Part shown: positions 1-64,000 of the stretch, in pieces
How positions within the stretch are numbered: position 1 is the first letter of the stretch
How the letters are laid out: each line of letters opens with the position of its first letter
Origin: Bradyrhizobium sp. NAS96.2
GTDB lineage: Bacteria > Pseudomonadota > Alphaproteobacteria > Rhizobiales > Xanthobacteraceae
Assembly (NCBI RefSeq): GCF_001908235.1
Contig: NZ_LGHK01000024.1
Location: forward strand, 1-64,000
Direction: 5' to 3'
Length of the DNA: 64,000 nucleotides
Made by a program: the position numbers and the translations under genes
The notes under the pieces: generated by a model
The model's input: only the letters and a program-made list of their open reading frames with translations
Databases searched by the model: none
What the model was told of the DNA's origin: nothing

Positions 1-140
1 CAACGCAGCCCTCATCGCTTGCGCACGGAAGCTGCTGATCTATGCCAACACTGTCGTCCAGCGCGGAACGCCTTGGCTCGAAACAACCGTCACGGCTTAA
101 TGGTTGCTACGGAGCCGCGATCCCGGTGATCGCCGCGCCC

Positions 141-254
141 AAAACTGTCATCGCCCGCGAAAGCGGGCGATCCAGTATTCCAGAGACAGTGGTGACTGAA
201 ACGCGAGGCCGCGGCGTACTGGATCGCCCGGTCGCGCCGGGCGATGACAGTTTT
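141..254. repeat. nested palindromic intergenic repeat
   Basis: Two inverted-repeat tiers are visible. The outer 17-bp arms (141-157 and 238-254, AAAACTGTCATCGCCCG and its complement) are perfect. The inner 14-bp arms (CGGGCGATCCAGTA near 164-177 and its complement at 217-230) are also perfect. The element lies just beyond the stop of the peroxiredoxin gene and could fold into a strong hairpin in either transcript. It resembles the small dispersed palindromic repeats of rhizobial genomes. Bases 1-140 before it show no gene I can support. Confidence 0.8.
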
Positions 255-273
255 GTTGCGGCGAAAACTCGGC

Positions 274-759
274 TCAGAGCTGCCCGAGCAGCGTGTCGCC
301 GCCGGAGACTTCGACCTTGCCCGGAGCCGGCTCCTTGTTGAGCTTCTTCACCACGCCGTCCTCGACCAGCATCGAGTAGCGGTGGGAGCGGATGCCGAGG
401 CCGTTGCCGGAGGCGTCCAGCTCCATGCCGATCGCCTTGGCGAAGTCGGCATTGCCGTCGGCGAGGAAGACGGCTTCGTCGCGCTGGTCGGTGTCGCGCT
501 TCCAGGCGTTCATCACGAAGGCGTCGTTGACCGAGACAATCGCGATGGTGTCGACGCCCTTGTTCTTCATGGCATAGGCGTTGAGGAAGATGCTCGGCAG
601 ATGCATCTTGTGGCAGGTGCCGGTGTAGGCGCCGGGCACCGCGAACAGGGCGACCTTCTTGCCCTTGAAAATGTCGTCGGTGGTTTTGACCTGCGGCCCC
701 TCGGCCGTCATCACGCGAAACTTGGCTTCCGGCAGCTTGTCGCCAACATTGATCGTCAT
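274..759 (-). CDS. peroxiredoxin (Prx5/AhpE-like, thiol peroxidase)
   Basis: A 161-residue cytoplasmic thiol peroxidase that would reduce hydrogen peroxide or organic peroxides using glutaredoxin or thioredoxin. The peroxidatic cysteine is Cys49 in PGAYTGTCHKMHLP; most relatives have a TPTC form here. The downstream region (VSVNDAFVMNAWKRD) is typical of the Prx5 group. The start is placed at the ATG at 759 because a GAGGGAGAA ribosome-binding site sits just upstream; a longer reading frame to 840 would add residues not seen in the family. It is a single gene with a palindromic repeat directly downstream. Confidence 0.93.
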   Translation of the reverse strand: MTINVGDKLPEAKFRVMTAEGPQVKTTDDIFKGKKVALFAVPGAYTGTCHKMHLPSIFLNAYAMKNKGVDTIAIVSVNDAFVMNAWKRDTDQRDEAVFLADGNADFAKAIGMELDASGNGLGIRSHRYSMLVEDGVVKKLNKEPAPGKVEVSGGDTLLGQL

Positions 760-867
760 CGTCGTTCTCCCTCGGTGAAGCGGAATTGTCTTAAACCCGG
801 CGCTCGGACGGCACAATACGAGCTGCCGCGAGAACGGCAATGCCGGAGCGCATTCACCGTTCCGTCA

Positions 868-1425
868 TCAGCCGGAAAATCCGCCGCCGTCGAGAAAGGC
901 CTGCTCCTCGGCCGTGGTCTGCCGGCCCAGCACGCGATTCCGGTGCGGGAAGCGGCCGAACCGGCGGATGATGTCGGCGTGGTCCTCGGCGTATTTCAGG
1001 TTGTCGGGATGGCAGTCATATTGCTGGAACAGCGTCACGCAGCGCTGCTGGTCGTCGAGGTCCTCCGAATGCTCGAAAGGCAGATAGAGGAATTCGCGCA
1101 GCACCGGGTCGGTCCGCGCATCGACGCCGCGGTCGATGGCGCGGCTTGCCACGTCACGGGCCAGCGCATCGCTCGAGAAGGTCCTGGCGTCGCCGCGAAA
1201 CAGGTTTCGCGGAAACTGGTCGAGCACGATGGTCAGCGCCAGCGCGCCCTCGTCGCTCGCCTCCCAGGACGACAATTCGCCGGCAGCCGCCTTCTGCCAG
1301 GTGGCAAGGAAGCGGCTGCGGATTTCGGCATCGAAGGCGTCGTCGTGGCTGTACCAGCGGTCGCGGCCGGCATCTCGCCAGAAGGCAAGCACGTCAGCCG
1401 GCGTCGCAATGCGCGCGTCAGTCAT
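868..1425 (-). CDS. DUF924 family protein
   Basis: A soluble protein of about 185 residues opening with TPADVLAFWRDAG and carrying the family core around IVLDQFPRNLFRG and YLPFEHSEDLDDQ, which identify DUF924 (TPR-like helical fold, biochemical role unknown). It follows fadD on the same strand with only a few bases between, so it is probably cotranscribed. The start could be the ATG at 1425 used here or a GTG at 1443, which lies seven bases after the fadD stop behind an AGGG motif; the GTG would add six residues. No function beyond the family is claimed. Confidence 0.82.
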   Translation of the reverse strand: MTDARIATPADVLAFWRDAGRDRWYSHDDAFDAEIRSRFLATWQKAAAGELSSWEASDEGALALTIVLDQFPRNLFRGDARTFSSDALARDVASRAIDRGVDARTDPVLREFLYLPFEHSEDLDDQQRCVTLFQQYDCHPDNLKYAEDHADIIRRFGRFPHRNRVLGRQTTAEEQAFLDGGGFSG

Positions 1426-1450
1426 ATCCAGCGTCAGTCCCACTCACGCC

Positions 1451-3133
1451 CTAAGCCGCGGCCTTCTTCTCATCGCGCAATTCGCGACGGAGGATCTTGC
1501 CGACATTGGTCTTCGGCAAATCGGTCCTGAACTCGATCTGCTTCGGCACCTTGTAGGCGGTGAGCTGGGTGGCGCTGAACTTGATGATGTCCTCGGCGGT
1601 GATGTTCGGGTCCTTCTTGACCACGAAGGCCTTCACCGCCTCACCGGACTTCGCGTCGGGCACGCCGATCACGGCGCATTCCAGCACGCCCGGATGGCTC
1701 GCGATCACTTCCTCGATCTCGTTCGGATAGACGTTGAAGCCCGAGACCAGGATCATGTCCTTCTTGCGGTCGACGATCTTGGTGTAGCCCTTCTCGTCCA
1801 TCACGCCGATGTCGCCGGTGCGGAAATAGCCGTCCGCGGTCATCACGCGCGCGGTCTCGTCGGGCCTGTTCCAGTAGCCCGCCATCACCTGGGGACCCTT
1901 GGCGCAGATCTCGCCGGCCTGGCCGATCGGCAATTCATTGCCGTCATCGTCGCGGATCGAGAGCCAGGTCGACGGGACCGGAAGGCCGATCGTCCCGGAG
2001 AACTCCTCGATCGTCGCGGGATTGCACGTCAGGGTCGGCGACGTCTCCGACAGGCCGTAGCCTTCCGACAACGGGATGCCCGTGATCTTCAGCCACTTCT
2101 CGGCGACCGGCCTTTGCGTCGCCATGCCGCCGCCATTGGCGATCTTCAGCTTGGAGAAGTCGAGCTTGTCGAAGCCGGGCGTGTTCAGCAGGCCATTGTA
2201 GAGCGTGTTGACCGCCGGGAAGAAGCTGACCTGGTACTTCGACAGTTCCTTGACGAAGCCCGCCATGTCGCGCGGATTCGGAATCAAGAGATTGGTGCCG
2301 CCGGCCCGCATGCCCAGCAGGTAGCACGCGGTGAGCGCAAAGACGTGATACAGCGGCAGCGCGCAGACGATGACCATCTGTTCGACGATCGGCGGCTTCG
2401 CCAGCGCCGGCTGCAGCCAGGCATCGTTCTGCAGCACGTTGGCCAGGATGTTGCGATGGAGCAGGGTCGCGCCCTTGGAGACGCCGGTGGTGCCGCCGGT
2501 GTATTGCAGGAAGGCGACGTCATCGAGCGTCAACTTCGGTTTGTTGAGCCTCGCGGCGCGGCCGGCCGACAGCGCCTCGTTGAATGAAACCGCGCCCGGG
2601 ATCGACCAGGCCGGCACCATCTTCTTCACCCGGCGCACCACCAGGTTGACGATCACGCCCTTGAAGCCGAGCAGATCGCCCATGCTGCCGACGATGACGT
2701 GCTTGACCGCGGTGTTGGGCAGCACCTTCTGCACGGTGGTGGCAAAGTTCTCCAGCACGATGATCGCTTCCGCGCCGGAATCCTTCAGCTGATGCTCGAG
2801 CTCGCGCGGAGTATAGAGCGGATTGACGTTGACCACGGCATAGCCGGCGCGCAGCACCGCGGCGGTCGCAACCGGATATTGCAGCACGTTCGGCATCATC
2901 AATGCGACCCGCGCGCCCTTCTGCAGGCCCTTGCTCTGCAGGTAGGCGCCGAGCGCCGCCGACATCTCGTCGAGCTCGCGATAGGTGATCGCCTTGTCCA
3001 TGCAGATGAACGCCTTGCGATCGGCGAATTTCTTGAAGCTCTCTTCCAGCAATTCGACCAGCGACGAATATTGCGTGACGTCGATATCGGCGGGCACGCC
3101 GGCCGGATAATGCTTGAGCCAGATGCGCTCCAT
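1451..3133 (-). CDS. fadD: long-chain fatty-acid-CoA ligase
   Basis: A 560-residue AMP-forming acyl-CoA synthetase, activating long-chain fatty acids to acyl-CoA for beta-oxidation or lipid synthesis. The AMP-binding P-loop is YTGGTTGVSKGA, the adenylation motif is GYGLSETSP, and the C-terminal hinge region carries YFRTGDIGVMDEKGY and DRKKDMILVSGFNVYP. The last catalytic lysine lies in PKTNVGKILRREL. The N-terminus (MERIWLKHYPAGVPADID) matches bacterial FadD. The ATG at 3133 has a GGGAAAG ribosome-binding site. The DUF924 gene follows directly. It is one of three AMP-binding synthetases in the window (also 16571 and 51734). Confidence 0.93.
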   Translation of the reverse strand: MERIWLKHYPAGVPADIDVTQYSSLVELLEESFKKFADRKAFICMDKAITYRELDEMSAALGAYLQSKGLQKGARVALMMPNVLQYPVATAAVLRAGYAVVNVNPLYTPRELEHQLKDSGAEAIIVLENFATTVQKVLPNTAVKHVIVGSMGDLLGFKGVIVNLVVRRVKKMVPAWSIPGAVSFNEALSAGRAARLNKPKLTLDDVAFLQYTGGTTGVSKGATLLHRNILANVLQNDAWLQPALAKPPIVEQMVIVCALPLYHVFALTACYLLGMRAGGTNLLIPNPRDMAGFVKELSKYQVSFFPAVNTLYNGLLNTPGFDKLDFSKLKIANGGGMATQRPVAEKWLKITGIPLSEGYGLSETSPTLTCNPATIEEFSGTIGLPVPSTWLSIRDDDGNELPIGQAGEICAKGPQVMAGYWNRPDETARVMTADGYFRTGDIGVMDEKGYTKIVDRKKDMILVSGFNVYPNEIEEVIASHPGVLECAVIGVPDAKSGEAVKAFVVKKDPNITAEDIIKFSATQLTAYKVPKQIEFRTDLPKTNVGKILRRELRDEKKAAA

Positions 3134-3310
3134 AATGGTCTTTCCCTCTCTCAAATTTGGCTGACGTCCCGGATTGTTTCCGGGTTTCTCGACCCTTGGT
3201 CGTATTATTCTTGGTCGCGGTATTTCAGGCAGTATTGAGCGATGCCGCGGCCAATGGCAAGCCGCTGCGCGCTATCGACGCATTGGGAGATCGGAGGGGG
3301 TGACGCTCTG

Positions 3311-4768
3311 CTAGCCGGCCGGCTTGGCGTCGGCCTTGGGCTTGGCGTCGGCTTTCGGCTTCGCAGCCGGTTTTGCCGCCGTCGCCGGCTTGCCGGCGGG
3401 CTTTGCGGCGGCCTGTTTGTCCGCGGCCGGCTTCGCAGCTGCGGCATCCGGCTTGGCGTTGGCGTGACGCACCGGCTTGGCCGCCGGCTTGCTGTCCGGC
3501 TTGGCAGCGCTCTTAGCGTCACTCTTGGCGGTGCTCTTGGCGTCGCCCTTCGCATCATCGGCCGTATCGGACTTCTTGCCCGCGACGCGGGTGTGCTTGC
3601 CCTTGGTGCGCTTGACCGGCTGCAGCTTCTCGGTGTCGGCCTCGACCGCGGCGATCAGCGCAGCGCCGGTCTTGGTCGGTCCCGTATAAACCACGACCGG
3701 TTCGGACGCCGCCGCCGGCTGCGCCAGCATGTCGGCCGGCTTGGTCGGCATCGCGGCCTGCAGGCCCGAGGCGAAGAAGCTCACGCCACTGTCGCCGTTG
3801 GTGCTCGCGCCGGCGCTGGCGACGGTGTCTTCGCCGTCCTCGTCGCTGGCGGGCCGCTTGTGCTTGGCGCCGCACATCTCCTCGCGCAGGTTCGGCGGGG
3901 TGGAATCGATCGGCACCAGATTGTCGACGGTGCCGAGCGAGGGCCGCAGCCACGCCAGCCCGTTATTGGCAAAGCCGCGATCCAAGAGCTGCGCGGCGCG
4001 GATCGCGCGCATGCGGCCCGAGGAGGCGCCGAGCACCACGGCGATCAGCCGCTTGCCGTCGCGCGTCGCCGACGCCACGAGGTTGTAGCCGGACGCGCAG
4101 ATGAAGCCGGTCTTGAAGCCGTCGGCGCCCGGATAGCGGCCGATCAGCTTGTTGAAATTCTGGGTGATGCGGCGGCCGAAGCGGATCGAGGGGATGTGGA
4201 CGAAATACTCGTATTCCGGCAGGTCGCGGATGATGGCGCGGGCGAGGATCGCCATGTCGCGCGCCGAGGTGATCTGGCCGTCGGCGGGCAGGCCGTTCGG
4301 GTTGACATAGCTCGTTTGCGTCATGCCGAGCCTCGAGGCGGTCTGGTTCATTTCGCCGGCAAAGCCGTCGATCGAGCCGCCGATGCCCTCGGCCAGCACC
4401 ACGGCCATGTCGTTGGCCGACTTCACCAGCATCATCTTCAGCGCGTTGTCGACGGTGACCTGGGTGCCGGGCCGGAAGCCCATCTTCGAGGGCGACTGCG
4501 ATGATGCGGTCGGCGATACCGTGAGCAGCGTGTCGAGCGAGACGCGGCCGTCCTTGACCGCCTTCAGCGTGACATAGGCCGTCATCAGCTTGCTGAGCGA
4601 AGCCGGGTACCACGGCATCGTCGCATTGTCGGCCTGCAGCACCTTTCCGGTATCGGCCTCGACCACCAGCAGCGCCTCGGCCTGCGCCATCTGCGGCGTT
4701 GCGATGGCAAGCATCGCGACGGCCAGAATCCATTTCAACGACGGGCGCAGCGGGCGAGGAAAATGCAC
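3311..4768 (-). CDS. D-alanyl-D-alanine carboxypeptidase with Lys/Ala/Pro-rich tail
   Basis: A 485-residue secreted low-molecular-mass penicillin-binding protein of the S11 (DacA/DacC) family that trims D-Ala from peptidoglycan stem peptides. A signal peptide ends near residue 30. Catalytic motifs are all present: S57-L-S-K60, S117-A-N119 and K219-T-G221. After the catalytic domain the chain changes sharply: from about residue 370 to the end it is a low-complexity Lys/Ala/Pro repeat (AAKPAAKPKADAKPKADAKP), like a histone H1 tail, which normal S11 enzymes lack (they end with a beta domain and amphipathic helix). The 201-bp gap upstream has a TATAAT-like -10 box on the minus strand (4910-4915). 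Confidence 0.9.
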   Translation of the reverse strand: MHFPRPLRPSLKWILAVAMLAIATPQMAQAEALLVVEADTGKVLQADNATMPWYPASLSKLMTAYVTLKAVKDGRVSLDTLLTVSPTASSQSPSKMGFRPGTQVTVDNALKMMLVKSANDMAVVLAEGIGGSIDGFAGEMNQTASRLGMTQTSYVNPNGLPADGQITSARDMAILARAIIRDLPEYEYFVHIPSIRFGRRITQNFNKLIGRYPGADGFKTGFICASGYNLVASATRDGKRLIAVVLGASSGRMRAIRAAQLLDRGFANNGLAWLRPSLGTVDNLVPIDSTPPNLREEMCGAKHKRPASDEDGEDTVASAGASTNGDSGVSFFASGLQAAMPTKPADMLAQPAAASEPVVVYTGPTKTGAALIAAVEADTEKLQPVKRTKGKHTRVAGKKSDTADDAKGDAKSTAKSDAKSAAKPDSKPAAKPVRHANAKPDAAAAKPAADKQAAAKPAGKPATAAKPAAKPKADAKPKADAKPAG

Positions 4769-4969
4769 GTGTCCGGTTCCGGTCCTTTGAGACCCGCCTT
4801 AAAAAAGGAGGTCTTGCGATGTGACGTACGGGTTTCAAGCGTGTCCGGCGCCGCGTCGCGGCAATGCAAACCCTATACCGGCTTGCCAGCAGAGAACAGA
4901 GGCCGGCCAATTATATCGTGGACGAAATCGGCTGAATTTCGGCAGCCGCCTCAATTGGAAAGGGGAGAA

Positions 4970-6748
4970 TTATGGTGTCTCGATGCCGGCGCGCGCCTGT
5001 TCCTGGACCATGAACTGGGCCCGCGCGAGCTCGGCAAAACGCCCGCCTTTCGCCACCAGTTCATCGAAAGTTCCGCTTTCGATCACCCGTCCCTGGTCGA
5101 ACAGCAGGATGCGGGTGGCGTGGCGGATGGTCGAGAGACGGTGCGCGATCACGAAGGTGGTGCGGCCCTTCATCACTTCGTCGAGAGCAGCGTTCACCTT
5201 GGCCTCGGTGACGGCGTCGAGCGCGCTGGTCGCCTCGTCGAGGATCAGGATCGGCGGGTCCTTGAGCAGCGCACGCGCAATCGACAATCGCTGGCGCTCG
5301 CCGCCGGACAGCATGCGGCCGCGTTCGCCGGCATGGGTCTCGAACTTCTTGTCGCTGCGCTCGATGAAATCCAGCGCCTGCGCGCGCGCCGCGGCGGTAC
5401 GCAGTTCCTCGTCGGTCGCGTCGGGCTTGCCGATGCGCAGATTGTCGGCGAGCGAACGGTTGAACAGCAGCGCCTCCTGAAACACCACGCCGATGTTCCG
5501 CCGCAGCGCCGTCAGCTTCAGCGCGCGGATGTCCATACCGTCGATCTCGATGATGCCGGATTGCGGATCGAACGCGCGGTGCAACAGCGCGATCGCGGTG
5601 GATTTGCCGGCGCCGGTCGAGCCGACCAGCGCGATGGTCTGGCCGGGCAGTGCGGTGAAGGTGAGGTCCTCGATCGCCGGCCGCTTGCCGTCATAGGAGA
5701 ACGAGACGTCGTCGAACTCGACGAGGCCGGACAGCCTGCCGGGATCGACCGCGCCCGGACGGTCGCGCACCGCCGGCACCGCATCGAGCACGTCGAAGAA
5801 TTCCTGCAGCCGCGGTGCTTCCATGAACACGCTGTTGATGAAGCTCACCACCTGCTCGAGCTTCTGGATCAGCATGGTGGCGAACGAGACGAACATCACG
5901 ATCTCGCCGACCGTGGTGAGCCCCTCATTGTGGAGCGCGATGCCGACGGTGAAGATCGCGAGCACCGTGATGGTGGTCGAGGCGCGCGTGATCACGGTGA
6001 CCAGCGCCCACCATGACAGCACCGGCATCTGCACCGCGAGCAGCTTGTCGGCGACGTAGCGCAGGCCCTGCACCTCGGAATCGATCCGCACGAAGCTCTG
6101 CACCAGCGCGACGTTGCCGAGCGCGTCGGAGGCACGCGCCGAGAGGTCGCTGTAATAGGCCTCGACCTCGCTCTGCATGCCGTAGGTCTTGCGCACCACC
6201 ATCGTGGTCAGCACGGTGAACACGACGCAGAGCACGAACAGCAGGACGGCGAGCCGCCAGTTGATGTAGAGCGCGAGCGGCAGCAGCACGACCAGCGACA
6301 TGATCGCGGCGAAATGCTCACGGAAGAAGCCGAGCCAGAGCCGCCACAGCGCATCGGTGCCGTTCAGCATCACCTTCATCAGCCGCCCGGAATGGGTGCC
6401 GGAGTGGAAGGTCAGTGGCAGCTGCAGGATGTGCTCGAAATAATCGGTCAGCACCGCCTGACGCTGGCGGTGTGCCAGCCGGTCGGCCTGCAATGCGACG
6501 ATCGCGCTGCAGCCGATCGTGAACAGGCCGAACACCGCCCAGGCCACCAGCAGCGGCCATGCCGAATTCGTCGCGAACAATCCGGTGACCGGCCGGCCCG
6601 ACAGCACATCGACGATCTTGCCGAACAGCACCGGCTCGGCGAATTGCGCGCCGGCGAGCAGCATGTTGGCGGCGGCGAGAATCCAGCCGAGCCGCGCCTC
6701 CTTGCCGAGCAGTTCGAGGACGCGGGTATAGAGGCGGAGCATGGACAT
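4970..6748 (-). CDS. ndvA: beta-glucan export ABC transporter, fused permease-ATPase
   Basis: A protein of about 592 residues with an N-terminal ABC exporter membrane domain (about six membrane segments, residues 15-310) and a C-terminal ATPase with Walker [10 protein letters not shown], signature [15 protein letters not shown] and Walker [13 protein letters not shown]. Overall length and the opening [19 protein letters not shown] match NdvA/ChvA, the inner-membrane exporter of cyclic beta-glucans used in osmoadaptation and plant interaction by rhizobia. The assignment rests on my recognition of the family; the exact glucan is not readable. The ATG at 6748 is used; a TTG at 6769 and an ATG at 6742 are alternatives, and none has a strong ribosome-binding site. 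No ndvB lies nearby. Confidence 0.83.
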
Positions 6749-6874
6749 GCCGGCGGGACTCTCGAACAATGGGCGCCTGCCATTGTAAGCCGGGATTGTT
6801 GCCGAGAACTACCCACTTCCCGTGCCGGTCCACACTCCGGCCTCATCCTGAGGAGCCTGCGAACAAATGCAGTC

Positions 6875-6962
6875 CGTCATTGCGAGGAGCGACAGCGACG
6901 AAGCAATCCATCGCTCGGCATTCGCGGTGGGATGGATTGCTTCGCTTCGCTCGCAATGACGG
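6875..6962. repeat. palindromic repeat of the CGTCATTGCGAG type
   Basis: The element begins CGTCATTGCGAGGAGCGA, has the internal pair GAAGCAATCCATC and GATGGATTGCTTC, and ends in the complement TCGCTCGCAATGACG. It forms an interrupted palindrome of about 88 bp between the ndvA start and the end of the next minus-strand gene. A short CATCCTGAGGAGC fragment, another common intergenic repeat core, lies just before it (about 6845-6857). I recognise this as a dispersed repeat of Bradyrhizobium-type genomes. The rest of 6749-6994 has no gene I can support. Confidence 0.78.
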
Positions 6963-6994
6963 CGGAGGGCCGATCTTTTGGCCGAGGACGCGTC

Positions 6995-8050
6995 TCAATT
7001 CACCAGCCGGCCATCGATCGGCGGCAGGAATTGGTCGTCGAAGATGTCGGCGGCGTGCGGCCGCTTCTGGAATTTGAAGTCTTCCGCGAGTTGGTCAAGC
7101 GCGCGCTCGAAACGCTCAGGCTCGATGCCGCCGAGACCGTTGCGCTTCACCTCGGCGGTCAGGATGTTGTCGCGGATGATGGCGCCGAGCCGCTCGAGCT
7201 CCAGATCGCGCGAACCGCCGTCCATCCGGCTCACCACCTCGCTTGCGGCGCGGGCCGGGTCCTTGACCGCGAGATTGGTGCCGCCGACCGCCGCGCGCAC
7301 GAAGCCCTTCACCGCGTCCGGCTTGGCCGCGGCAAGGTGCGGGCTGACGATCACGGCAAAGCCATAGGCCTCGCAGCCGTAGTCGGCGAAGCGCAGCACC
7401 GCAAGATCGTCCGCAGGCACGCCGCGATCGCGCAGATTGATCGCCGAGAGATAGGAGAAGCCGGTCACGGCATCGACCTGGCCGGCGGAGAGCATCGGCT
7501 CGCGCACCGCAGCGCTGATCGTGTTCTGCTTCACGCTCGATAGCTTGATGCCGTTCTGCCTGGCGACCGCGGGCCACAGCCGGATCGAGAGATCGCCCTC
7601 GGCGACGCCGAGGCTCTTGCCTTCCAGATCCGCCAGCGCCTTGATGCCGCGGCTCTTGCGGGCAATGATCGCGTATGGCGCCCGGTTGAACAGCACGAAC
7701 ACCGCCTTGACAGGGGCTGCGCCAGGCTTGTCGCGAAAGCGGATCAGCGAGTTGATGTCGACGAGCGCGAAATCGCTCGAGCCGTCGGCGACGCGCGCGA
7801 TTGCGTCCGCCGAACTGGTGGCGACGTTGGTGCCGACCGCGAGGCCCTCGGCGCTGAACAGGCCGCCGACCGACGCCATCACGAATGGTGCTGCGGCAGC
7901 GTCAAGCGGACGGTCGAGCGTGAACTGGATGGTGAGCGGCTGCGGCTGATCGCCGGCGTGCAGCGGCGTCAGCGCCGGCCACACGCCACCCGAGAGGCCG
8001 ATCGTGCCGGCCAGTATCCAGCGGAGAACGGTGGTCCGACTTACCTGCAT
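6995..8050 (-). CDS. ABC transporter substrate-binding protein, NMT1/SsuA-ThiY type
   Basis: A periplasmic binding protein of about 351 residues. A signal peptide (RTTVLRWILAGTIGLSGG, ending near LHA) is followed by the NMT1-like fold: LTIQFTLDRPLD, GLFSAEGLAV, and DLEGKSLGVAEGD. Relatives bind nitrate, sulfonates, taurine or pyrimidine precursors for an ABC importer. No permease or ATPase gene is adjacent, so this is an orphan binding protein and its ligand is unknown. The ATG at 8050 gives a normal-length signal peptide; an upstream ATG at 8104 would add 18 residues, and neither has a clear ribosome-binding site. Confidence 0.82.
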   Translation of the reverse strand: MQVSRTTVLRWILAGTIGLSGGVWPALTPLHAGDQPQPLTIQFTLDRPLDAAAAPFVMASVGGLFSAEGLAVGTNVATSSADAIARVADGSSDFALVDINSLIRFRDKPGAAPVKAVFVLFNRAPYAIIARKSRGIKALADLEGKSLGVAEGDLSIRLWPAVARQNGIKLSSVKQNTISAAVREPMLSAGQVDAVTGFSYLSAINLRDRGVPADDLAVLRFADYGCEAYGFAVIVSPHLAAAKPDAVKGFVRAAVGGTNLAVKDPARAASEVVSRMDGGSRDLELERLGAIIRDNILTAEVKRNGLGGIEPERFERALDQLAEDFKFQKRPHAADIFDDQFLPPIDGRLVN

Positions 8051-8314
8051 CGTGACATCCGGGAGGCGAGACAAAGTGCCGCGCCGGCTGCGCGCCTTGT
8101 TCATGACATCGAATGCGCCAAGGCAACGGTCATTTCAAGCTGCAATTTCAGGCGTTATCTGCAGGCATTCTGCCCTGGGCAAAATGAACGGCCGATGACT
8201 GCCTCGATTTCACCTTAGGTTGTTCAGCTTGCATTCGGTTTCGGGAACCTAATCTGGAGGGAGTGGTTAGCTCACCAAGGCCCGACGGGCCGGCTTCCAC
8301 AAAGGATGACTGCA

Positions 8315-8755
8315 ATGTTTGCGCGAAAAGGTGTTTTTTCGTCTGTTGGCCGCGCAGCCACATTGGCAACGGTTGCCGCGGTGGCGTTGACGGCCGTTGA
8401 GCCGACGATGGCGTTCGCAGGCTCTGCTTCGGCGGGCAAGCCTGCCGCTGTGACCACCTCACACGGCACGAGTGACGCGACCGATATCAGCGCGCGCCGT
8501 CGTTACTATCGTGGCGGCGGTGGTGGTGCGGCTGCTGCAGCCGTGTTCGCCGGGATCGTCGGCACGGGCCTTGCGATCGCCGCAGCCCAGAACCGTCGCG
8601 ACTATTACGACTCCTACGGCTACTATGACGGCCCCGGCTACTACGGTGGTCCGGCCTATTATGGTGGTGGCCCGGTCTATTACGGCGGCGGACCGTATTA
8701 TGGTTATCACGGCTATTACGGGCGCCGCTCGGCACTGCCCTATACGCCGTACTGA
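8315..8755 (+). CDS. secreted Gly/Tyr-rich protein
   Basis: A 146-residue exported protein of unknown function. A signal peptide ends near AFAGSASA. After a short polar stretch there is RRRYYRGGGGGAAAAAVFAG, a single hydrophobic segment (AVFAGIVGTGLAIAAA), and then a tail of repeated YYGG units (residues about 100-140). Such Gly/Tyr tails are common in small exported rhizobial proteins and may be disordered or wall-associated. The ATG at 8315 is chosen because AAAGGA at 8301-8306 is correctly spaced; an in-frame ATG at 8306 overlaps that site. A rho-independent terminator follows at 8793. Confidence 0.75.
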   Translation: MFARKGVFSSVGRAATLATVAAVALTAVEPTMAFAGSASAGKPAAVTTSHGTSDATDISARRRYYRGGGGGAAAAAVFAGIVGTGLAIAAAQNRRDYYDSYGYYDGPGYYGGPAYYGGGPVYYGGGPYYGYHGYYGRRSALPYTPY

Positions 8756-8792
8756 CACCGTCGTCGGTTCTCGGAACTGTCACAAAGCATCG

Positions 8793-8826
8793 ATCCACCG
8801 GCTGCAAGGCCGGTGGATTTTTCATT
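8793..8826 (+). terminator. rho-independent terminator after the Gly/Tyr-rich gene
   Basis: A perfect stem ATCCACCGGC/GCCGGTGGAT with a short TGCAAG loop is followed by TTTTTC. It lies 37 bp past the stop at 8755 and before the next gene on the same strand. Confidence 0.85.
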
Positions 8827-8877
8827 GTCCGTCCGGCCGTTAACACGCTGGCGACGCGTTTCGATTAGGCTCGCAGG

Positions 8878-9291
8878 ATGAGTGATTCGATCGAACGGCT
8901 TTACCAGGCGGTGATCGCGGCCAGGGATCTTGATCCGGCTACGTCGCGCACGGCACGGCTGTTCCAGCGCGGGCCGGCCAAGATGGCCAAGAAGCTCGCC
9001 GAGGAAGCGGTCGAGGTCGTGATCGACGCCATCAGCGGCAAGCCGGATGCCGTCGTCCGCGAGAGCGCGGACCTGCTCTACAATCTCACGGTTCTGTGGG
9101 CGTCGGCCGGCGTGAAGCCGGAGGATGTCTGGCGCGAGATGGAGCGGCGCGAGCGGCTGCTCGGGATCGCCGAGAAGCTGCCGAAGTCGCCGGTCAAGGT
9201 CCCCAAGAGCCTGCCCAAGACCGCGCCTGTCCCGGTGGTGCGGCGTCGAATTGTCGCGCTGGAGAACCGGCTGCGCAAACGGCAGCCGTAA
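8878..9291 (+). CDS. phosphoribosyl-ATP pyrophosphohydrolase-like protein
   Basis: A 137-residue MazG-fold protein with the HisE signature KKLAEEAVEVVIDA followed by ESADLLYNLTVLWA, the acidic metal-binding helices that hydrolyse phosphoribosyl-ATP in histidine synthesis. No other histidine gene is nearby, whereas HisE in alphaproteobacteria usually sits with hisA/hisF. This may be a second HisE or a relative acting on another nucleotide. The C-terminus is extended by about 35 residues with Lys/Pro-rich KSPVKVPKSLPK, longer than the usual HisE of about 105 residues. It starts at the ATG at 8878. Confidence 0.8.
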   Translation: MSDSIERLYQAVIAARDLDPATSRTARLFQRGPAKMAKKLAEEAVEVVIDAISGKPDAVVRESADLLYNLTVLWASAGVKPEDVWREMERRERLLGIAEKLPKSPVKVPKSLPKTAPVPVVRRRIVALENRLRKRQP

Positions 9292-9354
9292 ATCAACCAA
9301 ATTCGGCCCATCCCCGGCATGGACAAATCCGCTCCATGATGGTTCATCGCGCCC

Positions 9355-9936
9355 ATGTTGAAACGGATTTATGACTGGTGCGTCGAGGCGGCCGACAAGC
9401 CCTACGCACTCTGGATTCTCGCGGCCGTCGCCTTCGCGGAGAGCTCCTTCTTCCCGATCCCTCCCGACATCATGCTGCTGCCGATGTCGCTGGCGCGGCC
9501 GAAGCGGGCATGGTGGTTCGCGACGGTCTGCACCATCGCGTCGGTTGCCGGCGGCGTGCTCGGCTATGCGATCGGCGCGTTGCTCTACGACTCGCTCGGG
9601 CAGTGGCTGATCCATCTCTACGGCCTCTCCGACAAGGTCGACGTGTTCCGCGCCTCCTATGCCGAGTGGGGCGCCGTGATCATCCTGGTGAAGGGACTGA
9701 CGCCGATCCCCTACAAGCTCGTGACCATCACCTCGGGCTTCGCCGGTTACAACATCTGGCTGTTCATCCTGTGTTCGATCGTCGCACGCGGCGGCCGCTT
9801 CTTCTTCGTTGCGGTGCTGCTCAACCGCTATGGCGATGTCATCCGCGCCGAGCTCGAGAAGCGGCTCGGCCTGTGGGTCGCGATCGGCGCGATCGTGCTG
9901 GTGCTGGGCTTCGTTGTCGCATTCAAGCTGATCTGA
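9355..9936 (+). CDS. DedA/YqaA family membrane protein
   Basis: A 193-residue inner-membrane protein of the DedA (SNARE-associated, VTT) superfamily, YqaA branch. Residues 18-60 hold the family motif FAESSFFPIPPDIMLLPM, and the second half has ILVKGLTPIPYKLVTITSG with the conserved proline-containing re-entrant segment. A membrane segment follows near the end (ALVAIGAIVLVLGFVV region). DedA proteins take part in lipid carrier (undecaprenyl phosphate) translocation and envelope homeostasis. This gene is alone between hisE-like and a hypothetical exported protein. The ATG at 9355 has no clear ribosome-binding site. Confidence 0.85.
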   Translation: MLKRIYDWCVEAADKPYALWILAAVAFAESSFFPIPPDIMLLPMSLARPKRAWWFATVCTIASVAGGVLGYAIGALLYDSLGQWLIHLYGLSDKVDVFRASYAEWGAVIILVKGLTPIPYKLVTITSGFAGYNIWLFILCSIVARGGRFFFVAVLLNRYGDVIRAELEKRLGLWVAIGAIVLVLGFVVAFKLI

Positions 9937-10018
9937 CCAAAGTTCAAGCTGTTCGCGTCTTTGCCTGAGGACGGCTTCGGACTACGCTCGCTGCGATGGC
10001 TGATGGAAAAGACGACCG

Positions 10019-10555
10019 GTGAATCTCGCGCGACTCAATCCCGCCAGGGCGCGCGTTGCAATGGCGGGCCTTGCGCTGTCGATAGCGCTGCCTGCGATCG
10101 AGGGCGGATGGGCGCAGACTGCGTCGCCCTCGCTCGGCGTGCAGTCGCCGGCGCAGCAGCCCGTTGAGTCTCAGCAGCAGATCGAGCTGCCGCCGGCACC
10201 GGTCGAGCGCGAGAATCCCGGGCTGATCAACGAAATCGGAAAACTGTTCGAGAAGTCGAAGTCGGCGCTGCCACAGTTGAAGAGCCCCGGCGAGACCTTC
10301 AATGACCTGTCGAACCTGGCGCGCCCCTCGAGCATGGTGACCGGGCGCGCCGCCTGCGTGGTGGCCGCGAACGGTGCGCCCGACTGCAAGATCGGCGCCG
10401 ACCGGCTGTGCCAGAGCAAGGGGTTCAAGGAAGGCAAGGGCATCGATATCGACACGTCGGAGAAATGCTCGCCGCTGGTCTATTTGCCGGGCCACAAGCG
10501 CGGCCCGAACGATTGCAAGACGGAAAATTTCGTGACACGGGCGGTCTGCCAGTAG
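10019..10555 (+). CDS. conserved exported protein of unknown function
   Basis: A 178-residue predicted secreted protein. A signal sequence (ARVAMAGLALSIALPAIEGGWAQ) is followed by a Pro/Gln-rich linker (residues 35-65) and a C-terminal domain with several cysteines (AACVVAANGAPDCK, RLCQSKGF, SEKCSPL, PNDCKTEN, AVCQ), which suggests a disulfide-bonded periplasmic fold. I do not recognise a named family. It starts at a GTG at 10019 behind GGAAAAGA; an in-frame ATG at 10061 is possible but would trim the signal peptide. Confidence 0.65.
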   Translation: MNLARLNPARARVAMAGLALSIALPAIEGGWAQTASPSLGVQSPAQQPVESQQQIELPPAPVERENPGLINEIGKLFEKSKSALPQLKSPGETFNDLSNLARPSSMVTGRAACVVAANGAPDCKIGADRLCQSKGFKEGKGIDIDTSEKCSPLVYLPGHKRGPNDCKTENFVTRAVCQ

Positions 10556-10617
10556 CGGCGGCGAAGCTTGCGTTTAGAGAGTGATGCGATTGGGTCAAAC
10601 TGGATTAATGGCGGAGG

Positions 10618-10742
10618 TTCACCTCTCCCTTGGGAGAGGTCGGCGCGTAGCGCCGGGTGAGGGGTTTCGGTCTCTCGTTAGCCCTGCGGCCCCTCACCCG
10701 ATTTGCTTCGCAAATCGACCTCTCCCCAAGGGGAGAGGTGAA
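10618..10742. repeat. long palindromic intergenic repeat
   Basis: The arms are TTCACCTCTCCCTTGGGAGAGG at the left and the near complement ending AAGGGGAGAGGTGAA at the right. An inner pair GGGTGAGGGG and CCCCTCACCC is also present, and each half can fold on itself. The element sits in the 390-bp gap 10556-10945, the rest of which shows no gene. It resembles the cctctccc-type dispersed repeats of Bradyrhizobium genomes and could act as a terminator or RNA-stability element for the exported-protein gene upstream. Confidence 0.8.
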
Positions 10743-10945
10743 GACGTGCGTGCCGAACCAATTCCAAACTCATCTTGCTCTGGGATGCCAGATGCGTCCG
10801 GAAAATGCGCCCTTTAGATGAGGTTTTGTCATCCTTTTTGCAGCGCCAAAACGCAATACTTGACACTGGAAAGATTGCCTTGTTGGTATGACGTTCAGCA
10901 TTCGAGCTAAAACCAACCGACCAAACCTTTGAGGATCCGCCGCCA

Positions 10946-11917
10946 ATGTCCATGCCTGCTCTGTTCAAGGGCCGCCTGTCTCTTCCCGTGATCGGGGCAC
11001 CGCTGTTCATCATCTCCGTGCCCGACCTCGTCATCGCCCAGTGCAAGGCCGGCGTGGTCGGCTCGTTTCCGGCGCTGAATGCGCGGCCGCCGGAGCTGCT
11101 CGACGAATGGCTGTACCGGATCAAGGAAGAGCTCGCCGCCTATGACAAGGCGCATCCGGAGCGGCCGTCGGCGCCGTTCGCGGTGAACCAGATCGTGCAC
11201 AAGTCGAACAACCGGCTCGATCACGACATGGCGCTTTGCGAGAAGCACAAGGTGCCGATGATCATTTCCTCGCTCGGCGCGCGCGAGGAGCTCAACCAGG
11301 CCGTCCACGGCTGGGGCGGCATCGTGTTCCACGACGTGATCAATCAGAAGTTCGCGCGCAAGGCGATCGAGAAGGGCGCTGACGGCCTGATCCTGGTTGC
11401 GGCCGGCGCCGGCGGCCATGCCGGCACACTGTCGCCGTTCCCGTTCGTGTCGGAGACGCGGCAGTGGTTCGACGGGCCGATCGCGCTGTCGGGCACCATC
11501 GCCAACGGCCGCGCCATTCGCGCCGCGCGCATCATCGGCGCCGACTTCGCCTATATCGGCTCCGCCTTCATCGCGACCAAGGAGGCGAATGCGGTCGAGG
11601 GCTACAAGAGCATGATCACCAATTCGTCCGCCGAGGACATCGTCTACTCCAATTTGTTCACCGGCGTGCACGGCAATTACCTGAAGCCCTCGATCGTCGC
11701 GGCCGGCATGGATCCGGAAAACCTGCCGACATCAGATCCCTCGAAGATGAGCTTCGGCACCGATTCATCCGGCGAGCGCGCCAAGCCGAAGGCCTGGAAG
11801 GAGATCTGGGGCTCCGGCCAGGGCGTCGGCAGCATCTCCAAGGTTGTTCCTGCGGCCGAGCTGATTGGCCGATTCAAGAAGGAATACGACGAAGCGGTCG
11901 ATCCGGCGCTTGCTTGA
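10946..11917 (+). CDS. NAD(P)H-dependent flavin oxidoreductase, nitronate monooxygenase family
   Basis: A 323-residue FMN-binding TIM-barrel enzyme of the 2-nitropropane dioxygenase/nitronate monooxygenase family. Visible signatures are LPVIGAPLFIISVPDL at the N-terminus, GVVGSFPALNAR, the conserved LILVAAGAGGHAG with the family histidine, and IALSGTIANGRAIRAARIIGADFAYIGS-type phosphate-binding residues split over two segments. It may detoxify nitronates or reduce quinones; the substrate is not readable. Its stop overlaps the start of a thioesterase gene in TGATG, so the two are translationally coupled. A paralogue lies at 18200. Confidence 0.87.
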   Translation: MSMPALFKGRLSLPVIGAPLFIISVPDLVIAQCKAGVVGSFPALNARPPELLDEWLYRIKEELAAYDKAHPERPSAPFAVNQIVHKSNNRLDHDMALCEKHKVPMIISSLGAREELNQAVHGWGGIVFHDVINQKFARKAIEKGADGLILVAAGAGGHAGTLSPFPFVSETRQWFDGPIALSGTIANGRAIRAARIIGADFAYIGSAFIATKEANAVEGYKSMITNSSAEDIVYSNLFTGVHGNYLKPSIVAAGMDPENLPTSDPSKMSFGTDSSGERAKPKAWKEIWGSGQGVGSISKVVPAAELIGRFKKEYDEAVDPALA

Positions 11918-12690
11918 TGGAGCCGATCTTTCGCGTTGACGGCGACCGCGTCGTCACCAGTCCTGATGCCGCGGGTCCCTGGGATCCGCGGATGCAGCAC
12001 GGCTCCGCGCCGGCGGCGTTGGTGGTGTGGGCTGCCGAAGCGCTCCCGACGCCGGTGCCGATGCGGATCGCGCGCGTCACCATCGACCTGATGCGTCCGG
12101 TGCCGGTGGCGCCGTTGACGGTGCAAAGCGAGATCCTGCGCGATGGCCGCAAGATCCAGCTCTGCGGCGTCAGGCTGCTCGCCGACGGCGTCCTCGTCGT
12201 CTCGGCCACCGTGCTCAAGATCAAGCATCAGGTGGCCGAACTGCCGCCCGACATCGCAGCGCTTCCGGTCGAGCTGCCGGGTCCCGACGAAAGTATGGTC
12301 GAGCCGGGTAATCTTGCGAACAGCCCGTTCGTCAAATGCATCTCGATGCGCGCCGCGCGTGGCCGCTTCGGTGTGATGGGACCCGGCGCGATCTGGTTTC
12401 GCGTCGACCAGCCGCTGATCGCGGGCGCCGCCGTCTCGCAGGCGATGCGCGCCGTGGTCGCCTCCGACTTCTCCAACGGCACCTCGCCGGCGCTCGATTT
12501 CAACCAGTGGACCTTCATCAACGCCGATCTCACCGTGAGCCTGGCGCGCGAGCCGGTTGGCGACTGGGTCCTGCTCGACGGCGAATCCTGGATCGGGCCT
12601 GACGGTGCCGGCCTTGCGATGTCGCGGCTCGCCGACGTGCAAGGCTATTTCGGCCGGACCGTGCAGAGCCTCGTCATCGAGCGGCGCTGA
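11917..12690 (+). CDS. acyl-CoA thioesterase-like (TesB/4HBT_3) protein
   Basis: A 257-residue double-hotdog protein: the N-terminal half has GSAPAALVVWAAE and IARVTIDLMRPVPVAPL, and the C-terminal half has ALDFNQWTFINADLTVSLAREP and GDWVLLDGESW, both typical of the TesB-like thioesterase superfamily that hydrolyses acyl-CoA. Its ATG overlaps the stop of the flavin oxidoreductase gene (TGATG), which implies a functional link such as release of a product acyl group. It is followed by a small hairpin repeat. The acyl substrate is unknown. Confidence 0.82.
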   Translation: MEPIFRVDGDRVVTSPDAAGPWDPRMQHGSAPAALVVWAAEALPTPVPMRIARVTIDLMRPVPVAPLTVQSEILRDGRKIQLCGVRLLADGVLVVSATVLKIKHQVAELPPDIAALPVELPGPDESMVEPGNLANSPFVKCISMRAARGRFGVMGPGAIWFRVDQPLIAGAAVSQAMRAVVASDFSNGTSPALDFNQWTFINADLTVSLAREPVGDWVLLDGESWIGPDGAGLAMSRLADVQGYFGRTVQSLVIERR

Positions 12691-12709
12691 CCAGGGCTAT
12701 CCCTCTCCA

Positions 12710-12732
12710 ACCTCCCCTTAAAAAGGGGAGGT
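12710..12732. repeat. short perfect hairpin (repeat remnant or terminator)
   Basis: ACCTCCCC (12710-12717), a TTAAAAA loop and GGGGAGGT (12725-12732) form a perfect 8-bp stem 20 bp after the thioesterase stop. It looks like the half-element of a CCTCCCCTT-type dispersed repeat and may also terminate transcription. Confidence 0.7.
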
Positions 12733-13225
12733 CGCCTCGCTCGCCAGAGCAAAGCGGGTGGGGATCTGCTCCCTCCGCATACGGCATCGCACGCGGCTGA
12801 CCCCATCCCGGGCTTCCCCTTTCGGGTCGGGCGAGGCGGCATTTACACGATTTCGGAATATTAGAAATATATCCCTGATTTGCCTGACGTGTCAAGTTGC
12901 CGTGTCGAAGGCCGGCAGCCTTTGCATGGGGTTGTTTTCGCCATTTTTGTCGCGCGGTCGCGGCGAGCCATGCCGGCAAGGCACGATGCGATATCTGGCG
13001 GCCGCGGGTCCCGCACGCGGCATGGCAATCGCCTAGGCGGCTGCCTTTGCGGTAAAAATAACTTCGCGGCCGTGGGAACGGTTGGCGGCACGAACGAGTT
13101 TCGCTCCGGTTAGGGGGCCCCATGACGCGTATCGATCCCGCCGCCGGCAGTGTGGCCATGGCAACCCGGCGGCCTTGTGCTGTGCCGGCCGCTGCCGATG
13201 CCCGGCCGTCGCAGGGACAGACGAG
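12733..13225. other. intergenic region upstream of the histidine kinase
   Basis: About 490 bp without a gene I can support. Short open frames here lack ribosome-binding sites and protein-like composition. An AT-rich patch near 12845-12880 stands out from the GC-rich surroundings and is the best place for a promoter. A plus-strand frame extends upstream of 13226 to 13082 but its residues look non-coding. Confidence 0.5.
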
Positions 13226-15382
13226 ATGAAGCCCGGCCCGTCCTCGGAACGCGCGGTCATCCTTGCCGCGAGCGAACGGGATGCCGTCTGGACTGCCCAC
13301 CTCATCAAGGAAGCCGGCTACTACGCCAATATCTGCGGCGACCTCGCCGAGCTGGAGCGCCAGGTCGCAAGCGGGGCGGGCCTTGCCATCATTGCCGACG
13401 AGGCGATCAGGACCGCCGACCTTGCCGGCCTGACGCACTGGCTGAACGAGCAGCCGTCATGGTCGGATTTCCCCATCGTGCTGATGAGCGAGGGCGGTGG
13501 GCCCGAACGCAGTCCCGAAGCAGCGCGGCTCGGCCGCGCGCTCGGCAATGTCACCTTCATCGAGCGCCCGTTCCATCCGACCACGCTGGTGAGCCTGGTC
13601 GCGGCCGCCGTGCGCGGCCGCCGCCGCCAATACCAGACCCGCGCGATTCTCGAGGACCTTACCGAAAGCGAAAGCCTGCTGCAGACGGCGCTCAATGCCG
13701 GCCATCTCGGCGCGCTCGAACTGCACGTTCCGGGTTTCGAGCTGGAGGCCTCCGCGACCTGCAAGCGCTTCTTCGGGCGCGCCGCGAACCTGCCGTTCAC
13801 CTATCAGGAGCTGCTCGAGGCGGTTCATCCCGACGATCGCGCCCGGCGGCAGGAGGTCGTCGAGCACACGCTCAAGACCGGCGCCGACTACAAGATCGAG
13901 TATCGCAACATCTGGCCCGACGGCAGCCAGCACTGGGTCGACGTGCGCGCCCGCGCGGTGCGCGGGCCGGACGGCGGCATCCGGTCGCTGGTCGGGGTCT
14001 GCTCCGACATCACCGCGCGCAAGACCGCGGAGATCGAGCGCGAGGCGCTGCTGGCGCAGCTCGCCGCCGAGCGCTCCGCGCTTGCCGAACTCACCGCGAC
14101 GCTGGAGCAGCGGGTCGAGCAGCGCACCGTCGATTTGATGAAGGAGGTCGCGGCGCGCGAGCGGGCGCAGGAGCAGCTCCGCCATGCGCAGAAGATGGAG
14201 GCGATCGGCCAGCTCACCGGCGGCGTGGCGCACGACTTCAACAATCTGCTGATGGCCGTGATGGGCAATCTCGATCTGCTGCGCAAGCGGATGCCGGAGG
14301 ACCCGCGACTGCAACGGCTGGTCGACGGCGCGTTGCAGGGCGCCGAGCGCGGCGCTTCGCTGACGCAGCGGCTGTTGGCATTCGCGCGGCAGCAGGATCT
14401 GCGCGCGGTGCCGGTCGATCTCGGCGCACTGGTGCGTGACATGAGTGAATTGCTCGAGCGATCGCTCGGACCGCGCATCGTGCTGCGGCTCGACATTCCC
14501 GACGGATTGCCGCCGGCCTGCGTCGATGCCAACCAGCTCGAGCTCGCGGTTCTCAATCTTGCGATCAATGCGCGCGATGCGATGCCGGATGGCGGCGTGA
14601 TCGAGATCCGCCTCGCGGCCTGGCAGGCCAAGAACGAGCAGACCAGGAACGAGCAGACGAAGAGCGATCCGGCGCTGCATCCGGGCAACTACCTGAAACT
14701 GTCGGTGGTCGACAGCGGCACCGGCATGTCGCCGGACGTGCTGAAGCGCGCGATCGAGCCGTTCTTCTCGTCGAAGCCGGTCGGCAAGGGCACCGGGCTC
14801 GGCCTGTCGATGGTGCACGGGCTCGCGGTGCAGCTCGGCGGCGCTTTGCAGCTGTCGAGCGCGGTCGGCAAGGGCACCACGGCGGAGCTGGTGCTGCCGG
14901 TTGCAACCGCCGCGCCGGAAGCCGCAAGTCCCGTGCCCGTGGCGCAGCCGGTCAAGCGCTCGGCGGTGATCCTGCTGGTCGACGACGATCCGCTGATCGC
15001 GATGTCGACCATGGAAATGCTCGAAGACCTCGGTCATCGCGTGATCGGCGCCAATTCCGGACCGCACGCGCTCGATATCCTCAGGAGCGATCAGGAGATC
15101 GACCTGATGATGACCGATCACGTGATGCCCGGCATGACTGGCATCGAGCTCGCCGCGGCCTCCCGCGAGGTGCGGCCGCAGCTCGTCGTTCTGCTCGCCA
15201 CCGGCTATGCCGAACTGCCTGACGGCACTCACGTCGATCTGCCGCGGCTGGCCAAGCCCTATCACCAGGATCAGCTCCGCGAGCGGCTCGATCAGTTGCT
15301 GGGGCAGCGTGACGGACGGCATACGGCCGCCGCTAGCGCCGATAGTCTCGCCACGCCTTCCACTCTGTCGCCGTCACCCTGA
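13226..15382 (+). CDS. hybrid sensor histidine kinase/response regulator
   Basis: A 718-residue cytoplasmic hybrid kinase without membrane segments. Domains in order: an N-terminal receiver-like fold (residues 8-130) in which the usual phospho-aspartate region reads IIADEA, a PAS/PAC sensor (about 150-270, ending [15 protein letters not shown]), a coiled coil (270-325), HisKA with phospho-acceptor His336 in GGVAHDFNN, an HATPase domain ([20 protein letters not shown] and [11 protein letters not shown]), and a C-terminal receiver (about 580-700) with VDDDP and Asp631 in MMTDHVMPG. No separate response regulator lies beside it, so it is an orphan. It starts at the ATG at 13226. Confidence 0.88.
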
Positions 15383-15534
15383 GGAGCCGCACACGAAGGG
15401 TGGCTGCCCGGCTGTGGTCGCTTGGCTGCAATGTCGGAAATGTGATCTGCGCGCGACGGCCGGACGGGAAGAACGCGCTGCCGCTGATGCTCCCTTCCGG
15501 TCGAAGACCGACAGTCACCCCACGGAGTTGCCTG

Positions 15535-16491
15535 ATGAAGATGTCCACCCGACTCGCGATGTCTGCTGTTCTCGCAGGAATGGCAATGCAGGCCTCGGCA
15601 AACAGCCTGCAATCGAGCCGGCACTCCATCTCGTATCACACCGTGGATGTCCTCGGCGTCAACATCTTCTACCGCGAAGCGGGGCCCTCCGATGCACCGG
15701 TCGTGCTGCTGCTCCACGGCTTTCCATCCTCATCGCGGATGTGGGAGCCGTTACTGCCGCTTCTCGCCGACAAATATCATCTGATCGCCCCCGATTATCC
15801 GGGATTCGGCAACAGCAGCGCGCCGGCTCCGTCCGATTTCGAATACAGCTTCGACAATCTCGCGCGCGTGACGAACGAGTTCACGACGAAGCTCGGCCTC
15901 ACTAACTATGTGCTGTTCATGCAGGACTATGGCGGGCCCGTCGGCTTCCGCCTGGCGCTCGCGCATCCTGAACGGGTCCGCGCCATCATTGTCCAGAACG
16001 CGGTAGCCCACGAACAGGGTCTTGGCCCGGTTTGGGAGGCTCGCAGGAAGTTTTGGGCAGATCCGGTGCACGAGATCGACAAGCTCAAGGCCAATTTCAC
16101 GTCGTTCGAGGCAACGCGCCAGCGCCATGTCGGGACGAGCCCGCATCCCGACCGTTACGACCCGGATCTGTGGGGCGACGAATCCGCGTTTCTGTCCCGC
16201 CCGGGCCAGGCCGACATCCAGACCACGCTGTTCCTGGAATACCGCACCAACGTTGCCTCCTACCCGCAATGGCAGAAGTGGCTTCGCGAGACGCAGCCGC
16301 GAACCCTCGTGGTCTGGGGCAGATACGATCCGTCGTTTACCGTCGCCGGTGCCACCGCCTATGCCGCCGACGTTCCGGCAGCCGAGGTCCACATCCTGGA
16401 CGCGGGACATTTCGCGCTCGACGAAGCGACCGATGAGATCGCGACACTGGTGCGCGACTTCCTTGCCCGTCTCGACCAGCGCAGGGAATGA
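15535..16491 (+). CDS. secreted alpha/beta hydrolase, haloalkane dehalogenase/epoxide hydrolase type
   Basis: A 318-residue alpha/beta-hydrolase with an N-terminal signal peptide (ends about residue 22, MQASAN). The oxyanion motif is HGFPSSSRMW (61-70). The nucleophile position is Asp131 in MQDYGGPVG, the acid is probably Asp265 in WGRYDPSF, and the base is His292 in DAGHFALDE. An aspartate nucleophile places it with haloalkane dehalogenases, epoxide hydrolases and fluoroacetate dehalogenases rather than serine esterases. The signal peptide suggests a periplasmic enzyme, which is uncommon for this group. GGAG precedes the ATG at 15535. Substrate unknown. Confidence 0.83.
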   Translation: MKMSTRLAMSAVLAGMAMQASANSLQSSRHSISYHTVDVLGVNIFYREAGPSDAPVVLLLHGFPSSSRMWEPLLPLLADKYHLIAPDYPGFGNSSAPAPSDFEYSFDNLARVTNEFTTKLGLTNYVLFMQDYGGPVGFRLALAHPERVRAIIVQNAVAHEQGLGPVWEARRKFWADPVHEIDKLKANFTSFEATRQRHVGTSPHPDRYDPDLWGDESAFLSRPGQADIQTTLFLEYRTNVASYPQWQKWLRETQPRTLVVWGRYDPSFTVAGATAYAADVPAAEVHILDAGHFALDEATDEIATLVRDFLARLDQRRE

Positions 16492-16570
16492 CGCCGAATA
16501 TGGCGCGGCCCACATTGGGCGGGGCCAAGGACGAATGTGGCAATAGCGCCAAGCCTTTCGCTACGATACC

Positions 16571-18133
16571 TCACCCCACCATGCGGTCGCGGCCGGACCA
16601 GAAGCCTGCCTTCAGCACCTTCTTGTCGACCTTGCCGACGCCGGTCATCGGCAGCTCCTTGACGAACTGGATCTGCTTCGGCGCGTGCGCCGAGCCCTTC
16701 TTGGCCTTCACCAGGCCGATCAGCTCGTCGGCGTCGGGTGTGGCGCCCTCGCGCGCCACCACGACGGCGGTGACGGCCTCGCCCCATTTGTCGTCGGGCA
16801 CGCCGACCACCGCGACCATTGCGACGTCGGCGTGCTGCGACAGCACGTCCTCGACTTCGCGCGGAAAGATGTTGAAGCCGCCGGAGACGATCATGTCCTT
16901 CTTGCGGTCGAGGATGAACATGTAGCCGCGCTCGTCCATGCGGGCGATGTCGCCGGTGTGCAGCCAGCCGCTCTTCAGCGTCTCCGCGGTGATGTCGGGC
17001 CGCTTCCAGTATTCGGCCATCACATGCGTGGCGCGCACGCAGATCTCGCCGGCCTCGCCGGTTGCTACCTCCTGGTCGTCCTGATCGAGGATCTTCACCT
17101 GGCAGGCGGCGATCGGGAAGCCGCAGGACAGGAACAGCTCGGGCGTCTTCTGGTCATGGTCCGCCTTGCGCAGCACCGAGACCGGATAGCATTCGGTCTG
17201 GCCGTAGAGCTGCGAGAACACCGGGCCGATCCGCTCGATGCCTTCGACCAGCCGGCTCGGCGACATCGCGGATGCGCCGTACAGCAGCAGCTCGAGCGAG
17301 GAGAGGTCGGTCTTGGGCAGCGCGGGATGATCCAGCATGACGTAGATCATGGTCGGCACGAACAGCGTGAAGTTGATCTTCTCGCGCTCGATGGTCTTGA
17401 ACACCGCCTCCGGATCGAACCCTTTAAGCATGTGCACGGTGCCGCCGCGCATCAGCGTCGGCAGCACTTTTGTACCCGCGACATGGCTGATCGGGGCCAC
17501 GGTGAGGTAGCGCGGCGTCTTCGGAATCTCGAAATCGGCGAGGATCGCGGTGGCGAAGCCGCCATATTCGCGGTGGTAGCGCAGCGCGCCCTTGGATTTG
17601 CCGGTGGTGCCGCCGGTGTAGTTCAGGGTCGAGATGTCGTCCTCACGCGCGAAGTTTTTCGCGCTCGCGCTGCCGGCGTCCTCGACCACCTGCAGCAGGT
17701 CGGCGCCGTAGCCCGCCGGGTCGAGCGTGAAGATGGTCTTCAGGCCCGCCGCCTTCGCCGCGAGCTCGCCGCCGCGGTCGCGAAACGTGATGCCGTCGAC
17801 GATCAGCATCTGCGCTTCGGAGTCCTCGATCTGGAACAGCTGATCGTCGAGCGAGCCGAGCGGATGCAGCCAGGTGATGGCGAGCCGCGACAATTGCGCG
17901 GCGACGCCGGCGCACCAGCTGTCGGCGCGATTGGCGGTGAGGAACGCGACGCGGGTGCCCGGCGCAAAGCCGAGCCGCATGAACACGCTCTGCATCCGCC
18001 CGATCAAATCGGTTGCGCCCTGATAGCTGAGCGAGCCGCCCGGCCATGCGAAGGCGGTGCGCGACGGATAACGCGCCAGCGCCCGCAAGGTCTGCTCGCA
18101 CGTTGCCGGAAATGCATAGAGCGGATTGCTCAT
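16571..18133 (-). CDS. acyl-CoA synthetase (AMP-forming)
   Basis: A 520-residue acyl-CoA ligase. The P-loop is LNYTGGTTGKSKGAL, the adenylation motif is FSQLYGQTECYPVS, and the C-terminal domain shows GWLHTGDIARMDERGYMFILD split over the hinge, then DMIVSGGFNIFPREVE and the catalytic lysine in MTGVGKVDKKVLK. It activates a fatty or aryl acid whose identity cannot be read. The start at 18133 is well supported by GGGAGGAGACCACC directly upstream. It diverges from a nitronate-monooxygenase-like gene across a 66-bp gap, so the two may share regulation. Confidence 0.9.
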   Translation of the reverse strand: MSNPLYAFPATCEQTLRALARYPSRTAFAWPGGSLSYQGATDLIGRMQSVFMRLGFAPGTRVAFLTANRADSWCAGVAAQLSRLAITWLHPLGSLDDQLFQIEDSEAQMLIVDGITFRDRGGELAAKAAGLKTIFTLDPAGYGADLLQVVEDAGSASAKNFAREDDISTLNYTGGTTGKSKGALRYHREYGGFATAILADFEIPKTPRYLTVAPISHVAGTKVLPTLMRGGTVHMLKGFDPEAVFKTIEREKINFTLFVPTMIYVMLDHPALPKTDLSSLELLLYGASAMSPSRLVEGIERIGPVFSQLYGQTECYPVSVLRKADHDQKTPELFLSCGFPIAACQVKILDQDDQEVATGEAGEICVRATHVMAEYWKRPDITAETLKSGWLHTGDIARMDERGYMFILDRKKDMIVSGGFNIFPREVEDVLSQHADVAMVAVVGVPDDKWGEAVTAVVVAREGATPDADELIGLVKAKKGSAHAPKQIQFVKELPMTGVGKVDKKVLKAGFWSGRDRMVG

Positions 18134-18199
18134 GTGGTGGTCTCCTCCCGCTTTGTGTTTGGCCTCTTGCGTGCCAATGTTGGCCGCAACGCTAACACA

Positions 18200-19198
18200 A
18201 TGATGATGGGAAGAAACAACTTGTCCGCAGATCTTCTCGCGCGATTTCGCGATCGCCTCCGGTTGCCGCTGATCGCGGCACCGATGTTTCTGGTGTCGGG
18301 CGTCGAGCTGGTGGTAGCCGCCTGCCGCAATGGCGTGATCGGCTCGTTTCCGACGGTGAATTGCCGTGAGACGGAACAGCTCGATGCATGGCTCGGCGAC
18401 ATCGCGCGTCGCCTGAATGCGCACGCCGATGCAAGCGGCAGGGCGGCGGCGCCGATCTGCCCCAACCTGATCGTGCACCGCTCCAACACGCGGCTCCAGC
18501 AGGATCTCGCGGTGCTGCTGCGGCACAAGCCCGAGCTCGTGATCACCTCGGTCGGCTCGCCGGCACCGGTGCTTGGCCCGTTGCACGATGCCGGCGCGCT
18601 TGTTTTCGCTGACGTTGCCTCGATCCGCCATGCCGAGCGCGCGGCTGCAGCCGGCGCCGACGGGCTCGTGCTGCTGACCGCAGGCGCCGGCGGGCAGACC
18701 GGCTGGCTCAATCCGTTCGTGTTCGTCCGTGCGGTGCGCGCATTCTTCGATGGCCCGATCGTGCTGGCCGGCGGCATCAGCGATGGCCACGCGCTGCGCG
18801 CTGCGGAAGCGCTCGGCTGCGATCTCGCCTATATGGGCACCAAGTTCATCGCGACGCGCGAGAGCATGGCGGATGCGAGGTACAAGCAGATGCTGGTCGA
18901 GGCGACCGCCGACGACATCCTGCTCACGACCGCCTTCACGGGTTTGCAGACCAACATGCTGCGGCCCTCGATCGAAGCCGCCGGTCTCGATCCCGACGAC
19001 CTGCCGGCACGCGGCGCGATCGACATCGGCAAGGACATCGACATCGGCGCCCGCGAAAGCCGCCCCAAACGCTGGCGCGACATCTGGAGCGGCGGCCATT
19101 CCACTTCGGGGGTGACGGGGGTGCTCGCGGTCGACGAGCTCGTGGCGCTGACAGCGGCGGAGTACGAGGCAGCGAGCGCGCGGGTGCGGCTCGGCTGA
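18200..19198 (+). CDS. nitronate monooxygenase-like flavin oxidoreductase, His-to-Gln variant
   Basis: A 332-residue paralogue of the gene at 10946 with the same FMN barrel landmarks: LPLIAAPMFLVSGVELV, GVIGSFPTVNCRE, and IVLAGGISDGHALRAAEALG. The position that reads GAGGHAG in the paralogue reads GAGGQTG here, so the family histidine is replaced by glutamine; monooxygenase chemistry may be altered. Three consecutive ATG codons (18200, 18203, 18206) could start translation, none with a clear ribosome-binding site; the first is used. It diverges from an acyl-CoA synthetase gene. Confidence 0.82.
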   Translation: MMMGRNNLSADLLARFRDRLRLPLIAAPMFLVSGVELVVAACRNGVIGSFPTVNCRETEQLDAWLGDIARRLNAHADASGRAAAPICPNLIVHRSNTRLQQDLAVLLRHKPELVITSVGSPAPVLGPLHDAGALVFADVASIRHAERAAAAGADGLVLLTAGAGGQTGWLNPFVFVRAVRAFFDGPIVLAGGISDGHALRAAEALGCDLAYMGTKFIATRESMADARYKQMLVEATADDILLTTAFTGLQTNMLRPSIEAAGLDPDDLPARGAIDIGKDIDIGARESRPKRWRDIWSGGHSTSGVTGVLAVDELVALTAAEYEAASARVRLG

Positions 19199-19242
19199 TC
19201 CAGGCGAGGCGGCTGCTCAGCCGCCAAAACCCGCCTGTCCGC

Positions 19243-19257
19243 TTAACGCGGCATTAA
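19243..19257 (+). promoter_or_regulatory. candidate CtrA-binding box
   Basis: TTAA-N7-TTAA matches the full CtrA consensus exactly, 77 bp before the ATG of the small gene at 19334. CtrA is the alphaproteobacterial cell-cycle regulator. A single short match is weak evidence on its own. Confidence 0.45.
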
Positions 19258-19333
19258 CCATGCCAGTCCCAACTATGCGTCACGGGATGGTCCGCCGCCA
19301 CGGCTGGCCGCCCGGCAGTTGTGGGAATGCGAC

Positions 19334-19576
19334 ATGGCTTTTGAGGTGCTCTCCAAGACCCCGGCCTCGCTCAATGAGCTCCGGACCCGGGTGTTCTATG
19401 CCCTGCAGCGGCATCCGCTGTGCCGTCAGGTCGAGTTCGACATCGTCAGCACGCCGCGCACCCGCCGGACCAACTGGACCGTCAGCATGCACGCGGTCCA
19501 GCCCGGCGCGCTATGGACGGCGCATGAGATTGTGGCCGATATCCAGGAAGCCTATGAGCTTGACGCCGCGGCCTGA
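19334..19576 (+). CDS. small conserved protein of unknown function
   Basis: An 80-residue soluble protein (MAFEVLSKTPASLNELRTRV at the start) without signal peptide or membrane segment; it contains the Arg/Thr-rich stretch STPRTRRTNWTVSMHAV. I do not recognise a family. The ATG at 19334 is chosen because GGGAAT lies at a suitable distance; an in-frame TTG at 19319 is less likely. A perfect TTAA-N7-TTAA box sits 77 bp upstream. A 109-bp gap separates it from the next gene. Confidence 0.6.
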   Translation: MAFEVLSKTPASLNELRTRVFYALQRHPLCRQVEFDIVSTPRTRRTNWTVSMHAVQPGALWTAHEIVADIQEAYELDAAA

Positions 19577-19685
19577 TTTTTCGGGCCGTTTCGGGACAAT
19601 TTCACCTATTTGGCGCGGTCATGGCACGCTAACGCCGCATTTGCCGCGCAGTTTGCGGTGACACCGGCCGGCAATGGAGTAATTT

Positions 19686-20417
19686 TTGACCAGAGCCATC
19701 ACCCTCGCCGCCCTGACATGCTTCCTGCTCGCCGGTGCCGCGATCACCGCCATTTTGGGCCGCGACAGCCTGCCGGCAGCGCAGGCCGACGTCGGCCCGG
19801 TCGCCAATCGCGCCAGCAAGCAGGACAAGCTCGCGGTCACCACGCTTGCCGCTGCCTCCTTTGAAGCGCCGCAGCCGGTGGAGCCTCCCGCCAATCCGTC
19901 GCCGCTCCTGCTGCGGGCGCAAGCCGCGATTCCGGGCGCGACCGATACCGTGCGCCAGGCCTATGCCTCCGCCGAGCCCGCCGATATCGGCCTGCCGAAG
20001 CTCAATGATCCCGTCGATGCGGCCCAGCCGAAGATCGCCGAGCCTGCCCCAGCGCCGGCCGCGGTCGCGCCGCCAAAGCCCAAGGCTGCCGCCAAGCCGG
20101 CGCCGCAGAAGACCTACGCCCTGCTCAGCGATGCGCAGATCGCCGGCATCAAGGACCGCCTCAAGCTGTCGTCGTCGCAGGAATATTACTGGCCGGCGGT
20201 CGAGACCGCGCTGCGCGCCGTCGCCCGCAAGATCCACGCCAAGCGCCAGGGCGACCCCGCCGCCGGCACCATGCCGATCGATCCGGATTCCGAGGAAGTG
20301 CAGCAGCTGAAGTCGGCGGCGATGCCGCTGCTGTTCCAGCTGCGCGAGGACCAGAAGAACGAGGTCCGTTCGCTGGCACGCCTGATTGGCCTCGAGCGCG
20401 TCGCGTCGATGATCTGA
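19686..20417 (+). CDS. exported alanine/proline-rich protein of unknown function
   Basis: A 243-residue protein with an N-terminal signal sequence or anchor (ITLAALTCFLLAGAAITAILG), a long disordered Ala/Pro/Lys linker (residues 60-145), and a C-terminal helical region (LSDAQIAGIKDRLKLSSSQEYYW, then EEVQQLKSAAMPLLFQLREDQK) that resembles the LTXXQ/Spy-like periplasmic helix pattern only loosely. It starts with TTG at 19686; GGAG at 19676-19679 supports this. It converges with the TIR gene with 40 bp between the stops. Confidence 0.6.
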   Translation: MTRAITLAALTCFLLAGAAITAILGRDSLPAAQADVGPVANRASKQDKLAVTTLAAASFEAPQPVEPPANPSPLLLRAQAAIPGATDTVRQAYASAEPADIGLPKLNDPVDAAQPKIAEPAPAPAAVAPPKPKAAAKPAPQKTYALLSDAQIAGIKDRLKLSSSQEYYWPAVETALRAVARKIHAKRQGDPAAGTMPIDPDSEEVQQLKSAAMPLLFQLREDQKNEVRSLARLIGLERVASMI

Positions 20418-20457
20418 GCGCAGGGGGTGGCTAGGCCGAACCTGCGTTCGGCGCGCG

Positions 20458-21882
20458 TCAGCGGGCCTCCAGCGGACGCAGCTTCTCCACCTTGCCCTGG
20501 GTTTCGACGAGCAGTTGCTTCATGAAGTCCTTGTTGCGCTTCAGCCAGGGCTCCAGCGTTTGCCGCACATCGCCCGGCGACTTCTTCTCGATGGCCTGCG
20601 CGAGCCGGGTCTGAAACGTCCCCCAATCCTTGAACATCTCCTTCAGAAGCGCATCGTCGGAGATGTTGATCGTTGACTTGATGTCGCCGACGGTTTCGAG
20701 CTCGCGCATGTTGCCCTGTCGCAGGATCGAATCGAGGTTTTCCAGGCATTCGTGGTAGCGCTGCAGCAGATCGTCCCATCGCTTGGCGCTGAAATCATCG
20801 TCGAGGTCCTCGACCGCGTTGTAGAGCGGTTCGAGAAACGACCATCGGAAGCGCCGCGCCAGTCGCAGCAGGATCGACAGGAACACGATGTCCTTCGGCA
20901 TGTTCTGCGCGACCATCAGCCTTGGATCTTCGCTGAATGGCGGCATCGGAACGAAGATGATAACGATCGAGAACGGCGTGTTGTCGAGATATTCGAGCCG
21001 GGCGATCACCGGTTGATATAGTTTCAGATCGCGGAAGATCGGGCTTAGGACCTGCTCGCGGCTTCGCCGGCTGGCAATATCCACGTCGGAGAACGAGTTC
21101 GCGACATAGCTCGCCAGTTCGTCGAGCCAGGCGCCGCTGTCGTAGCGGTTTTGGGCGCGGAGCAGGTCCTCCCAGTCGAGCTCAGCCGCATCGGGACCTG
21201 ACAGCAGCGTGGTGGTGGCGGGATCCGCCTCCAGCCTGGCATCCGTCAGGAATCCGCGCGCACGCTCCGCAGGCGGCAATGCCTTCAGCGCATCGGCCTT
21301 TTGCCGGAACGACAGCTCGTCGCTGAACACGACGCGAAGCCGAAGGCGGAACAGCTCTTCCGGGCGGGTGATCTGCATGAATTGCGCGTGCAGATCCTTT
21401 ACCGCCTCGTTGAAGTCGCGGGCATGATTGGCGTTCAGTTTCGGGCGCAGCGGTACGGGACCGAAGGTCGGCCGGACGAACAGATCCTCGAGAAACCGCC
21501 GCACCTCGTCGTCGCCGATCCCGTAGAACTCGTTCTCCGCCAGCATCGGAAACGAGGGTGAGGAGTCAACCGAGAACCACAGCACCTTTGACGTGAGCTT
21601 CAGCGCGCGCTTGTAGCCGTCGAACTGGGAAATCTCGGACGCGCACCATGTCCAATTATGCTCGGCGTTGGTGTGGATGAAGATCAGGCAGTCGGCCCTC
21701 GCCGTGTTGTCGATCATCCATTGGCGCCATTCGGCGCCGCCGGGAATTTCCTCGCACACAAAGCATTCCACCGAACGCTGTCCGTCCAGGCTGCTGAGAT
21801 ATTCGAGCCGAGCCTTCAAGAGGCGCGCGAGAAATCTGTCTTCGGCACGATGGCTGATAAAGACCGAGAAATCATTTGGCAT
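20458..21882 (-). CDS. TIR-domain protein with large C-terminal region
   Basis: A 474-residue protein. Residues 4-110 form a TIR domain: FSVFISHRAEDRF at the first strand, FVCEEIPGGAEWRQWM at the BB-loop region, CLIFIHTNAEHNWTWC, and the WCxxE motif with Glu83 in WCASEISQF, the residue that is catalytic in NAD+-cleaving TIR domains. Residues 150-474 have no motif I recognise; they are mixed alpha/beta, then helical and charged. The gene diverges from a patatin gene across 398 bp, next to SLOG-like and NDT/TPR genes. The likely role is an NAD+-consuming or signal-generating component of a conflict system; that is inference from context. Confidence 0.83.
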   Translation of the reverse strand: MPNDFSVFISHRAEDRFLARLLKARLEYLSSLDGQRSVECFVCEEIPGGAEWRQWMIDNTARADCLIFIHTNAEHNWTWCASEISQFDGYKRALKLTSKVLWFSVDSSPSFPMLAENEFYGIGDDEVRRFLEDLFVRPTFGPVPLRPKLNANHARDFNEAVKDLHAQFMQITRPEELFRLRLRVVFSDELSFRQKADALKALPPAERARGFLTDARLEADPATTTLLSGPDAAELDWEDLLRAQNRYDSGAWLDELASYVANSFSDVDIASRRSREQVLSPIFRDLKLYQPVIARLEYLDNTPFSIVIIFVPMPPFSEDPRLMVAQNMPKDIVFLSILLRLARRFRWSFLEPLYNAVEDLDDDFSAKRWDDLLQRYHECLENLDSILRQGNMRELETVGDIKSTINISDDALLKEMFKDWGTFQTRLAQAIEKKSPGDVRQTLEPWLKRNKDFMKQLLVETQGKVEKLRPLEAR

Positions 21883-22280
21883 GGCAAAATCCGATCTGCA
21901 TGAATCCTATGCGACGGCTGGCCGTTGCTCATCGGCCGGATGCCGCGGCTGCACGTCTCGCCGCGGACCGATGATAGCCCGTCTCTGAAAATTGCGATCG
22001 CCGGCCGCGAAAAAGAAAAACCGCCTGCCAGTGAACTATCTCACTATACCTTAGGGTGTATCATGTGCAACATGCGCAGGGAGCCGGCGCGCGATGCTTG
22101 TCCTGCTCCGGAATGCACTGACTAAAATTTTTCGAAAACATCAGCCGATGTGTCGACGTGAGCACATCGCTTCATTTCATGCCCCGGCGCCGTGCGCGCG
22201 AGGGCGCGACCAATTGAGCCTTCGGCCGTGATCGGTCGGCCGTATCGAGATCAGCAACAGTCATAGTCGGAGGGCCAGCC
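21883..22280. promoter_or_regulatory. divergent intergenic region with inverted repeat
   Basis: The 398-bp gap between the TIR and patatin genes holds no supported gene and must contain both promoters. It is more AT-rich than its surroundings around 22040-22075 and 22125-22140. An inverted repeat CGATGTG-N10-CACATCG lies at 22146-22169, 111 bp before the patatin start, and is a candidate operator. GGAGGG precedes the patatin ATG. Confidence 0.5.
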
Positions 22281-23420
22281 ATGCCGAAGACGAAGCAGCA
22301 GCATCTCGATCGTGACGCCGGGCCGAAGCGGATATTGGCGCTCGACGGCGGCGGCATTCGCGGCATCCTGACGCTCGAATATGTCGGCGCCATCGAGGCG
22401 ATGCTGCGCAAGAGGTTCGGCAAGGACGACCTGCTGCTCTGCGACTATTTCGATCTGATCGGAGGCACCTCCACCGGATCGATCATCGCGGCCGGGCTTG
22501 CCTGCGGGATGACCGTGGACGCTTTGAAGAAGCTCTACCGCGGGATCGGCACGGACATCTTTCAGGAATCGTTCTGGCGGCGCGGACTGCTGGCGCCGAA
22601 ATTCAATTCCGACGCCTTGCAGCACGCGCTCGATGCGCAGCTCGGCGCCGACACGGCGCTCGGCGGCGATCACGTCCGCACCGGCCTGATGATCATGACC
22701 AAGCGGCTCGATACCGGAAGTCCCTGGCCGCTGCACAATCATCCGGACGCGCCCTACGCCAAGCAGGACGGCGCGTTGCGGCTGACGCAAGTGGTTCGCG
22801 CCAGCACTGCGGCCCCAACCTATTTCAAGCCCGAGGAGATCAAGATCTCCGCGCGCGACGGTCACACGGTCAGTGGCGCCTTTGTCGACGGCGGCGTCAG
22901 CCCGTTCAACGATCCGGCGCTGCAGCTATTGATGCTCGCGGCACTTCATGGCCACGGCTTCCGGTGGCATAGCGGCAAGGACAAGCTCCTGCTGATCTCG
23001 GCGGGGACGGGCGTGTTCAAGTCGACGTTTTCGACCGACCAGATCGTCCACATGCCGGCGGCGGAGCAGGGCGTGCGGTCGCTGCAATCGCTCATGGACG
23101 ATTGCGGACGGCTCAATCACGGCATGCTGCAATGGCTGACAAATTGTCTGACGCCATGGCCGATCGATCGCGCGGTGGAGGACATGGCGGCGGACAGCCA
23201 GAGCGGACCGCAACTTGCGACCTATGCGCGCTACAACGTGCTGCTGGAGACGGGCTGGTTGAAGACGACGGTTGCCATCGACCGGACGCCGGAGGCGCTG
23301 GCAAAGGTCGCGGCGATGGACGACCCGTCCAACATGGACCAGCTCGCCGAGATCGGAGCGCTCGCCGCGAAGGTGCAGGTCAAGCCGGAACATTTCCCGC
23401 CGGCCTTCGATATCACGTGA
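22281..23420 (+). CDS. patatin-like phospholipase (CapV-like)
   Basis: A 379-residue patatin-fold lipase. The oxyanion loop is DGGGIRG (residues 22-28), the nucleophile is Ser64 in GTSTG (62-66), and the dyad Asp203 lies in FVDGGVSPF. The start RILALDGGGIRGILTLEYV and the size match bacterial patatins used as membrane-degrading effectors in immune systems such as CBASS (CapV), where a signal nucleotide activates them. No CD-NTase is present here. It is the first gene of a plus-strand run with the SLOG-like and NDT/TPR genes, which suggests it is the effector of that system (inference). GGAGGG precedes the ATG. Confidence 0.87.
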   Translation: MPKTKQQHLDRDAGPKRILALDGGGIRGILTLEYVGAIEAMLRKRFGKDDLLLCDYFDLIGGTSTGSIIAAGLACGMTVDALKKLYRGIGTDIFQESFWRRGLLAPKFNSDALQHALDAQLGADTALGGDHVRTGLMIMTKRLDTGSPWPLHNHPDAPYAKQDGALRLTQVVRASTAAPTYFKPEEIKISARDGHTVSGAFVDGGVSPFNDPALQLLMLAALHGHGFRWHSGKDKLLLISAGTGVFKSTFSTDQIVHMPAAEQGVRSLQSLMDDCGRLNHGMLQWLTNCLTPWPIDRAVEDMAADSQSGPQLATYARYNVLLETGWLKTTVAIDRTPEALAKVAAMDDPSNMDQLAEIGALAAKVQVKPEHFPPAFDIT

Positions 23421-23532
23421 TGCCGCATAGCGCGCTGCCCTGACACTCGGGGTCCCGGCTTCGACAGGAGATTCGCCTTCAGCTAAGTTTGTCATCGAGA
23501 CACAATGATCCAACCATCAGTCGGGTGTCACG

Positions 23533-24117
23533 ATGACCACGGACCAACGCGCCGGATCACCTAACGTAGTGGTTCTCTTCAGCGGTCACATGATCGATGC
23601 GCCAGATCGAAAAACGCCTCGCTTTCCGCCGGACAAGGAGCCTGCCGCGGCCGCTGCGATCGCCGATGCGCTTGCGAAGATCGGTGTCGCCAAGGGCGAC
23701 CTCGCGATCTGCGGCGGCGCCTGCGGCGGCGACCTGCTGTTCGCGGAGGCCGCTCTCGCGCAAGGCATGGGGCTTGAGATCTACATCCCGTTCGACGAGC
23801 CGACCTTCCTTGCCGGCTCGGTCGATTTCGCCGGCGGCAATTGGCGCGCGCGCTATCTCGCGGCGAAATCGCGCGCGACGCTCCATGTCATGCCGGACGA
23901 ACTCGGCCCGCTGCCGGCCGGCGAAAACGCCTATGAGCGCGACAATCAATGGATGCTGGAGCGGGCCGCCCGGTTTGGCGACAAGAAGCTCGCCTTTGTC
24001 TGCCTGTGGAACGGCGAAGGTGGCGACGGTCCCGGCGGTGCCAAGCACCTGATGGATGAAGCGGGGCGCAAGACGACGTGGGTTTACTGGCTGGATACGC
24101 GAAAATTATGGGACTGA
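23533..24117 (+). CDS. SLOG/LOG-like Rossmann protein
   Basis: A 194-residue soluble protein. It opens with a hydrophobic strand and FSGHMIDAP, then has a glycine-rich nucleotide-binding turn ICGGACGGDLLFAEAAL (residues 59-75), followed by LEIYIPFDEPTFLAGSV and NWRARYLA. This is the layout of SLOG-superfamily domains, proposed to bind or process nucleotide-derived ligands in bacterial conflict systems. It lies 112 bp after the patatin gene and 12 bp before the NDT/TPR gene, so it probably shares their transcript. The family call is by pattern; catalytic activity is unknown. Confidence 0.6.
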   Translation: MTTDQRAGSPNVVVLFSGHMIDAPDRKTPRFPPDKEPAAAAAIADALAKIGVAKGDLAICGGACGGDLLFAEAALAQGMGLEIYIPFDEPTFLAGSVDFAGGNWRARYLAAKSRATLHVMPDELGPLPAGENAYERDNQWMLERAARFGDKKLAFVCLWNGEGGDGPGGAKHLMDEAGRKTTWVYWLDTRKLWD

Positions 24118-24129
24118 AGGGATTGCGAT

Positions 24130-25467
24130 ATGCCGTCGTGTTTCATGATCATGCCCTACGGCCGCAAGCCGACCCACGCCGAGCCCAAGCTTGGTCCGGC
24201 CGAAATCGATTTTAACGCGCTGTGGGATCGCGGCTACGTTCCGGTGATCAAGGAGCTGGGCTATGAGCCGGTTCGCGCCGACCAGGACACCGGTGCGCTG
24301 ATCGTCGGCCAGATGCTGGAGCGGCTCTATTTCGCCGACCTCGTGCTGGCGGACATGACGATCCCGAACGGCAACGTCTATTACGAGGTCGGTATCCGCC
24401 ATGCGGCGCAGAAGACCGGCTGTGTTCTGCTTGCCGCCGACTGGTCGAAGCAATTGTTCGACGTCGTGCAGATGCGCACCGTGCGCTACCCGCTCCCCGA
24501 GGGCAACATCTCCGACGACACCGCAGCCGGTCTCCGGCCCAGGATCAAGGAGGGCATCGTGTCGCTCCGCGACGGGCTCTCGCCGATGCCTCAATCGATC
24601 CCCGGCTATCCCGAAGATGTCGATCCGACGAAGGCGACGACGACCAAGGAGCAACTCGCCGAACTCGCTGCGTTCCAGACCAAGGTGCGCGAGGTGCGTG
24701 CCGCACCGCATGCCGAGCGCATGCAGCGCGCGCAGGCGCTGATCGCCAGCGAGGGCACGCCGCCCGCGACCTATCCGATTGCGCTCGCATTGCTGCTGCT
24801 GCTCCGCGACAGCGTCGACAAGACCACGGACTGGAGCTGCGTCCTCGACTTTGCGGCGGGCCTTCCGAAGAAGTTCAAGGACGTCCCTGAAATCCAGGAG
24901 ATCCGTGAATTCGCCGCCGCCTATGCCGGCAACAATCTCCAGGCCATTGCGGCGCTTGAGACGCTGATCAGGACGGCGGGGCCGACACCCGAACGCCTCG
25001 GTCTGATGGGCGGTCGCTACAAGCGCCTGGCGAGAGCAGCCACATTGGCCGTAGACAAGCGGCAAGCCCAGGCGAAGGCGATCGAATATTATGAGCAGGG
25101 TATGCAGATCGACCTCAACGCCTATTATTGCTCGAGCAATTTGCCTCGTCTCTATCGCGCGCGTGCCCGGGCTGGCGACGAGGAACGCGCGCAGACCGCG
25201 TTGCGGCTGACGATCGCCGCTTGCGAGCGTGCCAGACGGCTTCAGGTCGGCGACGAATGGACGCGTCAGACGTTGCTCGCCGCGGCTTTCGACCTCGGCG
25301 ATCCCGACAAGGCCGACGAACTGGCCGACGCGGTGATCGATGAAGGCCCCGCAGCATGGAAGATCGACAGCGTGCTCGGTGACCTCGAGGCCAGCGTCAC
25401 GCAAGTCACCGACGCCGCAAAGCGCGCGCGATTGTCCGCCGTCATCGACAAGATCAAGGCGGCCTGA
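24130..25467 (+). CDS. NDT-like domain plus TRAFs-binding/TPR (DUF4071-like) protein
   Basis: A 445-residue two-part protein. Residues 1-115 resemble nucleoside 2-deoxyribosyltransferase-type folds: CFMIMPYGRKPT, an acidic DLVLADMTIPN strand, and NVYYEVGIRHA with Glu86 at the place of the NDT catalytic glutamate. Residues 190-445 are helical repeats (IEYYEQGMQIDLNAYYCSSN, RLYRARARAGDEERAQTAL) like the TRAFs-binding/DUF4071 region of animal ASK (MAP3K5) kinases. Related bacterial TPR scaffolds have been proposed to sense NAD+-derived signals. AAGGGA supports the ATG. It is the last gene of the patatin-SLOG run. Confidence 0.65.
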   Translation: MPSCFMIMPYGRKPTHAEPKLGPAEIDFNALWDRGYVPVIKELGYEPVRADQDTGALIVGQMLERLYFADLVLADMTIPNGNVYYEVGIRHAAQKTGCVLLAADWSKQLFDVVQMRTVRYPLPEGNISDDTAAGLRPRIKEGIVSLRDGLSPMPQSIPGYPEDVDPTKATTTKEQLAELAAFQTKVREVRAAPHAERMQRAQALIASEGTPPATYPIALALLLLLRDSVDKTTDWSCVLDFAAGLPKKFKDVPEIQEIREFAAAYAGNNLQAIAALETLIRTAGPTPERLGLMGGRYKRLARAATLAVDKRQAQAKAIEYYEQGMQIDLNAYYCSSNLPRLYRARARAGDEERAQTALRLTIAACERARRLQVGDEWTRQTLLAAAFDLGDPDKADELADAVIDEGPAAWKIDSVLGDLEASVTQVTDAAKRARLSAVIDKIKAA

Positions 25468-25491
25468 TCGCGCGCTTCTTGCATGTCGGCC

Positions 25492-26157
25492 TCAGCCGAG
25501 GCGCATCGACAGTTCGACATCGTCGCCGAACGGCGTCGAGATGTAGCCGTTCGCCGGCGAACGCACCCGCGCCAGATAGTCGGGGCTGTATTCGGCGTTG
25601 TCGGCGACGACAAAGGCACCCGGCTTCAGGCGGCCCTCCACGAGATCGAGGATATCGGGATAGAGCGCCTTGGCGCCGTCGAGCAGCACGAGATCGATCG
25701 CATCGGGCAGACCGGTGCGCAGCGTCTCGAGCGCATCGCCCTCGCGGATATCGACCAGGTCGTCGAGCCCGCCGGCGACGAGATTGGCCCGGGCGCGCAC
25801 CACCTTTGACGATTCGAACTCGCTGGTGATCAGCCGGCCGCCGCCGTTGTCGCGCAGCGCCGCGGCAAGATGCAGCGTCGAGATGCCGAACGATGTCCCG
25901 AATTCGACGATGTTCCGCGCCCGCGTGCCGCGCGCCAGTATGTAGAGCAGCGCGCCGGTCTCGCGCGAGACCGCGAGCGGCACATTGTTCAGGCGGCCGT
26001 ACAGTGCGCGGTAGTCGGTCCTGCTCCGCATCAGGCGCGTCCGTTCCTCGCCGGAAAGGTCGGCCACCGCGAGCCGGGTCTCCTCCACCGCGGCGGAAGC
26101 GTGCGCGAACAGGCGGTCGAGCAGGCCTGCGAGTTGGGGTGAGGTGAGGGTCGTCAT
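25492..26157 (-). CDS. class I SAM-dependent O-methyltransferase
   Basis: A 221-residue Rossmann methyltransferase of the CCoAOMT/O-methyltransferase_24-like type. The SAM-binding loop is NIVEFGTSFGISTLHLA (residues 87-103), followed by GGRLITSEFE and the acidic IDLVLLDGAKALYPDIL. The N-terminal helical part (residues 1-75) would form the substrate cap. The substrate is unknown. The gene diverges from a TetR-family regulator across 93 bp containing direct repeats, which suggests it is that regulator's target. GGAG lies before the ATG at 26157. It converges on the NDT/TPR gene with 24 bp between. Confidence 0.85.
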   Translation of the reverse strand: MTTLTSPQLAGLLDRLFAHASAAVEETRLAVADLSGEERTRLMRSRTDYRALYGRLNNVPLAVSRETGALLYILARGTRARNIVEFGTSFGISTLHLAAALRDNGGGRLITSEFESSKVVRARANLVAGGLDDLVDIREGDALETLRTGLPDAIDLVLLDGAKALYPDILDLVEGRLKPGAFVVADNAEYSPDYLARVRSPANGYISTPFGDDVELSMRLG

Positions 26158-26206
26158 GTAAGTCTCCGGTCAAAAAACGGCGCGTCCTTGCGCCTCGCCA
26201 GAAATA

Positions 26207-26238
26207 CGAATAATTAGTCGCATTCGCTAATCGCATTC
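26207..26238. promoter_or_regulatory. candidate TetR operator (direct repeats)
   Basis: TAGTCGCATTC (26215-26225) and TAATCGCATTC (26228-26238) match at 10 of 11 positions, 13 bp apart, and CGAAT/ATTCG (26207-26211, 26222-26226) forms a short inverted repeat. The site sits between the divergent methyltransferase and TetR starts. Confidence 0.5.
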
Positions 26239-26250
26239 CCCAAGGCGTCC

Positions 26251-26883
26251 ATGACCGAACGGCGAACCTCTTCAATTTCCTCGCGAAAACAGCCGCAACA
26301 GGCCCGCTCGACGGAGCTCGTCGCGGCCATTCTCGATGCTGCTGTTCAGGTTTTGATGAAGGAGGGCGCGCAGCGCTTCACGACGGCCCGGGTCGCCGAG
26401 AAGGCCGGCGTCAGCGTCGGCTCGCTGTATCAGTATTTTCCCAACAAGACCTCGATCCTGTTCCGGCTGCAGAGCGACGAGTGGCGGCAGAACATCGGTC
26501 TGCTGCGCGACATTCTCGAGGACGCCGCGCGGCCGCCATTGGACCGGCTGCGCACGCTGGTGCACGCCTTCATCCGCTCCGAATGCGAGGAGGCCGCGGT
26601 GCGCGTTGCACTCAACGACGCCGCGCCGCTCTACCGCGATGCGCCCGAGGCGCGTGAGGTGCGGGCAGCGGGCGAACGCATCGTCGAGGCCTTCATGCGC
26701 GAAGCACTGCCGGCGACATCAGGCGCGGTGCGCGCGATGGCGGGTGATCTGATCGCGACGACGCTCAGCACGGTGGGCAAGGATTTTTCGGAGAGCCCGC
26801 GAAGTCAGGCCGAGATCGAGAGCTATGCCGACGCCATGGCCGACATGTTCTGCGCGTATCTGAAGGGTCTCGGAAAGCGCTGA
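26251..26883 (+). CDS. TetR/AcrR family transcriptional regulator
   Basis: A 210-residue one-component repressor. The N-terminal helix-turn-helix (residues 20-70) shows ILDAAVQVLMKEGAQRFTTA, VAEKAGVSVGSLYQYFPNKTS, the classic TetR recognition pattern; the rest is a helical ligand-binding domain with a C-terminal TetR_C-like fold. It diverges from the O-methyltransferase gene and probably controls it and itself through the repeats at 26207-26238. The ligand is unknown. It starts at the ATG at 26251. Confidence 0.9.
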   Translation: MTERRTSSISSRKQPQQARSTELVAAILDAAVQVLMKEGAQRFTTARVAEKAGVSVGSLYQYFPNKTSILFRLQSDEWRQNIGLLRDILEDAARPPLDRLRTLVHAFIRSECEEAAVRVALNDAAPLYRDAPEAREVRAAGERIVEAFMREALPATSGAVRAMAGDLIATTLSTVGKDFSESPRSQAEIESYADAMADMFCAYLKGLGKR

Positions 26884-26887
26884 CGGT

Positions 26888-27037
26888 TCAGAGATAGTGC
26901 CTGGCGACCAGCAGGAACCCGAGCACGCCGCCGGTCACAGCGAAAACAGTCACGCCATTGCGGAAACTGACGTAAGCGGCCGACCAATAGGAAGCAGTCG
27001 TGGAGACAGAAGCGGCTTTTTTCGGTTTCTGAGGCAA
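26888..27037 (-). CDS. possible 49-residue single-span membrane protein
   Basis: A short reading frame beginning with TTG at 27037 (AGGA ten bases upstream) encodes PQKPKKAASVSTTASYW, then SFRNGVTVFAVTGGVLGFLL and VARHYL before the stop. The Lys/Pro head followed by one hydrophobic segment and a short tail is what a real small inner-membrane protein looks like, and the other frames here do not look like protein. The stop lies 4 bp from the stop of the TetR gene, tail to tail. Starts other than TTG are not available in frame, so confidence is modest. Confidence 0.42.
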   Translation of the reverse strand: MPQKPKKAASVSTTASYWSAAYVSFRNGVTVFAVTGGVLGFLLVARHYL

Positions 27038-27052
27038 GCTGGTGCATTCCTG

Positions 27053-27088
27053 AAAAAGCGCCGCCACCTGGTCAACTCAGGTGACGGC
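27053..27088 (-). terminator. rho-independent terminator for the minus-strand exported protein gene
   Basis: Read on the minus strand, CGCCGTCACCTG-AGTTGAC-CAGGTGGCGGCG forms an 11- to 12-bp stem with one mismatch, followed by CTTTTTCA. It lies about 115 bp past the stop at 27202. Confidence 0.8.
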
Positions 27089-27201
27089 GCCCGTCTGAGG
27101 GCTTCAGGGCGAAACCCCGACAGAGCGTAGGCCGCGATGATGAACGGTTCGTATACCGCTCGGCGTCGCACGCTCGGAAGGCAGCGCTGAAACGAAGTTC
27201 C

Positions 27202-27585
27202 CTAAAACTGAGCGTAGGCGTTGCGGAACGCGATGGCGCCGGCGAGCGAACGCGGCCGCGTGCGCACGGCGTGTCCATCGTTGCCGCTCTGCACGATCCA
27301 CTGGCCATTCTCGTGGCCCACGATCTTGCCGACGTGATGACGCCAGACGACGATCGCGCCGACCGAAGGGCCGCCGGCATTGGAGCCGTATCGCGCCCAC
27401 GATCGCGCCAGATTGTATTGCGGACCCGGATCGCTGCCGACCTGCGTGCGCATGAACCATCCGCACCACGCAGCGGGGCGACCGGAATGTGCATAATGCC
27501 GATGATGGTGATGACGGCCGCGCGCTTCAGCGGCAGACGAGGCGAAGGCCAAAAGCACGGCGACAGCCGCGAGAGTTTTACGCAT
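27202..27585 (-). CDS. exported CHAP/NlpC-P60-like protein with His-rich head
   Basis: A 127-residue secreted protein. A signal peptide ends near SSAAEA and is followed by a His-rich stretch RGRHHHHRHYAH (residues 22-33). The core has AWCGWFMRTQ with Cys41 and VWRHHVGKIVGHENGQW with His84, in the spacing seen in small CHAP-like cysteine amidases (the TIGR02594-like pattern). It may cleave peptidoglycan or be a relative without activity. The His cluster could bind metal. The ATG at 27585 is preceded by AGAGGAC. A strong terminator follows at 27053-27088. Confidence 0.68.
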   Translation of the reverse strand: MRKTLAAVAVLLAFASSAAEARGRHHHHRHYAHSGRPAAWCGWFMRTQVGSDPGPQYNLARSWARYGSNAGGPSVGAIVVWRHHVGKIVGHENGQWIVQSGNDGHAVRTRPRSLAGAIAFRNAYAQF

Positions 27586-28293
27586 TACAAAGTCCTCTTG
27601 TTGTTGGCAGACCATCCGTGTTGTGGGGGGAGGCGCAGCGATGATCTGCGATTTGTTGCGAAGCGGCCGCATCGGCCGGACGACGCAAAACAGAGGCGGT
27701 ACATGGCCCGCCCGGGCCTTTAAGAAACGGGCTATGGCCAAAATATGACGGCAATTTCCGTCCGGCGGTCGAGATCTTTCCGAAGATGTCAGATGCGGCC
27801 ATGCGACGGCCGCCATGTTCTGCGCCCGTCTCAACAGTCTCGCGCAGCGCTGAGGCCGTTGGTGCGATTTGCACTGCACATAGCAATGCGTGATCGCATG
27901 GTCTCAAATCCCATGCCGATTTGGTTTTGCCGGACGCGCTTCGCGTTCGCAGCCAAAGCGCGGCGGCGCCACGCGACACAAAGCGCAGCTGTTGATCAGG
28001 CTCCGTGATCGGTTGGGGTCGATCGCGTTCGCCTTGCTTTGACGAGCTGACGCGAGACGGGCGTGGGCGTCGGCCATCGCTCGTTTCAGATGGCGCAAGG
28101 CGCTCCGGGCTCGGCGTTCTATTCTCGCGCTGAACGTTCAGTAAAACACAGTACTAAACACCGAGCTGAGCCTGACCTGGTGTTTTCCATCATCCGGTGT
28201 TGCTGCAGTGCGAACGAATGGCCTCAGCAGGTGTGCTCAATCGGTCATTCTTCGCGGCTCGCAAGAAACCGGCTTGACGAGTTCCTGAATTTA
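27586..28293. other. long intergenic region, no gene seen
   Basis: About 700 bp between the minus-strand exported protein and the ABC operon. Open frames present are short, lack ribosome-binding sites and read as non-coding; I could find no tRNA or recognised riboswitch. The stretch 28130-28170 is locally AT-rich with AGTACTAAAC, similar to half of the inverted repeat at 28294, and may be a second regulatory site. Confidence 0.5.
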
Positions 28294-28312
28294 GTAATAC
28301 GTTTAGTATTAC
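28294..28312. promoter_or_regulatory. perfect inverted repeat upstream of the ABC/dha operon
   Basis: GTAATAC-GTTTA-GTATTAC is a perfect 7-bp-arm palindrome in an AT-rich patch 188 bp before the binding-protein start. It is the best operator candidate for the whole 10-kb operon. The protein that binds it is not obvious; the small HTH-like protein at 37158 is one possibility. Confidence 0.55.
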
Positions 28313-28499
28313 AAGAACGATAAACATCACGCATCGAGCCGATGTGTGGGAGGAGCCCAGCCATCCGGACCGCAATGTCCGGACGCGTTCCGTCTCGCTC
28401 TCCATCATCGCTCATCAACTCGGTTTCGGAGTGTCGGCGTCAATCCGGCAGGATGCGCCGAGCGGGTTAGGTGCTTCAACGATAGGGAGGAAATGGATT

Positions 28500-29858
28500 A
28501 TGCGAACATTGGGATGGTTGCGTAGTACGGCGGCGTCCGCGGTCGTTGCGGTTGCCGCACTCGGAGTTCTCGGCGGCGGGCAAGCCGCGGCACAAGGCAA
28601 GCAGCTCACGCTGTGCTGGGCGGCATGGGATCCGGCCAACGCGCTGGTCGAGCTGGGCAAGGACTTCACCAAGCAATCCGGCATCGAGATGAAATACGAG
28701 TTCGTCCCCTGGACGAGCTACGCCGATCGCTTCCTCAACGAGCTCAACTCCCACGGCAAGCTCTGCGACCTGATCATCGGCGACAGCCAGTGGATCGGCG
28801 GCGCCGCCGAGAACAAATGGTACGTCAAGCTCAACGACTTCTTCGACAAGGAGAAGATCTCGATGGACGACTTCGTCCCGGCGACCGTGGTCGGCTACTC
28901 GCAATGGCCGAAGAACACGCCGAACTACTGGGCGCTGCCGGCGATGGCCGACGCGGTGGGCTGGACCTACCGCAAGGACTGGTTCTCGCGGCCCGAGATC
29001 CAATCCGCGTTCAAGGCCAAGTACGGCCGCGACCTGGCGCCGCCGAAGACCTATGACGAGCTGAAGCAGATCGCCGAGTTCTTCCAGGGCCGCGAGATCG
29101 ACGGCAAGAAGGTCTACGGCGCCTACATCTTCACCGAGCGCGGCTCGGAAGGCATCACGATGGGCGTGACCAATGTGCTCTACAATTACGGCTTCGCCTA
29201 CGACAACCCGAAGAAGCCGTATCAGATGCAGGGCATCGTCAATTCGGCCGACGCGGCCAAGGGGCTCGAGTTTTACAAGGAGCTCTACAAGTGCTGCACC
29301 GCGCCGGGCATGACCAACGCCTACATGCAGGAAGGCCTCGATGCCTTCAAGTCCGGCCAGGTCGCGATGCAGATGAACTGGTTCGCGTTCTTCCCCGGCC
29401 TCTACAAGGATCCGAATGTCGGCGGCGACAAGATCGGCTTCTTCGTCAATCCGGCCGGCCCGAAGGGGCATTTCACGCAGCTCGGCGGCCAGGGCATCTC
29501 GGTGGTGGCAACCTCCGACCACAAGGACGACGCGCTTGCCTACATCAAGTGGTTCGCGCAGCCTGCCGTGCAGCAGAAATGGTGGCAGATCGGCGGCTAC
29601 TCGGCGCTGAAGGCGGTGGTCGACGCGCCCGACTTCCCCAAGAGCGCGGCGTTCGCGCCGCAGTTCCTGGAGTCGATGGGCATCGTCAAGGACTTCTGGG
29701 CCGAGCCGTCCTACGCGCAGCTGCTGCTCGACATGCAGAAGCGGGTGCATGACTACGTCGTCGCCGACAAGGGTACGGCGCAGCAGGCGCTGGATCTCCT
29801 GGTCAAGGACTGGACCAAGGTCTTCAAGGAGCAGGGCAAGGAAGTCGCCTCGCAATAG
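28500..29858 (+). CDS. ABC transporter substrate-binding protein, carbohydrate/polyol type
   Basis: A 452-residue family 1 extracellular solute-binding protein. A signal peptide (STAASAVVAVAALGVLGGG, ending AAAQG) precedes KQLTLCWAAWDPANALVEL and the two-lobed sugar-binding fold. It is the first gene of an operon with two permeases, two ATPases and dihydroxyacetone kinase genes. The architecture resembles the rhizobial glycerol importer GlpV-PQST, so glycerol, dihydroxyacetone or a related short polyol is the likely ligand (inference). AGGGAGGAA precedes the ATG at 28500. An intercistronic hairpin follows the stop. Confidence 0.87.
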   Translation: MRTLGWLRSTAASAVVAVAALGVLGGGQAAAQGKQLTLCWAAWDPANALVELGKDFTKQSGIEMKYEFVPWTSYADRFLNELNSHGKLCDLIIGDSQWIGGAAENKWYVKLNDFFDKEKISMDDFVPATVVGYSQWPKNTPNYWALPAMADAVGWTYRKDWFSRPEIQSAFKAKYGRDLAPPKTYDELKQIAEFFQGREIDGKKVYGAYIFTERGSEGITMGVTNVLYNYGFAYDNPKKPYQMQGIVNSADAAKGLEFYKELYKCCTAPGMTNAYMQEGLDAFKSGQVAMQMNWFAFFPGLYKDPNVGGDKIGFFVNPAGPKGHFTQLGGQGISVVATSDHKDDALAYIKWFAQPAVQQKWWQIGGYSALKAVVDAPDFPKSAAFAPQFLESMGIVKDFWAEPSYAQLLLDMQKRVHDYVVADKGTAQQALDLLVKDWTKVFKEQGKEVASQ

Positions 29859-29883
29859 CAGGCGCCAACACTTCACCTGAACT

Positions 29884-29913
29884 GGCTTCCCCGAGGGCCG
29901 CCCCGGGGGAGCC
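29884..29913 (+). terminator. intercistronic hairpin after the binding-protein gene
   Basis: GGCTTCCCCG and CGGGGGAGCC pair over 10 bp with one G-U and a 10-base loop, 25 bp past the stop and before the first permease. No T-run follows, so it probably stabilises the upstream mRNA or attenuates rather than fully terminates, which fits the excess of binding protein over permease that importers need. Confidence 0.6.
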
Positions 29914-29928
29914 GAACCAGCCCAGCCG

Positions 29929-30900
29929 ATGGATACGATGACGACGATCTCGCAACCCGATGCTACGATGCCAGGCGTGAGCACGCCTGCCAAATCCCGC
30001 GACGCCCGGCGCGTCCGCGGCCTGTCGGACCGGGCCATTGCCTGGCTGTTCGTCGCGCCGACGATCGCGCTGCTGCTCGCGATCAACATCTTTCCGCTGA
30101 TCTGGATGATCCGGCTGTCCTTCACCAACCTCAACCTCAGCATGTCCTATCTGCCGCTGCGGTTCGTTGGCCTCGACAATTTCAGGGACATCCTCACCGA
30201 CGAGGACGTCTGGTTCCGGCTGCAGACCACGGCGCAGTTCGTGATCTCATCGGTCGTGTTGCAGGTGGTCGTCGGGTTCGGCCTCGCGCTCCTGATCAAC
30301 CGCCAGTTTCGCGGCCACAGTTTCTGGACCACGATCATCCTGCTGCCGATGATGCTGTCGCCGGCGGTGGTCGGCAATTTCTGGACGCTGCTGCTGCAGC
30401 CGCAGATCGGCCCCTTCAACTATCTGATCAGCCTGTTCACCGGCGTGCCGCCGAGCTCGTTCAGCATGACCGGGCAGGTGTCGCTCGCGCCGTGGACCAT
30501 CGTGCTGGTCGATACCTGGATGTGGGCGCCCTACGTCATGCTGATCTGCCTCGCCGGGCTGCGCTCGATCCCCGATTACATCTACGAGGCGGCGGAAGTC
30601 GATCGCGCCTCGGCATGGCGGCAGTTCTGGTCGATCACGCTGCCGATGACGGTGCCGTTCCTGATGCTCGCGGTCCTGTTCCGCGCCATCGAGAACTTCA
30701 AGATGTTCGACATGGTCAATTTGCTGACCTCGGGCGGGCCGGGCTCGACCACCGAGCTGGTGTCGATCTCGCTGAAGCGCGCGGCGTTCGAGAAATGGCG
30801 CACTGGCTATTCCTCGGCGCTCGCCATCATCCTGTTCGTGACCGTGTTCGGTGCCGCCAACATCTATGTCAAGACGCTCAACAAGGTGAAGCAACGATGA
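29929..30900 (+). CDS. ABC transporter permease (MalF/UgpA type)
   Basis: A 323-residue inner-membrane permease with six membrane segments (first at about residues 35-60, IAWLFVAPTIALLLAINIFP). The cytoplasmic EAA loop, which contacts the ATPase, reads YEAAEVDRASAWRQFWSITLP near residue 225, slightly longer than the part quoted in most motifs. It pairs with the MalG-type permease at 30897, whose ATG overlaps this stop (ATGA). It carries the ligand handed over by the binding protein at 28500. Confidence 0.9.
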   Translation: MDTMTTISQPDATMPGVSTPAKSRDARRVRGLSDRAIAWLFVAPTIALLLAINIFPLIWMIRLSFTNLNLSMSYLPLRFVGLDNFRDILTDEDVWFRLQTTAQFVISSVVLQVVVGFGLALLINRQFRGHSFWTTIILLPMMLSPAVVGNFWTLLLQPQIGPFNYLISLFTGVPPSSFSMTGQVSLAPWTIVLVDTWMWAPYVMLICLAGLRSIPDYIYEAAEVDRASAWRQFWSITLPMTVPFLMLAVLFRAIENFKMFDMVNLLTSGGPGSTTELVSISLKRAAFEKWRTGYSSALAIILFVTVFGAANIYVKTLNKVKQR

Positions 30901-31859
30901 CCGCTGCCGCCACCAGATCCACCGCGCATTCGATCGTCGAAGCCTCGCCGCGCACCAAGGCGTTCGCCGGCGGCCTCGTCATCCTCTATGCCGTGATCAC
31001 GATCCTGCCGCTGCTGTGGATCGTCGCCACCGCGTTCAAGTCGCAGAGCGATGCCATCGCCTATCCGCCCAAGGTGATCTTCGAGCCGACCCTCGAAGGC
31101 TATGTCAACCTGTTCACCGTGCGGACGCGCCAGACGCCGGATTTCATCGCCAAGCTGCCGCCGCCCGAGACCTGGTACGACCAGCTGGTGCGCAAGCGGG
31201 ACATGGTCATCGCCGGGCCGTCGAAGGTCGTGCCGCGCTTCGTCAACTCGCTGATCATCGGCTTCGGCTCGACCTTCCTCGCGGTTTTCCTCGGCACGCT
31301 CGCGGCCTATGCGTTCTCGCGCTTCCGCATACCCCTGGCTGACGACCTGCTGTTCTTCATCCTCTCGACGCGCATGATGCCGCCGGTCGCGGTCGCGATC
31401 CCGATCTATCTGATGTACCGGCAGCTCAACCTGACCGACACGCGGCTCGGCATGATCCTGCTCTACACCGCCGTGAACGTCTCGCTCGCGGTCTGGCTGC
31501 TCAAGGGCTTCATCGACGAGATCCCGCGCGAGTATGAGGAAGCGGCGCTGGTCGACGGCTATACGCGGCTGCAGGCGCTGCGCAAGGTGGTGTTGCCGCA
31601 GGCCGTCACCGGCATCGCTGCGACCGCGATCTTCTGCCTGATCTTCTCCTGGAACGAATATGCCTTCGCGGTGCTGCTGACCAGCGGCGAGGCGCAGACC
31701 ATGCCGCCCTTCATCCCCTTCATCATCGGCGAGGGCGGGCAGGACTGGCCGGCGGTTGCCGCCGCGACCACGCTGTTCGTCGTCCCGATCGTCATGTTCA
31801 CCGTGCTGCTCCGCAAGCACCTGCTGCGCGGCATCACCTTCGGAGCGGTGCGCAAATGA
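30897..31859 (+). CDS. ABC transporter permease (MalG/UgpE type)
   Basis: A 320-residue inner-membrane permease. Membrane segments begin at VILYAVITILPLLWIVATAF. The EAA loop reads YEEAALVDGYTRLQALRKVV. An inserted periplasmic stretch (residues about 75-110, TPDFIAKLPPPETWYDQLVR) between the first two spans is typical of glycerol/sorbitol-type MalG relatives. Its start overlaps the upstream permease stop, and its own stop overlaps the ATG of the 66-residue membrane protein, so all three are translationally coupled. Confidence 0.9.
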   Translation: MTAAATRSTAHSIVEASPRTKAFAGGLVILYAVITILPLLWIVATAFKSQSDAIAYPPKVIFEPTLEGYVNLFTVRTRQTPDFIAKLPPPETWYDQLVRKRDMVIAGPSKVVPRFVNSLIIGFGSTFLAVFLGTLAAYAFSRFRIPLADDLLFFILSTRMMPPVAVAIPIYLMYRQLNLTDTRLGMILLYTAVNVSLAVWLLKGFIDEIPREYEEAALVDGYTRLQALRKVVLPQAVTGIAATAIFCLIFSWNEYAFAVLLTSGEAQTMPPFIPFIIGEGGQDWPAVAAATTLFVVPIVMFTVLLRKHLLRGITFGAVRK

Positions 31860-32056
31860 GCGGCTCTGTGATTGCCAAAGGTGGCGTAGCGCGCTGGTTC
31901 CGTCGCGGGCCGTGGGAGTCCGTCGCGATGACCCTGATCGGAGGCGGCATCATCATGCTGGTGCAGCCCTGGTCGATCGATCTCTACAGCTACTCCTTCG
32001 TGACGATCCTGGCCGGCACGGTCGGCTTCGTCATCGTCAGCCATTTTCCGGAATAG
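31856..32056 (+). CDS. 66-residue two-span membrane protein in the ABC operon
   Basis: A small protein with a basic head (GVARWFRRGPW) and two hydrophobic segments (SVAMTLIGGGIIMLVQPW and SYSFVTILAGTVGFVIVSHF). It is coupled to the second permease by an ATGA overlap and ends 4 bp before the first ATPase. It does not match DUF2160, the small membrane protein I know from rhizobial glycerol operons. It may be an accessory transporter subunit; the function is unknown. Confidence 0.75.
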   Translation: MSGSVIAKGGVARWFRRGPWESVAMTLIGGGIIMLVQPWSIDLYSYSFVTILAGTVGFVIVSHFPE

Positions 32057-32060
32057 GGCC

Positions 32061-33158
32061 ATGGCACAGATCCGCATCGAAAACCTGCGCAAGTCGTTCG
32101 ATCAGTTCACCGCGGTGGAAGGCTCGACGTTTACGATCGACGACGGCACGTTCTTCGCGATGCTCGGGCCCTCCGGCTGCGGCAAGACCACGACCTTGCG
32201 CATGATCGCCGGCCTCGAGCTGCCGACCGAGGGTAAGATCCTGCTCGACGGCGAGGATGTCACCTTCCACCGCGCTGCCGCCCGCGATATCGCGTTCGTG
32301 TTCCAGCTGTTCGCGCTCTATCCGCACATGAATGTCGGAGAGAACATCGGTTTCCCCCTGAAGTGCCAGGGCATGGCGAGGCGCGAGATCCGCGAGCGGG
32401 TGCAGGAGACCGCGCGGATGCTGCGGATCGAGCATCTGCTGTCGAGCAAGACCTCGAAACTCTCCGGCGGCGACCGGCAGCGCGTCGCGCTCGGGCGCGC
32501 CATGGTGCGGCGGCCGAAGGCGTTCCTGATGGACGAGCCGCTCGGCGCGCTCGACGCCGAGTTTCGCCATTTGATGTGCGGCGAACTGCGTGACCTGCAT
32601 GATCGCATCAAGGCGACCACGGTCTATGTCACGCACGACCAGCTCGAGGCGATGTCGATGGCCGATCAGATCGCCGTCATGAACAAAGGTCGCGTCGAGC
32701 AGATCGGCACGCCGCAGGAGGTCTATGACCGGCCCGCCAGCATGTTCGTCGCCGACTTCATCGGCTCGCCGCCGATGAACTTCCTGCGCTTCGAGGGCGG
32801 CCTGCGATCCGGCGATCGCGCGGTCAGCTTCCATGAAACGAGGCTTGCGGTGCCGGAGATTCGCGAGGACCGCGCCCGCGCGCCGCTGGCGCTCGGCGTT
32901 CGTCCGGAGCATATCCGCTTCGCCGACGCGGGCGCCGTGCGCGGCGAGGTGTTCGGCGCGGAATATCTCGGCACCACCCAGATCGTCACCGTCGACACGG
33001 CCTATGGCCGGGTCGCGGCGCGGCTGCCCTCCAGCGCGTCGGTGCGGATCGGCGAGACCATCGGGCTCGAATTCAATGCCGAGCGGCTGGCGCTGTTCGA
33101 CGTCGGCAGCGGCCTCGCGATCAGGACCGCCAGCGAAGAGGGCCCGCGCCATGGCTGA
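32061..33158 (+). CDS. ABC transporter ATP-binding protein (MalK/UgpC type), first copy
   Basis: A 365-residue ATPase with Walker A GPSGCGKTT, Q-loop FVFQLFALYPHM, Walker B AFLMDEPLGALD, H-loop VTHDQ, and a C-terminal TOBE/MOP regulatory domain from about residue 240. The signature reads LSGGDRQRVALGRAM; the D replaces the usual Q or E of LSGGQ, a mild variant. Together with the second ATPase at 33151 it would form a heterodimeric motor, as in the glycerol GlpST system. A four-base gap separates it from the small membrane protein. Confidence 0.9.
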   Translation: MAQIRIENLRKSFDQFTAVEGSTFTIDDGTFFAMLGPSGCGKTTTLRMIAGLELPTEGKILLDGEDVTFHRAAARDIAFVFQLFALYPHMNVGENIGFPLKCQGMARREIRERVQETARMLRIEHLLSSKTSKLSGGDRQRVALGRAMVRRPKAFLMDEPLGALDAEFRHLMCGELRDLHDRIKATTVYVTHDQLEAMSMADQIAVMNKGRVEQIGTPQEVYDRPASMFVADFIGSPPMNFLRFEGGLRSGDRAVSFHETRLAVPEIREDRARAPLALGVRPEHIRFADAGAVRGEVFGAEYLGTTQIVTVDTAYGRVAARLPSSASVRIGETIGLEFNAERLALFDVGSGLAIRTASEEGPRHG

Positions 33159-34176
33159 TGTCACCCTGCGCAATGTCAACAAGCGCTTCGGCGCGATAGA
33201 GGCTGTCCGCGACCTCTCGCTGACGGTGAGCGATGGCGAGTTCCTGGTCCTGCTCGGACCGAGCGGCGCCGGTAAGACCACGACGCTGCGGCTGATCACC
33301 GGACTGGAGAGCCCTGATACCGGCTCGGTCATGATCGACGGCCGCGACGTGACGCACGATCCGCCGGGGTCGCGGGACATCGCCTTCGTATTCCAGCAAT
33401 ATTCGCTGTATCCGCATCTCACGGTCTACGACAATCTGGCGTTTCCGCTGCGCTCGCCGGCGCGGCGGGTGGCGGAGCCGATCATCCGCAAGCGCGTCGA
33501 GCAGACCGCGGAGCTGCTGCATATCGCAAGCAAGCTGAACAACCGCGCCACGCGGCTGTCTGGTGGCGAAATGCAGCGCGTGGCGATCGGCCGTGCCCTG
33601 GTCCGCGATCCCTCGATCTATCTAATGGACGAGCCGCTGTCCTCGCTGGACGCCAAGCTCCGCAGCGAGCTTCGGCTCGAGCTCAAGCGGATCCAGATCG
33701 AGCTCGGCGCGACCATCCTCTATGTCACCCACGATCAGGTCGAAGCGATGACGATGGCCTCGCGCATCGGCGTGATCAAAGACGGCCGGTTGCTTCAGCT
33801 TGGCACGCCGCGGGAGATCTACGAAAGCCCGTCCAGCAGCTACGTCGCCTCGCGGCTCGGCACGCCCCAGATCAACTTCCTGCCGGCGCGCCTGCTCGCC
33901 GACGTCGCGATGCCGCCGGGAACCGAGACGGTCGGCATCCGCACCGAGCATCTTCAGCTCGCCGCGCGCAATGGCGGGCAGATGGTCGGCCGCGTACATC
34001 GGGTCGAGCACCTCGGCGAGCAGAATCATATTCATCTGGACTATAAGGGCGAGACGCTGGTGACGCTGGCGGATCCGCATCGGCCGCTGCGGGCCGGCCA
34101 GGAGGTCGATTTGCATCTGGTGCATCCGTTGTGTTTCGACCGTGCAGGGCAGCGCATAGCTGCGGCGGTTCATTAG
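33151..34176 (+). CDS. ABC transporter ATP-binding protein (MalK/UgpC type), second copy
   Basis: A 341-residue ATPase: Walker A GPSGAGKTT, Q-loop FVFQQYSLYPHL, signature LSGGEMQRVAIGRAL, Walker B IYLMDEPLSSLD, H-loop VTHDQ and a C-terminal TOBE domain. Its ATG lies inside the end of the first ATPase gene (overlap of 8 bp). Two different MalK-type ATPases in one importer operon point to a heterodimeric motor like glycerol GlpS/GlpT. dhaL follows 21 bp downstream. Confidence 0.9.
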   Translation: MADVTLRNVNKRFGAIEAVRDLSLTVSDGEFLVLLGPSGAGKTTTLRLITGLESPDTGSVMIDGRDVTHDPPGSRDIAFVFQQYSLYPHLTVYDNLAFPLRSPARRVAEPIIRKRVEQTAELLHIASKLNNRATRLSGGEMQRVAIGRALVRDPSIYLMDEPLSSLDAKLRSELRLELKRIQIELGATILYVTHDQVEAMTMASRIGVIKDGRLLQLGTPREIYESPSSSYVASRLGTPQINFLPARLLADVAMPPGTETVGIRTEHLQLAARNGGQMVGRVHRVEHLGEQNHIHLDYKGETLVTLADPHRPLRAGQEVDLHLVHPLCFDRAGQRIAAAVH

Positions 34177-34197
34177 AGGGGCGAGAGGATCGAAGAG

Positions 34198-34821
34198 ATG
34201 TCGGTGCCATCAGAGACATTCAAATCGTTGGTCAAGGCGGCCGCAGAGCAGGTCATCGCCAGCGCGCCGGAGCTGACGAGCCTCGATCAGGCGATCGGCG
34301 ACGGCGACCATGGGACCAACATGAAGCGCGGTTGCGAGGCCGTGCTCGGCAAGCTCGATGCGATCTCGGCGCAGCCGCTCGACGAAGCGTTCAAGATGAT
34401 CGGCAAGACCCTGGTGATGACGGTAGGCGGCGCCTCCGGGCCGCTCTATGGCAGCTTCTTTCTGGCCGCGGGCGAGGCGCTCTCGCACGACAAGCACCTG
34501 CCCGAGGATCTCGCCGATGTCTTCGGCAGCGCGGTGAACGCAGTGAGCGCGCGCGGCCGCTCGCATGTCGGCGAGAAGACGATGCTGGATGTGCTGGTTC
34601 CCGTGCTGGAGACGTTGAAGACGGCGGCCGGCCAGCCGGATCTGATTGCGCGTGTGCGCACCACCGCGACCGAGGCGGTCGAACGGACCGCGCCGATGCA
34701 GGCCACCAAGGGGCGCGCCTCGTTCCTCGGCGCGCGCAGCGTCGGGCATGTCGATCCCGGCGCGCGGTCGAGCTGCGTGCTGGTGCAGGCGGTGTGTGCG
34801 GGCCTGGAGGCACGGGCATGA
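34198..34821 (+). CDS. dhaL: dihydroxyacetone kinase ADP-binding subunit DhaL
   Basis: A 207-residue subunit that holds ADP/ATP as a fixed cofactor and passes phosphate to dihydroxyacetone on DhaK. The metal- and nucleotide-binding motif is clear: Asp30, then GDGDHGTNM with Asp35, Asp37 and His38. Later motifs TVGGASGPLYGS and KGRASFLGARSVGHVDPGA (19 residues) are standard for DhaL. It belongs to the PEP-dependent type because dhaM, HPr and enzyme I follow. Its stop overlaps the dhaM start (ATGA). Confidence 0.94.
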   Translation: MSVPSETFKSLVKAAAEQVIASAPELTSLDQAIGDGDHGTNMKRGCEAVLGKLDAISAQPLDEAFKMIGKTLVMTVGGASGPLYGSFFLAAGEALSHDKHLPEDLADVFGSAVNAVSARGRSHVGEKTMLDVLVPVLETLKTAAGQPDLIARVRTTATEAVERTAPMQATKGRASFLGARSVGHVDPGARSSCVLVQAVCAGLEARA

Positions 34822-35210
34822 GCGACACCGTAGGGATCGTGATCGTCTCGCATTCCAGCGACATCGCCAAGGGAACCGCCGACATGGTGCGGCAGATGGT
34901 CGGCAGCGAGGTCAAGGTGGCCTTCTGCGGCGGCAATCCCGATGGCGGATTGGGCACCAGCGTGCCGCTGATCATCGACGCTATCAATGCCGCCTGGTCG
35001 CCGAAGGGCGTCGCGGTGCTGGTCGATCTCGGCGGTGCCGAGACCAACAGCGAAATGGCGGTCGAGATGCTGGAGCCGGCGCGACGCGACCTCGTTGTCG
35101 TCTGCAACGCGCCGATCGTCGAAGGCGCCGTGATGGCGGCGACCGAGGCGGCGGGCGGCAGCTCGCTGGCTCAGGTCAAGGCCGTGGCCGAGGAACTCTC
35201 TGCCGACTGA
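34818..35210 (+). CDS. dhaM: PTS-dependent dihydroxyacetone kinase phosphotransferase subunit DhaM
   Basis: A 130-residue EIIA-mannose-type domain that takes phosphate from HPr and rephosphorylates ADP bound to DhaL. The active-site histidine is His12 in GIVIVSHSSDIAKG, followed by VRQMVGSEVKVAFCGGN and VLVDLGGAETNSEMA. It contains only the EIIA-like domain; in many bacteria DhaM is fused to HPr and an enzyme I fragment, whereas here those are separate downstream genes. The start overlaps the dhaL stop. Confidence 0.92.
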   Translation: MSDTVGIVIVSHSSDIAKGTADMVRQMVGSEVKVAFCGGNPDGGLGTSVPLIIDAINAAWSPKGVAVLVDLGGAETNSEMAVEMLEPARRDLVVVCNAPIVEGAVMAATEAAGGSSLAQVKAVAEELSAD

Positions 35211-35233
35211 AATGTCGGCGATGCGATGAATGG

Positions 35234-35545
35234 ATGATGAGCATGCTTGATAGAGCGGACGGACAGAACTTCACCGGCAATGTGCGGCTGGTGCATGCGG
35301 TCGGCATGCACGCGCGCCCGGCGGTCAAGCTGACCAAGCTCGCCAAGAAGTTCCAGGCCCAGATCTCGGTGCGGGTCGCAGGCGCGCCCGAGTGGATCAA
35401 CGCCAAGAGCGTGGCCAAGATCATGGCGATGCGCGCCGCGCACGGCAGCACGATCGAGATCAAGGCTTCCGGCAGCGACGCCGAGGCCGCCGTCGCGGCC
35501 CTGGTCGATTTGGTCGCCAGCGATTTCCCGGATGGAGCAGGCTAG
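35234..35545 (+). CDS. HPr phosphocarrier protein
   Basis: A protein of about 103 residues of the HPr family. The phosphorylated histidine lies in LVHAVGMHARPAVKL, and the serine that corresponds to regulatory Ser46 lies in NAKSVAKIM. It relays phosphate from enzyme I (next gene, starting directly after this stop) to DhaM (previous gene). It carries about 14 residues ahead of the core strand compared with E. coli HPr. The start is uncertain: ATGs at 35234, 35237 and 35243 are in frame, and GGA before 35243 favours the last; the longest is shown. Confidence 0.9.
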   Translation: MMSMLDRADGQNFTGNVRLVHAVGMHARPAVKLTKLAKKFQAQISVRVAGAPEWINAKSVAKIMAMRAAHGSTIEIKASGSDAEAAVAALVDLVASDFPDGAG

Positions 35546-37165
35546 ATGCAGGGCGGCGCTGCAGGATCGGCTTACCGCGGCAGGACCGCCTCGATCGGCT
35601 TTGCCCATGGTCCGCTGGTCCGCGTCGATGCGGGCGCGGGCGGCGAGCGGGTGGCCGGCACGCTGGTCGAGGAGGCGCTCGCCTTGCGCAAGGCGATCGA
35701 TCTCGCCAGTGGGCAGATCGCCGATCTTGCCGCCAGCGCCGGCGGTGAAGCTGCGCAGATCCTCGAATTCCAGGTCGCATTGCTGGAGGACGAGGATCTG
35801 ATCGAACAGATCTTCGCGTCGATCGGCGAGGGGCGCCCGGCCGACGTCGCATGGCGTTCGACGCTCGACGAGCAGATCGCGGAGTACAATTCGGCGGCGG
35901 ATGAGTATCTGCAGGCCCGCTCCTCGGACCTTGCGGACCTGCGCGACCGCGTGGTCCACATCCTGCGCGGCGACGCGGGCGAGCCGCTGAAGATTCCGAG
36001 CGGAGGCGTCGTCTGTGCCGACGACCTGCCGCCGTCGCGCTTCCTGGAGATCGACTGGTCCGGCGGCGGCGGCCTGGCGCTGCTGCACGGCAGTCCGACC
36101 AGCCACGTCGCGATGCTCGCGCGCGCGCGCGGCATCCCGATGGTGGTGCAGCTCGGTGCCATTCCGCATGCCGGCGCGACGGCACTGCTCGACGGCGAAG
36201 GCGCGACGCTGGAGCTCGATCCCAGCGCCGAGCAGGTGCGAATCTTCGAGAAGCGGCGCGAGAGCCATCGCAAGAGCCGGGCATCCGCCCGCGCGATCCT
36301 GCGGCGGCCGACGGCCTCGTGGCGCGGCGAGCACATCAAGCTCCTGATCAACATCCAGCGGGTCGACGATCTCGAGCATGCGGATGCGCAATATGCCGAC
36401 GGCATCGGCCTGATGCGGACGGAATTCCTGCTCGCCGGGCACAGTGAGCTGCCGGATGAAGAGACCCAATTCCAGGCCTATGATGCGGTGTTGCGCTGGG
36501 CCGGCCAGCGGCCCGTCACCATCCGCACCTTCGATGCCGGCGGCGACAAGCCGGTGCCCGGCTTTACCTTCGACGGCGAACCCAATCCGTTCCTCGGCGT
36601 CCGCGGCTTGCGGCTCTGCCTCGCCCGGCCCGAGATTTTCACCGTCCAGCTCCGCGCGCTCGCCCGCGCCGCGGTGCGCGGCAATCTCAAGGTCATGTTC
36701 CCGATGGTGACGCAGGCCGACGAACTCGAGGCAGGGCGGAAGCTGTTCGCCGACATCGTGCAGCGCTTGCAGGCGGACAGTATTGCCGCGATGCTCCCGG
36801 AGCTCGGAATCATGGTCGAGGTTCCGGCGGCAGCCCTGGCGGTCTCGAGCTTCAAGGCCTCCTTCTTCTCGATCGGCTCGAACGATCTCGCGCAATATGT
36901 CCTGGCCTGCGATCGTTCCAACGGAGCTCTTGCCCCCCTGATGGACCCCCTGCATCCCGCAGTGCTCGAACTGATCGCGCGGACCGCGGAGCACGGCCGC
37001 CGCGCCGGCGTCAGTGTCAGCCTGTGCGGCGACATGGCCGGTGATCCGCGCTGTCTTCCCGCGCTGCTGAATTGCGGCCTGCGCGAATTGTCGGTGAACG
37101 CATCGGCGCTGGCGCAGATCAAGCAGACCATCGACCGGCTGAGCAGCGGAGGCGGCGTTGGCTGA
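35546..37165 (+). CDS. ptsI: PTS enzyme I (phosphoenolpyruvate-protein phosphotransferase)
   Basis: A 539-residue enzyme I that phosphorylates itself with PEP. Active-site His187 lies in LLHGSPTSHVAMLARA, the PEP-binding barrel shows GIGLMRTEFLLAG and RTFDAGGDKP, then IGSNDLAQYVLACDR and LCGDMAGDP with the catalytic cysteine. All main motifs are present, so it should be active. It begins immediately after the HPr stop (GGAGCAGGCTAG then ATG) and overlaps the next gene by 8 bp. As part of this operon it is a dedicated enzyme I for dihydroxyacetone kinase rather than the PTS-Ntr enzyme I, which has a GAF domain. Confidence 0.93.
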   Translation: MQGGAAGSAYRGRTASIGFAHGPLVRVDAGAGGERVAGTLVEEALALRKAIDLASGQIADLAASAGGEAAQILEFQVALLEDEDLIEQIFASIGEGRPADVAWRSTLDEQIAEYNSAADEYLQARSSDLADLRDRVVHILRGDAGEPLKIPSGGVVCADDLPPSRFLEIDWSGGGGLALLHGSPTSHVAMLARARGIPMVVQLGAIPHAGATALLDGEGATLELDPSAEQVRIFEKRRESHRKSRASARAILRRPTASWRGEHIKLLINIQRVDDLEHADAQYADGIGLMRTEFLLAGHSELPDEETQFQAYDAVLRWAGQRPVTIRTFDAGGDKPVPGFTFDGEPNPFLGVRGLRLCLARPEIFTVQLRALARAAVRGNLKVMFPMVTQADELEAGRKLFADIVQRLQADSIAAMLPELGIMVEVPAAALAVSSFKASFFSIGSNDLAQYVLACDRSNGALAPLMDPLHPAVLELIARTAEHGRRAGVSVSLCGDMAGDPRCLPALLNCGLRELSVNASALAQIKQTIDRLSSGGGVG

Positions 37166-37580
37166 CACGGCCGCCGATGAAGCGCCCGAGGCCGGCGCGG
37201 TTGCGGCCTACAAGCGCATCTTCAAGGAGGTGCTGGAGAGCCGCCCGTCAGGGATGCGGCTGCGCCTCGCCCATGCCATGGGCAAGAACCGCAGCTTCGT
37301 CAGCCAGATCAGCAACCCGGCCTATCCGGTGCCGATCCCGGTGCAGCATCTCAACACGATCTTCGATGTCTGCCACTTTCCTCCGCAGGCGAAGGCGGCC
37401 TTCTTGCGCGCCTATGCGCGGGCGCATCCGCGCCGCGTCGGCCGGCTGAGCGAAGGCTCGCACGAGCGGACGCTGACGCTGCACCTGCCGGATCTCGGCA
37501 GCGCCAAGCGCAATGCCGAGCTCGACGCGCTGCTGCAGGAATTCACGCGGCGCCTGATCGGCATCATGCGGGAAAAATAG
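37158..37580 (+). CDS. small HTH-like protein in the dha operon
   Basis: A 140-residue cytoplasmic protein that overlaps the end of ptsI by 8 bp, starting with TTG behind GGAGGCG. Residues 15-85 look like a lambda-repressor/XRE-type helical bundle: YKRIFKEVLESRPSGMRLRL, then HAMGKNRSFVSQISNPAYP as a possible recognition helix. The remainder (LTLHLPDLGSAKRNAELDALL) is an amphipathic helix that could dimerise. It may regulate the operon or link DhaK/L signals to transcription; this is a hypothesis from position. Confidence 0.65.
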   Translation: MADTAADEAPEAGAVAAYKRIFKEVLESRPSGMRLRLAHAMGKNRSFVSQISNPAYPVPIPVQHLNTIFDVCHFPPQAKAAFLRAYARAHPRRVGRLSEGSHERTLTLHLPDLGSAKRNAELDALLQEFTRRLIGIMREK

Positions 37581-37615
37581 GCGAAAACGCCGGACCGACG
37601 AAGCGGGAGGACACC

Positions 37616-38599
37616 ATGAAGAAGTTCATCAATGCGGTCGACAACGTGCTCGGCGAAAGCCTCGACGGCTTCGCGGCCGCGCATGCCGATCTGGTCACGC
37701 TGGGCGCCGAGCGCAAATTCGTTCGCCGCCGCGAGCTGAATCGCAGCAAGGTCGCGCTGGTCTCGGGCGGCGGCAGCGGGCACGAGCCGCTGCATGCCGG
37801 CTTCGTCGGCTACGGCATGCTGGATGCAGCCTGTCCCGGACAGGTGTTCACCTCGCCGACACCGGACCAGATCGTCGAGGCCGCGCAGGCGGTCGCGGGC
37901 GATGCCGGCGTCCTGTTCATCGTCAAGAATTATGCCGGCGACCGCATGAATTTCGAGATGGCGGCCGAGATCGCGGAAGGCAAGACCGCCACCATCGTGA
38001 CCGATGACGATGTCGCGGTCGAGAAATCGACCTACAGCATCGGGCGTCGCGGTGTCGCCGGCACCTTGGTCGTCGAGAAGGTCGTCGGCGCCGCCGCCGA
38101 GAAGGGCGCCGATCTCGCGACCTGCGTGGCGCTCGGCGAGCGCGTCAACGCGCGGACGCGCTCGATGGGCGTGGCGCTGACCAGCTGCACGGTGCCTGCC
38201 GCGGGCACGCCGACCTTCGCACTCGGCGAGGACGAGATGGAGATGGGCGTCGGCATCCACGGCGAGCCGGGCCGCCGCCGTGTCGAGCTCGCACAGGCCG
38301 ACGCGATCGCTTCGGAAATGACGACCGCCATCGCCGACGATCTCGCGGCCCCCGCGGGCTCCGAGGCGCTGCTGCTGGTCAACGGCTTCGGCGGCACCCC
38401 GACGATCGAGCTCTATCTGATGTACAACGCGGCGCGCCGCATGCTCGAGCAGCGCGGCCTGCGCATCGCGCGCTCGCTGGTCGGCAGCTACGTCACCTCG
38501 CTGGATATGGCCGGCTGCTCGCTCACGGTGAGCCTGCTCGATGCCGAGACGGCCGCGCTGTGGGACGCCCCGGTGCGTACGGCAGCATTGAAATGGTGA
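37616..38599 (+). CDS. dhaK: dihydroxyacetone kinase substrate-binding subunit DhaK
   Basis: A 327-residue subunit that binds dihydroxyacetone covalently as a hemiaminal. The substrate histidine is His215 in MGVGIHGEPG, and the phosphate/substrate loop is GGGSGHEPLH (51-60) with His56. It works with DhaL-ADP, recharged by PEP through enzyme I, HPr and DhaM, all encoded upstream, to make dihydroxyacetone phosphate for glycolysis. GGGAGGA precedes the ATG. It ends the operon; the 131-bp gap after it shows no gene. Confidence 0.94.
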   Translation: MKKFINAVDNVLGESLDGFAAAHADLVTLGAERKFVRRRELNRSKVALVSGGGSGHEPLHAGFVGYGMLDAACPGQVFTSPTPDQIVEAAQAVAGDAGVLFIVKNYAGDRMNFEMAAEIAEGKTATIVTDDDVAVEKSTYSIGRRGVAGTLVVEKVVGAAAEKGADLATCVALGERVNARTRSMGVALTSCTVPAAGTPTFALGEDEMEMGVGIHGEPGRRRVELAQADAIASEMTTAIADDLAAPAGSEALLLVNGFGGTPTIELYLMYNAARRMLEQRGLRIARSLVGSYVTSLDMAGCSLTVSLLDAETAALWDAPVRTAALKW

Positions 38600-38730
38600 T
38601 CGTCGCGGCTGTCGTCGGCCTGGCTGCCGGTCCACAAGGCGCCGCTCAAAGGCAATGGCATTGTTTACGAATGGCGCCCGCGGCCTTGCCGCGAGCGCTC
38701 CGGGTTCTGCACGGCTGCTGCGACGGCGAC

Positions 38731-39336
38731 TTACCGAGTGTTACGAAGCGTCGTACGTCGCTTTTTGTGCGGGGAGGGCGAATTCGTTGTGAGAACTCGC
38801 TGATCCTCCTGAAACTTGAGGGTCGCTTTGACATGTTCGGCGAGCCTCACCGCGCTGTCCGCGTTCGACGCAAGTCGCGATAGCAATTGAGACAGCACCT
38901 TGAACTCATCGCGCGTCAGCATCCCGAACAGCGCATCGTTGACGGGGCGTTGCAGGGCGGCAAGACGGGTCAATAGACCGAGGCCGTGCTGGGTGAGCGT
39001 GAGTTGCACGCGCCGCCGGTCGTCCGGATGCGGGCTCTTCTCGAGGAGGCCGTCGGAGACCAGCTTGTTGATCTCGTTGGTGACAAAGGCGCCGCTCAGA
39101 TACAGCCGTTCGGCGACCTGATTGACTCCCATCGGTTCTTCCGCCGTCGAATTCTTGATTGCGATCAGGATCAGATACTGAGTGGTCGACAGGTCGACGA
39201 AGTTTGCGAATATCTCGCGGCAGGCTTCAAGGCTGCGTCCGAAGGCGAAATAGTCGTAGAGGACGCCGCGAAGCGTTCGGTCTCCTTCCTTGTCGAGCAG
39301 TTCGGGCTTCGACGCCGTCAAGAGCGCTTCGGTCAC
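38731..39336 (-). CDS. MarR family transcriptional regulator
   Basis: A 201-residue winged-helix regulator. The DNA-binding core is at residues 65-130: MGVNQVAERLYLSGAFVTNE, INKLVSDGLLEKSPHPDDRR (the wing) and VQLTLTQHGLGLL. The C-terminal 30 residues are basic and probably disordered. It diverges from the flavin reductase gene with a perfect 8-bp-arm palindrome in between, so it probably represses the catabolic cluster 39490-48669 until a pathway aromatic ligand binds, as is usual for MarR proteins. Confidence 0.9.
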   Translation of the reverse strand: MTEALLTASKPELLDKEGDRTLRGVLYDYFAFGRSLEACREIFANFVDLSTTQYLILIAIKNSTAEEPMGVNQVAERLYLSGAFVTNEINKLVSDGLLEKSPHPDDRRRVQLTLTQHGLGLLTRLAALQRPVNDALFGMLTRDEFKVLSQLLSRLASNADSAVRLAEHVKATLKFQEDQRVLTTNSPSPHKKRRTTLRNTR

Positions 39337-39411
39337 GGTCGTTCTCCCCGCGAAATCATAGGCTTGCGAATTTGCCTAAGAAGCACGCATGCGCGCGCCC
39401 ATCAAGAGGGC

Positions 39412-39445
39412 TTGACATCTCCAAATAGCTTTGTCAGAAAGCTAT
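39412..39445 (+). promoter_or_regulatory. promoter with MarR-type operator
   Basis: A -35 box TTGACA at 39412-39417 is followed by the perfect palindrome ATAGCTTT-GTCAG-AAAGCTAT at 39425-39445, which covers the spacer and expected -10 region. It lies 44 bp before the flavin reductase ATG, between divergent genes, exactly where a MarR repressor would act. Confidence 0.65.
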
Positions 39446-39489
39446 CTGAAAATTATAAATCAGGGTCGAAGCAGCGAGGCAGGCGTTCC

Positions 39490-40008
39490 ATGGAGGACCG
39501 CGCATTCAGGCGAGTGCTGGGAGAATTCGCGACCGGCGTTGCGGTGGTGACCGCGCGCGGCCAGGGCGAGGAGCTCATCGGCATGACCATGAGCTCGTTC
39601 AACTCCGTCTCGCTCGATCCGCCGCTCGTCCTGTTCAGCGTCGACCGCAAGGCAAAGAGCCTGCCCGCGATGCTCGAAGCCAAGGGATTTGCCGTCAACA
39701 TCCTCGCCCGCGATCAGGAACAGATTTCCAATCAGTTCGCGCGCGCCCTTTCCAACAAGTGGGATCAGGTCAAGACGTCGGTCGGCCACGCCGAAGCCCC
39801 GCTGATATCGGGTGCCCTGGCTCATTTCGAATGCGCGCCGTTTGCAAGCTACGACGGCGGCGATCACGTGATCTTCGTGGTCCGCGTCGTGCGTCACTCC
39901 GCGCGCAGCGAGCCGGCCGCGCCGTTGATCTTCTTCCGGGGCCGCTATCGCGACCTCGTCGACGAAACCGAGCGCGAGCCGACCTGGCCGCTTCCCATTC
40001 ATTACTAG
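39490..40008 (+). CDS. FMN/FAD reductase partner of a two-component monooxygenase
   Basis: A 172-residue flavin reductase of the HpaC/RutF (flavin_reduct) family. It reduces flavin with NAD(P)H and hands it to the oxygenase encoded next. The signature GMTMSSFNSVSLDPPLVLFSV is split around residues 35-56, and the FMN-pocket motif GFAVNILARDQEQISNQFA follows. It is the first gene of the MarR-controlled cluster, 20 bp before the HpaB-like gene. The ATG at 39490 has GAGGCAGGCG upstream. Confidence 0.9.
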   Translation: MEDRAFRRVLGEFATGVAVVTARGQGEELIGMTMSSFNSVSLDPPLVLFSVDRKAKSLPAMLEAKGFAVNILARDQEQISNQFARALSNKWDQVKTSVGHAEAPLISGALAHFECAPFASYDGGDHVIFVVRVVRHSARSEPAAPLIFFRGRYRDLVDETEREPTWPLPIHY

Positions 40009-40028
40009 CTTCGAACCGGAGAACCGCG

Positions 40029-41498
40029 ATGCGTAGCGCAAAGGAATATCTGTCTGGCCTGAAGGACGGACGGACCATCTACATCAACGGGGCTGCGGTC
40101 GGCGACGTGACCGCTCATCATGCGTATCGAAATCTCGCCAGTTCGATGGCCGGGCTGTTCGACTTCGCGAGCGCCAGGGAGAACGTCGATCTCATGACGT
40201 TCGAGACCGATGCCGGACGTGCCAACCGGATCTGGCAGCTTCCGACGTCTTATGCCGATCTCGTCCAGCGGCGGAAGGCACTGGAAGCATGGGCTGCGCT
40301 GCATGCCGGCTTCATGGGCCGGGCCCCGGACCATGTCGCCTCGTGCATCTCAGGCCTCTACATGGGGCTCGACGTCTTCAAGGCGTACGATCCGGCCAGG
40401 GCGGGCGCACTCGAGAGCTACTACCGCTATGCGCGCGACAACGACCTCTACCTGACCTACGTGATCATCAATCCGCAGGCCGATCGTTCGAAAGGGGCCG
40501 CCGAGCAGGCGGATCCGTTCCTCACCGCTGGTGTCGTCGATCGCGACGCAGAGGGGATCACGATCCGCGGCGCCAAGATGCTCGCCACCGGAGGCGTGGT
40601 CGCCGACGAGGTTTTCGTCACGACCATCCAGCCGATGCGTCCGGGCGAAGAGCGCTATGCGATGTCCTTCGCGATCCCGATGAATGCGAAGGGTCTCAAG
40701 ATGCTGTCGCGCAAGTCCTACGAGGATGCAGCCGGCGCGGTGTTCGACAATCCGTTGTCCAGCCGCTTCGACGAGAACGACTCGGTCCTCTATTTCGACG
40801 ACGTGAAGGTTCCCTGGGATCGCGTCTTCATCGAGGGCAACGTCGAAATGTGCCAGAAGCAGTTTCACGCCACGCCCTGCCACGTCTATCAGAACTACCA
40901 GGCGATGGTGCGGCTGAGCGTGAAGCTCAAGTTCCTGGCCGGCCTCGCGCATCGAACCGCCGAAATGAACGGCGTCACCCAGTTCCCGCAGGTGCGGGAG
41001 ATGCTCGGTCAGCTTGCAGCCGAGACCGGGATGGTCGACGCCCTGGTGGCGGCAATGGAGGCGAAGGGCGCGCAGGTCGGGCCCTATTTCATCCCGGACC
41101 GGCACACGCTCTATTCTGCGCAAGTGCTGACGCAGCAGCTCTACGCGCACATCATCAATACGCTGCGCGAACTCGCCGGCGGCGGCATGATCATGCTGCC
41201 GTCGTCGGTCGCCGACTTCGATAACCCCGAGATTGCGGCCTTGATCGGCAAGACCCAGCAGTCGCCGAAGGCCAATTCGCACGACCGGGTGAAGTTCTAC
41301 AAGCTCGCCTGGGACGCGGTCGGATCCGAGTTCGGGTCCCGCCATCAGCAATACGAGATGTTCTACGCCGGCGCGACCTTCGTCACCAAGGGACACTCCT
41401 ATCGCACCTACGACTGGTCGGGCGCCGATCGCCTGGTCCAGATGATGCTCGATTCCTACGACCTCAACGGCGTCTCGATCGCCAGCAAAGCCGCCTGA
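40029..41498 (+). CDS. FADH2-dependent monooxygenase, HpaB/4-hydroxyphenylacetate 3-hydroxylase family
   Basis: A 489-residue flavin-dependent hydroxylase large component. The N-terminal motif SAKEYLSGLKDGRTIYINGA is typical, with the middle domain having FLTAGVVDRDAEGITIRGAK and a helical C-terminal domain (ELAGGGMIMLPSS). The family includes 4-hydroxyphenylacetate 3-hydroxylase, pyrrole-2-carboxylate oxygenases and 4-hydroxybutyryl-CoA dehydratases. Lack of iron-sulfur cysteines and the flavin reductase next door favour a monooxygenase. The substrate is unknown; the amidase and DUF2848 genes further down suggest ring opening and an amide intermediate. Confidence 0.88.
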   Translation: MRSAKEYLSGLKDGRTIYINGAAVGDVTAHHAYRNLASSMAGLFDFASARENVDLMTFETDAGRANRIWQLPTSYADLVQRRKALEAWAALHAGFMGRAPDHVASCISGLYMGLDVFKAYDPARAGALESYYRYARDNDLYLTYVIINPQADRSKGAAEQADPFLTAGVVDRDAEGITIRGAKMLATGGVVADEVFVTTIQPMRPGEERYAMSFAIPMNAKGLKMLSRKSYEDAAGAVFDNPLSSRFDENDSVLYFDDVKVPWDRVFIEGNVEMCQKQFHATPCHVYQNYQAMVRLSVKLKFLAGLAHRTAEMNGVTQFPQVREMLGQLAAETGMVDALVAAMEAKGAQVGPYFIPDRHTLYSAQVLTQQLYAHIINTLRELAGGGMIMLPSSVADFDNPEIAALIGKTQQSPKANSHDRVKFYKLAWDAVGSEFGSRHQQYEMFYAGATFVTKGHSYRTYDWSGADRLVQMMLDSYDLNGVSIASKAA

Positions 41499-41515
41499 AC
41501 CAACGGAGACGACAT

Positions 41516-41896
41516 ATGCCCGTCAACAAGAAGCATGACGAATTCTACACGCTCGACATGACCACCGGTTGGGAAACGCCCGCGGGCTATCCTGCCGGCA
41601 TCCAGCAGAAGATCCTCGCGGGCGCGCTCGACGAGGAGAACCGGCGCGGAACGCGAACCCGGCTGCTGCGCTTTGCGCCGGGCGTCTACACGACCGCGCC
41701 GTTTTCGCACGAGTATTGGGAGGAGGTCTATCTCGTCTCCGGCGACCTGATCGTCGGCAATGACGAGAAGGGCGAGGGCGGCAAGAGCTTCCAGCCGAAC
41801 ACCTATGCCTGCCGGCCGCCGCACGCGCCGCACGGTCCGTTCAAATCCGTCAACGGCTGCCTGCTTCTCGAAATTCACTATTTCGATCCGGTCTGA
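41516..41896 (+). CDS. cupin-domain protein
   Basis: A 126-residue single-domain cupin. The first conserved motif, TTAPFSHEYWEEVYLVSGDL, and the second, ACRPPHAPHGPFKSVNG, carry the usual metal-ligand histidines and glutamate (His-Glu-Glu region and HAPHGP). It lies 17 bp after the monooxygenase gene. It may be a dioxygenase, isomerase or hydrolase acting on the hydroxylated product; no closer assignment is possible. Confidence 0.83.
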   Translation: MPVNKKHDEFYTLDMTTGWETPAGYPAGIQQKILAGALDEENRRGTRTRLLRFAPGVYTTAPFSHEYWEEVYLVSGDLIVGNDEKGEGGKSFQPNTYACRPPHAPHGPFKSVNGCLLLEIHYFDPV

Positions 41897-41948
41897 GGCC
41901 GGTCCGCCAGCACCGACAACATCGTTCGACCGCTCCAAGGGGGAAAAT

Positions 41949-43349
41949 ATGGCGTTCAAGAATATCTCGCTCGCATTCGCGCGTTGCCTGTCCTCGCTCC
42001 AACCGCGCTTCCGGTTGAATTGGGAATTGCCGCACGCCAATCTCCGCGTGGTGGTCGATGGCCTTGCGGGCGCTCTTGTGATCGGCGTCGTGGCGGCAAC
42101 TCCGGTCGCTGCGCAGGACAAGCCGAACTCGGTGGGGCTTGGCGTCTTCACGTTCACGTCCGGTCCCGCCGCGGCCTACGGCATGCCCGGCAAGAACGCC
42201 GCCGATCTCGTGATTGACGAGATCAATGCCAAGGGTGGGATCGGAGGCGTTCCCGTCACCGCGACCTTCGTCGATGAGGCGCAGGGCGCGCAAGGCGTGA
42301 TCGCGGAGTATCGCCGGCTCGCCGGAGACACGAAGAACCAGGTGATGGTCGCGGCCTTGTCGAGCGCGACCTGTCTTGCGCTGGCGCCGATCGCCGAGCA
42401 ACTGGAGGTTCCGACCGTCGGCTGGAACTGCGACACCCACCAGCTGCTCATGGACGGCAAGAGCAAGTACGTGTTCCGTCCCAACGGCAATACCGTGCCC
42501 GAATTCATCGCCTATGCGATCTACCTTCTGGATCGCAAGCCGGACGTGAAGACGGTGGCGATCATCAATCCGGACTATGCGTTCGGCCACGACGCGGCCA
42601 AGATCTTCACGGCGGCGCTGAAGGCGCTGAAGCCGGACATCGAGATTGTCGCCGAACTCTATCCGAAGCTCGGCTCGCCGAACTACCAGACCGAGATTTC
42701 GCGCCTCACCACCGCGCGCCCGGACGTCGTCTTCTCCAATCTCTGGGGCGCCGACCTCGAAAACTTCGTTCGTCAGGCGACGCCGCGCGGGCTGTTCACG
42801 TCGAGTCAGGTGGTCCTCGCGCTCGGCGAGACCGTGCTGCAGCGCGTGCCGTTGCCGGATGGCGTGATCGTCGGGGTTCTGGGTGACGGCTGGTGGATGT
42901 CGCCGGACGCCGAGGCCAATCCCGAGACGGTGAAGTTTGCCGAGGCCTACAAGTCGCGCTTCGGCGAGTATCCGGTGTTTCCATCCATCAAGATGGCCAA
43001 TGCGCTGATCTACGTGAAGGCCGCCTACGACGCCGCCATGCAGAAGAACGGCGGAAAGTGGCCGACGCGTGCGGAGCTCGCGGCCGCCATGAAGGGCAGC
43101 AAGGTCGCAACCTTGACCGGCATCACGCAGACGCGGGCCGACAATGACGGTCTCGTCGATCAGATCGTCGGAGTGACCGTGAAGACGTCGGCGCAGCCGT
43201 TTCCCGTCATCGGCGACATGGTCCGCTACAAGGGCGACAGCCTGATGCCGCAGGCCGGCCAGGATCCGCTGGCCTGGATTTCGACGCTCAAGCCCGAATT
43301 CGCCAAGAGCCTTCCGAAGCCGGGGAGCTACAAGATCGGCGAACGATAG
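41949..43349 (+). CDS. Liv-type ABC transporter substrate-binding protein
   Basis: A 466-residue periplasmic binding protein of the leucine/isoleucine/valine (Peripla_BP_6) family. The signal region is unusually long: about 40 residues precede the hydrophobic core GLAGALVIGVVAATPVAAQ. The mature part has the family layout GMPGKNAADLVIDEINAKGG and PDYAFGHDAAKIF. Many members of this family bind aromatic acids or amides instead of branched-chain amino acids, and the surrounding catabolic genes favour that here. AAGGGGGAAAAT precedes the ATG at 41949. The permeases and ATPases follow directly. Confidence 0.88.
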   Translation: MAFKNISLAFARCLSSLQPRFRLNWELPHANLRVVVDGLAGALVIGVVAATPVAAQDKPNSVGLGVFTFTSGPAAAYGMPGKNAADLVIDEINAKGGIGGVPVTATFVDEAQGAQGVIAEYRRLAGDTKNQVMVAALSSATCLALAPIAEQLEVPTVGWNCDTHQLLMDGKSKYVFRPNGNTVPEFIAYAIYLLDRKPDVKTVAIINPDYAFGHDAAKIFTAALKALKPDIEIVAELYPKLGSPNYQTEISRLTTARPDVVFSNLWGADLENFVRQATPRGLFTSSQVVLALGETVLQRVPLPDGVIVGVLGDGWWMSPDAEANPETVKFAEAYKSRFGEYPVFPSIKMANALIYVKAAYDAAMQKNGGKWPTRAELAAAMKGSKVATLTGITQTRADNDGLVDQIVGVTVKTSAQPFPVIGDMVRYKGDSLMPQAGQDPLAWISTLKPEFAKSLPKPGSYKIGER

Positions 43350-43385
43350 CGTTCACTCGCAACCAATCACGCAGGCGTTAAGCCG

Positions 43386-44285
43386 ATGTCGAATGCAATC
43401 ATTCCCCTGCTGCTGGATAGCCTGGCCAGCGCCGCGTTGATCTTCTTCGCGGCGGTTGGCCTGACGCTGGTGTTCAGCGTGCTGCGCGTCCTCAACGTGG
43501 CTCACGGCAGTCTCTACTCGATCGGTGGCTATGCCGCGGCGTCGGCCTGCCTGTTCATCGCGAGCCAGCAGCTCAACCCCTATCTGTCGTTCGCTGCGCT
43601 GCTGTTAAGTGCGGTTTTCGTGGCCGCCATCTTCGGTCCGTTGATCGAGCGCAGCCTGGTCCGGTGGACGTACGGCAAGTCCGAAGCCGTCCAGATCCTG
43701 ATCACGTTCGGCCTGTTCCTCATCCTGGAGGACCTGCAGCGCCTGATCTTCGGCGTGCAATCCCTCTACGAGGACGCGCCGATGCGATTGCTCGGCACCT
43801 CGAGCATCGGCGGCGTGGTTTATCTGAACTACCAGATACTGCTGGTCGGGATGGCGGTCCTCGTCGTCGTGGGATTGCGGCTCCTGATCAACCACACGCG
43901 GCTCGGGCGCCTGTTCACGGCCGTCGTGACCGACCGTGAAATGGCGCAGTCGATCGGTATCGATACCAACCGGATCTTCATCCTGGCGTTCTCGCTCGGC
44001 GTGTTCCTCGCCGCGCTCGGAGGAGCCCTGTCGACGCCGACATCGGGCATTGCCCCGGGGCTCGGGGCCGACACCATGGTGCTCGCCTTTGCGGTGGCGG
44101 CGATCGGCGGGCTCGGGCAGATCGAGGGCGCCGCGGTCGCTTCGCTGATCGTCGGCCTGGCGCGCGTGCTCGCGATCTATCTCGCGCCTTCGCTGGACGC
44201 CGTTGCGCCATATGCGGCCATGCTGGTCGTGCTTCTGATCCGCCCCTACGGCCTGTTCGGATCGGTTACGGCGCGGAGGATATGA
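43386..44285 (+). CDS. Liv-type ABC permease, LivH family
   Basis: A 299-residue inner-membrane permease with about eight hydrophobic segments. LivH landmarks are LVFSVLRVLNVAHGSLYSIG near residues 27-46 and FAVAAIGGLGQIEGAAVASL near residue 235. It forms the membrane channel with the LivM-type protein at 44282, whose ATG overlaps this stop. The substrate is supplied by the binding protein at 41949. Confidence 0.9.
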   Translation: MSNAIIPLLLDSLASAALIFFAAVGLTLVFSVLRVLNVAHGSLYSIGGYAAASACLFIASQQLNPYLSFAALLLSAVFVAAIFGPLIERSLVRWTYGKSEAVQILITFGLFLILEDLQRLIFGVQSLYEDAPMRLLGTSSIGGVVYLNYQILLVGMAVLVVVGLRLLINHTRLGRLFTAVVTDREMAQSIGIDTNRIFILAFSLGVFLAALGGALSTPTSGIAPGLGADTMVLAFAVAAIGGLGQIEGAAVASLIVGLARVLAIYLAPSLDAVAPYAAMLVVLLIRPYGLFGSVTARRI

Positions 44286-45208
44286 TGCGGATCATTTTGA
44301 CCGCTGCCGCGGTGCTCACGCTCGCTGTCCTTCCCGCGGCCGCGCCGTGGCTGCAATTCGTGTTGACGCTGGCGATCGCCAAGGGCTTTGCGGCGCTCGG
44401 TGTCGCAGTGCTGCTGCGGGCCGGGTTGATCTCGATCGGCCACGCGATGTTCTTCGCGGCCAGCGCCTACGGCGTCGCCTTCCTGGCCCATGCCGGCATC
44501 AACGATCTCGGATTGCTGCTGCTGCTCTCGGTGCTGGTCGCTGCGCTGACCGGCGCGATCGCCGGCGCGTTCCTCGTCCGGTATCGCGCGATCTTCTTCG
44601 CGATGTTGAACCTCGCGGTCTCCATGGTGTTCTACGCGCTGTGCGCCAAACTCTACGGCGTCACGGGTGGGACGGACGGTATGCCCGTTCCGATTCCGGC
44701 GGTGTTCGGCATCATCTTTGCCGAGCCGGTGTTCAAGAGCGTGCTGTTCTACCTCAGCCTGGCGCTGATGGTGCTCGTCGGTCTCGCCGTCCAGCGGTAT
44801 CTCGACAGTCCGCTGGGGCATGCGCTATCGGCCGTCCACACCAACGAGATCAGGCTCGAATATCTGGGCATTCCGGTCTGGGCGGTGCTGCTGATCGCCT
44901 ATGTGATCTCGGCGGCCCTCGCCGGGCTCGGTGGCGCGATCTCTGCTTTTGCGATCGGTCGCGTGGTTCCCGACTTCGCGTTCTGGACCGCATCCGGCCA
45001 TCTCGTCCTGATCGCCGTGCTTGGCGGCATCGGTGGCGTGCCGGGCGCGTTCATCGGCGCCTTGTTCCTCGAACTGCTGCACAGCGCAGCGGTGACCGTA
45101 ACCGATGCCTGGAATCTGATCGTGGGCATGACCCTGATCATCGTGATCATGTTCATGCCGCAGGGCATCTATGGACTATTCGCGCGCAAGGAGGCGTCGA
45201 GCCCATGA
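44282..45208 (+). CDS. Liv-type ABC permease, LivM family
   Basis: A 308-residue inner-membrane permease. Family motifs are GLISIGHAMFFAASAYG (residues about 51-67), YGVTGGTDGMPVP and VLGGIGGVPGAFIGALFLE. It is coupled at both ends: its start overlaps the LivH stop by four bases and its stop overlaps the ATPase start (ATGA). The C-terminus is short, without the extra ATPase fusion found in some relatives. Confidence 0.9.
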   Translation: MMRIILTAAAVLTLAVLPAAAPWLQFVLTLAIAKGFAALGVAVLLRAGLISIGHAMFFAASAYGVAFLAHAGINDLGLLLLLSVLVAALTGAIAGAFLVRYRAIFFAMLNLAVSMVFYALCAKLYGVTGGTDGMPVPIPAVFGIIFAEPVFKSVLFYLSLALMVLVGLAVQRYLDSPLGHALSAVHTNEIRLEYLGIPVWAVLLIAYVISAALAGLGGAISAFAIGRVVPDFAFWTASGHLVLIAVLGGIGGVPGAFIGALFLELLHSAAVTVTDAWNLIVGMTLIIVIMFMPQGIYGLFARKEASSP

Positions 45209-45951
45209 GGCGTGCTATCCTGGAGGCCAAGAACCTCTGCGTCGCATTCAACGGGGTCAAGGCCGCCGACGGGGCGAGCATCGCGATCCACGACGGCGAG
45301 TTCCTCGCGATCATCGGTCCGAACGGATCGGGCAAGACGACGCTGCTCAACATCTGCACGGGTTATATCCGCCCGGTTTCAGGCAGCGTGCTGCTCGACG
45401 GCAACGATATCACCAGGCTGTCGCCGCGTGCCATTGCGCGACGCGGGGTCGCGCGCGCCTTCCAAATCCCGCAACTGTTCTCCGCGCAGCGCGTGATCGA
45501 CAACATGATGCTGGCGCTTGCCGCGAAAGACGGACTGTGGAGCGCGATCCGGCCGCTTGAAACGGCGCAGCGGCGCGACGAGGCAATGGCCTTGCTCGAA
45601 CTGGTCGGGCTCGACGGCGATGCCGAGCGGATCAGCAGCACCCTGCCTGAAGGTCATCGCAAGCTGCTCGACATCGCGGTTGCGCTGGCGCTCAAGCCGC
45701 GGCTCCTGCTGCTGGACGAGCCGACCAGCGGCGTGAGTGCGCTGGAGCGCTTCCCGCTGATGGAGGCGTTGATGAGCGCGCTGCGCCAGCGCCGCATCAC
45801 CGCGCTTTTCGTCGAGCACGACATGGACGTGGTTGCACGTTACGCAAGCCGCGTCCTGGTGTGGAATGCCGGGAATATCATGGCCGAAGGGCGGCCAGAC
45901 GAGGTGTTCGGCAACGCGCAAGTCCGCGAACGCGTCGTGGGAGTGGCCTAA
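45205..45951 (+). CDS. Liv-type ABC ATPase, LivG family
   Basis: A 248-residue ATPase with Walker A GPNGSGKTT, Q-loop RAFQIPQLFSA and Walker B LLLLDEPTSGVSALE. The signature helix is degenerate, reading LPEGHRKLLDIAVAL where LSYGQ or LSGGQ is normal, so ATP hydrolysis at the site formed with its partner may be weak. The H-loop FVEHDMDVV is intact. It works with the LivF ATPase whose ATG overlaps this stop (TAATG). Confidence 0.88.
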   Translation: MRRAILEAKNLCVAFNGVKAADGASIAIHDGEFLAIIGPNGSGKTTLLNICTGYIRPVSGSVLLDGNDITRLSPRAIARRGVARAFQIPQLFSAQRVIDNMMLALAAKDGLWSAIRPLETAQRRDEAMALLELVGLDGDAERISSTLPEGHRKLLDIAVALALKPRLLLLDEPTSGVSALERFPLMEALMSALRQRRITALFVEHDMDVVARYASRVLVWNAGNIMAEGRPDEVFGNAQVRERVVGVA

Positions 45952-46643
45952 TGCTCAGGCTCGACAAGGTCAGCGTCTCGATCGAGGGCGTTCGCGTGCT
46001 GCGCAAGGTCAGCTGCGACATCATCGCGCGCAAGACGACGGTGTTGATCGGCCGCAATGGCGCCGGCAAGACAACGACGCTTCGCGCGATCATGGGGCTC
46101 ATCGCGCATGACGAGGGCTCGATCCACCTCGATGCTGACGATCTCGGCAGCCGGCCTGCCTATACGCGCGCCCGGGCCGGCATCGGATATGCGCCGGAAG
46201 ATCGACGGCTGATACCGGAGTTGAGCGTCGAGGAGAACATCCGCCTTCCGGCACTGGCGCTGAATCTCGACAAGCCGGAAATCGTTCGCAGGCTGGACGA
46301 GATCTACACGCTGCTGCCCGAACTGCATGTGATGCGGTCCAGGCCTGCGGGCGGCGTTTCCGGCGGGCAGGGCAAGATGGTTGCGCTCGGCCGTGCGCTG
46401 ATGGTGGCGCGCAAGGTCCTGTTGCTCGACGAACCCTTCCAGGGGCTGGCGCCGGCCCTGGCGCTCGATTATGCACGGACGCTCGGTGAGCTGCGCAAGC
46501 ACCGCCCGGAGCTCGCTCTGCTGATCACGGAATCCTCGCCGGCCCTGCTCGACCGCGTCGCCGATCGCACGTTGCAGATCGAGCGCGGCGAGATTCTCGT
46601 TCCGTCTACCAAGGATGACAAAGCCCATGTTCATGAAGTTTGA
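45951..46643 (+). CDS. Liv-type ABC ATPase, LivF family
   Basis: A 230-residue ATPase with Walker A GRNGAGKTT, typical LivF segment GIGYAPEDRRLIPELSVEEN, signature VSGGQGKMVALGRAL and Walker B KVLLLDEPFQGLAP. The H-loop histidine position reads LLITESSPALLDR, so the usual histidine of the switch is replaced near Glu-Ser-Ser. With LivG's weak signature this suggests an asymmetric motor. It completes the importer and overlaps the DUF2848 gene by about 17 bp. Confidence 0.87.
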   Translation: MLRLDKVSVSIEGVRVLRKVSCDIIARKTTVLIGRNGAGKTTTLRAIMGLIAHDEGSIHLDADDLGSRPAYTRARAGIGYAPEDRRLIPELSVEENIRLPALALNLDKPEIVRRLDEIYTLLPELHVMRSRPAGGVSGGQGKMVALGRALMVARKVLLLDEPFQGLAPALALDYARTLGELRKHRPELALLITESSPALLDRVADRTLQIERGEILVPSTKDDKAHVHEV

Positions 46644-47310
46644 CCGCATCGCGAAGGATCGGACCGATCACGTCGGCGTCGAAATCGAATCGCTCGTGAT
46701 CGCGGGTTGGGCGGGCAGGAACGCGGCGGCGATCGAGCACCATATCGAGGAGCTCGCCGCGCTCGGAATCCCGCGCCCGTCGACGACGCCGCTCTACTAC
46801 CGTGTCGCAGCCCAGACGCTGACGCAGGCGGATCGCTTGACCGTGCTCGGTCCGGACAGTTCCGGTGAGGTCGAGCCCGTCGTGGTCGCCATGGCCGACG
46901 GACTCTGGATCGGAATCGGGTCCGACCATACCGATCGCAAGGCGGAAGCCGCAGGTATCGCACTTTCGAAGCAGCTCTGCGGCAAGCCGGTCGGCCGGCA
47001 GCTCTGGTCCTATGCTGATGTCGAGCCGCACTGGGATGAATTGGTGCTTCGCTCGTGGGCGACGATCGACGGCAAGCGGGTGCTCTATCAGGACAGCCCG
47101 GTTTCCTCGCTGAGAACGCCGCGCGATCTGATTCGCCGCTACGCGAACGCCGACATCCTTCCCGCCGGGACCTTGATGTTCTGTGGCACGCCGGGGGCGA
47201 TCGGCGGAATTCGCCCAGGAACGCGCTTCGAAATGGAGCTGAGCGACCCGGTTCTCAAGCGCTCCCTGACCCACGGCTACGATATCGACGTGCTTCCGGT
47301 CGTCTCTTGA
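46627..47310 (+). CDS. DUF2848 family protein (possible FAH-like hydrolase)
   Basis: A protein of about 227 residues. The opening VEIESLVIAGWAGRNAAAIE and the central YYRVAAQTLTQADRLTVLG match DUF2848. The end, MFCGTPGAIGGIRPGTRFEM, resembles the fumarylacetoacetate hydrolase fold motif, so a hydrolytic or decarboxylating step is possible. The gene overlaps livF and precedes an amidase by 30 bp. Start choice: the ATG at 46627 has AAGGA 11 bases upstream; an ATG at 46615 is also in frame. Confidence 0.78.
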   Translation: MFMKFDRIAKDRTDHVGVEIESLVIAGWAGRNAAAIEHHIEELAALGIPRPSTTPLYYRVAAQTLTQADRLTVLGPDSSGEVEPVVVAMADGLWIGIGSDHTDRKAEAAGIALSKQLCGKPVGRQLWSYADVEPHWDELVLRSWATIDGKRVLYQDSPVSSLRTPRDLIRRYANADILPAGTLMFCGTPGAIGGIRPGTRFEMELSDPVLKRSLTHGYDIDVLPVVS

Positions 47311-47340
47311 CTACCAACGTCCGGTGAGGAGCGTCGACCA

Positions 47341-48669
47341 ATGACGTTAGCCAACGACCAATCTCAACCCACCGCCGTGGCACGATTGGAAGCCGCACTG
47401 ACGCGCGCGCGCTCATCCGACGCAGCGAATGCCTTCACCGCCCTGTTCGAGGAGAGCGCCCGGTGCGAGGCCGAAGCCGCCGATCGGCGCGCCGCTGCCG
47501 GAACGACGCGCGGCCCGCTCGATGGTCGCATTGTCTCGGTCAAGGCTCTCTTCGATGTTGCCGGCACCGTGACCAGCTCGGGTTCAGCCGTCCTGCGCGC
47601 TTTGCCTCCCGCTGCTGAAGACGCGCTGGTCGTGAAGCGTTTGCGCGCGGCGGGAGCCGTGATCATCGGCAAGACGCAGATGACCGAGTTTGCCTTTTCG
47701 GCGCTCGGCACCAACCCGAACGATGGGGTGCCGGGCAATCCTCGCGACCGCCGGCGCGCTCCGGGAGGATCCTCATCTGGGGCTGTCGTCTCGGTCGTCG
47801 ACGGCATGGCGGACATCGCTATCGGGAGCGACACCGGAGGGTCGATCCGAATTCCGGCGGCGCTGTCGGGTGCAACCGGCTTCAAGCCGACCAGCGGCTT
47901 CGTGCCGACCGCCGGCGCGTTCTCGCTGTCGTCGAGCCTCGATACCATCGGTCCGATTGCTTCGAGCGTCGCGGACTGCTTCGTGGCCGATCAGGTGCTT
48001 TCGGGTGGCGACGTGGCGTCGCGGCCGCAGCTTGCCTCTCCATATACGTTTCGGCTCACTATCGCTCGCGGTCGCCTGTTTCACGGTTGCGAGCCGGAGG
48101 TGCTTGGCGCGTTCGAGAGTGCCGTCGAGCGGCTTCGATCAGGTGGCTTGCAGATCGCGGATGGATCGATCGAGACGGCTCTCGACAATGTCGCAGAGAT
48201 CGACAGCATCGGCACCTTTCCGTCGATCGAGGTCGGCGCGACGTTGCGCGGTCTCGGCCTATCGAGCCTGGACGGGGTCGACCCGAAAACCCGCGTTCGC
48301 ATCGAGGCGGGCGCCGGCATCCTCGGGATCGACTATGTGCGCATGGTGCGGCTGCGGGAAGCGGCGATCCGATCCTTCGAGCAGTCCTTCGGCAATGATG
48401 AGGTTTTCATCCTGCCGACGACCCCAATCCGCGCGCCGCTGCTGTCGTCGGTCGAGGAGGATAGTGCATTCCATCAGGCCAACGGTTTAGTGCTGCGCAA
48501 TCCACGCGTCGCCAATCTGCTCGATTGTCCGTCGATCTCGTTGCCGATACCCGTAGACGGGCTTCCCGTCGGTCTGATGTTGATCGGCCGCAGGAATGCC
48601 GACCGGCGCTTGCTGGAGATCGCGTCCTGTGTCGAGACGATGCTGCGAGGCCCTTCTCATCCTGCCTAG
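47341..48669 (+). CDS. amidase (amidase-signature family)
   Basis: A 442-residue amidase-signature hydrolase that cleaves a C-N amide bond. The Ser-cisSer-Lys triad is readable: Lys68 in VSVKALFD, Ser144 in PGGSSSG and nucleophile Ser168 in GSDTGGSIRIPAA. It could deamidate a nitrogen-containing ring-opening product of the HpaB-type oxygenase, or act on an imported amide. It is the last gene of the plus-strand cluster and converges with the TPR/OGT gene across 43 bp. Confidence 0.9.
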   Translation: MTLANDQSQPTAVARLEAALTRARSSDAANAFTALFEESARCEAEAADRRAAAGTTRGPLDGRIVSVKALFDVAGTVTSSGSAVLRALPPAAEDALVVKRLRAAGAVIIGKTQMTEFAFSALGTNPNDGVPGNPRDRRRAPGGSSSGAVVSVVDGMADIAIGSDTGGSIRIPAALSGATGFKPTSGFVPTAGAFSLSSSLDTIGPIASSVADCFVADQVLSGGDVASRPQLASPYTFRLTIARGRLFHGCEPEVLGAFESAVERLRSGGLQIADGSIETALDNVAEIDSIGTFPSIEVGATLRGLGLSSLDGVDPKTRVRIEAGAGILGIDYVRMVRLREAAIRSFEQSFGNDEVFILPTTPIRAPLLSSVEEDSAFHQANGLVLRNPRVANLLDCPSISLPIPVDGLPVGLMLIGRRNADRRLLEIASCVETMLRGPSHPA

Positions 48670-48712
48670 CGCTTATCCGCGGCGGTCGCGCAAGTTGGCG
48701 ACGCCGCAACGA

Positions 48713-51022
48713 TCACGCCGGGACGTCGATATGGTCCGACGCAAGGCCCGCCTGGTGACGCTCATACATCGCGGCGTAAGCGGCCTCGATATGCCGGGTG
48801 AAGCGTTTGGTATCGAACAACGGCGCCGTCAGCCGATTGGCCGCCAGCCTGGTCTTGAGCGCCGCGAGCTTCGAAGGATGGGTCGCAAGATCGACCGCCA
48901 TGTGCTCGTAAGCCTCCGGCGATTCTGCAACAAGCTCGGGCAGACCGGTCGCATGGAGCAAGCTCGCCCCGACCCGACTGGCAAACGTGTCGCCCAAAAC
49001 GGTCAGCACCGGCAGGCCGGCCCATAGCGCGTCGCTGGCGGTCGTGTGGGCGTTGTAGGGAGTATTGTCGAGGAACAGGCCGGCGAGGCGATGGCGTGCG
49101 AGATGGTCGGGCATCGATATGCGCTGTGCAAAGACCAGGCGCTCGGCAGCGACGCCTCGCGCGACCGCCTCCTTTCGCAGATTTGCGGCAGACTCGGCGT
49201 GGGCTTCGAGGAGCCACAACATGCTGCCCTCGACGCGGCCGAGAATCCTCATCCACCGATCGAACATCTGCGGGTTGATCTTGTAGTTGTTGTTGAAGCA
49301 ACAAAACACGAAGCCGGTCGGGGCCAGCCCCACCTCGCCGCGCGTGAACATACGTTCGGCAATGGCGCGCTTGTCGTCGTTGGCCTGATAGCTGTCGGGC
49401 AGAGCGACCACCTTTTCGCTGTAGAATTCGCGATGGTGGTCCGGGATCACGGTCCGATCGGCGATGATGTAGTCGATGAACGGGGCACCGAGTGTTCCGG
49501 GGTAACCCAGATAACTGACCTGGATAGGGGCGGGCCGGCGGCCAAGGACTCTGGTGCGTGATCCCCCGGTAAAGCCCTTCAGATCGACCAGGATGTCGAT
49601 TTCCAATCGTCTGATCAGGTCGGCGACCGCATCGTCGTTCATGTCCCCGACCTCGACAAATCGATCGAACGACGCCTCCAGCCGTCGACGCATCTCCGTG
49701 GGGTCTTTGGGCGACCATGAGATTGCCACCGTCTCGAATTTCGACCGGTCGTGGCACTCGAACAGCCCTGCCATCAAATGCGACGTCGCGTGGTTGCAAA
49801 AATCCGACGAGAAATAGCCGATGCGAATTCGATCGTGATGGTAGCGCTCGCCCCGCCAGCGCTGGCTTTCAGACGGCGGATGGTTCTTTGCGGTCCATCG
49901 CGTGGCGCATAGCAGTTGGTCGGCGGCCGATGAAGGCACGCTACAAAACAGAAATGGCGCCGCCGACGCGTCCCGATTCCTGATCGAATCGATCAGTTGG
50001 TCGCACTCGGCGTCGAAGTTACTCCAGTCGCAAATCTGAGATTTGGCGTGCAGGCGATAGCCTTCGATGTCGGCCTGGTCCGGCTGCAGCGCGACGGCCT
50101 TGTCATAGGCAGCGAGTGCCTCCTGGTAGCGCGCCAGCATGGATAGAACCTTGCCGCGGTTGGCGTAGGCGGCCGCATCGTCGCCTTTGTACTGGATCGC
50201 CTTGTCGATGCTGGCGAGCGCCGCCTCATGATCCCTGAGCTTGAGCAGCGCCGTGCCGCGGTTGTTGTAGGCCTCGCCATAGTCGGGCCGCAGTGCGATC
50301 GCCTTGTCGTAACTTGCAACGGCCTCTTCGAGACGGTCCAGTTTGATCAGCACGTTGCCGCGGTTGTAACACGCGCCGGCAATTCCCGGCGCCCGGTCGT
50401 AGCTCGCGAGCGCATCATCGAACCGTTCGAGGTCATTGAGCACGTTGCCGCGATCATTGTGTGCACCGGTATCGTTGGGCTTGAGCGCAATCGCCGTGTC
50501 CAGGCTCGCCAGGGCCTCTTCGAGTCGCCCGAGCTTTCTCAGCGCGGCGCCCCTGTTTCGATAGGCATCTGCATGGTTGGGCACCAGCGCGATCACGCGA
50601 TCGTAGCTCGCGAGCGCCTCCTCGTGGCGGCCAAGGTCTGCGAGCGTAAGTCCGCGATTGTAGAGCGCCGGCGAAAGGTCTTGCTTGATCGCGGTCGCCC
50701 GGTCGAAGCTCGCGAGCGCTTCGTCGAAACGACGCAAGGCGCGCAGCGCATTGCCAAGGTTGTTGTGAGCGTCCGCGACGTTGCCGTTGAGCCTGATGGC
50801 TCGCCGGATCAGATCAATGCCGCGCTCGCTGCGGCCGGTCTGCGCGGAGATCAGGCCCAATAGATGCAGCGCATCGAAGTTGCTTGGCTGTTGCCGGAGA
50901 ATGTCTTCATAGATCTTCTCTGCCGCCGCCAACTGCCCCCGCTGATGCAGCGCGAGGGCCTGAGCGAACGTGGGTTGAGCGGCGGTCGAATTGGATTTTT
51001 TGGGGTCACCTGTTTCGGGCAT
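48713..51022 (-). CDS. TPR protein with O-GlcNAc-transferase (SPINDLY-like) domain
   Basis: A 769-residue protein. Residues 15-335 are about nine tetratricopeptide repeats (for example ADAHNNLGNALRALRRFDEA). One repeat, around SYDRAPGIAGACYNRG, is four residues shorter than the 34-residue unit. Residues 390-750 are a GT41 glycosyltransferase: RIGYFSSDFCNHATSHL, PIQVSYLGYPGTLGAPFIDY, FCCFNNNYKINPQMFDRWM, and LFLDNTPYNAHTTASDALW. It would transfer a sugar from a nucleotide sugar to protein Ser/Thr. Bacterial targets of such enzymes include flagellins and adhesins; none is encoded nearby. Confidence 0.88.
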   Translation of the reverse strand: MPETGDPKKSNSTAAQPTFAQALALHQRGQLAAAEKIYEDILRQQPSNFDALHLLGLISAQTGRSERGIDLIRRAIRLNGNVADAHNNLGNALRALRRFDEALASFDRATAIKQDLSPALYNRGLTLADLGRHEEALASYDRVIALVPNHADAYRNRGAALRKLGRLEEALASLDTAIALKPNDTGAHNDRGNVLNDLERFDDALASYDRAPGIAGACYNRGNVLIKLDRLEEAVASYDKAIALRPDYGEAYNNRGTALLKLRDHEAALASIDKAIQYKGDDAAAYANRGKVLSMLARYQEALAAYDKAVALQPDQADIEGYRLHAKSQICDWSNFDAECDQLIDSIRNRDASAAPFLFCSVPSSAADQLLCATRWTAKNHPPSESQRWRGERYHHDRIRIGYFSSDFCNHATSHLMAGLFECHDRSKFETVAISWSPKDPTEMRRRLEASFDRFVEVGDMNDDAVADLIRRLEIDILVDLKGFTGGSRTRVLGRRPAPIQVSYLGYPGTLGAPFIDYIIADRTVIPDHHREFYSEKVVALPDSYQANDDKRAIAERMFTRGEVGLAPTGFVFCCFNNNYKINPQMFDRWMRILGRVEGSMLWLLEAHAESAANLRKEAVARGVAAERLVFAQRISMPDHLARHRLAGLFLDNTPYNAHTTASDALWAGLPVLTVLGDTFASRVGASLLHATGLPELVAESPEAYEHMAVDLATHPSKLAALKTRLAANRLTAPLFDTKRFTRHIEAAYAAMYERHQAGLASDHIDVPA

Positions 51023-51733
51023 CCGACGACTTCACGCGCTCCGTTCACTTCCAAAATCGCAATACCAACCGCATTGCAATCTACCAACACGGATGCCGCC
51101 GTATAGCAGCAAAAGCGGACGAATCGCGGATGAGGCCCAGGCCGCCTGTCTTCGCTCTCGCGTCGCTTAAGCATCGCGTGGTGTCCTGACCGGCATAGAA
51201 TTTTGAAGGTAAGTAGTTGATTTTGATGGATTTTAGTCGAAGGTCGCAGCCCTCTGCCAACGCAACTACCAGCATTGTCTTGCATAGCTCGATCAGTTCT
51301 TTGAAGACCCCTTAGGCGGGTGCGCGCAAAGGAAGGTCTGGCTTTGTTCAGCTAGACGGATCAGTCCGCGATCCCATCGAAGTCGCACACCATGAGCGCG
51401 GTTTCAGCCAGGCTGACGATATCCACCCGCAAGTCAGTGGTGGTCCCCTGACCGATAATGCCTTGCAGCGTCAGTTCTCCTCGTAGTGCTTCGATCATCC
51501 GTTTCATGCGTCGCTGGTACTTGGTGCCAGAGCGTTCGTCGTCGTGACTTAACATGTGGCAGTCTGCAGTTTGCTTCTTATCGGTGAATCGCCGGCGGCA
51601 AAATGAGATGTGCAACATGGGCATCGATTCCCGGAAAGGTGCTGTCGGACCGATTTGACGGTGATTTTTGGACACGGGCCGACCGGGATTTCCGGGCGGC
51701 ACCGTCCGCTGTCCGGGCAACTTCGTTGCAGAG
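51023..51733. other. intergenic region, no firmly supported gene
   Basis: About 710 bp between two minus-strand genes. A minus-strand frame ends at 51361 and could start at 51555 or 51618; its C-terminal part (MKRMIEALRGELTLQGIIGQ) looks protein-like, but no ribosome-binding site is present. The rest is lower in GC than its neighbours around 51190-51240 and shows no motif I recognise. Confidence 0.45.
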
Positions 51734-53350
51734 TCAGTCCTTGAGCAGCCGCCGCAACAGCTTGCCGGCTGGCGAGCGCGGCAATTCCGTGACGAAGCTG
51801 ACGTCCCGCGGCGCCTTGTAAGGCGCCATGTTCTGGCGCGCCCATGCCACGAGCTGCGCCGAGTCCAGTTCGGTACGCGGGGCCAGGACGATGAAGGCCT
51901 TCACCACCTCGCCTTTCGTTGCGTCGGGCATGCCGATCACTGCCGACGCCGCTACGGACGGGTGCTTGTTCAGGATCGATTCGACCTCTTCCGGGAAGAC
52001 GCTGTAGCCGGAGACCTTGATCATCTCCTTGAAGCGTCCCATGAAGGTCAGATAGCCGTCGGCATCGAGGCGGCCCATGTCGCCGGTGTGGAGCCAGCCG
52101 TTGCGCAGCGCTTCCGCCGTCGCATCGGGACGATTGCGGTAGCCCTTGAACACGCCCGCGCCGCGGATCACGATCTCGCCCGGGACACCGGCCGGCGTGT
52201 CTGTGCCCGAGTCCGGATCGACGATCCGGATCTCGTTGCCGGGCACAGGCTTGCCATGCGTGCCCCAGCGTACCGCCTGGCGTGGCATGAAAGTGTCGAC
52301 CGTATGTGTCTCGGTCAGGCCGTACGCGGCCTCGAAGCTTTCGCAGTTCGACGCGACGGCCTGCCATCGCTTGGCAAGCGCTTCGGTCCAGTCGATGCCG
52401 AAACTGGTCACGGGATTGACGCGAAGGCTGCTCAGCTTGAAGTCGGAAATGTTCGGGAGCTGCGTGATCGCGACATTCATCGGCGCCACGCTGTACCACC
52501 AGCTCACCTGGTAACGGTCGATCGCCTGCGCCGTTACGAGCGGATCGAACCGGTACAACAGCACGGACGTCGCGCCCGCGTAGACCGGCGCGTTCACGCC
52601 CATCACCATGCCCGCGATGTGATAGAGCGGCGCGATCGAGAGCAGGACGTCATCGGCGCCGATCCCGTTGCAGTTCACGGTCGCCGCCGTCTTGTAGATG
52701 ACGTTGCGATAGGACAGCATCGCGCCCTTGGGCCGGCCGGTGCTGCCTGAGGTGTAGATCATCAGCGCCGTGTCGTTCATGTCGATCGCGACCGCGCCTG
52801 GCCGCGCATCGCTTGCTGTGACGGCAAGGAAGTCTTCGGTGTCGCCTGTCGCGCCGGCCTGCTCGGGCGACGATCCCAGCAGTTCGTCCGGAACGCCGAT
52901 CTGAGGCTGCTCGGGCAGCAGGTCGGCATAGCGAACCACGAACACATGCTCGAGCTTGGTCTTGTCGCGGACCTGCCGCACGATCGGCAGCAGCGGCTCG
53001 GCCGCGACGATCACGCGCGCGCCGAGATCGTCGAGCTGATAGGCGAGTTCGTGCTCCTTGTTCAGCGCGCCACACGGCGAGGCGATGGCGCCGATCTTCT
53101 GGATGCCGTACTGCGCCATCATGTATTGCGGACAGTTGTTCATGAACAGCGCGACCGGCTCGCCCTTGGCGACGCCGAGCTGTTGCAGGCGTGCCGCAAA
53201 TGCATCGCTGGCGCGGTCGAGTTCGAGGAACGTGACGGCACGGCCATACCAGATGCAGGCCGGTTTCTCCGGCCGCTCACGGGCATGCTGCCGAAGTATT
53301 TCATGCAGCGGTCGTTCGTCGTTGCTCCTGGGCGCGCTTTTATTGGTCAT
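51734..53350 (-). CDS. acyl-CoA synthetase (AMP-forming), third copy
   Basis: A 538-residue AMP-dependent ligase. The P-loop is LMIYTSGSTGRPKGAML, the adenylation motif is AAYGLTETHTVDTF, and the C-terminal domain has GWLHTGDMGRLDADGYLTFM, GRFKEMIKVSGYSVFPEEVE and the catalytic lysine in PRSPAGKLLRRLL. The active-site pattern TETHT differs from the TETSP of FadD and suggests a different acid, possibly aryl or short/branched. It stands alone, with a GNAT gene diverging 206 bp away. Confidence 0.9.
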   Translation of the reverse strand: MTNKSAPRSNDERPLHEILRQHARERPEKPACIWYGRAVTFLELDRASDAFAARLQQLGVAKGEPVALFMNNCPQYMMAQYGIQKIGAIASPCGALNKEHELAYQLDDLGARVIVAAEPLLPIVRQVRDKTKLEHVFVVRYADLLPEQPQIGVPDELLGSSPEQAGATGDTEDFLAVTASDARPGAVAIDMNDTALMIYTSGSTGRPKGAMLSYRNVIYKTAATVNCNGIGADDVLLSIAPLYHIAGMVMGVNAPVYAGATSVLLYRFDPLVTAQAIDRYQVSWWYSVAPMNVAITQLPNISDFKLSSLRVNPVTSFGIDWTEALAKRWQAVASNCESFEAAYGLTETHTVDTFMPRQAVRWGTHGKPVPGNEIRIVDPDSGTDTPAGVPGEIVIRGAGVFKGYRNRPDATAEALRNGWLHTGDMGRLDADGYLTFMGRFKEMIKVSGYSVFPEEVESILNKHPSVAASAVIGMPDATKGEVVKAFIVLAPRTELDSAQLVAWARQNMAPYKAPRDVSFVTELPRSPAGKLLRRLLKD

Positions 53351-53556
53351 TGTCGAAAGGCTCTTGTGCTCATGCCAGCTGGGAAAGGTGCAAACTGGCC
53401 GCTTCAGGGGTTATATTCGGACATTGGCACGCCCGGCTTGCGTGATCCGGCTCTCGCGTGCAGGACAGGCGAGAGAAACGCGGTGCCCCCGCAAGGGCGG
53501 TTGCGGCGAAGTGCGAACCTTTGATTGAGCGAGCCGTCTGCATGAGGAATACCAAG

Positions 53557-54135
53557 ATGCGATCCTATCCACGTCGCGTCAACTTCGAGAGTGGAGATGT
53601 CCAGTTCCGGTTGATGGGAGCTGCCGACGAGGCCGCCACCCTCAAATTCGCCAAGGCGCTTGCGGTGCATGACATGCTGTTCCTGCCGAGGAATATCAGC
53701 GAGCGGAAGGTGCTCTCGGCATGGATCAAGGAGATCGAACGCGGCTCGATCGTCAGCTTGCTCGCGGTGAGGGATGACGCAGTGGTGGGGTGCGGTGCGA
53801 TCGTGCGGGACCCAATGTCGTGGTCGGCCCATGTCGGCGAGATCAGGACCGTGATTGCCTCGCATGTGCGCGGGACCGGCATCGGGCGGGCGCTTTCCAA
53901 TGAGGCTTTCGATCTCGCGCTGTCGATGGGCCTCGAGCGCCTGACCGTGCAGATGACGTCGGACCAGACCCGGGCGATCGCGATCTTCGAGGCGCTCGGT
54001 TTCCGCGTCGAGGCGCTATTGCGCGATCAGGTCAAGGACCTGCAAGGCAAGACGCACGACATCGTGGTGCTCGGTGTCAACGTGTCGGAGGTGCAGAAGC
54101 TCGAGCCGAATGGCTCATCCGGCGCGATCGAGTAG
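53557..54135 (+). CDS. GNAT family N-acetyltransferase
   Basis: A 192-residue acetyltransferase. The acetyl-CoA-binding motif A is IRTVIASHVRGTGIGRALSN (residues about 103-122), and the end of the fold shows AIAIFEALGFRVEALLRDQV. The substrate is unknown. GAGGAATACCAAG before the ATG at 53557 supports that start; an in-frame ATG at 53542 lacks a site. It is a single gene between an acyl-CoA synthetase and the DUF3100 operon. Confidence 0.87.
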   Translation: MRSYPRRVNFESGDVQFRLMGAADEAATLKFAKALAVHDMLFLPRNISERKVLSAWIKEIERGSIVSLLAVRDDAVVGCGAIVRDPMSWSAHVGEIRTVIASHVRGTGIGRALSNEAFDLALSMGLERLTVQMTSDQTRAIAIFEALGFRVEALLRDQVKDLQGKTHDIVVLGVNVSEVQKLEPNGSSGAIE

Positions 54136-54313
54136 CGCGGGCCGCCACCGGAGAAATTGCGTCGCAATCCCCGCGGGAGTCACGTTCGCGACGGCAAGAC
54201 CGGGCGGCGCGGTTAATTCGCGACAAGTGCGCTCCCCGCACTGGATGGCTCTGCTGCATCCGAATGATCATCCACGCGGCGGCTTGCGCAGGCCGGAACG
54301 GCGTTCCGCGAGT

Positions 54314-54330
54314 GTTGCAAAAAATGCAAC
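54314..54330. promoter_or_regulatory. inverted repeat upstream of the DUF3100 operon
   Basis: GTTGCA-AAAAA-TGCAAC is a perfect 6-bp-arm palindrome with T-N11-A spacing as used by LysR-type regulators; another TGCAAC half lies at 54355-54360. It sits about 118 bp before the DUF3100 start in the 312-bp gap 54136-54447, which holds no gene. Confidence 0.5.
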
Positions 54331-54447
54331 GGAAATTGGACACCTCGATCATTGATGCAACATGCGTTCTCCCCGATGCTGGGCCGGCAAGTTGGTTCAC
54401 CATTCACCGCATTGTCTCGCAATCATTTCCTTGAGGTGTCCAGCACT

Positions 54448-55797
54448 ATGACGTCGACCTCTTCCCCGTCCGCAGACCAGTCCGCTCAGGCAGTCGATTC
54501 TGCAAGCTCCGGCAAGCTCACATTGTTCGTTGCCGTTCTGATCATCGTTGCCGTCGCCGAGACGATCGGGATCGTCCAGTTTCAGATCGGGCCGGGCACG
54601 GTGTTGCTTCAACCGATGGTGTGGGCGCTGCTGATCGCTGCCGCATGGAGCCTTTCAGCGCGTTATCTGCCCGCCGCCGCGCGGATCGGGCCTGGCCTGC
54701 AGACCTACGCGGGACAACTGCTCAACGCGGGCCTGCTGCTCTTCGTGGTCAAGATGGCATTCACGGTCGGCGGTGCGCTTCCGGAGGTGCAGAAGGCCGG
54801 CTGGGCGCTGCTCTTCCAGGAGCTCGGACATACCTTCGGCACGCTGGTCCTCGGCCTGCCGATTGCGCTCTTGCTCGGCGTCAAGCGCGAGGCGGTCGGC
54901 GCGACCTTCTCGATCGGCCGTGAAGGCAATCTGGTGATCATCGGCGAGAAGTACGGCATGAACTCGGCAGAGGGGCGCGGCGTGCTGGCCGAATACATCA
55001 CCGGCACCGTGCTCGGCGCGCTGTTCATCGCGCTGCTGGCCGGTTTTGTCGCCAGCCTGCACATCTTCGACCCGCGGTCGCTTGCGATGGGCGCCGGGGT
55101 TGGCTCGGGCAGCATGATGGCGGCCGCGATCGGCACCATCAACGGCCACAACCCGCCCGAGATGGCGAAGGAGCTTATTGCGATCGCCTCGGCGGCGAAC
55201 CTGATGACCGCCGTCCTCGGGTTCTATTTCGCCTTGTTCTTCTCGCTGCCGGTGTGCTCCTGGCTGTATGACAGGCTGGAGCCCGTGCTCGGTCGGTTCT
55301 CGAACGCGAAGTTGGGAGATCTCGGGCCGTCGATCGCAGGCGTCGGCGAGGCAAAGCACGGCACGTTCGGCTTCTCGGACTCGCTGCTCGCCTGGGTCAC
55401 CGTCGCGGGCGGCGTTCTGATCGGCAATTCACTCACCTACAAGGTGCTGCTGTTGCAATCGGGGGCAGGTCTCCTGGTCATGCTCGCCGTCGTGCTGCTG
55501 GTCGACGCGCTTGCCCGGCTGTTGACCAAGGTGCCGCACATTCTCATCCTGGTCGTGGTCACTACCGTGCTCGGCATCCCCGGCCTGCTGCCGTTCTCCA
55601 ACGCGATGATCGGCTCGGTCGACAAGCTGAACTTCCTGGCTTTCACGACCCCCGTGCTGACGCTGGCCGGCTTCTCGGTGGCCAAGGACCTTCCGATCTT
55701 CAGGAAGCTGAGTTGGCGTATCGTGGTGGTCTCGCTGACGGCCGCCGCAGGCACGTTCCTCGGCGCGACATTGATCGCCGAATTCTTCCATCGCTAA
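54448..55797 (+). CDS. DUF3100 family membrane protein
   Basis: A 449-residue inner-membrane protein with about ten hydrophobic segments (first at LTLFVAVLIIVAVAETIGIV). A glycine-rich stretch ATFSIGREGNLVIIGEKYGM and a motif GAGVGSGSMMAAAIGTINGH lie in the middle, typical of DUF3100. The family is unstudied but looks like a transporter. The next two genes encode an M20 aminoacylase and L-serine dehydratase, so this may import an N-acyl or peptide-linked amino acid for them (inference). The ATG at 54448 is chosen because upstream codons are not conserved-looking. Confidence 0.8.
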   Translation: MTSTSSPSADQSAQAVDSASSGKLTLFVAVLIIVAVAETIGIVQFQIGPGTVLLQPMVWALLIAAAWSLSARYLPAAARIGPGLQTYAGQLLNAGLLLFVVKMAFTVGGALPEVQKAGWALLFQELGHTFGTLVLGLPIALLLGVKREAVGATFSIGREGNLVIIGEKYGMNSAEGRGVLAEYITGTVLGALFIALLAGFVASLHIFDPRSLAMGAGVGSGSMMAAAIGTINGHNPPEMAKELIAIASAANLMTAVLGFYFALFFSLPVCSWLYDRLEPVLGRFSNAKLGDLGPSIAGVGEAKHGTFGFSDSLLAWVTVAGGVLIGNSLTYKVLLLQSGAGLLVMLAVVLLVDALARLLTKVPHILILVVVTTVLGIPGLLPFSNAMIGSVDKLNFLAFTTPVLTLAGFSVAKDLPIFRKLSWRIVVVSLTAAAGTFLGATLIAEFFHR

Positions 55798-55820
55798 GCA
55801 ACGGACAGGTAGACCTACGC

Positions 55821-56989
55821 ATGTCAAAGGAATTTGGAATCGCCGACGATATCTGCGCCCGGATGCGGGATTGGCGTCATGACATCCATGCCAACCCGGA
55901 AACCGCGTTCGAAGAGCGCCGCACGGCCCAGCTCGTGGCCGATGCATTGATGGAGATGCAGATCCCGGTCCATCGTGGCCTCGGCGGAACCGGCGTGGTC
56001 GGAACGTTGAAGAACGGCGAGGGTCCGACGATCGCGCTGCGAGCCGACATGGACGCGCTTGATCTCCAGGAACTGGGGGACCGCGCGTACAAATCGACCC
56101 GCGTCGGCAAGATGCACGGCTGCGGCCACGACGGCCACACCACGATGCTGCTCGGAGCCGCCGTTCATCTCGCCCGACACCGGCCGTTCCGCGGCACCGT
56201 CCATTTCGTTTTCCAGCCCGCCGAGGAGAATGAAGGTGGCGGCAGGAAGATGGTCGAGGAGGGTCTGTTCAAGCTCTTTCCGGCCGACGCGGTTTACGGC
56301 ATGCACAACATTCCGAACATCCCGCGTGGAAAATTCGCGATCAGGACCGGCATTGCGACGGCCTTCCTCGATACGTTCGAGATCGTGGTGACCGGGAGCG
56401 GTTGCCACGCCGCGACGCCTGAGAAAGGCATCGATTCAATCCTGGTGTCGGCCGACCTCGTCTCGGCGTTGCAAGGTATCGTGAGCCGCCGGATCGGCGC
56501 GATGGACGCAGCCGTCGTGAGCGTCACCCAGATCCATGGCGGCGACACCTGGAACGTGGTGCCCGAGACTGTTACGTTGCGCGGCACGGTGCGGACGCTG
56601 GACGCCGAGGTGCAGGATCATGTCGAGGCTGCCATGAAGCAGGTCTGCGCCGGCGTTGCGCAAACCCATGGCGCAAAGATCGATCTGAGCTACATGCGAG
56701 GCTATCCGGGCGTGATCAACACGCCCGCGGAAACCGATGCCGCGGCTGCGGCGGCCGCAGGCCTCGTCGGCGCCGATCAGGTGCAAACCGACATCAAGCC
56801 GGCGATGGGATCGGAGGATTTTGCCTTCATGCTGCAGGAGCGCCCAGGCGCGTATATCTGCATCGGCGCAGGCGAAACCGCCAACGATCCGCCGCTGCAC
56901 AATCCATACTATGATTTCAATGACGCCATCCTGCCGCTCGGCGCCGCCTATTGGGTCGAACTGGTGAAGCAACAACTGCCCGCTGTCTG

Positions 56990-56990
<1 letters not shown>
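55821..56990 (+). CDS. M20 family aminoacylase/amidohydrolase
   Basis: A 389-residue metal-dependent amidohydrolase of the M20D (hippurate hydrolase/aminoacylase) family. Metal ligands are visible in MHGCGHDGHTTMLLG (Cys-Gly-His-Asp-Gly-His) and VFQPAEENEGGG, with the far ligand in MGSEDFAFML. It would release a free amino acid from an N-acyl amino acid. The gene starts 24 bp after the DUF3100 stop, and its stop overlaps the start of L-serine dehydratase (TGATG), implying that serine is a product. Confidence 0.9.
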
Positions 56991-58387
<1,397 letters not shown>

Positions 58388-58554
58388 CGCGAACCACGAC
58401 TGCTGCGAAGCATCCGAGAACGAGCTCGAGCCGCGGGCACGACCCTGTCGCCGCGCTCCCCCGAGGTTGGGGATAGCGGAGGCCCGCTGGCCGCCGCCAG
58501 CATTGCGAATGATTTCGATTTGGAGCTAGACTCTACATTAGGAGGAGGACGACC

Positions 58555-59628
58555 ATGAGCGCTGGAGGGCGCCCGCGAGACGCCGTGCCCGCATGTCAAT
58601 TGCCGCCGGATTTCGACCAGTACGTCTATTCGGCGCAGTTGATTGCGGCCATTATTGCCGAGCTTGGCAGGCTGGACGTCCGATCGTCCGTGGCGCTGGC
58701 AGGCACGGGCCTGACCGAGGACAAGCTCGAAGCGCACACGACGCGTATCTCGTACCGGCAGATCGACGTTGTGGTTCGCAATGCGCTGCGGCTGTCGAAC
58801 GACCCGGCGGTTGCGCTTCGCGCCGGACAGCGGATGCGCGTGACGGCGCATGGAATGTACGGGTATGCATTACTGAGCAGCGCGACCTATGACGATGTGC
58901 GGACCTTCGCCAATCGATATCTCCGGGTCGTGGGCCCGCTTTGCGATGCGAAATATTCGTATGACGGCGCGGCGGTCGTCTGCGCGTTCGAGCCGCTGCA
59001 TTGGCCCAATCCAACACAGGACGTGCATCGCTTCGCGGCCGAGTTCGCGCTGTCGTCGCATTTGACGACCATGAAGGATCTGGCGGGCGAATCGTTCCGC
59101 TTTTCGCAGATTTCCGTTGCCTATGGCGAACCGGCGCATGCTGGTGCCTACCAGGCGATCTTCGACTGCCCGGTTCTGTTTCAGCAGCGGGGCAATGAAT
59201 ACAGGTATGAGTTGTCGCAAGCCGATGGTCCGGTGGCGCTGGCGGACTCCCGCACCCACGGGATGGCGCGCGAGATGTGCGAGCAGGTGTTGTCCGAGGT
59301 CAACCAGGCGGGCGGGATCGCGGTGGACGTCCGGCGCGTGCTGATCGAGCAGCCGGGCAGGTATCCGAACATCGAGGCGATCGCCGAGAGGCTTTCGATG
59401 CATCCCCGGGCGCTGCGGCGAAAGCTCGAGGCCGAAGATACATCGTATCGCGAGCTCCTCGCCGAGGTGCGGACGCGCCTTGCGATCGAATACCTGCGCA
59501 AGACCGCGATGACCAACGAGGAAATCGCGAGCCGACTGGGCTATAGCGACGCCGCCAACTTCCGGCATGCCTTTATCCGCTGGACTGGCAAGAGCCCATC
59601 CGATTTCCGGGTTTCTTCGCCGATGTGA
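58555..59628 (+). CDS. AraC family transcriptional regulator with Arabinose_bd-type N-terminus
   Basis: A 357-residue regulator. The N-terminal ligand domain (residues 25-230) includes ISYRQIDVVVRNALRLSNDP and MYGYALLSSATYDDVRTFAN, the pattern of OruR/ArgR-like AraC members. The C-terminal HTH (residues 265-350) has IEAIAERLSMHPRALRRKLE and NEEIASRLGYSDAANFRHAF. AGGAGGAGG precedes the ATG. It is closely similar to the partial regulator at 63324; the CoA-transferase operon lies between them. Confidence 0.9.
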   Translation: MSAGGRPRDAVPACQLPPDFDQYVYSAQLIAAIIAELGRLDVRSSVALAGTGLTEDKLEAHTTRISYRQIDVVVRNALRLSNDPAVALRAGQRMRVTAHGMYGYALLSSATYDDVRTFANRYLRVVGPLCDAKYSYDGAAVVCAFEPLHWPNPTQDVHRFAAEFALSSHLTTMKDLAGESFRFSQISVAYGEPAHAGAYQAIFDCPVLFQQRGNEYRYELSQADGPVALADSRTHGMAREMCEQVLSEVNQAGGIAVDVRRVLIEQPGRYPNIEAIAERLSMHPRALRRKLEAEDTSYRELLAEVRTRLAIEYLRKTAMTNEEIASRLGYSDAANFRHAFIRWTGKSPSDFRVSSPM

Positions 59629-60007
59629 AGGCCGCGGAGGGCGGGCAGCACGACGCTTGATCGTTCGTCATCGCGGGCTGTCCATAAGTCACCTCCGAAC
59701 TGGCCTCGCCGAACCTCCTCGCGGACGAACTCCGTGCATAGACTGGCCATCGACCGGAAACGCAATGGTTGGTCAAGGGGTTGAGATGTGTGGGGCGACG
59801 CGCGGTAAGGCGATCCATCGGCCGGCATTGGCGCACCTCAGGCTCTAGCTGATCCCTCTCGGAGGCGCCTTCCGAACCTCAGCTGCGCCGCACCGCCGCT
59901 GTGGTGCCCCCGGTTCGGGCCTCGAGACTGGCCGCGCTCCTCAACCGAGGGCGCGGCCTTTCTCGCGCGCACCTTGACCCGTCAGGCATCGCCTGACGGT
60001 CAGCGTG
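59629..60007. terminator. gap with two converging terminator hairpins
   Basis: A plus-strand hairpin GGCCGCGC-T-CCTC-AACC-GAGG-GCGCGGCC with TTTCT after it lies at 59930-59962. A second perfect hairpin CCGTCAGGC-ATC-GCCTGACGG (59979-59999) lies just past the stop of the minus-strand CoA transferase. Together they insulate the two converging units. The remaining bases 59629-59929 show no gene. Confidence 0.7.
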
Positions 60008-61207
60008 TCATGCCATGATCTTGCTGTCGCGCATCCCGGCGATGGCCGCGTCATCGTAGCCAGCCTCACGCAATATCTCAGTGCTGTGTTCGCCGACCGC
60101 GGGCGCCTTGCGTGGCTTCACCTTGGTCGCGCCGTCGACAAAGAACGGGCTGTCGATGGTCAACATTCCGTCGTTCTCGAACGGCACCAGCACGCCGGCT
60201 GCCAGCATCTGCCGGTCGGCAGACAGGTCGCTCATCTCGGCAACGCATTCGAAGACGATCCCTGCCTCATCGAGCCGCGCGCGCCACTCGTCGCGGTCGC
60301 GCGTCGCGAAGGCCGCGTCGAAGAGGGCGATCAGTTCCGCGGAGCGGGCGAACCGGTCGGTCTGCTTGGCAAAGCGTGGATCAGTGAGCAGATGGTCGAG
60401 GCCGAGGCATTTCGCCACGGTCGGAAAGTCGCGCTGCTCGTTGACGATCGCGAGCAGCAGCCAGCGGCCGTCGCGACAGCGGTAGTAGCAGCCGAGTGCA
60501 TTGAACAGGTTCTCGCGCGGCGGTCGTGGCGTGAAGGTCGCGCCGCACAGCGCGGCTTGCGCCATGATGCCGTTCGACCAGACGCCGTTCGCGAGCAGCG
60601 AGGAGCCGACCTGGGTGCCGCGGCCAGTACGCTCGCGCTGATACAGCGCTACCGCGACCGCCGCGAACAGCGAAACGCCGGACGGATGATCGCCCATGCC
60701 GGCGAGCGCCCGTGCAGGCGGCGTGCTGGCGTCGCTCCGCACCATGTCCATCAGGCCTGAACGCGCCCAGTAGGCAGTGACATCGAAGCCCGGCTTTCCC
60801 GCCTCGTCGCCGGTTTCGCCATATCCGGTGAAGGATGCGTAGATCAGCCGATCGTTCATCGCGGCGAGCCGCTCGTAGCCGATCGCAAGCTTGCTGCGGA
60901 CGGCGAGTGGATAGTTGGTGATGAACACGTCCGCGGTCGAGGCGAGCCGGTGCAGCACCGCCTGGCCTTCGGGTTTTGACAGATCGAGCGCGAGGCCGCG
61001 CTTATTGCGGTTATCAAGCAGCCAGCCATAGGGCTGGTCGGATCTCGGCATGCCCGGCAGTTTAGGCACCTGACGGAACGCATCGCCTGCGCCGGGCGGT
61101 TCGATCTTGATCACGTCGGCGCCGAAGTCTCCCAACAGCGTTGCCGCGGTCGGGGCGGCGATGAAGCTGCCGCAGTCGATGACCTTCAAACCCTCGAAGA
61201 TGCTCAT
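60008..61207 (-). CDS. CaiB/BaiF family III CoA transferase
   Basis: A 399-residue class III CoA transferase moving CoA between acyl groups. The N-terminus FEGLKVIDCGSFIAAPTAAT and LLDNRNKRGLALDLSKPEG are typical, and the catalytic aspartate is Asp142 in GKPGFDVTAYWARSG. It is the last gene of a minus-strand run with a 3-hydroxyacyl-CoA dehydrogenase and an acetoacetate decarboxylase. The acids are unknown; a short 3-hydroxy or 3-oxo acid would fit the neighbours. Confidence 0.9.
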   Translation of the reverse strand: MSIFEGLKVIDCGSFIAAPTAATLLGDFGADVIKIEPPGAGDAFRQVPKLPGMPRSDQPYGWLLDNRNKRGLALDLSKPEGQAVLHRLASTADVFITNYPLAVRSKLAIGYERLAAMNDRLIYASFTGYGETGDEAGKPGFDVTAYWARSGLMDMVRSDASTPPARALAGMGDHPSGVSLFAAVAVALYQRERTGRGTQVGSSLLANGVWSNGIMAQAALCGATFTPRPPRENLFNALGCYYRCRDGRWLLLAIVNEQRDFPTVAKCLGLDHLLTDPRFAKQTDRFARSAELIALFDAAFATRDRDEWRARLDEAGIVFECVAEMSDLSADRQMLAAGVLVPFENDGMLTIDSPFFVDGATKVKPRKAPAVGEHSTEILREAGYDDAAIAGMRDSKIMA

Positions 61208-61333
61208 ATGAGTCCGTCTCCGCTTGATTGCTTTGAAATCATCCCGGTATCGTCGGGTCTCTCCGACCGGATGACCTTGTCCCCGAAGTAGCTCCCCTGG
61301 GCCTGCGGTTGCATGCAGCCCGAGGCGAGCCGG

Positions 61334-62308
61334 TTATGTGCGATCCCTTCCGTTGCGCGCGGCCAGTACGTGCAGCAGCGCCACCTGGGTGTCGTCTCGC
61401 GCGCGCTCCATCTGCGGAATCGGCGTCCTGCCGAACGATGCGGCGGCCTGATCGATGATCCGGCGCTGCAGCGCCTCGTCGAGGTCGACTTGCGGAATCA
61501 CCTTGAACGACGCGGCCATGTTCTTGCCGAGGTGCTGGAAGAACGATTCGAGCCCGTTCGGTCCGCCGCCCATGTGGAACGAGCTGAATGGCCCGTTCAC
61601 CGCCCAGCGCAGGCCGATCGAGCTGGTGACGATGTCGTCCAACTCGTCGACCGTGACGACGCCCTCCTGCACGAGATAGCAGGCCTCGCGCATGATCGCG
61701 CGCTGCAGCCGGTTGGCGACAAAGCCCTGGATCTCCTTCTTGAGCACGCGCGGTACCTTGCCGAGCGCCTCATAGAACGCCACGGCGTCGGCGGTCGCTG
61801 CCGGATCGGTCCGGTCGCCGGGAACGACCTCGACCAATGGAATGAGATGCGGCGGATTGAAGGGATGGCCGACCAGCAGCCGGCTCGCATCCTTCATCTC
61901 GTGCGCCTGCTCTGTGGCGGGCCGCGCCGAACTGGATGACAGCAACAGCGCATGTTTCGGCACCGCAGCCTCGATCCGCGCCCAGAGCTGCTGTTTCCAT
62001 TCGGGCTTCTCCGGACCGTTCTCCTGCACGAGGTCGGCGCCGGCAACGGCGCGTGCCAGATCCGGCTCGAAGCGCAGATTGCGCTCCAATCCCTCATGCG
62101 GCAGACCAAGCTTCAGCAGCGTCGGTGCGATCTTGATCAGCGCGGCCTTGACGACGGCCTCGATGTCGGGCTGCGGGTCGTTGATCACGACGTTGAGCCC
62201 GTGCGCGAGAAACAGCGCTGCCCAAGAGGATCCGATGACGCCGGCTCCGATGACGCACACATTGCGATATCGGTTGAGCACGACGGCACGATCTGCGGAT
62301 GATGGCAT
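61334..62308 (-). CDS. 3-hydroxyacyl-CoA dehydrogenase family protein (carnitine/gulonate dehydrogenase-like)
   Basis: A 324-residue NAD-dependent dehydrogenase. The Rossmann motif is VCVIGAGVIGSSWAALFLAHG (split near residue 30), with the catalytic His region in LLVGHPFNPPHLIPLVEVVPG. The conserved C-terminal pattern GPFSSFHMGGGPNG is characteristic of the L-carnitine/lambda-crystallin branch rather than fatty-acid beta-oxidation enzymes. GGAGGAAACC precedes the ATG. It follows the acetoacetate decarboxylase gene by 21 bp and could supply the 3-oxo acid for it. Confidence 0.87.
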   Translation of the reverse strand: MPSSADRAVVLNRYRNVCVIGAGVIGSSWAALFLAHGLNVVINDPQPDIEAVVKAALIKIAPTLLKLGLPHEGLERNLRFEPDLARAVAGADLVQENGPEKPEWKQQLWARIEAAVPKHALLLSSSSARPATEQAHEMKDASRLLVGHPFNPPHLIPLVEVVPGDRTDPAATADAVAFYEALGKVPRVLKKEIQGFVANRLQRAIMREACYLVQEGVVTVDELDDIVTSSIGLRWAVNGPFSSFHMGGGPNGLESFFQHLGKNMAASFKVIPQVDLDEALQRRIIDQAAASFGRTPIPQMERARDDTQVALLHVLAARNGRDRT

Positions 62309-62329
62309 GGTTTCCTCCGGAGCGTCCGC

Positions 62330-63088
62330 TCAGCGCGGCTGATCGAGATAGTTGTGGCAGCGCTTGGCGCGGGACAGCGTCAGGTCGGTCATGATGTGGC
62401 TGCACGCGACGATCTCGCGCACCGGAAAGTCGGCCATCGGTGCCAATGCGTGGGCGAACAGCTCGAGCCGCGCCGGGCCGGTCCATGCGCCCTTGACGGT
62501 GATGTCGGTGATCTCGGAGCGCAGCAGCTCGCAGATGCGTGGCTCGCCCGCCGGCTTCGGGCTGTCATAGGTCCACAGGATTTTCAGCATGAAGGTCGGC
62601 ACGCAGATCTCGGCCTTCGCCTTCTCGAGGTCCACCGCACGGTGCTTGTAGCCCATCGTCGCGGTGGCAACCCGCAGCGTGCCGTAATCCATCGTTCCCA
62701 CCAGCGTGTCGGAATCGACGTAGAGCCTCGGCTTGCCGATCACCTTGGGGTAGCCGCTGATTTCGCGGCCGGATGCCAGCGCCGGCAAATTGTCGAGATA
62801 CATGGCGTGAAGGTATTCACCCTTCTCGTCGCCGAAGCGCACCTGGACCGCCTGGCCGCATTCGGTGTAGTCGCCAAGACCCGAGGTGTCGGGCATCCGC
62901 ATGATTTCCCAGCGGACCAGCGGGTCGTCGATCTCCAGCGGCTCGGGAACCGCGGCGCGCAACGCTTCGATATCGGTACGATACAGGATGTTCAGGTATT
63001 CGCGGTTGGTGAAACGAAACGGTCCGCGGGGAAATGCCGGCGCGCCGATCGGCGTGGTCAGCTGCTTGAGAACGTCTTCCCGTCGCAT
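62330..63088 (-). CDS. acetoacetate decarboxylase family protein
   Basis: A 252-residue protein closely like clostridial Adc: VDSDTLVGTMDYGTLRVATA (about residues 123-142) and TMGYKHRAVD. The Schiff-base lysine is Lys115 in GREISGYPKVIGKP; Glu76 and Arg29 also fall at the positions I recall for the Clostridium enzyme. The residue after Lys115 is Val, where the clostridial enzyme has Lys116. It would decarboxylate acetoacetate or another 3-oxo acid. The ATG at 63088 has GGGAGGAGCGG; longer starts are rejected. It is the first gene of the minus-strand operon. Confidence 0.88.
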   Translation of the reverse strand: MRREDVLKQLTTPIGAPAFPRGPFRFTNREYLNILYRTDIEALRAAVPEPLEIDDPLVRWEIMRMPDTSGLGDYTECGQAVQVRFGDEKGEYLHAMYLDNLPALASGREISGYPKVIGKPRLYVDSDTLVGTMDYGTLRVATATMGYKHRAVDLEKAKAEICVPTFMLKILWTYDSPKPAGEPRICELLRSEITDITVKGAWTGPARLELFAHALAPMADFPVREIVACSHIMTDLTLSRAKRCHNYLDQPR

Positions 63089-63323
63089 CCGCTCCTCCCG
63101 TGATAACGCTTGGTCAATGCACGCCTCCGGCTGCATGCCGCTTGTCGAGCAAGGCATCGCGAGCCTAGCGATCTTGCGAAACGGAGAAAGGTGCGATTGG
63201 ACCGCCGACCGGGTGACTTCCGGACGCGGAAGGCGGCGCGCAAGGCCCGCGCGATCCGATCATTGCGTCGCGCACGCGATCGGGCTTACGCTCGGAACGG
63301 TCGATCAATAGCAAGGGAGGAGC

Positions 63324-64000
63324 GTGCGGAATGCCAGGGGGCAAGCGGTCGTCATGACCAGGCAAGATCCGCAAGCCAGCGAACCGCCAAGTCGAACGTC
63401 AGCCGGTTTTTCGCAGCGCATCTTCCCGCCGCATTCGATCGCGGCCATTGCGGCCGAGCTTGGCGAGCAGGGCATTGATCCATCGATGGTCCTCGAAGGG
63501 ACCAGGCTTGGCATCGCCCAGCTCGAGTCCCATACGACGCGAATATCGTATCGGCAGCTCGACACGGTGATCCGCAATGCGCTGCGGCTGGCAAAGGACC
63601 CCGCTATTGCGTTGCACTCGGGCGCGCGAATGCATGTCACCGCCTATGGCATGTACGGATACGCGCTGCTGAGCAGCGCAACGCACGCGGAGGCGCGCGA
63701 CTTCGCGGCGCGGTACATCCGCGTGGTGGGTCCGTTCTGCGATTTTGGCCTGTCGTATAATGGTGAGAGAGTGGTGGCAACCTTCCAGCCCATGCATTGG
63801 CCGAATCCGACCGAGAGCGTGCATCGCTTCGCGGTGGAGTTCGCGCTGGCCGCGCATCTGACCACCATTCGCGACCGCTCCGGTCAGAGCTTCGGGTTTT
63901 CGCGCGTGCTGCTCGACTATGCGCCGCCGTCCACAGCAGCCTATCAAAGCCTTTTCCAATGTCCGGTGCTCTTCAATCAACTGCATTGCGGATACGAATA
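63324..64000 (+). CDS. AraC family regulator (partial, runs off the window)
   Basis: At least 225 residues of a regulator closely similar to the one at 58555: ISYRQLDTVIRNALRLAKDP, MYGYALLSSATHAEARDFAA, RVVGPFCDFGLSYNG and HWPNPTESVHRFAVEFALAA match its ligand domain position for position. The HTH domain lies beyond 64000. The gene diverges from the acetoacetate decarboxylase operon across 235 bp, so it is the likely regulator of that operon. The start may be the GTG at 63324 behind AAGGGAGG or the ATG at 63354. Confidence 0.85.
   Translation, partial: MRNARGQAVVMTRQDPQASEPPSRTSAGFSQRIFPPHSIAAIAAELGEQGIDPSMVLEGTRLGIAQLESHTTRISYRQLDTVIRNALRLAKDPAIALHSGARMHVTAYGMYGYALLSSATHAEARDFAARYIRVVGPFCDFGLSYNGERVVATFQPMHWPNPTESVHRFAVEFALAAHLTTIRDRSGQSFGFSRVLLDYAPPSTAAYQSLFQCPVLFNQLHCGYE

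Follow-up and report, generated by a model that had tools for sequence, protein, structure and literature searches.

What is a protein that resembles the central regulatory region of human ASK1 (MAP3K5) doing in a bacterium, and what does the enzyme-like head fused to it contribute? The protein, here called DRHyd-TPR-S after its two halves, is encoded in a 64,000-nucleotide stretch of the Bradyrhizobium sp. NAS96.2 contig NZ_LGHK01000024.1 (hereafter the window) by an open frame with an ATG start on the forward strand (24130..25467, +; 445 aa). It is the last gene of a four-gene cassette and begins 12 bp beyond the stop codon of a SLOG gene; a Shine–Dalgarno-like GAAGGGA, judged by eye, overlaps that stop just before the DRHyd-TPR-S start. 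The full-length frame (445–459 aa) is kept in 16 of 17 related loci from genome contigs, a set that is no census and reaches close relatives only, since it was gathered with exact short peptides. Named Bradyrhizobium records account for 11 of the 17, including all five at 88–99% identity, and four of these five (L018, L019, L020 and L022) have the gene order of the window. The exception is the Mesorhizobium copy (L031), truncated at 231 aa, with what looks by eye like a transposase ORF immediately behind it (L031:4823-6257). The copy on the R. leguminosarum plasmid CP050566 is annotated in two pieces. Plasmid homologues carry the RefSeq label "TRAFs-binding domain-containing protein" (58 plasmid records match, five of them examined). 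Matches in phages (5 of 50,697 records) cover 28–34% of the query at its head end, and eight loci on viral contigs match nothing beyond residue 158.

The C-terminal half of the protein (residues 178–445; 24661..25464, +) is an ASK1-type TPR scaffold, which among solved structures comes nearest to the ASK1 regulatory region. Residues 251–340 match Pfam TPR-S (PF20308) at 7e-14, with 52.7 bits against a curated cut-off of 27.6, which places the protein in that family. In the same Pfam scan a match to MAP3K_TRAF_bd (PF13281; E 3e-5), collinear over residues 84–420, does not reach the curated cut-off and stops 0.4 bit under it (23.7 versus 24.1 bits). Among the members of our homologue alignment (E<=10), TPR-S is matched by 14 of 14 and MAP3K_TRAF_bd by 12 of 14, at best with 1.2e-40. 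"TRAFs-binding" is a family label only; to our knowledge, TRAFs are not expected in a bacterium. A profile built from 13 C-terminal halves and searched against 177,635 PDB sequences returned two ASK1 entries at its top, 5ulm (E 1.4e-13) and 8qgy (1.2e-12), followed by a designed TPR (8.9e-6), and the same two entries also ranked first for a whole-protein profile. The AlphaFold2 model of the whole protein (mean pLDDT 81.9, pTM 0.59; five models spanning 67.6–81.9) was aligned by VIA-align over 251 residues to 5ulm, the best of the chains aligned, with an rmsd of 3.7. Foldseek placed 8qgy first (8.9e-6) and 5ulm only nineteenth (1.2e-3). Because a Z near 13 is unremarkable for a repeat protein, the weight is carried by the margin in VIA-align together with the sequence result. 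The notion that the ASK1 likeness is merely what any two TPR superhelices share, to which the Z of 12–15 reached by many kinds of TPR protein and the Foldseek placing of 5ulm behind other TPR proteins would lend themselves, is highly improbable and, as a sole explanation, is ruled out by the sequence profile (53.9 bits for ASK1 versus 28.4 for the next family), by VIA-align (Z 18.1 for 5ulm and 17.1 for 8qgy versus 15.3 for the best non-ASK1 TPR) and by a single Azospirillum homologue (L032:2830-4281, minus strand), whose sole PDB matches at E<=0.01 are the two ASK1 entries (1.2e-6 and 2.2e-6) and which scores 1.2e-40 with MAP3K_TRAF_bd, the top score among the proteins scanned.

The head (residues 1–125; 24130..24504, +) is, judged by its sequence, of the DRHyd/NDT class, a predicted Rossmannoid domain with a conserved Glu, on modest evidence (E 0.011 and 4.6e-5). 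A head profile retrieved 13 PDB sequences at E<=5, of which 12 are DNPH1/Rcl (0.011–0.14) and one is unrelated (1.1). Against an alignment of 12 PF05014 deoxyribosyltransferase-family members from relatives, hhalign gave the head an E of 4.6e-5 and a probability of 68.5, as compared with 0.001 (probability 21.6) against TIR, 0.12 against SLOG and 0.41 for the TPR half as a control. In this alignment YYEVG of the head falls over the invariant Glu of the PF05014 members, placing Glu86 (codon 24385–24387) in the column of the Glu of DNPH1 and NDT, which we take to be catalytic. The likeness to DNPH1/Rcl and the nucleoside 2-deoxyribosyltransferases thus lies in this Glu column and in the strand-helix order of the model, but the window protein has no PF05014 (Nuc_deoxyrib_tr) match at E<=10; among the 14 members of the homologue alignment a single one matches that family (E 0.037). 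In the AlphaFold2 model the head alternates strands and helices, with pLDDT below 50 at residues 54–58 and 111–113. Since matches to the TPR part take up the Foldseek and VIA-align lists, the lack of NDT structures among them is uninformative about the head.

Conservation follows the putative active site. In an alignment of 21 homologues, compiled without L013 and L031, which are broken, and without the matches L002–L012, residues F5, M8, P9, G11, K13, R49, A50, D51, D75, N80, N82, Y85, E86, G88, R90 and H91 are invariant (21/21). A wider 19-row set has Glu86 in 18 rows and D75 and N80 in all 19. The sole exception at Glu86 is the Azospirillum paralogue L032, which has Gly there and is possibly a catalytically dead, purely regulatory copy. 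The R49-A50-D51 columns are changed in L032, in L053 and in six fused proteins, the last of which keep the D75/N80/E86 group. The sequence would be compatible with either an NADase or a nucleotide hydrolase and does not separate the two. Both structural claims of the preliminary description, which had likened the C-terminal half to the DUF4071/TRAFs-binding repeats of MAP3K5 and the N-terminus to a deoxyribosyltransferase with Glu86 at the catalytic place, are borne out by these comparisons: the two outcomes that it had named against itself, a C-terminal half without similarity to ASK1 and a head of another fold, were put to the test, the second by sequence, and neither came true.

The two halves differ in how closely they are held. 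Between the window and the Bradyrhizobium alleles L023–L027, identity is 87–90% in the head, 53–58% in the linker and 62–74% in the TPR segments. Over nine pairs, dN/dS is 0.01–0.08 for the head and 0.13–0.29 for the TPR part, and the linker ranges from about 0 to 0.70; the controls gave 0.05–0.16 for SLOG (nine pairs) and 0.12–0.24 for patatin (seven pairs). These rates indicate a tightly constrained head. We rejected an unusually fast-evolving sensor, since the TPR values are close to those of the patatin control. When the window is compared with L023, L025 and L027, dS is 0.65–0.96 for head and TPR part and 0.34–0.38 for patatin, and because it exceeds that of patatin in some pairs, allele exchange of the DRHyd-TPR-S gene is possible.

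We then turn to the partners of the gene, a setting that the preliminary description did not mention. Immediately upstream lies a protein of 194 aa (23533..24117, +) without a significant family match of its own in scans that included Pfam, PADLOC and NCBIfam. Its model (pLDDT 73.8) identifies it as a SLOG protein with a predicted fold nearest YpsA/DprA/LOG, as YpsA 2nx2 is the best match (Z 14.0), followed by DprA (9.7). A Rhodococcus homologue, fused to patatin, matches Pfam YAcAr SLOG at 4.9e-4, under the cut-off. The predicted effector is a patatin-like phospholipase of 379 aa (22281..23420, +; Pfam Patatin 4.2e-25), whose translation shows GGGIRG, GTSTG and DGG stretches and which matches the PADLOC phospholipase effector at 4.9e-46 and NCBIfam CBASS_lipase with 121 bits (cut-off 200). 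A TIR protein of 474 aa (20458..21882, −; Pfam TIR_2 1.1e-6) diverges from the operon. Scans for promoters and terminators were near chance (one promoter-like match versus 0.8 expected, four terminator-like versus 3.4).

Together the four genes occupy about 5.04 kb (20454..25489). This stretch has no counterpart in the relatives G058 and G065, in which the flanking matches, both aligning at 87–89%, lie 53 bp apart; in G003 the flanks are likewise adjacent, separated by about 90 bp. As the flanks adjoin in these three genomes without the block, the four genes form an accessory block. Its G+C of 0.627 lies within the range of the window (mean 0.645, sd 0.013, for 5-kb stretches), so base composition gives no support to a foreign island.

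Among 117 same-genus genomes, the window's own included, close copies of DRHyd-TPR-S (E<=1e-60) occur in seven and the TIR protein (E<=1e-40) in eight, in one of which a stop interrupts the match. The patatin (E<=1e-40) was matched in 17 genomes and the SLOG protein (E<=1e-4) in 21. All eight TIR genomes also have the patatin. Every patatin genome (17/17) has a SLOG match nearby, with 35–1527 bp between, a co-occurrence with a hypergeometric value of 5e-17 when shared descent is ignored. Seven of the 17 have the gene order of the window; five (G010, G062, G075, G082 and G120) have a fused DRHyd-TPR-SLOG gene beside patatin, G120 with a separate SLOG in addition; four (G023, G047, G070 and G077) have the pair next to an unfused DRHyd gene, arranged differently, the repeats of G077 scoring below the TPR-S cut-off; and the one remaining (G104/L057) has the patatin–SLOG pair with no DRHyd-TPR-S in the 8 kb read. 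The patatin rows of G062 and G082 contain one stop in the matched stretch, yet open 392-aa frames cover the patatin profile. Four SLOG genomes lack such a patatin: G097 has a fused DRHyd-TPR-SLOG plus a separate SLOG, G071 a TPR-S-SLOG-cyclase chain with its cyclase match just under the cut-off, G072 a SLOG-TPR-S-patatin chain with a more distant patatin, and G020 a SLOG with no other cassette member in the 8 kb read. The product of L061:2706-4592 joins TPR-S to a SLOG-like part and to a nucleotide-cyclase domain that scores weakly.

The exchange of modules is clearest in G010, whose left flank, TIR and patatin align with the window through 23422, after which one 691-aa DRHyd-TPR-SLOG gene replaces the separate SLOG and DRHyd-TPR-S genes; this locus retains the lipase and, on its domain content, would carry both signalling functions in one gene. 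DRHyd-TPR-SLOG fusions are present in six relatives (L049–L052, L058 and L060). One 1047-aa chain (L062:1285-4428) unites SLOG, TPR-S and patatin, so that only the DRHyd head is missing from it, and in Rhodococcus (L014) DRHyd-TPR-S is followed by a fused SLOG-patatin. In Azospirillum (L032) a TPR-S-patatin fusion lies between two DRHyd-TPR-S genes, and in Spirosoma the patatin gene comes directly after DRHyd-TPR-S; neither has a SLOG match. Elsewhere the partners vary: L029 (Rhizobium) and L031 have SLOG, and patatin went unmatched there over 17.3 and 13.5 kb; L033 has patatin with no SLOG match, and neither was matched in L030, L034 (both with short flanks) and L015–L017. L021 and L023 have lost an internal part of the TIR gene and keep the other three genes intact, and G086 has an additional 981-aa TIR gene behind DRHyd-TPR-S.

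Other homologues neighbour SLATT proteins, a CAP12/Pycsar-type TIR and a TIR-nuclease. A TIR fused to a DNA/RNA non-specific endonuclease (L050:6925-8082) diverges from the patatin of a fused-type cassette. In Bradyrhizobium sp. Oc8 (L028, 1999-15269), a protein carrying both TIR_2 and CAP12/Pycsar TIR domains, a TIR-NB-ARC and a further TIR surround a SLOG/DRHyd-TPR-S pair; this cluster is effector-rich and has its patatin on the opposite strand. On Agrobacterium and Rhizobium plasmids (L015:3460-9332 and L016:3456-9332), a homologue with a head 42% identical lies beside a conserved run of carbohydrate kinase, TIR, HhH-GPD DNA glycosylase/lyase, 7-cyano-7-deazaguanine synthase and second TIR genes, plus DUF4231. 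The base-modification enzymes beside these TIRs may be a separate defence set.

These observations bear on whether the cassette is a defence system at all. It could instead serve signalling in stress or through membrane lipids, or be a selfish unit of the addiction type, in keeping with the unremarkable G+C of the block and with a PADLOC scan that names its parts and no whole system; the accessory distribution, the exchange of effectors and of modules, and neighbours of the kind seen in conflict systems all speak against this, and we consider it unlikely.

At about even confidence, we propose instead that DRHyd-TPR-S does the sensing and signalling in a four-gene accessory conflict cassette, probably anti-phage and acting by abortive infection. 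The TPR scaffold (residues 178–445), which is less conserved than the head, would detect an invader cue or a messenger. The DRHyd head (residues 1–125) would then be switched on, and Glu86 would serve to break an N-glycosidic bond, with NAD+ or a related nucleotide as the most likely substrate, to yield a small messenger, to which the divergent TIR protein may contribute. The YpsA-like SLOG protein would bind this messenger and license the patatin lipase, and the ensuing breakdown of membrane phospholipids would kill or arrest the infected cell. The cassette would thus probably be an infection-triggered suicide system. What was observed is which domains are present, that the putative active site is conserved, and that the genes are physically linked, recur as fusions and come or go together; catalysis, ligand binding, activation and the order of the steps are inferred. 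Several observations run counter to the model: the TIR gene has an internal deletion in L021 and L023 despite their other three genes; patatin and SLOG are not constant partners (L029–L034 and L015–L017), and one patatin–SLOG pair (G104/L057) has no DRHyd-TPR-S in the 8 kb read; the fused-type proteins do not keep the R49-A50-D51 columns; and the dN/dS of the TPR part is close to that of patatin.

A different division of labour is conceivable, though we favour it only weakly. The TPR scaffold would read an NAD+-derived signal made by the TIR protein, the DRHyd head would act as an additional effector by degrading NAD+ or nucleotides, and SLOG-patatin would form a parallel branch. DrHyd domains are described in PMC9503650 as NADase effectors and signal makers alike; the TIR protein of eight of the 117 same-genus genomes is accompanied by patatin in all eight, and homologues with other partners adjoin TIR genes. 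However, L021 and L023 keep the other three genes with the TIR internally deleted, and the pairing of SLOG with patatin in 17 of 17 genomes leaves a second reader unneeded.

The proposed cassette was compared with two known systems that share its parts. Its patatin resembles the CBASS phospholipases, as seen in the PADLOC and CBASS_lipase scores above; the patatin effector of CBASS is named CapV. Pfam scans of the four cassette genes found no cyclase family, and CBASS membership is ruled out because the defining CD-NTase cyclase is missing from the cassette. TIR and SLOG also occur together in Thoeris, in which SLOG reads the messenger (PMC9503650). There is, however, no SIR2-SLOG ThsA here, SLOG being either free or fused to patatin or DRHyd-TPR, and the cassette TIR matches ThsB at 0.018 only. 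With no ThsA-type match among the cassette genes in Pfam and PADLOC, Thoeris membership is ruled out.

As a member of the TPR-S/MAP3K TRAFs-binding family, the protein stands above the TPR-S cut-off and 0.4 bit short of PF13281, and here its partners are SLOG and patatin; three RefSeq-named plasmid homologues that we examined (L015–L017) have the same DRHyd-TPR layout and a similar size (424–447 aa). ASK1 has a kinase part, whereas the 445-aa protein is without one, and although 5ulm and 8qgy are the best match of residues 178–445 in sequence and in VIA-align, identity is only 13%. Burroughs and Aravind (2020) reportedly predict, of the kind invoked in the alternative division of labour, a TPR scaffold that serves NAD+-derived signals and became part of the ASK signalosome. 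PMC9503650 treats TIR, DrHyd and SLOG as members of a single Rossmannoid class concerned with making, sensing or processing NAD+-derived signals in immunity, and places cADPR sensors in the YpsA-like SLOG clade; PMC7159879 agrees on the role of the class in making, processing or sensing them. The suggestion of the preliminary description that one chain might produce or bind a signal derived from a nucleotide and also be its reader would agree, by analogy, with the account of this class in PMC9503650. The literature searched, mostly without subscription papers, yielded no experimental study of the bacterial family. The resemblance of bacterial proteins to ASK1 is not new, as the Pfam TPR-S family, the RefSeq name and a bacterial source of ASK-signalosome parts are already in print. 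Since both the bacterial family and the signal class have been described, the protein is a further member of a known family.

More tentatively, we suggest that DRHyd-TPR-S and the YpsA-like SLOG protein might constitute a self-contained, exchangeable sense-and-signal module, which would license patatin through an NAD+-derived or nucleotide messenger made by the DRHyd head, as a cyclase-free counterpart of CBASS and Thoeris and as a living bacterial version of the module ancestral to the animal ASK1 regulatory region. The replacement of the SLOG and DRHyd-TPR-S genes by one fused gene, at the same locus and beside a conserved lipase, hints at parts that work together. What the locus adds to a known family is a testable and well-delimited example rather than a new kind. 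If the proposal is true, a short bacterial operon would permit a bench test of the original role of the ASK1 scaffold, the sensing of a nucleotide or an invader cue, with lipase-driven lysis as a simple readout.
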